36,271 bases of DNA, taken from Planoprotostelium fungivorum. Lineage: Eukaryota > Evosea > Variosea > Cavosteliida > Cavosteliaceae. The stretch is taken from NCBI GenBank assembly GCA_003024175.1, contig MDYQ01000259.1, positions 1-36,271 on the forward strand. The letters are read 5' to 3'. Under the pieces are notes generated by a model. The model ran no database searches and had not been told where the DNA came from. It saw only the letters and a list, made by a program, of their open reading frames with translations. The position numbers and the translations under genes are program-made. Position 1 is the first letter of the stretch, and each line of letters starts with the position of its first letter. Shown here in pieces: positions 1 through 36,271 of the stretch.

Positions 1-75
1 GCCAGGAAGAGGAGAGCGCCGAAGAAGTCGGCTGCTGCCTCTGATGATTTCAATTTGGTTCCCATGTCAAACTGA
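1..75 (+). CDS. C-terminal end of an unidentified protein (partial)
   Basis: Frame 1 is open from the window edge to TGA at 73-75. It encodes a 24-residue basic then polar tail that begins ARKRRAPKKSAAA. Such Lys/Arg-rich ends are common in nuclear proteins, but nothing identifies the family. The gene body lies outside the window, and the call rests only on the open frame at the edge and the codon pattern. Confidence 0.4.
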   Translation, partial: ARKRRAPKKSAAASDDFNLVPMSN

Positions 76-548
76 TTCCATCATGTCAGCCCTCCATATC
101 AACATTCCCCAATCATAATTATTGCAAAGAAGATGCAATGATGTCTCTTCTCTCAAATAATTACATTCTCCTTACCTCTTTTTTCCTCTATGGGGTGGTC
201 TGCTTGTCGATGACGATGCGGTTTCCTTCTGAATACCGTGATGCGGTTACCTTCTCAGGGATTCGGGCATGTCTACATTCTTTTTCGGACCCGTCGACAC
301 CCGCAGCCGCGGAAAATTGGATCGGAAGCTCTCTTCTATCTGCACAGATACATCCTCTACTACAGCTCCTCTTCTCATGTCTTCTACATCATGAGAGCCA
401 GTCGTTGCATTTCTAAAGAACAGGACGAGCAGCGCGGACGAGAGGATGATGTTTTGTTCTCTCCGTTCCTCCGTTCGGAGGCGGAGAGTTTATTTCTTCC
501 TTTCCGTGGTCATCTGCTCATGTTCCGATGGAGTTGATGGAGACGACA
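76..548. other. Intergenic region, no supported gene
   Basis: The short open frames here lack recognisable protein character and splice-supported continuation. It should hold the 3' ends of the flanking genes, which converge. An imperfect ~23-bp direct repeat (GATGCGGTTTCCTTCTG and GATGCGGTTACCTTCTC) lies at about 213-258. Confidence 0.4.
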
Positions 549-1721
549 TCATCTTCTGAGGAAGATACGACCGAAGCTCCGGGGTACAACGTTACTGTAG
601 AGGAGGTGAGAAGTCGTGAAGAGGTGGATCGTGAAGGAATCACCGGAGGGAGAGCAGCATGCGGTTGACGAAGAGGAGGACGGTGAAACTGCTGCGAAAC
701 AGGGCGGTACTGTACAATCCGAACATGACCATCTGTTCGTCGTCTGTTCAGCGATGATGATGATCATGTGATGGTGGATGTCTCTGACCTGAGCCAAACT
801 GTCCCAGATGGCAGGCCAAGGGTGATCTTCATCATCATCATCTCGACGCTGCCTCGGTCTTACGACTTGTGCACCGACTCTCAATCCACAGAATGCACAG
901 ATTAAAGTGAAGCAGAAGAACACCTGATGATGATTCAATCATCGCGATGCATCACCATCATGATGGAATATGGTGTCACCGTTCTGGGTCGTAGTTTGTG
1001 AAGAGGATAGGTGATGTAGAATGTGATGATGAAGGGAAGAGATGCAAACATGTCGGTGGTGAAGTACAAGAGTGATCTCTTAACGGCCTCTGTGTCATGT
1101 CAATCGTGGTGATGAGTTCTTTACACGTACCCCTCTTGAGTCTTCTCGCTCGTCGCATGTTCCTCTGTTTGTATAAGGACACTGGAGAACATCAGAAATC
1201 ATTATCCACAACATAACCTCACCACTCTCAAAGTAGAGTTGTTTCCACGATACCACATCGGCTGGCTTTTCTTCTGGATCTCTCGACTTGAACTTGATAT
1301 TCTGTAGCTCGCTCTTCTTCCCCCCACAAAATCGATCGGCATACAGATTAGACCAGATCGAATCTTCCAAAGAGATGCGATTCCATCTGCGATTGACCAG
1401 ACGCATGCGAAATAGATCATCTTCACTCAGCATTGAGAAGATGTACTGGAGGCAATCATTGGGAAGCAGCACGTCGTGATGTGACTTGATCATAATAGGA
1501 AAAGAAGGTAAGCCTGTGGACATATACGATTGTTTCGTCGTGCGAAGGTGTGATAAGAGAAAATGGGGCCGCGTATCGTCCTTGTGTAATGTGTGCGGAT
1601 AGATGGTCTGTAAGAAAGCATTCACCCACTCGAATGTCTCTGAAAATTGCATGAGATTGCTGAATCGTGTGGCTGCAGATGATGTTGTAGAATCGGGTTC
1701 GCATCGATTTAGCACGGACAT
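549..1721 (-). CDS. F-box protein with hydrophobic C-terminal segments
   Basis: Modelled as six exons on the minus strand: 1223-1721, 1089-... as 1131-1181, 980-1089, 789-923, 644-732 and 549-594. All phases agree, giving 309 aa. Residues ~84-125 form an F-box (LPNDCLQYIFSMLSEDDLF, then RLVNRRW), followed by a W-K-x-L-Y motif usual just after F-boxes. F-box proteins recruit targets to SCF ubiquitin ligases through Skp1. Unusually, three later exons each encode a hydrophobic stretch (including FASLPFIITFYITY, VFFCFTLICAFCG and LYSTALFRSSFTVLLFVNR) that could be membrane helices. They are separated by a basic/acidic patch ending RRDDDDEDHPW. The F-box exon is solid. The C-terminal exons rest on splice sites and phase only, so the hydrophobic part is less sure. 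Its start lies next to the ankyrin relic at 1764. Confidence 0.65.
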
Positions 1722-1767
1722 TTATGATGGACATTCCATCTATTATGAGTGAAATCAATCCGTTCTG

Positions 1768-1808
1768 TGCTGCCTTCTGATGGCCTCGTTGTCTCTTGCT
1801 GAAGGGGT
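1768..1808 (-). repeat. Inverted ankyrin-repeat fragment
   Basis: These 41 bases match, in minus-strand ankyrin orientation, the segment at 26919-26960 (core GATGGCCTCGTTGTCTCTTG). They directly abut the plus-strand ankyrin relic. This marks an inversion or fold-back rearrangement breakpoint inside an ankyrin array. Confidence 0.65.
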
Positions 1809-1953
1809 CTTGATGAACGTAAGTGTGGATCCATCAACAGATAATCAGTATGCCATCCGATTCGCAGAGGATCTCGATACAGTGCGAGTGCTGTTGGCCC
1901 ATCAACGAGCGGATCCAATCGCACAATACTACGAAGTCATCGAGAGAGCAGTA

Positions 1954-2043
1954 AAACGCCAACCTGATGGAGAGAGATCACCACCTCTCATTTGCAGAAT
2001 ATTTATTGAATTCCTCCGTTCTCTTTTTGGTCAGGTTGGCGTT
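1954..2043. mobile_element. 90-bp MITE-like element with terminal inverted repeats
   Basis: The ends are inverted repeats: left AAACGCCAACCTGATGG, right reading AACGCCAACCTGACC on the other strand. The flanks are CAGTA at 1949-1953 and CAGTA at 2044-2048, a 5-bp target-site duplication. Removing the element plus one CAGTA restores the ankyrin frame known from the paralogue at 26176-28223, so the insertion is directly demonstrated. It has no coding capacity and would need a transposase in trans. The superfamily is not assigned. Related ends lie at 2386, 6137-6245 and 19281. Confidence 0.8.
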
Positions 2044-2261
2044 CAGTAGAAGGAGGCCAGCGTCAGATCTTACAGCTTCTGCTGTCTCGTCATCTCGTGG
2101 GTCTGTTCCAATAGAACAGCTACATCATGCGAGTCTCGATTCGCTGGAGCAGCATCATGCGATTGGCTTTGCTGAGAGGACGCAAGAAGATAGTGCAGCT
2201 GCTGACAGATCATAATGAGCGCAAGTCAGCTGAAGAAAAGTGGATGACCAGAGGGATATAA

Positions 2262-2454
2262 ACTGATCTGTCGTACGTCTCTCTTCTCTCTTCGACTTTA
2301 ATTGTTCGAAAATCTTTTCGGTCACTAAGATGACAATATATCCAAGAGTTATACGTGCAGCTAATCATCCCTGATACGATCAATTAACGCCAACCTGACG
2401 AAAAAGAAAGACCACTGAGCTAAAAGAGAGATTAGGGATATTGTTAAGTACGAT
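2262..2454. other. Intergenic region after the ankyrin relic
   Basis: It begins with sequence shared with the 3' flank of the ankyrin gene at 26100-26175 (reverse orientation). It also holds a lone transposon end at 2386-2410. No gene is seen. Confidence 0.4.
2386..2410 (+). repeat. Solitary MITE terminal repeat
   Basis: AACGCCAACCTGACGAAAAA matches the terminal repeat of the elements at 1954-2043 and 6137-6245. No opposite end is found nearby, so it is a truncated or decayed copy. Confidence 0.55.
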
Positions 2455-2632
2455 TAGTAGACTGTACGGGTGATAGGATCGGCTGTATGGGCGGAATTGA
2501 CCTTGCTGGTGGTTGAATCGGCGAAATTGACTGTACGAGTGGTGGAATCGATTGTACGGGTACTGGGATTGACTGTACGGGTGAAATCGACTGCAGCCGG
2601 TGAAGTTGACTGTACTCGAGCACCGATGGGAA
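2455..2632. repeat. Degenerate minisatellite, ~20-24 bp period
   Basis: About eight diverged copies of a unit resembling GATTGACTGTACGGGTG occur in tandem. They give artificial proline/serine-rich frames on the minus strand (PVQSI-like repeats) that are not believed to be genes. Confidence 0.6.
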
Positions 2633-2763
2633 CCGCTTCACAAATTGGGTGTGGACACGTGGTATCGAGAGAGTACGGCGAGAATTGTATCTTAAGAATT
2701 GCTGGCGTTCTTTTCTCTGCAATCGTGAGTACATGTTTCGGGATTTTTCGAGAGAATGATAAC

Positions 2764-3060
2764 GGATGGAAGAGCGGTTGAAACATGTTCTGTCACAATG
2801 GTACCTGATCAGACGGACTGGAAAGAACGAGCATAATCAGTCGACGTAGTATCCTGACTTGCTCAATTGGAGTGGAGGTGTGGACTGCACGCTCACCAAG
2901 GCAGGACAAAACAGAACTGTTGAATGAAAGGACTCCCTAATGGACTCTCAATGACCCCAACTGACGATGATGAGTCAAGAGCACATCATCGTCGTGTGAC
3001 TCACGTGTCTCTGCTGGTCTTTTCACGTCGTCTCTCGACGTTAATCTATTCTGATGAATA
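2764..3060. repeat. Duplicated non-coding block, copy A
   Basis: It matches 6246-6545 along most of its length. Both copies share GAAAGAGCGGTTGAAACAT-like starts, the CACCAAGGCAGGACAA stretch and the GGACTCTCAATGACCCCAA stretch, with small indels. In both copies it follows the 3' end of an ankyrin gene. It is part of a tandem duplication unit, and no coding function is evident. Confidence 0.7.
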
Positions 3061-3346
3061 GACACCTGATTACTACTCGATCTGCTCCTCTGAATGACGG
3101 TATCTCTCTCCTTCAACTTGGGAAATGTGCATCACCTGCGTGGCTTTAGAATATGACGCAATGGTAACTCACTGACGATGCTGTGCGATGATGTGGTGTT
3201 GTTCACCATCTTTTCGATAATCTTTGGATTCTTCTTTTGGATCGATGTCACGCGAAGCTTCTAACTCTCGGCCGATTGTAGATATACACCTTCATGAGAA
3301 CGTAAGTTGATGACGATGAGAGGAGACAAGTTCATCGCAAGATATC
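3061..3346. other. Region between duplicated block and orphan gene
   Basis: No convincing exon. A short minus-strand open stretch around 3170-3250 is flanked by possible splice sites, but nothing supports it further. Most of this segment is absent from copy B near 6545. Confidence 0.3.
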
Positions 3347-4091
3347 TTATATTTTATGGAAGAGTTTATACACATCGGCTCCTCTAGGTGACGGTAGGCA
3401 GATCCATTCCCCCCATTGCTCCAGACCCCCGTAGCTCGACCATTTGATGATCACGGACCATATGACTCGTTTCTAAATGGAGAAGATATCGTGAGAAGAA
3501 AGGGAGTATGGATCGATGTGTGGACTTCACCTGCTCAAATGTACCGATGTACTGTACAAGTAACTATTTTCCTCCCCCAAATATGTTCTCACCAGGCCAG
3601 TGAACTAAGTGCAACGCTCACAGCGACCTTTCCCACGTACCTACCGTCCAGCGTGACGTTGACGTATAGATGCGTGGATGGAGACAACAGTGTTCGTCTT
3701 GCCCGGTGTCGACTGGGAGATGTCTACGCAGCCTGGGTAGCTGTTGGGGTGACTGATGGATATTTGGTTTGGTCTCACCGGACCTATTGAATCATACCTC
3801 TCTCCACCGCGGTCCACTATTCCTCTTCAAGCTGACGTCCACCAGTCCTGGATGAATAAACGAATAATACTTCACCTGACCATCGTCTAGCGTCTCTATC
3901 TTGGAATTGATCTTCTTCCATGCTCTGCTCTGAAACAATCGAAGAGAATTCGCCTTGTTCTCTTCACTCCATATCCAACTGCCATCGTCAGAGGTAACTT
4001 CGATGCTGAGACATTCACCGTCTCCCATCGGTAAACGTCCTCCATCTGTGAACTGTGTTCGAAATCTCTTGTCACTCTCTTCGTCCTTCAT
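3347..4091 (-). CDS. Orphan 178-aa protein, four exons
   Basis: Modelled exons are 3798-4091, 3645-3740, 3531-3551 and 3347-3472, all phase 0, giving 178 aa from ATG at 4089-4091. The first exon encodes a clean 98-residue segment with GGRLPMGDGECLSIEVTSDD and GSWIWSEENK. The last is Trp-rich (IWSVIIKWSSYGGLEQWGEW). I do not recognise the family; the Gly/Trp/beta-like composition suggests a small sandwich or lectin-like fold, which is inference. The 7-codon exon YIGTFEQ survives as CIGIFEQ in the relic at 6545-6655, which supports it. Exon 2 is the weakest: other frames across it are also open in part. It converges on the ankyrin gene at 1764-2261 and diverges from the one at 4703. Confidence 0.5.
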
Positions 4092-4570
4092 TGTGTCTGT
4101 CTCATCTTCACGATAGACATCGGCTGATCATCACACGCAGTCACTTGATGTTCATCAGACCCACCGGATGACTCTTCTCGTCATTCTGTCCAATTGATAT
4201 GCTTGATCTGTCATAGTCCTCTCCCTTTCTCTCGTCTTCTCTTCTTCTTGTCCCTCTTCTCTCATATATCAACGTTATATATTATCATATATCATTATCG
4301 TATTTCTTCTCCTTCCATTCCTTCTTCTTTCTCTTTGGAAGTTGTGACCGAAAGGAGTGTGATGCTGGATGTCTCGAATGTCTGTCTATCTTTGTTCAAC
4401 GTCATCACGATGTGTTACACCTTCTTTGTTGACAGCATGCTCGATGATGACGATGTTTCAAACTCGTATCCCAGCCGCAAATGATATGGACCTAAGAAAT
4501 GAGATGTTCAACTGAACCATCGCGCTGGGTGATCTGATGTTTTCACTGAGATTATGTCGCCATTGTAGAT
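4092..4570. repeat. Duplicated upstream segment, inverted relative to 25290-25845
   Basis: Its reverse complement matches 25290-25845 in blocks. Shared pieces include AAACATCAGATCACCCAGCG, ATCATTTGCGGC, GGGATACGAGTT, GAGAAAGGGAGAGGAC, and AGACAGACACAATGAAG at the start of the orphan gene. It lies between the divergent orphan and ankyrin genes and probably carries both 5' regions. No intact open frame is believed. A pyrimidine-rich tract lies at 4200-4345. Confidence 0.65.
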
Positions 4571-4590
4571 GAAGTCTTTTTTTCTCTCCG

Positions 4591-4702
4591 CGCATTTTCT
4601 TCTGGATCACTGCCACACCACAAATCCTCACACAACACCTTCTTGCCTTCTTGCACGCGCACCTCATCTTTTCTCATCAATCGGCAGAGAAGACAAGTGA
4701 CG
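4591..4702 (+). promoter_or_regulatory. Conserved 5' flank of the ankyrin gene family
   Basis: The stretch TTTTCTTCTGGATCACTGCC followed by ACACCACAAATC, and the GGCAGAGAAGACAAGTGACG just before ATG, recur upstream of the ankyrin genes at 18561 and (reversed) 28223. Conservation outside the reading frame suggests a shared promoter/5' UTR or simply recent duplication. Confidence 0.5.
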
Positions 4703-6132
4703 ATGAACGGGATGATCACCAGTCACGACATCACACGAGTCATCTTACACGCTGCGCTCAACAGAGACGTCGAACCGGAGGTCCTCCACCGGAAGAGGAA
4801 ACTTTCCTGCCCTGAGTCACACAACACAAGGAGGAAACAGTTTGCTCTCCTTCGCAGCACGTGCAAGTTGTGGAAAGACCTCGGTGAGAAGATGTCACAA
4901 ACTGTTCTCTCTTCTGACGACGTCAGTGGACGACTTCACTGACTGGCTGACCGACGATGATCTGCTTCTGGCTGTGAGAGGCTGCAAGGTAGACTCTGTT
5001 CGCTTCCTATTGTCTCGCGGAGGGCTGGATCCATCTGTACAAGACAATTGGCTAATTGGAGAGGCATCCGAGTATGATTCAACCGAGATCGTACGACTAC
5101 TCTTGAACGATCCTCGTGTGGATCCATCAGCACAAGATAACAAGGCCATCAGACAGGCAGCAAAGTGCCACAGAGGACACGAGGTGATCGAGTTACTTCT
5201 GAAAGATGCTCGTGTGGATCCATCAGCAAACCATCAGGAGGCCATCAAGCGTGCATCACATCAAGGACGTTTGGAGGTAGTGCGATTGCTCTTGAGCGAT
5301 CCGCGAGTGGATCCATCGGCAACTGACAATGATGCCATCATATATGCTGCATCTCGTGGTCACACTCAAGTTGTACAACTCCTGCTGTCTCATCCGCTGG
5401 TGGATCCTTTTGCACGGAATTATGCAGCCATCAGGAGAGCAGAGCAGGACGAATGCATAGAAGTCGTACAACTGCTCCATAATCACGAGATGAAAGTAGC
5501 ATGGGGGGACCTTCTTTACGCACAAGCACGTGAGAAGGTGGACACAAAGGACTACAAAGGTTTAGAGCGGCTCTTTCTGTCACATCCGCTTGCAGATTTA
5601 TCAGTCGTAGACAACACAACTTTCCGTTATGCTTCACGCATGGGCTTCATTGAATGGGTGAGGACACTGATGTCCGATGCACGTGTGGATCCGTCAGCGA
5701 GAGACAACGCGGCCGTCAGGTATGCAGCCTCAAACGGACATCATCACGTAGTACGGCTACTTTTGGCTGATCCTCGTGTGACATCATGAAGTGGTACGGC
5801 TACTTTTGGCCAATCCTCGTGTGGATCCATCAGTAGGAGATAACGAGGCCATCAGATATGCATCATACAGAGAATCTGCCATCACAGTGCAGCTGCTGTT
5901 GGCTGATCAACGAGTAGATCCAACGGCACGAGACAACGAGGCCATTGCGATAGCAGTAGCAAGAGACCATTTTGAGATCTTGCAGCTTCTGCTGTCTCAT
6001 CCTCTCATGGGCTCGTTCGAACAGAACAGCCACATCATGCAATTGGCTTTGCACAGAGGACACAAGGAGATAGTGCAGCTGCTGACAGAACATAATGAGC
6101 ACAAGTCAGCCCAAAGAGAAGTGGATGGATGA
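4703..6132 (+). pseudogene. Ankyrin-repeat protein gene, frame broken near 5784
   Basis: Exon 1 is 4703-4883, the intron 4884-4926 (43 nt, GTGAG...CAG) and exon 2 starts at 4927. The N-terminal module has ITSHDITRVILH and LRSTCKLWKDLG, an F-box-like pattern, then DDFTDWLTDDDLLLAVRG. About ten ankyrin-type units follow, with the signature DPRVDPSAxDNxAIRxA and H-x-E-V-V-R-L-L-L. At 5784-5790 a repeat unit has lost an internal segment: CGTGTG joins ACATCATGAAG, shifting frame to TGA at 5787-5789. The remaining repeats and family C-terminus continue in another frame to 6132. Splicing GTGTGA...CATCAG would restore frame but would use a poor donor, so a deletion is likelier. The truncated product would be 346 aa. 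The function of such proteins (binding partners, perhaps SCF adaptors) is inferred. Confidence 0.75.
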
Positions 6133-6136
6133 CAAG

Positions 6137-6245
6137 AACCGCCAACCTGACAAAAAAGAGATCACCGTCTCTATTTTGTTTGGCGTAGTCGGGAAATAAA
6201 GTCTCTCATTTGCTCCGTGATCTCTCTTTTTTGTCAGGTTGCGTT
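6137..6245. mobile_element. 109-bp MITE-like element, second copy
   Basis: The terminal repeats pair over ~27 bases: left AACCGCCAACCTGACAAAAA then AGAGATCAC, and right, read backwards, AACGCAACCTGACAAAAAAG then AGAGATCAC. The ends match the 1954-2043 element, but the interior differs, as expected of non-autonomous copies. It sits immediately after the ankyrin stop at 6132, where the paralogue continues with GATATAAA, so it inserted in the 3' flank. No clear target duplication is seen. Confidence 0.75.
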
Positions 6246-6655
6246 AATGAAAGAGCGGTTGAAACATCTTATGTTACAATAGTACCTGATCTTATCCGGA
6301 CTTGCTCCTCGTACTCAATCCAAAGCCTTGTTTAACATCCATCAGTTGTCCACGTTCGACTTGGCTGTAGTAGAGGTGAGTACTGCACGTTCACCAAGGC
6401 AGGACAAGACAGAACAGTTGAATGAAAGGACCCTGTAATGGACTCTCAATGACCCCAACTGACGTTGATGAGTCAAGAGCACATCATCGTCGTGTGACTC
6501 ACGTTGTTTCCTGGTCTTCTCTTGGCGTTATTCTATCCCAATGAAGAAACATATGACCCATTACTAAATGGAGAAGATATCGTGAGAAAAAAGGGAATGG
6601 ATCGATGTGTAGACTTCACCTGCTCGAATATACCGATGCAGTAGGAATAAAGAGC
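6246..6655. repeat. Duplicated block copy B with relic of the orphan gene
   Basis: 6246-6545 copies 2764-3060. The match then jumps straight to sequence equivalent to 3455-3555 (ATGGAGAAGATATCGTGAGA and a 7-codon exon reading CIGIFEQ on the minus strand), omitting the ~400 bases between. This is a truncated copy of the [block + orphan gene] unit and is not coding. Confidence 0.7.
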
Positions 6656-6677
6656 TTTCACACAAAGGACGATGATA

Positions 6678-7454
6678 TCAATTTATCTCTTTGTACTTGT
6701 CTAAAGCGTCGGACAATCTTCCCCACAGTCCTCCGTGCCATCCTCTCATCTCGTCCCATTTCGAAAACGTCTCCTCGATCATCATCAGCCAGCCTCCCAC
6801 GATCAAGTCTGCATAAGACAGACAAGCGCCCTCCAGAAACGGTCCCTCATCTCTGCAACGAAAGACGTTGGCTAAATCGTTCAGATTCGACTTGAATGTC
6901 TCTACATCTTTCTTCTCTTGCTCGGCAGTGGTGACCATACCCCACGGGATGTTAAACTTGTCCATCATCTTCTTTTGGAAGACCTGTATGGTTGTGGCAT
7001 CTAGAGGCATCTTGAATAGATGAGAGACTCCCGAACGTGTGAAGACAGTGTCCACGAACTGATTGAAGGCGGCATGGATGCTGATGGAAGACGGTGGAAT
7101 GAGACGAGGAAGGTGTGGATATTTGTCGTCCAGATAGAGAGCAATGTCGAAGGAGTCTCCTTTGATGATTTGATGGTGATGGTCTCTGATGATGGGCAGC
7201 GTGTAGAACGAGGAGCCGTCAGGGTATAGGCGGCACGGTGGGACGTCCAGATCTCTTCTCACTTTCTCTACATCCATAAGAGGGACAAAGACAGTCTCAT
7301 AATCCACCCCTTTGTAATTCAAAGCCAATCTGTTTGCGTCAGATCTTGATGATGTTTCAAGATGAAAGCACCTCGTCTTCCACGGATTCGGTGCAAAAGT
7401 CCTGACGGGAGCGGCAGAGGCGATGTCATAGAACGTGATGTGTGGTGTTGTCAT
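6678..7454 (-). CDS. Glutathione S-transferase-like protein
   Basis: Two exons (7372-7454 and 6678-7329), 244 aa. The 42-nt intron 7330-7371 has GTGCTT...AACAG ends and no stop, so an unspliced reading would add 14 residues. Splicing gives the typical N-terminal GST pattern NPWKTRLALNYKG followed by VDYETVFVPL, then a cis-proline position before xxTLPII and a D-S-F-D-I-ALYLDDKYP element. Together these form the thioredoxin-like glutathione site (residues ~1-100). The rest is the helical GST C-terminal domain, including GPFLEGACLSYADLIVGGWL (N-capping/SxADL motif). The likely role is cytosolic conjugation or reduction with glutathione. The style resembles the Ure2p/fungal-type GST group, but the class is not certain. 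No catalytic Tyr is obvious. Its 3' end abuts the duplicated block. Confidence 0.85.
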   Translation of the reverse strand: MTTPHITFYDIASAAPVRTFAPNPWKTRCFHLETSSRSDANRLALNYKGVDYETVFVPLMDVEKVRRDLDVPPCRLYPDGSSFYTLPIIRDHHHQIIKGDSFDIALYLDDKYPHLPRLIPPSSISIHAAFNQFVDTVFTRSGVSHLFKMPLDATTIQVFQKKMMDKFNIPWGMVTTAEQEKKDVETFKSNLNDLANVFRCRDEGPFLEGACLSYADLIVGGWLMMIEETFSKWDEMRGWHGGLWGRLSDALDKYKEIN

Positions 7455-7615
7455 CCGATGGTGTGTCGATCTGGGAGCCGTCTGTTATAACAACGCATCG
7501 GAATATCGGAATGTCGCTCGTAATATATTCCGAAGTTCTGCGGAATCCCGACCATCTACAACGGACATCTTTTCGTTCGATCTCTTCATCTCGTATAACG
7601 AGATCTTCTTCCTCT

Positions 7616-10600
7616 TTATGTCTCTTCCAGTGCCTCTAAGAAGACTTCCTCCAGCGACGTCTGTGATATCGACCACTCTGTGATGCCGTTCTCCTTCTTT
7701 TCTCTCTTCATGTCGCCAAATATCGTGCCCATGTCCACCTCTTCCTTCTGCACATAGTAGTTGACCACTCCTCCTGCCACTACATCTGCTCTTGCTGACG
7801 GATACTTGTTCCGTATGTACGTGTCTGCTTCGATCAGACGTGAAGGCAAGGCTGATATAGACAGTTTGTAGCCTCTGCCGTACTTTCTCTTCAGCTCTAG
7901 CTGTGTTCCTTCGCACACTAGCTTGCCTGCTCTCATCTCAGTTTCTGTGTGATGGAGATTTATGATGATGTGATGTGTTATTGAGAGATGTGTCCGACCT
8001 TGTGAGATGATCGCAATCTTTGTGCACAGTGTGTCCGCTTCTTCCATGTTGTGTGTTGTGATGATCACAGCCTTGTCTGGCTTCTGACTCTGTATCAGCT
8101 CCCAGATCGCTCTGCGTGTCTCAGGGTCCAGTCCGTTCGTTGGCTCGTCTCTGTCATCTGTCAGCCAGAACTGCATCACAATTCATCACGATCACGATCG
8201 TGATCATGATCGCGATCTCATCATGTGAATGACTCACAAGATGAGACACTTTGGGTTGCCGATGATCGATATGCCTATCGACAGCCTCTTCTTCATTCCC
8301 GTCGACATGTTTATAGCAAGTTTGTCTTTCTCATCCAGCAAACCCACGCAGCTCAAAACTCTGTCCTAAACCACCATCACTCGTCATCATCGTCATCATC
8401 ATCACTTACTGTTTCTTCGTCTTCGTACAAGTGTGACACACCCTTGATCCTCATGTAAAACAGAACGTGCTGTCTCGCCGTCAGATCGTCCCACACGATC
8501 TCGTGCTGTGGACAGAATCTGTTCTGAACGTCAATATTTCACATCAAACTGCGATCGATATCACCCCAATGCTTTTCTGACAGAGAACATCTCGTGCATG
8601 ATGTTCTTGCCTGCGATGTATGCATCGCCTCCTGACGGTGGTATGATGCCGCACAAGATGTGAGCCAGTGTACTCTTGCCCGCTCCGTTAGGACCCAGCA
8701 GTCCCACACATTCTCCGTCACGGATCTGTAGAGACAGACTATTCAGTGCCTCCTTCCCCTTGTACTTTTTCTGTGATACGGTCAATCTACAACGTCAGAT
8801 GCAGAGGTACACCTGTATTCCTCGAATATCGATCAAATCTCGAAAGTTTTGCGAGTTGATGAGTAAGCTGGACCTCTCGTTGAGTTCTTTTCCATCTCTC
8901 TTCCTCAGCATATCGCGAAAGTGCAGATATGGAAAGTACAGAGGCTCTCTCACTCCGTACTCTTTCGGCAGTACGTTGTCCAGATAGATAGTACACAGAA
9001 ACAGAAACACTGCACTCGCCACGAGGCAGCCGTAGATCTGCAGTCTGTCATTCTCTTGACATCACACGATAAGAATGACTCACTCGTATGAGTTCACCGT
9101 GAAAGATGTCCGAGAAGGAGATCGGCTGAGCAGACTGAAAGAGAGATGCACCGATGACCCATACGCCACGATTGAGAGCGAAAGGAGGAAACAGATTCAG
9201 ATACCAAGGTGGGACATCATCGTACCAAACTGAGGCTGTTCAGTTGAGATGATCAGGTGATGAACAGGACGCTGATGAAGGATGATGATGTTCATGTGAT
9301 GGTTGATGAGCGTCACATATGATCAGCAATCACCGATTAGATTTGATGATTGTATCGGTAGGTAAAAGATGGGTGTCAACACGTGCATGACAACTATGGC
9401 CACCATAGGTCGACTGAAGAAAGTAGACATCAACATGCTCAGCATTGGCTGACTGAAAGAGTGCAGCATGAACAGAACACTCCACGACGTGATGTTCACT
9501 TGGATGAAGAAGCTCAGCTGCAGGGACAGACCGATGATGCACATCAGCAGGGCGAAGAGAAAGTTGAGCAGACCGAAGAAGATCCACATGGAAAGCCAGT
9601 AGGCTGTCATACTCATTCCCGTCTGTGTAGATGAGATGATGATCACGATGATCATGATGTGTGATGGAGCTGACGATGTGAAGAGATATGATATAGAGCA
9701 TGATGATAAACCGTCCAAGACAATCGAGTGACATTGTCATGATGTTTGTGTCGCCAGATGACTCACGATCTTCATCATCTCTATAGATTTTGTCTTCTTC
9801 TCCGTTACGACAAAGTAGGTCAACAAGGGAAGGTTCCAACCCAGAGCGATGGGGATCATCCAGACCAACTGAAGAGCTGTCTGGTCTAGTTGTCCTGGAA
9901 AAATCATCCGCAGCCGATCAGATGACATGTTGCGATGATCTCACCTCCAATTGTCGTCTCCATTTGCCAACTTCCGTACATTCCATAGACGTAGAATGGA
10001 GGTTGTGTGTTGTTGTACTGTCTCAGTATGTCTTCCGTTCCTTCTCCACTCTTGCAGCTCGCCTTCATCTTTCTGGCCGATCCTTCCTTGTCTTCAGTCG
10101 TGTCTATGCGATGAGCATGTCTCAGCACTCACCCATAGAGCTGAAGAGTATGCCATACAACTCCCCCATGTTATCACTTTCCATGAATTCGTAATATCGA
10201 TATTGTTCTGTCATCTCTCAACATCGCTCGCATCTTGTCATGACGTCAAAGCTGATGAGTGGATCACTTCACCTCGTTGGATGACTTGCAAAGTGACGTT
10301 GAGTCGAGACCGCATCACATCCACATCGTGATACACGAACGCGAAATCTGCAGAAATTTGTTCACTTGTGTTCTGGTCCCCCTCATTCCAATAACGGATG
10401 GCTTCCTCGTGCAGCTCCTCATCCAGTTGATCGGTGGAGCCGTTGTAGGAGCTGATCTGTGGACGTGACAGATCTCTATAAGAGCCAGTGAAACCCAACA
10501 GCCCCTTTCTGTACTGTGATCTTCTTCAGCCGGATAGTTTGTGGGTGATGCTTCACCGTTTGGTTGACTGTCGAAGAGATGGAACCCAGAATGACATCAT

Positions 10601-10964
10601 CTGAGAGATTCGGTCCACGCAGGTGACAACCATTGGGATAGTATCTCTGCGTAGATAATTGTTGATTCATATTAGGTGTGACTGACTGCCTTTCTTCTCC
10701 GTCGAACCAATGAATCAATGCGAAACCGATCAATATTGCAACTGGAACGAAAAGTTGAACAGACACGAGAACACTTTGACGTCTCTTCTCGATGGTCAGT
10801 AGTTTTGAGAGGAAAAGACACACCATCACGCTCAGATTCTTCAATGTTGTCGCTCGCACGTGACTGAGGAAAGACGTCTTATCCTCTAATGGCACGGGAG
10901 AGGAAGCCACTTGCGATCCTGAATCGGCATCCATCAGGTCGTGAATGATTGCATGATCGATCAT
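7616..10964 (-). CDS. ABC transporter, subfamily A, half-size (copy 1)
   Basis: Fourteen exons on the minus strand: 10830-10964, 10557-10784, 10273-10513, 10129-10207, 9945-10072, 9767-9894, 9334-9622, 9084-9235, 8813-9037, 8565-8770, 8410-8518, 8238-8365, 7999-8150 and 7616-7926. Phases agree, giving 836 aa. Order: a cytosolic N-terminus, TM1 near [16 protein letters not shown], a large non-cytosolic loop, then a TM bundle (exons 6-9). One nucleotide-binding domain follows, with Walker [11 protein letters not shown]-loop [12 protein letters not shown], Walker [12 protein letters not shown] and H-loop [12 protein letters not shown]. The architecture is ABCA (lipid-type exporter) but with one half, so it would need to dimerise. 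The signature motif is MSTGM rather than LSGGM. Homology is firm; the substrate is unknown. It is a tandem duplicate of 12831-16177. Confidence 0.9.
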
Positions 10965-11069
10965 GTTCAACTACAACGATAGATCAATCGCCCAAATCAG
11001 AAGTTTTCTTCGTTCGCACATTCTGGATCGCTGGAACAGGACATCATCTCGGGTCAGCAGAGACAAGTG
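10965..11069. promoter_or_regulatory. Short divergent intergenic region
   Basis: About 105 bp separate the start of the ABCA copy 1 gene from that of the plus-strand ankyrin gene, so both promoters must lie here or overlap the genes. The ankyrin side ends with CAGCAGAGACAAGTGATGAAG, similar to the 5' flanks of the other ankyrin genes. The rest of that shared flank is poorly conserved. Confidence 0.45.
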
Positions 11070-12779
11070 ATGAAGATGAACGGGATACTGTCCAGTCACG
11101 ATGTTACAAAAATCATCCTAAACTTCGTCCTGAACGAAGGTGTTGAACCACTACCACAAGTCCACCAACACCATCTTCTTGATAGAGATGGTGCTTGCCC
11201 TGAGTCTCACAGCACAAGAAGGGAACAGTTTGCCACGCTTCGCAGCACGTGCAAGTTGTGGAAAGACATCGGTGAGAAGATGTCACGAAAAGATGCTCCT
11301 CTGAACATGTCAGTGGACGGCTTCACTGGCTGGCTGACCGATTGTGATCTATTTCTGGCTGTCAGAGGGTGCAAGATCGATTCTCTTCGCTTCCTGATGG
11401 CACACACTGAACTAGATCCATCTAAGGGAAACAATAATTATATCATAACGGCATCTCGTGATGGTTCGACGCAAGTTGTACGGCTGCTGTTGAGCGATTC
11501 TCGTGTGAATCCATCGGCAAGGTACAATTTGGCCATACAAGAGGCAGGCAGAGGTGGTCATATGGAGATCGTGCGGCTTCTCTCGTCCGATCCTCGTGTG
11601 GATCCATCGACAGGGTACAACAGAGTCATCACAGAAGCAGCCTCAGCAGGACATACCGAGATCGTTCAGCTGCTGCTGTCCGATCCTCGTGTGGATCCAT
11701 CAGCATGGAACAACGAGGCCATCAAGATAGCAGTCAGAGAACATCGCACGGACATAGTAAGGCTACTCTTGTCCGATCCTCGTGTCGATCCATCGGTAGA
11801 CAACAACCAGGCCGTACGGATCGTATCTGAGCGAGGGACGGCTGAGATGATCAGTCTGCTCTTGTCTCATCCAAAGGTCGATCCATCCGTAGAGGACAAC
11901 AAGGTCATCAGAAAGTACGCCTTGAATGACGATAGTGAACCACAAGTGATGCAGCTTCTCTTGACCGATCCTCGTGTGGATCCATCTGCAGGGAACAACG
12001 AGACGATCAGGAATGCTTGCCTGCGTGGTAACGTCGAGATCTGCCGCTCTCTCTTGGCCGATTCTCGTGTGAATCCGTCATCACTTGACAACCAGGCCAT
12101 CAGAAATGCAGCTTCACGTGGTCATACTCAGATCGTGAAGCTTCTTCTATCTCAACCCGTGGATCCATCAGCACAAGACAACGAAGCCATCCGAACTGCA
12201 TCACGCAACGGACACCATCAAGTGGTAGAGCTTCTCTTGGCTGACGCTCGTGTGGATCCATCGGCACAAGACAACAAGGCCATCAGAGAGGCAGCATCCA
12301 ACGGGCATGATCAAGTGGTCCGTCTTCTTCTGTCCCACTCTGCAGTGAATCCGGCCGTGCAAGACAATCTGCCCCTGAGGAATGCAGCGGAGAACTTTTG
12401 CATCGAGACCGTACGATTGCTGCTGGCCGACGATCGTGTGGATCCATCAGTACAAGACAATTATCTCATCGCGAGCTTGACGGGTGGACACAAGATAGTG
12501 GAGCTTCTCTTAACTCATCCTCGCGTGGATCCATCTGCACGAGATCAGTCGGCCATCAAGCTGGCATCAGCCAACGGCCATACCAAGATAGTGCAATTAC
12601 TCTTGGCTGATCCTCGAGTCGACCCATCGATAGACGACAACTACCCTGTCCGAGCGGCAGCAGAGAGGGGTCATACTGAGGTGCTTCAGCTTCTGTTGTC
12701 TCACCCTCTCGTCGATGCATCTGCACGAAGTAATGTAGCCACGAGAGATTCATTGAAAAGAGGATATTCAGCAACATAA
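11070..12779 (+). CDS. Ankyrin-repeat protein with F-box-like N-terminus (intact, longest copy)
   Basis: Exon 1 is 11070-11271 and exon 2 is 11314-12779, giving 555 aa. ATG at 11076 is the alternative start matching the paralogues. The 42-nt intron 11272-11313 is a multiple of three and stop-free, so it can be read through; its position (after the G of WKDIG) is the same as in the other copies. Residues ~1-70 carry SSHDVTKIILNFVLN and ATLRSTCKLWKDIG, which resemble a degenerate F-box (inference). GFTGWLTDCDLFLAVRGCK follows, then about 15 ankyrin-type units of ~33 residues with D-P-R-V-D-P-S and R-L-L-L cores. One unit (LLLSQPVDPSA) lacks a residue. It lies on the opposite strand between two duplicate ABCA genes. 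It is the only full-length uninterrupted copy here. Protein-protein binding is expected; targets are unknown. Confidence 0.85.
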   Translation: MKMNGILSSHDVTKIILNFVLNEGVEPLPQVHQHHLLDRDGACPESHSTRREQFATLRSTCKLWKDIGEKMSRKDAPLNMSVDGFTGWLTDCDLFLAVRGCKIDSLRFLMAHTELDPSKGNNNYIITASRDGSTQVVRLLLSDSRVNPSARYNLAIQEAGRGGHMEIVRLLSSDPRVDPSTGYNRVITEAASAGHTEIVQLLLSDPRVDPSAWNNEAIKIAVREHRTDIVRLLLSDPRVDPSVDNNQAVRIVSERGTAEMISLLLSHPKVDPSVEDNKVIRKYALNDDSEPQVMQLLLTDPRVDPSAGNNETIRNACLRGNVEICRSLLADSRVNPSSLDNQAIRNAASRGHTQIVKLLLSQPVDPSAQDNEAIRTASRNGHHQVVELLLADARVDPSAQDNKAIREAASNGHDQVVRLLLSHSAVNPAVQDNLPLRNAAENFCIETVRLLLADDRVDPSVQDNYLIASLTGGHKIVELLLTHPRVDPSARDQSAIKLASANGHTKIVQLLLADPRVDPSIDDNYPVRAAAERGHTEVLQLLLSHPLVDASARSNVATRDSLKRGYSAT

Positions 12780-12830
12780 AAATAGACGTAACCGTGTTTA
12801 CATTTGTTTCAAACTCTGTTACGATTTTTT

Positions 12831-15800
12831 TCATGATGTCTCTTCCAGTGCCTCTAAGAAGACTTCCTCTAGCGACGTCTGTGATATCGACCACTCTGTG
12901 ATGCCGTTCTCCTTCTTTTCTCTCTTCATGTCGCCAAATATCGTGCCCATGTCCACCTCTTCCTTCTGCACATAGTAGTTGACCACTCCTCCTGCCACTA
13001 CATCTGCTCTTGCTGACGGATACTTGTTCCGTATGTACGTGTCTGCTTCGATCAGACGTGAAGGCAAGGCTGATATAGACAGTTTGTAGCCTCTGCCGTA
13101 CTTTCTCTTCAGCTCTAGCTGTGTTCCTTCGCACACTAGCTTGCCTGCTCTCATCTCAGTTTCTGTGTGATGGAGATTTATGATGATGTGATGTGTTATT
13201 GAGAGATGTGTCTGACCTTGTGAGATGATTGCGATCTTTGTGCACAGTGTGTCCGCTTCTTCCATGTTGTGTGTTGTGATGATCACAGCCTTGTCTGGCT
13301 TCTGACTCTGTATCAGCTCCCAGATCGCTCTGCGTGTCTCAGGGTCTAGTCCGTTCGTCGGCTCGTCTCTGTCATCTGTCATCATCATGATGACCTCGAT
13401 AACGATTATGTGGTGGTGATGGCTCACAAGATGAGACACTTTGGGTTGCCAATGATCGATATGCCTATCGACAGCCTCTTCTTCATTCCCATCGACATGC
13501 TTATGGCAAGTTTGTCTTTCTCGTTCAGTAGACCCACGCAGCTCAATATTCTGTCCTGCACATCATCATCATTCATCTTGAGACGCCTTCCAGCCGTGTG
13601 CCTATCGATCGTATCTTCATCATCACTTACCGTCTCTTCGTCTTCGTACAAGTGGGACACACCCTTGATCCTCATGTAGAACAGAACGTGTTCTCTCGCC
13701 GTCAGATCGTCCCACACGATCTCGTGCTGTGGACAGAATCTGATCAACACGTCAGTCAGCTGTACGATTGCGGCGATCGATATCACCCCAATGCTTTTCT
13801 GACAGAGAACATCTCGTGCATGATGTTCTTGCCCGCGATGTATGCATCGCCTCCTGACGGTGGTATGATGCCGCACAAGATGTGAGCCAGTGTGCTCTTG
13901 CCCGCTCCGTTAGGACCCAACAGTCCCACACATTCTCCATCACGGATCTGCAGAGACAGACCGCTGAGTGCCTTTTTCCCCGGATACTCCTTCTATCACA
14001 AGACGTTCAGGTCTACGGGCTTGCGATGAGCAATGGAAACTCACCTGTATTCCTCGGATGTCGATCAGTTCCTGGCAATTGGGCGTGTTGAATAGTAAGC
14101 TCGTCCTATCATTCAGTTCTTTTCCTCTTCTCTTCCTCAGCATGTCGCGAAAGTGCAGATATGGAAAGTACAGAGGCTCTCTCACTCCGTACTCTTTCGG
14201 CAGTACGTTGTCCAGATAGATAGTACACAGAAACAGAAACACTGCACTCGCCACGAGGCAGCCGTAGATCTGCAGTCTGTCATTCTCTTGACATCACACG
14301 ATAAGAATGACTCACTCGTATGAGTTCACCGTGAAAGATGTCTGAGAAGGAGATCGGCTGAGCAGACTGAAAGAGAGATGCACCGATGACCCATACGCCA
14401 CGATTGAGAGCGTAAGGAGGAAATAGCATCAGGTACCACGGTGGTGGGTCATTCACCCAAACTTGAAGATAATCAGTCATAAGGTGATGATCGTGTGGCA
14501 CATGATGATGATCATCGGGTATCATCTATGAATGATCTCACCTATCAAATTCAACACCTGACTCGCCACGTAAAATATGGGTGTCAATATGTGCATGACA
14601 ACTGTGGCCACGATAGGTCGGCTGAAGAAAGTAGACATCAACATGCTCAGCATTGGCTGACTGAAAGAGTGCAGCATGAACAGAACACTCCACGACGTGA
14701 TGTTCACTTGGATGAAGAAGTTCATCTTCAGCGATAGACCGATGATGCACATCAGCAAGGCAATGAGAAAGTTGAGCAGACCGAAGAAGACCCACATGGA
14801 AAGCCAGTAGGCTGTCATACTCATTCCCGTCTGTATAGATGAGATGATGATCACCATGGTAACCATGTGGTATGATATGTAATTCAAGATGTTATAGTCT
14901 GATCATATGACATCATCGTGATACAATGTTTGATGAGCGATCGACGACCATCATGAAGCGATGTCGAGATGATGGTGACGATACAGTACGACTCACGATT
15001 TTCATCATTTCCACCGATTTAGATTTCTTCTCCGTTACAATAAAATAGGTCAACACGGGAAGATTCCAACCCAGAGCAACGGGTATCAGCCAAGTCAGAA
15101 CAAAAGTGTTAAAGTCTTTGTTTCCTGCAAAGAATCACGGAACAGGTAACGAGATGACATGATGTGCATCATCGATCATGATCTCACCTGTGTTTGCAAT
15201 GTGAAGGGACCAACCTCTGGACGTCCCATGGACATAGAACGGAGGTTGTGTGTTGTTGTACTGTCTCAGTATGTCTTCCGTTCCTTCTCCACTCTTGCAG
15301 CTCGCCTTCATCTTTCTGGCCGATCCTTCCTTGTCTTCAGTCGTGTCTATGCGATGAGCATGTCTCAGCACTCACCCATAGAGCTGAAGAGTATGCCATA
15401 CAACTCCCCCATGATATCACTTTCAAAGATTTCGTAATATCGATATTGTTCTGTCATCTCTCAACATCGCTCACATTACGGCGCCTAAGCTGATGAGTGA
15501 GTCTTCTCACCTGGATCGATGACTTGCAAAGTGACATTGAGTCGAGATCGCTCGACGTCCACATCGTGGTACACGAACGCAAATCTTTCAGTAATATGGA
15601 CACTCGAATTCCAGTGACCACGGTTCCAATAGCCCGTAATTCTTCTATACATCTCATCATCGTATTGATCGGTGGAGCCGTTGTAGGAGCTGATCTGTGG
15701 ACGTGACAGATCTCTATAAGAGCCAGTGAAACCCAACAGCCCCTTTCTGTACTGTGATCTTCTTCAGCCAGATAGTTTGTGGGTGATGCTTCACCGTTTG

Positions 15801-16177
15801 GTTGACTGTCGAAGAGATGGAACCCAGAATGACATCATCTGAGAGATTCGGTCCACGCAGATGATTACCTTCAAGATCGATGGGCCCATAGTGATTCAAC
15901 CCATTACTTTGACTTGGAGAAGAGAACGGTGGATCGCCTCTGCTGAACCAATGAACCATAGCGATGCCAATGAGAACTCCAAGAGGAACGATGATCTGAA
16001 CGAACAAGAGTATATATTGACGCCCCTTTTCTCGATCGTCAGCGGGTTTGAGAGATGAAGACACACCATCACACTAAGATTCTTCCACGTTGTCGCTCGC
16101 ACGTGACTGACGAAAGATGTCTTGTCCTCCAACGGTACAGAAGACTGAGTCTCTGGTGGCCTCAGATCGAGCTCCAT
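12831..16177 (-). CDS. ABC transporter, subfamily A, half-size (copy 2)
   Basis: Fourteen exons mirror copy 1: 16073-16177, 15795-16025, 15511-15751, 15372-15450, 15188-15315, 14997-15124, 14542-14830, 14316-14461, 14045-14269, 13787-13992, 13631-13739, 13428-13555, 13217-13368 and 12831-13144. They give 826 aa from the ATG at 16175-16177. Walker [32 protein letters not shown] and TTHNMEEAD are present, and the signature is MSMGM. The last two exons and several transmembrane exons are nearly identical to copy 1. Exons 1-2 and 6 and many introns differ, a mosaic that suggests recent duplication or gene conversion. The likely role is membrane lipid or amphipath transport as a homo- or heterodimer, perhaps with copy 1. 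Its start is divergent from UROD, 336 bp apart. Confidence 0.9.
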
Positions 16178-16513
16178 TCGTCGTATACGATCATATGATC
16201 GCGATGAACGACAGATGTCAACTACAACGAAGATGGTCGGGCTTCTGAGAAGAACGAGAGCTGTTGGAGAGCACCAACAGACATTCACGGATCGTTCATG
16301 TCACACTCCTACCTCGTGGAGTGTCGTACCTGTGTGATGGATGCCTCTTCATCTGTTGTCACGGGCAACAACAATCTGTGGCAATTCAACCCTTCCTACG
16401 TCTATCTCGTGAGGCTACAGTATGTATATTAAGCAGTTCATGGATGCTGCGAACAGCTGACACGCGTCTACAAAGCTGTGATCAAGTCACGCTGATCATA
16501 TCCACTTTTCAAA
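16178..16513. promoter_or_regulatory. Divergent intergenic region between ABCA copy 2 and UROD
   Basis: Both flanking genes start here in opposite directions. A TATATTAAG-like stretch occurs near 16424-16433, ~85 bases before the UROD ATG, but no element can be assigned with confidence. Confidence 0.35.
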
Positions 16514-18043
16514 ATGACAGAGAACACGATAAAACCACCCAGCGGTGCAGAGACGATTGCAGAGAATTTCCCTCCTATTCAGAATGATGTCTTCTTGAAG
16601 GCCATCAGAGGCGAAGATGTTCCATATACCCCCGTCTGGATCATGCGTCAAGCAGGTCGTTATCTGCCCGAATTTAGAGCACTGAGAGCTGAGAACGAAT
16701 TCTTTCGAGTGTGCAGGTGATGCATTTTTGACCGATCCTCCCTACTAACAGATACAGAACGCCCGAATTGGCGTGTGAGATCACACTTCAACCCATCAGA
16801 CGATTACCTTTGGATGCAGCCATCATCTTCAGTGACATTCTCGTGGTGCCACAAGCTATGGGTTTAGAGGTCATCATGGTACCAGGAAAAGGTCACCACT
16901 CTCTCATTGTTCCACGTCTTTGACCCATCATAGGACCTGTTTTTCCCTCGCCATTGTTAACTCCAGAGGAGATCGACACTAGGTGAACATCATGCATTCA
17001 TTCCATCGTCTGACACGTGAATCAGATTAGTCAAACCAGATGTGAAGAAGGAATTGTCTTACGTCTTCCAAGCTCTGACGCTCACTCGTCACCGATTAGA
17101 GGGAAAGGTTCGTCTCATTTGTCTTTCCATCTCGAATCGTTCGCCGTCTGCCCGACATCGTGAAAATGAGACACGTGATTGAGTCACGAGAAGGTACCTC
17201 TCATCGGTTTCAGCGGCGCTCCTTGGACTCTCATGTCTTACATGATCGAGGGTGGAGGTTCAAAGACATTTGCAAAGTCTAAAAAGTGGCTCTACCAATA
17301 CCCCGAAGCATCTCACAAGTTGTTGGACATGCTGTCCGACATCATCATCGAGTACCTGTCTCTCCAGATTCAAGCCGGAGCTCAGGCTGTGCAGGTGATG
17401 ATCTTCTCATTTTCTTCCCTGCCACGTTCATCATGCGATGATGTCTAAAACAAAAAGGTGTTCGACAGTTGGGCCGGTGAGTTATCTCTCGATGTGTGGG
17501 ACAAGTTTGGCATTCCTTATCTCACAAAGATTGGCTCTCAACTGAGGAAGCTGCACCCTGATACACCTCTCATCTTATTTGCGAAAGGTGAAGGAGAAAA
17601 TGATTTAATCGAATTTATTCTCTTCGATCGTCATCACATCGCACGATGAGAGTCGATACATCTAAAGACTGATGAAGGTGCATCGCATGGGATGAAGCTG
17701 ATGAGCGAGATGGAATACAACGTCCTCGGTGTAGATTGGACTGCCAACATCAGGGAAGCGAGAGCTCTCACTCGACCCAAGAACATCTGCCTGCAGGGAA
17801 ACATGGACCCAGCCGTCCTCTATGCAGACAAGAGCGTCATCCGTGGAGAGGTGCGATGATGATGATGATGATGCATCGATGATGTCTAACGCTGACAAGG
17901 TGGAGAGAATCTTGGACGAATTTGGTTTGGGGCTTCACGTGGCCAATTTAGGACACGGACTGCATCCAGAGCACAATCCAGAACACGTGGCGGCTTACAT
18001 CGAGGCAGTTCACGAGCTGTCTGCAGCAAAGAAGAAGCAATAA
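16514..18043 (+). CDS. UROD: Uroporphyrinogen decarboxylase
   Basis: Eight exons: 16514-16716, 16752-16891, 16934-16982, 17026-17107, 17194-17394, 17458-17587, 17678-17850 and 17900-18043. They give 373 aa, close to the usual ~365. The enzyme removes the four acetate carboxyls of uroporphyrinogen III to give coproporphyrinogen III in cytosolic haem synthesis. Hallmarks are the first signature [17 protein letters not shown] (substrate-binding Arg residues), the catalytic Asp region [17 protein letters not shown], and the second signature [20 protein letters not shown] with its conserved Tyr. FDSWAGELS and the C-terminal His loop [15 protein letters not shown] are also present. Introns are 35-90 nt with GT-AG ends, and phases agree throughout. 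No organelle targeting sequence is seen. It looks like an intact single-copy housekeeping gene. Confidence 0.96.
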
Positions 18044-18450
18044 AGCCAAGTTGACATGGAAAGGCTGTCTGTACATGTGATGATGCGAAACTGGAAGAAT
18101 TGAGAGTTGATATAATCGCCATGTTTGTGCAATCTCTGTGAATACAGTGGACCTGCGATCGATCTTTTGTCTCTCCTTCTGATGGCGATCAGTTGGCAAA
18201 GGAGATCAGGCAAGACACGCGTTGAGAGCACAAGCGCTTCATCAAAGTGGGCAGGCTGATGTAGTGGCCTCCAGATTGCAGATGCTTCTCACTTGTCACT
18301 GTAGATATCTGGTCCTTCACTATGGATGCCCCGGCGACGATAGCGCCAGTTGACAAGCACTCTCTGCTTCATTTTGTTCTGAAGATCACGCCTTTCGTTG
18401 TATCGTTTTTCCTTTCCTTTCTCTTTGTATTTTCTTCTGAATGACTCTGC
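18044..18450. other. Intergenic region, UROD 3' flank
   Basis: No gene or RNA structure is recognised. The distal end becomes pyrimidine-rich (about 18390-18450) as it approaches the conserved ankyrin 5' flank. Confidence 0.35.
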
Positions 18451-18560
18451 GCTTTTTCTTCTGGATCACTGACACACCACAAATCTTCACACAACACCTT
18501 CTTGCCTTCTGCACACGCAGCCCATCTCTTCTTTCTAATCGGCAGAGAAGACAAGTGACG
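18451..18560 (+). promoter_or_regulatory. Conserved 5' flank of ankyrin gene, second copy
   Basis: TTTTTCTTCTGGATCACTGA, ACACCACAAATCTTCACACA, ACACCTTCTTGCCTTCTG and GGCAGAGAAGACAAGTGACG correspond to 4591-4702. The shared sequence ends at the ATG and continues into the coding region. Confidence 0.5.
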
Positions 18561-19279
18561 ATGATCGGGATAATCACCAGTCAAGACATCACTCGAGTCA
18601 TCTTACATTCTGTGCTCAACAGAGACCTCGAATCGGAGGTTTATCTACACTCGGCGAGGAAACTCTCCTACCCTGAGTCACAAAACACAAGGAAACAGTT
18701 TGCCCTCCTTCGCAGCACGTGCAAGTTGTGGAAGGACATCGGTGAGAAGATGTTCCAAACTGTTCTCTTCTGACGACGTCAGTGGACGGCTTCACTGACT
18801 GGCTGACCGAAGATGATCTGCTTCTGGCTGTGAGAGGCTGCAAGGTAGACTCTGTTCGCTTCCTCTTGACTCGCAGAGGACTGGATCCATCTGTACGAGA
18901 CAATAAGCCAATTCGAACGGCTCTTCGAGATAGTACAATGGAGACTGTACGGCTGCTCTTGAGCGATCCTCGTGTGGATCCATCAGCAAGAAACAATGAG
19001 GCCTTCAGAGAGGCAGCATCAGAGGGATATCATGAAGTGATACAGCTGCTTTTAGCTGATTCTCGTGTGGATCCATCAACAGAAGACAACGAGGCCTTCA
19101 GAGAGGCAGCTGCAAAGGGACATCATGAAGTGGTACAGCTGCTTTTGGCTGATCCTCGTGTGGATCCATCTGTATGCAACCAGGATCCTATCAAGAGGGC
19201 ATCATCTGACGGACATGCCATGACAGTGCAGCTGCTGTTGACAAATCCTTGTGTGGATCCATCAATAGACGACCAGTAA
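18561..19279 (+). CDS. Ankyrin-repeat protein, short copy
   Basis: Exon 1 is 18561-18741, the intron 18742-18782 (41 nt) and exon 2 18783-19279, giving 225 aa. The N-terminal module is that of the family (GIITSQDITRVILHSVLN, then ALLRSTCKLWKDI). Next come DGFTDWLTEDDLLLAVRG and about five ankyrin units ending VDPSIDDQ. The stop TAA at 19277-19279 directly precedes a transposon terminal repeat at 19281. The C-terminus normal for the family (LLTEHNEHKSA) is absent, so the gene was probably truncated when the element inserted or rearranged. The reading frame itself is intact. Whether the short product is functional cannot be told. Confidence 0.75.
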
Positions 19280-19280
19280 A

Positions 19281-19306
19281 ACGCCAACCTGACAAAAAAG
19301 AGAGAG
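19281..19306 (+). repeat. Solitary MITE terminal repeat at the ankyrin stop codon
   Basis: ACGCCAACCTGACAAAAAAG is the same end sequence as the elements at 1954-2043 and 6137-6245, and is preceded by CAGTAA just like the 1954 insertion. No matching opposite end is found downstream, so the other half is lost. Confidence 0.6.
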
Positions 19307-19544
19307 TCTGACCAAGACAAAGTAAGCCAATAGGAGTCAATTGCAGACAAGAGAGATCACGAGCAGAACCAGTCGGCCAAACAGGACACAGTCAGATGAG
19401 AAGAGAGATATAAATGATGTGACGCCTATTCATCAGCTGATTGATGAACGTCGTTATGTAAGACTCACGCGTGATGATTATTTGTTGCAACACAGAATAT
19501 TCCCCAAATCAAGAAGTGCAGTCTGTGTCCCAGATTGGCCATGT

Positions 19545-19720
19545 ATTACGTCAAGGACATGATCGTGTAGTGAAACTCTTGATGGCTGACATCCGAGTAA
19601 ATCCATCCGTACCTGGGCAGCAGACAGAGGTCATATTGAAGTCGTACAGCTTCTGTTGTCTCATCTTCTCGTCGATGGATTGGCATGTGACAACGAGGCA
19701 ATGAGACACGCATCAGAAGT
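19545..19720 (+). pseudogene. Degenerate ankyrin-repeat fragment
   Basis: One frame reads GHDRVVKLLMADIRVNPSV. After a shift, another reads DRGHIEVVQLLLSHLLVDG followed by CDNEAMRHASE. These are one and a half family repeats with frameshifts and no start. They are probably the displaced 3' part of the short ankyrin gene upstream or of another copy. Confidence 0.6.
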
Positions 19721-19852
19721 CAATCCTACCACCCGTACAGTTCATCCACTCGTGCAGTTGATCCACTAAGTGGAGACTCCATAAAAAATACCGATTATAC
19801 GTTGGCTTGTTGGCAATCAAAAGATAAAGAGAGGACAGAATTGTACAACAGA

Positions 19853-20578
19853 TCAGTATATGTCTGATAGCAGCTGTACCACCCTGGTATGTCCTTTCTC
19901 TACTGCAGATCTCTTGGCCTCGTTGTCTCGTGCGGATGCATCGACGAGAGGATGGGACAACAGAAGCTCAACGACTTCAATACGACCCCTTGCTGCTGCC
20001 TTTCTGATGGCTTCGTTGTCCCGGGCTGATGGGTCCACTTGGTCGTCAGCTAACAAGACGGATGGATCCACTCGTTGATCAGCCAGCAAGAGTTGTACTG
20101 CTCCATCTTCTCCTCGATGTGCTGTCAGTCTGATGGCCTCGTTGTTTTTGGCAGATGGATCCACTCTTTCATCAGCCAACAAGAGCTCCACTGTGCGTTC
20201 GTGTCCCGCAGATGTTGCTTGTCTGATGGCTTCGTTGTCACATGCTGATGGATCCACTCGTGGATCAGCCAACAGCAGTTCTACTGTGATGAAATGTCCG
20301 AAAGCCTTTTGCTTCCTCTTCGCTCGTTCAGAGCCAGTGACAGATCGTCGTTTGTCAAACAGTGAGTGAAGCTGTCCACTGAAGAGGTCAGGGAAAGTAT
20401 GATGCTGCGTCTCACCGATGTCTTTCCATAGCTTGCAGGTGAGGCGAAGGATGGCAAAATGTTTCCTCCTTGTGTTATGAGATGCAGGACTCTCGTCCAC
20501 ATCGATCCGCTTCCAGGTCCAGTGTTCGACACCTTGGTTCATCACCGCGTCTAAGATGGATGATCTTCGTGACATCAT
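19853..20578 (-). pseudogene. Ankyrin-repeat gene with disrupted frame
   Basis: The ATG lies at 20576-20578. The N-terminal module (HNTRRKHFAILRLTCKLWKD) is present, followed by the family intron (20379-20415, 37 nt, GTGAG...CAG). Splicing gives DSFTHCLTNDDLSLAL as expected, but that frame stops at 20281. The ankyrin units beyond (ELLLADPRVDPSACDNEAI onward) are in the frame reached only if the intron is kept. An internal deletion that removed the RGCKVDSVRF region therefore probably shifted the frame. A second deletion has fused two repeats (VDPSVLLADDQVDPSA). If the 37-nt intron is retained, a 241-aa protein is possible. About five repeats remain, ending LLSDIY. Confidence 0.65.
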
Positions 20579-20837
20579 AACTGGTTAGAATTCCGTACAC
20601 CATCTATCTCCGTTCGCTCTCTCGCGCTTAATTGACCTTCGTAGAAGATGATCTGTGATCGCATTTCATATTCATACTAAGACAGAATAAAGTATAGAGC
20701 TCACCGTCTGTTCTGCCTGTGAATATCCTTCAATTACTGCTGAAATAGATCGTTGTAATGGTTTATATACTGAAGCTAAGGAATTTGACGTCTCTGACAG
20801 AAGTCCCTCTCACAACTTGTTTAACGACTCCGATGCG
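20579..20837. other. Divergent intergenic region, ankyrin / RhoGEF
   Basis: It holds the 5' regions of the minus-strand ankyrin gene and the RhoGEF. No specific element is recognised. Confidence 0.3.
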
Positions 20838-23800
20838 ATGAAGATCTTCTTTCGACACGAAGGTCAATCAATCACCATTCACGTGGAGGCCGATTCTTCT
20901 CTCTTTCAACTCAGACAGGTAATGCGGAAAGATTGAATCATTTAGATGATTGGACATAGGTTTTGGCTTCCATTCTAGAGAAGACTTCAAAGACACCGTG
21001 GACTGCACAAGATGTTCTATTCCTCAGCGAGGGGTGATGATAGTGACATCTGACATATCATTTTCGTGACGAATCACCAGAGGAACACCACTAGCTGGCG
21101 AGGGAGACCCTATTCTATCCTTATCGAGCGTTACCGTTGATTCTATCTTTCAAAATGATGCCACATATCAAGTTTCCGCTCGGAGGCGAAATGGTGAGTC
21201 GGTTCGTGAGGTAAACATCATACTCATTTGCGTCGCAGTCAATCAGTTTGTAACACTGAATCGGCCGTGGGCCAAGAGGAAAGTTTCCAAGACTGACATT
21301 CAACGCAATGATCTGATTGGCATGTTTCGATCCAGTTCGATCTCAGAACCCGAAGAGTCATTTCCGCAGCTGAAAGCTCGAATGCATCGAGTGTTGGACG
21401 TAGTCATAGAGAGGAAAATGATGAAGATGAATGTCGTAGAACGACAACAGAGAAGTGAAGGATTGATTTTAGACGAACTCGAACCATCGTGGAAGGTGAA
21501 GGTCATTCCATCTCATCCAGCTGATCTCGATCAGAACACACCCAAAATGGACTGGGTCAGAACGAGCCACGATACGTCTAATCAGATCAACACTCAAGTT
21601 AAAATCAAATCCCATCGAGTGGAGGAACTTCGATTCATCCAGCACAAGGTCCATGATTGATATCACCCATCACGATCGATCGTCTCACATCATCACATCA
21701 TCAAGTCCGTCGACTCACACTCCTATAGCCTAGACGGAAATCAATGTCTAGAAACAATCTGTCGGCCAACATGATCGGATCGCGACGCCGAAGTCGCAGC
21801 ATGGATGTGAGAAACAGTTACGAGCTTAAGAAGAGGGCATCAAGAGATGTGAAGAAGGAAGAATATCAACCGAAAGAAGAAGCCGTAAATGATGATGAGA
21901 CGTCGGAGGAGTACATCTCTGTGACCATCACTGAATTAGATGATGAAGAAATGGAAGAAAAGAAGACAGAAGAGATAGAAGAGGAGACAGCTCAAGACGA
22001 CACGGACGCTGTGATGACACATTGCGATCGCGGTGATGAACAGAGAGGGAGTTCCATCGAAAAGAAAACACAAGGAGCGAGAGAAGTCACAAAAATCACA
22101 GAAACAGAGGAGAATCTTGCATCCAAAGGAAGAGAAGAGAAACAAGAGGAAGAAGACAGTGACAGGAAGAGACGGGAACAAGTAGAAGACATCGTCCAAT
22201 CAGACTCCGCCATCCACGATCTGTGCGTACGGTACGTACGAGAACTATGTGATGACATCCAACAGGCAGATGTCAGTTCCTGATTATGACTCTGATGAGA
22301 TGGAAGAGATGATCGAGCAGGCCAACATGCTCAAGTTCACCTCTGAATGGGAGGAGAGTGACAGAAATAGAACCGACTCGGTCAGCAGCTACGCTTCACC
22401 ATCGGGGAAGGTGAGAGGCTGCATTCAGCTTGATATGGATGACACGTGAACTCTGATGATGAGCTTGAGGCGAACGATTTCATTTTCTATATCATACTGA
22501 AATCATTTCAAACTCGTTCGTCTTTCAGCGTGTGACTCATTTATGATTACCATCTCGATCGAAATAAAAGAATAAAAGAAAATAAATGACGAACGAAAAT
22601 GTGACAAGAAGAACAGGGTAGTGCAAGGATGAGATGGAGAGAGGGTTCTTTCAGTCGAAGCCCGAAGAACAATCGAACGTTCAAAGGAAGGGCGGGCCAG
22701 AGAGACAAGGGGAGATCAGGTGTGACGCGTTGTACAACGATGTTCTCATTCAAATGAAACAGATCTGTTCGACGCGAAGGAAGTCAATTTCGTTCAGACG
22801 GATCCCGTCAATCGTTTTGCGGTGAGAAATTTGAGAGAGAATTCGCGGAGATCTCATTTCGACAGCTGTCACCACCGAGATCCAATTCTCCAAGTCCATC
22901 TACTCCACCACGAGCTGTACGTATCGTTCATTATCTTTCAAAACATCTACATTTCATGATCTTTCTTTTCTCTTTTTACGAACTATTTTGTGGAAAATCA
23001 AAGTCGATTTTATTTTTCATGACAGATATCGATTACCTTCTATTCCAAACACATGTTACGGATTCTCACGTCTATCATAGAAGGTGAACCATCTCAAGAC
23101 CGAACGAGTTGACAGCCATCCTCTATCTCCTGGCGACCACGATGAACCTCCCCTATCCCCTCGCGATCACCTCTTCCACTCTCGACGTAAGTTATTTTAT
23201 TTCCTTTAAAAAACGAATTTTTCAAATAGTTTAACCCTTTCACTCCCCATGTCAGTTTTTTCTTTCGAAAGAAAAAAAAAAGACGAATGTTGACCACACG
23301 ACAGCTGCACCGAGGAGACAGAACATGGTGAACCAAGATGGCAAGACGATACGAAAGATACACGAGATCAGGACATTAGACGAAGCGGCCAAGCAGCTGA
23401 GAAGATTGAGATACGCCGCCATCGTAAACGAATTGATATCCACCGAGAAAGACTATTTATCAGATCTAGACATTCTACGGAACGTGAGCTGACATACGAT
23501 ATGGAATAGAGAGGAAGAAGAGGTTGATGAGAGACAGTTGTACTTTCAACCGATGGCGGATGAGCAGATGATCAGTGACGTTCAGATGAACGAAATCTTT
23601 GGTAACATCCTCACCATACAGCAAATCAATCAGGTTCGTAATTCCGCCCTTCTATGTTCAATCTTATTTGTATTCACTTGGTTCATTTGTATCTACTGTA
23701 TTCATTTATTTGTAATTATTTCATTCATTCATTTGTTTCACTCGATCTGAATTGATCGATTTCAGTTCATCTATGAAGAGCTACTGAAGAGAAGAGAGGA

Positions 23801-25200
23801 ACCGAACGGTGTAGGCTACACCTTCTTACGTTATTCCGCATTTCTCAAAATGTACCTGGAATACTGCGCCAACCAGGTGATCCATCCCCTCACATTCGAA
23901 ATTCAAATCTCCCGCCAGACGATCCAATTGGCCCGAGTCAACGAATTAGATCAGAAGAATCGAAATTTTCACAACCTCCTCGTTTCAGCCAAGAAGAGAC
24001 CAGAGTGCAGACAATTACCATTCGATTCTTATCTATCTAGACCCGTTCAGAGGATATGCAAATATCCCCTCCTGCTGAGAGAATTGATCGAATCGAGCTA
24101 CGAGGTGAAGAGATGACGCACGAGGACGAGTGTCGACGTTTCGTATCAGGTGGAACAGATGAGACAACTGAAGACAGCCATGGTACAGATCACGGACTGT
24201 ATCACGCAGATCAACTCAAGGATGCAATTCAACGAATCGATCAAGAGGTTGATCGAAATCAATCGTGACATCGAGTCGGTGCGTGCACTGCCGCGCGATT
24301 GATTTGAATTTATTCTATTCAGGTACCCACGCACATCCACCTGCTCGTACCCGGGAGGAGGTGATGATTTATTCGATTTTATTTCGATTCATTTGGGACG
24401 CAGGCTGGTGAAAGAAGGTCCAGTGGGGAGGATCGTAGAGGGAAAATTGAGGGAGAGATATCTGTTCCTCTACAACGACATCCTTATTTTTACGAAAGTG
24501 TCGCGGCTCATCAAAGTGTCTTACGTCTATCGAGGCCACATCAAGATAGGAGAAGCTTTTTTGACGGACGTTCCTTCAGGAGGTGAAGTCATCGATCATG
24601 CTGATGATCATGATCATCATCGTAATCAAGCCTGATCGCAATCGTGCTGATCATCATCACATCATCTCTCCAACATCATCATGATCGTCACATCACGATG
24701 ATGGGCGACTGCTGACGATGCCATAGGAAACTCGAACGGCGATTTCCGCTTCGGCATCTTAGGCAGAGAAGAGAGTGCGGCCGTCTTGATTACCTGCCAG
24801 AACGTAGAGACCAAATACGAATGGATGAAAGCCCTGCAAGAATCCGTCTGCAGAGACATACACGGAGGTAAGGCATCCGCCCTATCTACAAGCCAAGAGA
24901 GAGTGAAAAAAAACAGGCCAGAGGGTGTCTATCTACAACTCACAAGATGTGGCCATCTTCCTTGCTGCGGTGCAGAAGCAGGCACCGCAGGAGTTCATCA
25001 ACGAGTTCACGAAGCCGAGACCGGATAAGGAAGAGAGCACCGGTGTGTGGAGAATGGTTCCTTCTGTCGCGTGAGTCACCGAGATGATCGCGATCGTGAT
25101 CGTGATCGTCGCAATGATCGCGTGGACTAAATGTGGTAGGAAATACTCGGTGAAGGCTATGTCGTTACCCAACATGAAGGAAGAAAGAATGCTACCATAA
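20838..25200 (+). CDS. Rho guanine nucleotide exchange factor (DH-PH)
   Basis: Nineteen exons are modelled, giving 985 aa: 20838-20918, 20960-21033, 21081-21193, 21239-21648, 21729-22231, 22266-22410, 22622-22719, 22763-22916, 23081-23186, 23305-23483, 23538-23633, 23766-23876, 23919-24104, 24150-24278, 24323-24360, 24404-24582, 24727-24867, 24917-25070 and 25140-25200. The DH domain (~residues 600-780) has ELISTEKDYLSDLDIL and SRPVQRICKYPLLLRELI, the hallmark helices that open Rho/Rac GTPases. A PH domain follows (~805-910: LVKEGPVGRIVEGKLRERYL onward, with the invariant Trp in KYEWMKALQ). The N-terminal ~90 residues (IFFRHEGQSITIHVEADSS) look ubiquitin-like. The middle is acidic and low-complexity, then Ser/Pro-rich (SPPRSNSPSPSTPP). 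Exon 7 at 22622 could start elsewhere; the DH-PH part is firm. The expected role is actin and motility control. Confidence 0.9.
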
Positions 25201-25289
25201 AGAATATTGTTTGTAAACTCGATGATAGACCGTCCGAGAGCGATGACATCAATCGTGTACGTTCAAAAGTGATGCGGCCCCTGTGTCAT
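25201..25289. other. RhoGEF 3' flank
   Basis: Non-coding. GATAGACCGTCCGAGAGCGA here resembles 29170-29200 over about 35 bases, a small dispersed repeat. Confidence 0.3.
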
Positions 25290-25845
25290 TTCTATCTACA
25301 ACGGCCACATCATCTCCAGAGAAAACATCAGATCACCCAGCGCAATGGTTCTATCGAACGTCTCACCTTTCTTAGGTGGTCCGTATCATTTGCGGCAGGG
25401 ATACGAGTTCAGTGGAGTAACTGAGAGAACAGCTGAAGAAAACCAGTGGATCAGTTCCGAAGATCTGAGGGAGTCGCATTACGGTACAAAAACCTTGAAA
25501 GTCTAAATGCTTCACTCTCTTCACTCACTCTGTAGCTTAGAGTTTGCATCATCTGCACATTTCGTGATGACGAAGAACAAGATAAACAGCTGAGACATAC
25601 AGCATCACGTCTTCCTTTCGATCACAACTTGCAAAGAGATAGAAGAGAGAGGAAGGACAAGAAGAAGAGAAGATGAGACGGAGAAAGGGAGAGGACGGTG
25701 ACAGATGCGGCACATCAGTAGGACGTGATGATGAGAAGAGTCAGCACAAGTGAGTCTGATGGCATCGAATGACTGCATGATAAAGATGAAGAAGAGGTGT
25801 CGCTCGATGTCGCTCGTAGACAGACACAATGAAGAATGAGGAGAG
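25290..25845. repeat. Inverted copy of the 4092-4570 segment
   Basis: Block-wise match to the reverse complement of 4092-4570, up to ACAGACACAATGAAG at ~25817-25831, where the orphan gene starts in the other copy. Here the sequence after ATG diverges and soon stops, so the orphan gene itself is missing. A ~70-codon open stretch at 25296-25506 (HIISRENIRSPSAMVLSNVS) is broken in the other copy, so coding is doubtful. Confidence 0.6.
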
Positions 25846-26175
25846 ATGAGAGACAGCTGACACGCTGAGAAGGTAGAAGAAGAGTATATAAGAGAAAAGA
25901 AGGATAAAATAGAGATGATGATCGGTCACGGAGAAATAAAACAATCAACAAATTCTGCACCCTTACGTATCCATCAAGAGCCACATCGATGAACAATATC
26001 GCGTATCATCAGCGCACAAATTCAAACAACACGGTCAATGAAGAAGACGGTCTGCCCTTCTGATGTAAACAGCTCAAACGACACGAGCGACATCTTTCAT
26101 CGAGATCAGATTTTCTTGCGTCGGGCATGTGAGTGACTGAGAAATAACGAAGAAAGACGAGAAATGTACGACAGA
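25846..26175. other. Intergenic region, no gene seen
   Basis: Purine-rich plus strand (25850-25935), then the 3' flank of the ankyrin gene. The part next to 26175 is shared with the flank of the relic at 2262-2320. Confidence 0.35.
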
Positions 26176-28223
26176 TCAATTTATATCTCTCTTGTCATCC
26201 AGCCACTTCTCTTCAGCTGACTTGTGCTCATTATGTTCTGTCAGCAGCTGCAATATCTCCGTGTGTCCTCTGTGCAAAGCCAATCGCATGATGTTGCTGT
26301 TCTGTTTGAACGGACCCACGAGAGGATGAGACAGCAGAAGCTGCAAGACCTCAACATGGTCTCTTTGTATTGCTCTCTCAATGGCCTTGTTGTCTTGTGC
26401 CGTTGGATCCACTCGATGATCAGCCAACAGCACTCGCACTGCGTCGAGATCTTCTGCACATCGGATGGCATACTGGTTGTATGCTGATGGATCTACACGA
26501 GGATCGGCCAAGAGCAGCCGCACTGTCATGGTATGACCCTTAGATGATGCCCCAATGATGGCATCATTCTTCCCTGCTGATGGATTCACACGAGGATCAG
26601 CCAAAAGCAGCCGTACCACTTCAAGATGTCCCTTTGAGGCTGCCTTCCTGAAGGCCTCGTTGTCTTTTGCTGATGGATCCACACGAGGATCAGCCAATAG
26701 TAGCCGGTCTACTTCATGATGTCCGTTTGCGGCTGCCTTCCTGAAGGCCTCGTTGTCTCCTGTTGATGGATCCACACGGAGATCAACCAAAAGTAGCCGG
26801 ACTACTTCATGTTGTCCGTTTGCGGCTGCCTTCCTGAAGGCCTCGTTGTCTTTTGCTGATGGATCCACACGAAGATCAGCCAATAGTAACCGTACCACTT
26901 CATGATGTCCGTTTGCGGCTGCCTCTCTGATGGCCTCGTTGTCTCTTGCTGACGGGTCCACACATGGATTGGACATCAGTATCCTCACTCATTCGACCAA
27001 GCCCACGCGCGAAGCATATCGAATAATGGTGTTGTCCACGACTGATGCATCTGCAAGCGGATGTGACAGAAATAACCGCTCAAGATCTTCGTTGTCCTTT
27101 GTGTCCGCCTTCTCACGTGCTTGTGCGTCAAGAAGGTCTCCCCATGCTACTTTCATCTCGTGATACTGGAGCAATCGCATGATTTCTATGTGTCCGACAT
27201 CCGCTGCTGCTCTGATGGCTTCGTGATTCTGTGCAAAAGGATCCACCAGCGGATGAGACAGCAGGAGTTGTACAACTTCAGTGTAGCCATTTGATGCAGC
27301 CTCTATGATGGCTTCGTTGTCGTCTGCCGAGGGATCCACTCGCGGATCGCTCAAGAGCAATCGCACAACCTCCGTCCTTCCTCTCCGTGATGCACTCTTG
27401 ATGGCGTCCTGATGATTTGCTGATGGATCCACACGAGCATCTTTCAGAAGTAGCTCGACCATTCCACTTGCTCCATGGTATGACGCCTCTCGTACGGCCT
27501 CGTTATCTTGTGCTGATGGATCCACACGAGGATCGGATAAGAGAAGCTCCACCATCTCAGGTGATCTGACAGCAACTGCCGCTCGTATGGGCTCATTGTT
27601 GCCATCTGATGGATCCAAAAGAGGATGTGCCATGAGAAACTTGACCAGCTCACATCTACCTATCCGGACAGCTTGAGACAGGAGAAAGCCTTGGATGTTT
27701 GATGGATCCATACGGTCATCGGACAAGAGTTGCCGCACTACGTCGTCGTGACCTCCTGTAACTGCCGCTGAGATGGCCTCGTTGTCTTGTGCTGATGGAT
27801 CCACTCGAGGATCGCTCAAGAGTAGTTGTACGATCTCGGTTGAACCATGAAAAGATGCCACTATGATTGGCTCATTGTCTTGTAAAGATGGATCTAGCCC
27901 TCCGCAAGTCAAGAGGAAGCGAACAGAGTCTACCTTGCAGCCTCTCACAGCCAGAAGCAGATCATCTTCGGTCAGCCAGTCAGTGAAGCCGTCCACTGAC
28001 GTTGTCAGAAGAGAGAACAGTTTGTGACATCTTCTTCACCGATGTCCTTCCACAGCTTGCACGTGCTGCGAAGGAGGGCAAACTGTTTCCTCCTTGTGTT
28101 GTGTGACTCAGGGCAGAAGGAATTCTTCTTCCGGTGGATGACCTCCGGTTCGACGTCTCTGTTGAGCACAGTGTGTAAGATGACTCGTGTTACATCGTGA
28201 CTGGTGATTGTTCCGTTCTTCAT
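26176..28223 (-). pseudogene. Ankyrin-repeat gene with a single in-frame nonsense codon
   Basis: Exon 1 is 28040-28223, the intron 27996-28039 (44 nt) and exon 2 27995 down to 26176. The full family layout is present: TITSHDVTRVILHTVLN and LLRSTCKLWKDIG, DGFTDWLTEDDLLLAVRG, then ~17 ankyrin units and the C-terminus LLTEHNEHKSAEEKWLDDKR. At 26989-26991 a TGA stands where the paralogue at 4703 has TGG (its IEWVRTLMSDA is here VE-stop-VRILMSNP). The frame is otherwise open on both sides for 270 codons or more. The gene either makes a shortened ~397-aa protein, is a very young pseudogene, or reflects a base-calling error. Five consecutive units at 26580-26950 are nearly identical, showing recent repeat expansion. 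Confidence 0.8.
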
Positions 28224-28320
28224 CGCTCGTCTTCTCTGCTGACTGAAAGGAAGAGAGAAGCTACGTTTGCGAGATGGAGATGTTCTGTTTGTGATGTGGC
28301 AGTGATCCAGAAGAAAATGC
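28224..28320 (-). promoter_or_regulatory. Conserved 5' flank of ankyrin gene, third copy
   Basis: Read on the minus strand, this carries ATTTTCTTCTGGATCACTGC near 28320-28300 and CAGCAGAGAAGACGAGCG next to the ATG, like 4591-4702 and 18451-18560. The middle is more diverged. A weaker copy of part of it lies at 29325-29370. Confidence 0.5.
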
Positions 28321-28430
28321 GAGAACCAGTTCCACCCGAGTTTTCACACCTCGCACGCCACGATCGTTTCAATCCTCCACTAAGGCGCCCATGAAAAACC
28401 TACCATCTTTTTATTTTTTACCCCCGGGAG

Positions 28431-28450
28431 CCCCGACCCCACCCACCCCC
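28431..28450 (-). other. Predicted G-quadruplex on the minus strand
   Basis: The plus strand has CCCC-GA-CCCC-A-CCC-A-CCCCC, so the minus strand has four G-runs of at least three with 1-2-nt loops, a textbook quadruplex pattern. It sits between CCCCCGGG and CCCCCGGGGG palindromes in an otherwise AT-balanced region. Confidence 0.6.
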
Positions 28451-28493
28451 GGGGGATGATGCAAATGGGCATCTCGCAGGACCATCATCTACA

Positions 28494-28547
28494 GGTGCGA
28501 CTACGGGTGAAGGTGCGGCTACGGGTGAAGGTGCGGCTACAGGCGAA
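28494..28547 (+). repeat. Three tandem 18-bp repeats
   Basis: Units of GGTGCGGCTACGGGTGAA at 28494, 28512 and 28530. The plus frame reads GATTGE-GAATGE-GAATGE and is open from the GC-rich stretch to TGA near 28580. It could be the end of an exon, but no other exon of such a gene is seen. Confidence 0.6.
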
Positions 28548-29566
28548 TTTTTAAAATTCCAAGATGGACATGCATCGTGAGAAACAAACAGACTCTTCTT
28601 CCTTTATTGAGATGAATGACCTCAGACGACACCGCCAGACATCACAAATTTTGGCAGAGGCGAAAGTCATGTGTGCCGGTACTGTTTGGAAGGATTTGTG
28701 TACTTCATCGCACGCTTTCGCGAAAATTTGTGATCATCAGAGGGAGAAGCAAGGCAATAAATGATGAAAAATGACCCGAATGGGAAGAGATACATAAACA
28801 GGTCATCGATCTTCTCATCTTTATCGTTGTGGTCAGGAGTCAATGAGAAATCGTCCATCTACGTAGCTGTATCAGCCCCGGGCCAAAAGATTCTATCAGT
28901 AAACGATCTTGACCAACTGTTTTCAGTGATAATGCCTCAGCGACGAACACGAAACATCCCATGTATGTATAGAAGCCATTTATTCTCTCATGCCTCTCAT
29001 CCATTGATGCCATCTTTCATGATCTACCTTACCGTGGAAAGGGTCATAGTCATTCGATGCCTTCTCGAGTCCGTCCTGCCACTTTCTGTACAGCCTTGTT
29101 CTCGACGAACATATTGACAGTGATGCGTCGTAGAATTGAGAAGATGAAGTGGATGTGAGAAATAACGATATGATAGAACGTTCGAGAGCGATGACTTGAA
29201 TGGATGCTGTGATTTTACAGAAAGATAAATCGATTTAGAGAGTTGTGTGGATAGCTGCGAGTTCAATCGTGTGAGGAGATGAGGAGAAGATGAGGAGAAG
29301 ATGAGGAGAAGATGATGAAAAGTAGAGGTTGCGAGATGATGATGTTCTGTTTGTAGTGCGGCAGTCAGTGTTCCGGAGCTCTGTACAAATGATTCTGAAT
29401 AGAGCGCTTTCAACAGTGGTGCTGAATCATCCTCGCTCAACACGATCGTCATCCCTGCGTCCCGTCAATTTGTCCAAATTTCGCATCATATTTCCGACGC
29501 ATCATACTCGTGGCACGAATCTAATCATCGATAGGAGGAGGATGCAGAGGCCACATGATTCTCCGT
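28548..29566. other. Intergenic region with possible gene remnants
   Basis: Open stretches on the plus strand at 28564-28764 and 28761-29117, and on the minus strand at 29024-29452, show no family features or splice-supported links. 29325-29370 resembles part of the ankyrin 5' flank (GCGAGATG, ATGTTCTGTTTGT, GGCAGT) in minus orientation. This is probably a graveyard of rearranged copies. Confidence 0.35.
29279..29322. repeat. Four tandem 11-bp repeats
   Basis: ATGAGGAGAAG repeats at 29279, 29290 and 29301, followed by a diverged unit ATGATGAAAAG. Simple-sequence slippage. Confidence 0.7.
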
Positions 29567-31074
29567 TTACTTTTTCTTTCCTGCTCCCTTCTTCACCGGT
29601 GACGCCGCAGCTTTTCCTCCGGTCTTTGCCTTCTTCGCTCCTTTTCCCTTCTCTTTCTTTGGCTCTTCCAACTTTCGTTTGACGGGCGCGCCAAAGTAGC
29701 TATCCAGCCGATTCTGAACCGAAGTACCGCGTGACTTTTTCAATTTCTCGATGCCTGTCGTTTCCATCAGCGATGGAAGATGAGATGGGATGTCTCACCG
29801 CTCTTGACTCGATCTTCCGCGAAACCTTTCTCTTTGACTAAGAACTCGATGAGGCCTTCTTCGTCTGGATCCTTCCATTTCAGCTGATGATGGAATCAGA
29901 TGATGCGATCTGGATGGTCATGGTGTGGACGTCTCACATCGATCTGAGATGCGGGGAGTGTATCTGGCTCTTTAAACAGTTGACGCACACGAACATAATC
30001 GAAACTCTCTGGTATGGGATATTTCGTCGAATCCAAATTCTTGATGATCTCCTCCAGTGATCCATGTTTCTTGATGAGGTCAAACGCTCTCACCGGACCG
30101 ATACCTGCATCATCGTCACGTCCTCCATCACCATCGTGCCACATCACGATCGCTCACCCTTGATGGAGTCGGCGTAATCACATCCCAACAAGATGCACAT
30201 GTCGGTGAATTGATTCATATCCAATCCTAATTGTTCCAACACGACGCTCAGATTGATCTCTTTGATTGGCATTTTTCTCGCCTCGGAGAAAGTGAGATGA
30301 CGAATGAGGACGGATGCACCAAAGGTCAACGAGTCCATATCTTCCGATCCTGTCGTCCATCAGATGAGGATGAGGATGGTGTCGTCCACCTGCACCGTAG
30401 ACGAGACCCTCTTTGGCCATGCGAGCACATTGGGCCTCCGCTTCTGTCGGAGAGTCAACGACGGGCACGCCCATGAGAGTTAAGAGGCGCTTGGCTTCTT
30501 CGGTGTGCTTTCGAGTGACCTTCACGGTCCTCTTGGCAAACTTTGCGATGGTCTCTGTGTCTCCCGCTTCGGTTGCCTCTTTTCCGTTCTTCTCGGCTTC
30601 CTCTCTTTTTGCGGCACGTTTGGCCAACTGAAGGAGGAGTGAGTGGTGATGTGATGATGGAGTGGATATGGATGGTGAGATGACGAGGCGATGAAAGATG
30701 TGAAGGAGAGTCGTGATTACCTCTTCGGCTTTGAGATCGGGGGGTTTTCCATCGAAGACGTAACATGGTTTCACACCATTGTTGATCATGCGGATGGTCC
30801 TGTGGAACAATCCTTGCAAGTGACTGAAAGAAGATGACAAAGAGCGCACGTGATATGGTGTGGATGCTCACGATGTCGTCTCGCCAGATTCGTCTGTGAG
30901 GTTGGCTGCCGCTGGCTGACCTTCTCCTCCGATTCGAACTGCAATGAGAAATTGATAGAGGGACATGGTAGCATCGATGGCGATCTTTCGATTGAACAGA
31001 TTCTTCATTTCGGTCTCTGTGATGGCACCTGGTGCATGGTCGTTGATTAGTTTTTGGAGTCCATGGATTCCCAT
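29567..31074 (-). CDS. FEN1: Flap endonuclease 1
   Basis: Seven exons: 30872-31074, 30721-30823, 30396-30627, 30158-30349, 29938-30104, 29799-29883 and 29567-29754. They give 389 aa (human ~380). FEN1 cuts 5' flaps in Okazaki fragment maturation and long-patch base excision repair in the nucleus. Metal-binding acidic residues are visible: Asp in [13 protein letters not shown], Asp in [12 protein letters not shown], both Glu in [13 protein letters not shown], both Asp in [11 protein letters not shown] and Asp in [13 protein letters not shown]. The N-terminus [10 protein letters not shown] fits the processed Gly2 start. A PCNA-binding PIP box QNRLDSYF lies near the end, followed by a Lys/Ala-rich nuclear localisation tail. 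The spliced segment VYGSEDMD is two residues shorter than the usual xYxTATEDMD, so the exon 3/4 junction (intron 30350-30395) deserves a check. Confidence 0.96.
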
Positions 31075-31344
31075 TGCGTGACTCCTCTGATGATTTGAAG
31101 GTTTCGGTTGGTTGAAATTTGGCGGGAAGTTTGTGGATGATTTACAACGCCTATCACGTGACACACAACACAACACACCCAACAATAATGAAGACGGAAG
31201 ACATCACCGTTCATGATACAGATTCAGTTCCACTTCGCTCTTTCTCATCTGATGCTCTTCCCTTCAACTTGTGCGGTGTCAGCTGGTGTCAAAAGTCTAT
31301 TTTTAGCTAGATCGGCTACAGTTCTAATTTCCTAATTTCAAACG
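31075..31344. promoter_or_regulatory. Divergent intergenic region FEN1 / SPAG6
   Basis: The two genes start head to head 270 bp apart, so their promoters are contained here. GTGACACACAACACAACACA-like CA-rich sequence lies at 31158-31180. No defined element can be named. Confidence 0.4.
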
Positions 31345-33197
31345 ATGTCCCTCAACTCGAGCAAGGCAGTGGTGAAAGCCTTCGATGATTATCAGAAGGC
31401 TAGAACGGCGTTCGTTCAGAGCGTCGTGGAGTTAGCTCAGAATCCAAAAAACATCCCCAGCCTGCAAGAGCAAGGGGTGATGGCTCAGCTGCGTCCTCTG
31501 CTGTTGGACTCCGTCCCATCGATTCAACACAATGCAGCACAAGCTCTGTCCAAATTGGCCAGTCACAGCGCGGAGCTCGCATCGGCTGTCGTTCAAGGAG
31601 ACATCTTGCCTCAACTTGTATATTCTCTCGCCGAGCAAAATGTGAGCGTGGATGATTGCGATTGTTGGGATCGATGGCTGACACATCTCGATAGAAATTC
31701 TATAAGAAGGCAGCAGCCGGAATCCTCAGAGCTGTTTCGAAACATTCTCCTCCTCTGGCTCAATCGGTCGTCGATTGTGGCGCCATCGATGCGTTGGCCA
31801 CCTGTTTGGAGGAATTCGACCCTGGAGTCAAAGAACAGGCCGCTTGGGCTCTCGGTTACATCGCCAGACATAATGCAGGTGAGATCGTCTGATTTGTCCA
31901 TCGGATCCACCTGATCTCATCCAGAATTGTCTCAGGCGGTTGTAGACACAGGTGCCGTACCTCTATTGGTGTTGTGCGTGCAGGAGCCAGAATTGGCCGT
32001 CAAGCGCATCGCCGCCTCAGCTCTCAGTGACATCAGCAAGCACACTCCAGAGGTGAGAACTCCGCACGGATCAACATCTGAAGACCTCAGTTGGCACAAT
32101 CTGTCGTAGACGCTGGATCCATCACTTACCTCGCTCCCCTCATAAAGAGCAACGACGCCGCGCTCAAGAGACAAGTCTGCTCTTGTCTGGGTCAGATCGC
32201 GAAGCACAGCGTCGAGCTGGCCGAGCTCGTTGTAGAGGGAGGTATCTTCCCCACCATTCTGGACCGCCTGAGAGATCCAGATCAACTCGTGAGAAAGAAC
32301 GCGGTGAGAGATCACGAACTTCATGTGTCACATCGTCTGACGGATGATGATCCAGGCCATTCTCATACGCGAGATCTCAAAGCACACGCCTGAACTCGCT
32401 TCTCTCGTGGTCAACTCGGGAGGCATCGCCGCTGTAGTCGACTACATCCACGAGAACCGAGGAGCGAACGCGTTAGCCAGCATCATGACCATCGGCTACG
32501 TCTCTGCTTTCTCTGAGACGATGGCGAAGGCAGTCATCGATGCCAAAGGAATCACTCCCTTATTGGACTCTCTCAAGCCTGACCAAGAGGATCACATCAG
32601 GGTGAGTCGAACACAGAGATGTAGAGTGTCGGCTCATGCGATGTCAGTCTGCCAGCGCGTGGGCCTTGGGACAAGTGGGAAGACATTCATCGGAGCACGC
32701 CGAAGCCGTAGCTAACGGGAACGCGCTGTTGAGACTCGTCGAATGTTTCTCCGCAGACAGCTCGGTGAGATTTACCATCCATGTTCGTTAACGTCATCCT
32801 GATCCGTGCGACGATGATGACGATCGCATAGACTGACGTCATTCAGGAGGACCTTCGAACGAAATCAAAGAGAGCTCTCAAATCCATCATCGAAAAGTGT
32901 ACAAATTTAGCCGCCTTGGAGCCCCTGATCGACTCCCCCGGCGGAGTCCAAGAGTACGTCATCTACCAGTTTGCCAAGATCCTACCCAACGATACGAAAG
33001 CCAGGAGAGATTTCGCCACGAACGGTTCTCTGCAGAAGCTGCAAGTCATCTCGACGGAGCCGGGATCGAAGTTGAAGGATTACATCCAGACGATCAACAA
33101 CGTTTACCCCGAGGAGATCGTACAGTACTACTCTCCGGGCTATTCCAAGACGCTGTTGGCGAAGATCGAAGACTATCCGAATGGTAACGAAGGATAA
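31345..33197 (+). CDS. SPAG6: SPAG6/PF16, axonemal central-pair armadillo protein
   Basis: Seven exons: 31345-31641, 31695-31878, 31925-32052, 32091-32303, 32356-32601, 32648-32764 and 32847-33197. They give 511 aa, matching the ~509 of the family. It encodes tandem armadillo repeats, e.g. SIQHNAAQALSKLASHSAEL, KEQAAWALGYIARHNAEL and KRQVCSCLGQIAKHSVELAE. The conserved C-terminal region has FAKILPNDTKARRDFATNGS and NVYPEEIVQYYSPGYSKTLL, diagnostic of SPAG6/PF16. The protein stabilises the C1 microtubule of the 9+2 axoneme central pair and is needed for flagellar beating. Its presence implies that the organism makes motile flagella. All splice phases are consistent, and no damage is seen. Confidence 0.96.
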
Positions 33198-33340
33198 AGA
33201 CGATCGAAAGTTTTTTTCTTTGTAACGTGGCGACATCGAGCGGTAGAGGGTGAGACGATGTGATGTGATCGGGCAACCGGTGAAGGTTCGACGACAAATT
33301 TTGACTTCTTTTTGAGATTGAAATTAAATGGAGGTGTTTG

Positions 33341-33366
33341 ACACATCACATCACATCACATCATCA
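33341..33366. repeat. Short TCACA microsatellite
   Basis: About five copies of TCACA run up to the ATG of the next gene. They could be part of an intron or 5' UTR, since the run ends ATCATCAG like an acceptor. Confidence 0.5.
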
Positions 33367-33367
33367 G

Positions 33368-34860
33368 ATGTGCAGCACAGATGTTGCCCTCGCGATCAAA
33401 ATTGTAGGAATCATTGGACTTCCTTCGTAACAGCCATAGGTAGACTCTGTGAGAGACACCCACAAAGAAGGAGAGAGCATCCCCCTGCCGAATGATATCC
33501 TCTATGACCCGCACACTGGACTCCACAGATATCCTTTCCTCTCCTCTCAACTCATTGCATATATCAACCTTGACTCTATAGAACTGATGGCTGCTGGTAT
33601 GTGGATCGTCGTCAACTTCTTTAAATTCTACAGGCATAATTCCCTAATGGGAATCGCCTACGTGAAATTGTTTCATTACACGAAAGATCTGAAATACAGA
33701 GATGCAGCCCTCCTCCTTGCCGATCATCTGGTCGAGATGAACTTGAACAGAGAGTCTTTCCTCTTCAGTGGACCAGAAGATGCGAGGCTGTGGAAGATCG
33801 AAACGAGGGGAGGTGATCGATCTGCATTCATCTCACAGTCACATTGAATGAAGACAGCCGATATAAAGAAGAGACCAGCTCACACGGCGAGGTGTTCCTC
33901 GTCGGCCATGTGTCTCATCTTTTGGAGTTATCTGAGAGGTGTCGAGATATCAAGTCGTTCGACGCATGAAACTCAAATGATTACAGATCTATCACCGCAC
34001 CACGATGAGATCTATCTTCAAATCGTCAAGAGCCTCTTTCACCACTTTCGTGGAGACGATCGTTGGAAAGTCAGTGAAGGTGATGATTACTTCAGAGCTG
34101 TCGATCAAGGTCTCATGCAGTTGGCTCTCCTTCGCATGTTGAAGATGTACAAACGGGGTATCATCTTCTTTCCTCCTGTCTCCTCATCTTTTACAGGAGA
34201 TGATGCAGTGACGTCACTGAATGAGACATCCATCGAGAAAGAGATCGAGGTGAGTGCAAGAACATTCGACCCTGGCTCTCATTTAGACATTCACAGCGTA
34301 CGAGACGAGACGTTCGAGAAAACTTCCACGAGAAGGATGATTGCATCACATACATCAACAAGAGGGGACACCCTGTGGCCTGGCATTCAATCTGGGTCAT
34401 TTCTTCGGTGCTGCTATCCGACTCTTCTGTCGATCACATGGATCGCATATCCGCATTCCAAAGACAGTTTTTAGATGGATCGGGTGATACACCATCATCC
34501 ATCCACGACCGCGAGGTCTGAAGAGAGAAGGTTTGATCGTTGGTATCAAAGGAAAATTAGAAGATGTTCACTTTTCGAACGACAATTTTCTTCTCCTGAT
34601 GGTTGCCAAGTGTGCTGAAATCAGAGGTCTCCCCTTCCACGTATCTCTCGATTCACTGTGGAACAAATTCAAAGTGAGAGAATTGCACGATGCGTCCACA
34701 TCGTGTTGAATCTATCAAGATGGAAGGAGATGAACATCTTTTGAAAGAATCGAACGTGAAGGACCACTCTCATTGGATCAAGATTCACCCACAGACGGAG
34801 GCTGTCTTTGCACTGACGTTCGATCCCACCGATTTCACACAGCCCACAGCGTATCCATGA
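33368..34860 (+). CDS. Uncharacterised 394-aa protein
   Basis: Eight exons are modelled: 33368-33403, 33440-33812, 33858-33938, 33987-34157, 34197-34249, 34297-34483, 34531-34673 and 34720-34860. Phases agree. I do not recognise the family. The helical segments (HNSLMGIAYVKLFHYTKDLK, AALLLADHLVEMNL, GLMQLALLRMLKMYKR, HSIWVISSVLLSDSS), with repeated Gly/Pro turns (FSGPEDARLWKIETR), resemble all-helical toroid or solenoid proteins; that is inference. Exon 3 is doubtful. The phase-consistent reading is basic and unlike a protein, whereas an alternative acceptor at 33869 gives a convincing EETSSHGEVFLVGHVSHLLE but then cannot be joined in phase. Either an extra splice or a sequence frameshift exists near 33940. 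The start could also lie in an undetected upstream exon. Confidence 0.6.
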
Positions 34861-34968
34861 TGTTCAGAACATGGATCTCATGCACAACCGAAATAAATTT
34901 TTGTGGATTTGATAAAAATTAAAAGAAGCTATAACGGAAACTGAGACGAGCACACATCTGATTCAGTG

Positions 34969-36271
34969 ATGCCATTCTGCTGTGGTGGAGACTCACAATC
35001 ACTTCGCAGAGCGAAACTGATCGATCAAACTCTATCGGAAGAGCGAGGTCGTCAGGTTTTAGAGTCTAAACTGCTCCTGCTGGGTGAGCGGCCGTGTGAA
35101 GCGTTCAGCCACTCAATGCTGCAGGTGCCGGTGAAGCCGGGAAGAGCACGATCCAGAGACAGATTCGCATACAATATGGTGAAGGATTCACGGAGAGGGT
35201 GAACACTCGATTGTATTTTGATCCTTTGTCTTTCACCTACGGCCATCTCACATTCAGCAGGAGCGATTGGCTTATAAATCGGTCGTGCACAACAATCTCG
35301 TTTCATCGGTGAAGATGCTCATCCACAGTGCACAAGAGAATGGATTGACGATCAGTGCCAAGGTGAGATCATCTCTGTCGTATCATATCGCTCACACCAC
35401 CGCATAGGAGGCCGCTGAAGCCTTCGACCAAATCGACGCAACCAGTTTCGATCAAAAAGGTGCCGATCTTATGTCACAATTGTGGGCAGATCCACAGATC
35501 CAGGCGGCATATCATCTTCCAATCGTCGTGGACTCTGTTCGATAGTGAGTCCGTCTCTTCTCACTCGTTTGGATTGACCCACGTGACAGTTGGTTCGAGC
35601 ATGCTTCTCGTATCGCCGCCCCAGATTACATCCCAGATGATTCTGATCTCTTTCGCATGCGAGCCAAGAGCGTCGGAGTCAACGAGACGCAGTTCATCGT
35701 GGAGGGTTCAAGTTTCAGGTGAAGACGTCATCTTTACGTATCCGTTGATCGTATGATGCAGATTGATCGATGTCGGTGGACAGAGGAGCGAGAGATCCAA
35801 ATGGATACACTGCTTCGAAAACGTGACACTCGTCCTCTTCTGTGTGGCCATCAATGAATACGACTTGCCCGTAGAAAATGGACAGTGCTCTTACAAGCTG
35901 CAAGAGTCTTTAAAATTATTCACGGACATCTGCAACTCACAATGGTTCAACAGCACGTCGGTCGTCCTCCTCTTCAATAAGGAGGATCTGTTCAAAGAGA
36001 AAGTGGAGAAGGTAGATCTGAAGGTGAAGACATCACGTGTGATGTGAGATGATGATGGTGATGTCAGGTCTGCTTTCCAGAGTACACGGGTGGACTCAAT
36101 TATAATAAAGCGATGCACTTCTTGCAGAACAAATTTACGGGGAGGAACCAGAACACAAATAAATCGGTACACATCTATCCGCTGGTGGCCACGGACAAGG
36201 AGTCCATCCACAGCTTGTTCAACGCCGTGCGAGAGATCACGAAGAAGGTGGAGGGAGTGATGATGAAGAGG
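34969..36271 (+). CDS. Heterotrimeric G-protein alpha subunit (3' end cut by window)
   Basis: Exons are 34969-35083, 35125-35198, 35258-35362, 35408-35544, 35590-35718, 35762-36023 and 36068-36271 (partial), giving 342 residues in the window; about ten are probably missing. The GTPase relays signals from seven-helix receptors at the plasma membrane. P-loop GAGEAGKST (usually GAGESGKST), helical domain (WADPQIQAAYH), switch I FRMRAKSVGVNETQF with its Arg and a Ser for the Mg-binding Thr, switch II DVGGQRSERSKW with the catalytic Gln, and NKED. The G5 region reads VATDKES instead of the usual TCATDT. The N-terminus MPFCCGG lacks the myristoylated Gly2 but has palmitoylatable Cys residues. It is certainly a G-alpha; subtype unknown. 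Confidence 0.95.

Follow-up and report, generated by a model that had tools for sequence, protein, structure and literature searches.

What is the 90-bp sequence that separates two copies of CAGTA inside a broken ankyrin gene of Planoprotostelium fungivorum, and does it belong to a family of mobile elements? The window, i.e., the whole stretch of DNA that was analysed (36,271 nucleotides, contig MDYQ01000259.1), is eukaryotic, judging from its sequence. In the 29 ORFs which were scanned against Pfam, out of 94 of at least 80 amino acids, the domains found are ankyrin repeats, F-box, GST, an ABCA-like fragment, URO-D, RhoGEF, PH, an XPG-type nuclease, armadillo repeats and a G-alpha subunit. 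The ORFs of the window look like pieces of interrupted genes. A comparison of the G-alpha sequence with solved structures yields alpha subunits of G proteins, going by the molecule names of the best 60 of 353 matches, and the armadillo protein at 31345 presumably resembles the flagellar protein SPAG6/PF16.

Ankyrin sequences occur at several places of the window:

4842-6132, 11067-12779, 18782-19424, 19853-20578 and 26176-28220, in both orientations: ankyrin genes or pieces of them, some truncated or rearranged, whose repeat unit is mostly 93 bp

The window also contains a duplicated block (7613-10934 and 12831-16177, about 5.2 kb apart), the first part of which codes an ABCA-like domain, with an ankyrin gene between the two copies. 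The identity between these copies is 76-99% in at least nine repeat pairs. Another segment is duplicated in inverse orientation (4075-4570 and 25294-25845, 74-85% identical).

The insertion in the ankyrin relic

The features of the locus, where the element is referred to as copy A, are the following:

1780-2260, forward strand: ankyrin relic hosting copy A (ORF 1780-2049 and paralog alignment)
1949-1953, forward strand: left target-site duplication CAGTA of copy A (from the sequence; the paralogous empty sites read CAATA and CAGTA)
1954-2043, forward strand: copy A, a complete 90-bp element (sequence, terminal-repeat match and end alignment)
2044-2048, forward strand: right target-site duplication CAGTA of copy A (from the sequence)

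An earlier note on this DNA described a 90-bp element with CAGTA on either side, and the two pentamers are indeed present at 1949-1953 and 2044-2048. The relic has relatives in the window which lack the element: its segment 1823-1969 is 80% complementary to 26352-26498, and in a global alignment with the paralog 26061-26500 (reverse strand), most of a long scattered gap falls at copy A. When 95 bp are omitted (1954-2048, the element and one CAGTA), the flanks align without a gap at the site to 26301-26410 (reverse strand). The same omission makes the site gap-free against 5901-6000 (forward strand), with one 3-base gap close to the far end of that alignment. The empty paralogous sites read GCAATACAAAGAG and GCAGTAGCAAGAG, compared to GCAGTA-element-CAGTAGAAGGAG at copy A. 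Thus, the event that produced copy A consists of a 90-bp insertion and a 5-bp duplication.

The note also stated that removing the element restores the paralogous ankyrin frame. This holds locally, according to the codons as read by eye, but compared with the paralog, the relic still carries a 30-bp insertion and a 4-base gap, and an in-frame stop (by eye) interrupts it. The ORF 1780-2049 is the ankyrin frame which enters copy A, and its stop (2047-2049) is made of the end of the right CAGTA and the following G.

Copy A has a GC content of 43%. Its inverted ends, AACGCCAACCTGA, are perfectly identical over 13 bp (1955-1967 and 2031-2043), and folded as single-stranded DNA it is more stable than all of 200 shuffled sequences (z -3.94). 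The outermost bases are not inverted, the left end being AAACGCC and the right end GGCGTT followed by C, which counts against its being a MITE.

The inverted ends and the empty paralogous site nevertheless support the MITE-like insertion with a 5-bp duplication that was first proposed. The feature is very probably a MITE, that is, a non-autonomous cut-and-paste DNA transposon which is short, nearly palindromic and without a gene of its own. A DDE-type transposase, encoded elsewhere in the genome, would act in trans and bind the inverted ends. It would join these ends to CAGTA, at positions 5 bases apart on the two strands, and repair of the gaps would then double the target.

Ends shared by four loci

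Three other loci of the window have related ends:

6137-6245, forward strand: copy B, a complete 109-bp element (end alignment)
2386-2434, reverse strand: copy C, a single end (end alignment and BLAST to copy B)
19279-19312, no strand assigned: copy D, a single end (end alignment and ORF 18782-19279)
19274-19278, forward strand: CAGTA adjoining copy D (from the sequence; the opposite-strand paralog reads CAGTATGCC)

The family therefore comprises six ends at four loci in this 36-kb window, of which A and B are complete. The further ends listed earlier (2386, 6137-6245 and 19281) are real, D starting at 19279 or 19280, but C and D stand alone: no partner end for either is found in the window by a search for AACGCCAACCTGA with up to two mismatches, by alignment to the consensus or with a profile of the six ends.

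With up to two mismatches, AACGCCAACCTGA has six matches in the window, compared to 0.67 expected, and none of 100 shuffles reaches six. Five of these matches belong to the family, and the sixth, at 32790 (two mismatches), does not. The right end of B (6217-6245) contains an indel and is recovered by local alignment. Against a 30-base terminal consensus, which was built from the six ends and hence inflates their scores, the ends score 36 (A left), 44 (A right), 48 (C), 47 (B left), 54 (B right) and 52 (D). The top score in 100 dinucleotide shuffles of the window is 34, reached once. These values support the idea of a family with shared ends, although the weakest one, the left end of A, is barely above the top shuffle, which is a point against the MITE assignment. 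The profile recovers the six ends from which it was made (E 2.2e-7 to 1.8e-5) and its next match in the window has an E value of 2.1. No Rfam family matches at gathering scores.

Copies A and B can be aligned over their whole length, with gaps in the central part (local score of 70, compared to 30 for the best of 300 shuffles). Both are short, with terminal inverted repeats, which in B are imperfect and extend over about 29 bp (6140-6165 and 6217-6245), and neither has coding capacity in its 90 or 109 bp, the ORF through copy A being the ankyrin frame that runs in. The single-strand fold of B has a z of -5.94, with 0 of 200 shuffles as stable. The difference in length between the two complete copies (90 vs 109 bp) also weighs against a MITE. 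Copy C (2386-2431) corresponds to the right half of B in reverse (6245-6202; 84.8%, E 1.3e-7). Copy D scores above shuffles against A and B in both orientations, higher in reverse, and it too, less clearly, appears to match the right half of the element in reverse. Since each of the four copies has its own position relative to the ankyrin loci, gene duplications did not simply carry them along. That the known copies amount to four loci, all in one window, is a further argument against the MITE assignment.

The position of copy A within a gene raises the question of whether it could be an introner, a transposon-like sequence which inserts in genes and leaves the transcript as an intron, the duplicated target (GTA of the left CAGTA and CAG of the right one) providing the splice sites. 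The available parts of PMC9860276 describe introners with terminal inverted repeats, target-site duplications and splice sites recruited from these duplications, some of which alter the transcript by whole codons. Copy A resembles some of these families in its repeats, its duplication, its location within a gene and the availability of GT and AG in the duplicated target: it reads CA-GTAAAACG...CGTTCAG-TAG, with a GT...AG span of 96 nt, and D likewise begins with GTAAAACG. However, in contrast to the introners of that excerpt, splicing would remove one nucleotide more than was inserted (96 vs 95 nt), with a frame shift in A and a TAG at the junction (by eye), and a GT is absent from the left boundary of both B and C. 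Moreover, the host gene of copy A is already broken, and outside the four loci nothing in the window matches the elements with an E value below 0.1, a search made with the window as a whole rather than intron by intron. An introner is therefore a very improbable explanation, and on present evidence the family of copy A is an ordinary MITE.

Junctions, targets and ankyrin 3' ends

A target-site duplication is seen in one of the four copies only, A, which again counts against a MITE; C and D are single-ended, and B occupies a junction whose surroundings are the following:

6246-6291, forward strand: right flank of copy B (homologous to 2766-2810, unlike the sequence after other ankyrin 3' ends)
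2755-2769, forward strand: AATGA-TAACG-GATGG, possibly an excision footprint, at the sister locus of the right flank of B (BLAST and sequence; suggestive only)

Copy B starts 4 bp past an ORF stop and is preceded by an ankyrin 3' end (GGATGACAAG). On the right side, 6247-6291 matches 2766-2810 by BLAST (88.9%, E 2.6e-11), a segment which in the sister locus lies about 0.5 kb farther along. Compared with three ankyrin 3' flanks, the right flank of B does not rise above shuffles (113, 457 and 126 of 500 reached the score). The two flanks are thus mismatched: B occupies a deletion junction, which explains the absence of a target-site duplication. An 8-9-bp duplication (ATGACAAGA vs ATGAAAGAG) was considered for B and dropped, since its right flank is unlike ankyrin 3' flanks and matches 2766-2810. 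We infer that the junction was most simply left by recombination between two elements: such recombination (or a deletion) in a duplicated ankyrin locus would have removed about 0.5 kb and left B.

The sister locus reads AATGA-TAACG-GATGG-AAGAGCGG, compared to AATGA-AAGAGCGG at B (AATGA being at 6246-6250). The additional letters possibly represent the footprint of an excision, including a second 5-bp duplication. This is only a hint, because 12.9% of the window positions have at least three of five matches at the same spacing and the AACG letters are short.

The surroundings of D are also rearranged. The TAA stop of the ORF 18782-19279 is formed by the TA of CAGTA and the first A of copy D; the insertions of A and D both cut ankyrin reading frames. 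The ankyrin homology ends at CAGTA, and BLAST picks it up again from 19395; between these two points, 116 bp stand in place of about 270 bp of the paralog (26470 to 26200). In a looser alignment, the homology perhaps resumes from about 19342 (score of 55, without a shuffle control), in which case the replaced stretch is shorter. Two of the four loci, B and D, therefore stand on deletion or replacement junctions.

A degenerate minisatellite of 17-21 bp, CTGTACGGGTGG, occurs near C (2462-2584) and D (19729-19767, reverse), on opposite strands. With up to two mismatches, its motif is found 10 times in the window, compared to 1.0 expected. Near C there are four of these matches (2462-2584), and near D two, on the opposite strand (19729-19757).

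The presence of this related repeat near both C and D, neither of which has a partner end, would be accounted for if the two were the termini of a longer, possibly autonomous transposon. At D, however, the ankyrin sequence is back by 19395, ahead of the minisatellite, and, relative to the end, the repeat is on one strand at C and on the other at D. In addition, no transposase domain is found in the 29 of 94 ORFs scanned against Pfam, with thresholds of 0.001 and 0.01. A longer transposon is thus very improbable.

The junctions also bear on an explanation which dispenses with transposition, according to which a hairpin-forming spacer was spread to several places by ectopic recombination or template switching between ankyrin paralogs, CAGTA being a microhomology. 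Indeed, B and D are situated at rearrangement junctions, duplicated ankyrin and ABC-transporter genes abound in the window, and the left end of A and D have 19 identical bases in common, CAGTA included. On the other hand, A is a clean insertion with a doubled target and both ends present, and the inverted ends recur at four non-equivalent positions. Recombination or template switching as the origin of the elements is hence very improbable.

The observation that CAGTA also precedes the end of D is correct (19274-19278). In five ankyrin ORF stretches, CAGTA and its complement together have a frequency of 0.0021 per base, which makes a second CAGTA improbable as a chance event at one given site. 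This does not establish the target preference at which the note saw a hint: the pentamer is found at two of the four loci, A and D, and D is single-ended and was possibly made by recombination at the microhomology. The statement that the ends are always next to ankyrin 3' ends is loose. Copy A is inside the relic, C about 130 bp beyond the relic end, B 4 bp after an ORF stop and D at a truncation point. None of the four loci is more than 200 bp away from an ankyrin gene or relic, a zone which covers 25.6% of the window (P of 0.004 if the loci are independent, with ankyrin intervals drawn after the sites had been seen). Three of the six grouped ankyrin loci (ends 12779, 19853 and 26176) have no element.

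Known transposons and database searches

Several known groups were considered as relatives. Transib elements make 5-bp duplications and have CACWRTG ends; the duplication has the same length here, but the termini (AAACGCC and GGCGTT) are unlike CACWRTG. TTAA is the target of piggyBac, and such a target was suggested by C and by the right end of B; it was dropped, as A and the left end of B do not fit. The available parts of PMC10045372 mention TA duplications for Tc1/mariner, and 4-bp duplications with CC..GG ends for piggyBac. Neither group suits the present family: A duplicates five bases, and TA is not found at the end of the left flank of either B (ACAAG) or C (CAATT). Copy A can be read as having a TA duplication only if it is given unequal ends.

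Ginger2/TDD, in the accessible sections of PMC2836005, is similar in having a 5-bp target duplication in a protist, but its termini are TGTNR. The Submariner MITE of Pandoravirus salinus, as described in the excerpt of PMC4495683, is likewise short, nearly palindromic and non-coding, with inverted ends, a target duplication and a paralogous empty site. It differs by its 243-bp consensus, TA duplications, inverted repeats of about 100 bp and 30 copies, compared to 90-109 bp, a CAGTA duplication and four loci in one window for the family described here.

The available parts of PMC9860276, PMC10045372, PMC2836005, PMC4495683 and PMC8232201 contain no description of these ends. Similarly, none of the literature found on protostelid genomes, amoebal MITEs, introners and 5-bp-duplication superfamilies names them in the portions at hand, which is not proof of their absence from it. 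The match of AACGCCAACCTG in the full-text literature is, in the extract concerned, a paper on a directed-evolution method.

The end pattern matches seven contigs of IMG/VR (L001-L007; GC 58-60%), which are all identical in the region of the match (about 145 bases compared by eye). In the two for which ORFs are listed, L003 and L004, the match is inside a small phage gene coding NGNANLTKKN. This gene is HNH/AP2-like, as judged by eye. In three contigs (L004-L006), an 11-base core is also found on the other strand, about 5 kb off, in a different sequence. These phage matches, which involve a single stretch shared by all seven contigs, were taken as a coincidence. An inward-shifted version of the pattern, with the outer three bases dropped and two inner ones added (20 letters instead of 22, reaching at most two bases deeper into the element), has no match in IMG/VR, and the end pattern has none in prokaryote genomes. 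A search with an ankyrin protein pattern matched 20 stretches in genome_contigs, none of which was confirmed, and none in viral_contigs.

A broader proposal is that a MITE family of an unassigned transposase superfamily, with 5-bp duplications and AAACGCCAACCTGA ends, prefers sites in ankyrin codons and reshapes ankyrin 3' ends by recombination-driven deletion, AATGA-TAACG-GATGG being a possible excision footprint. Taken as a whole, this proposal is rather unlikely. The link between the elements and deletions in duplicated ankyrin loci nevertheless deserves a second look. If the observations extended to the whole genome, they would provide insertions with empty paralogous sites and a transposase that could be found through the shared ends, and the elements would be a possible cause of the turnover of 3' ends in a multigene ankyrin family.
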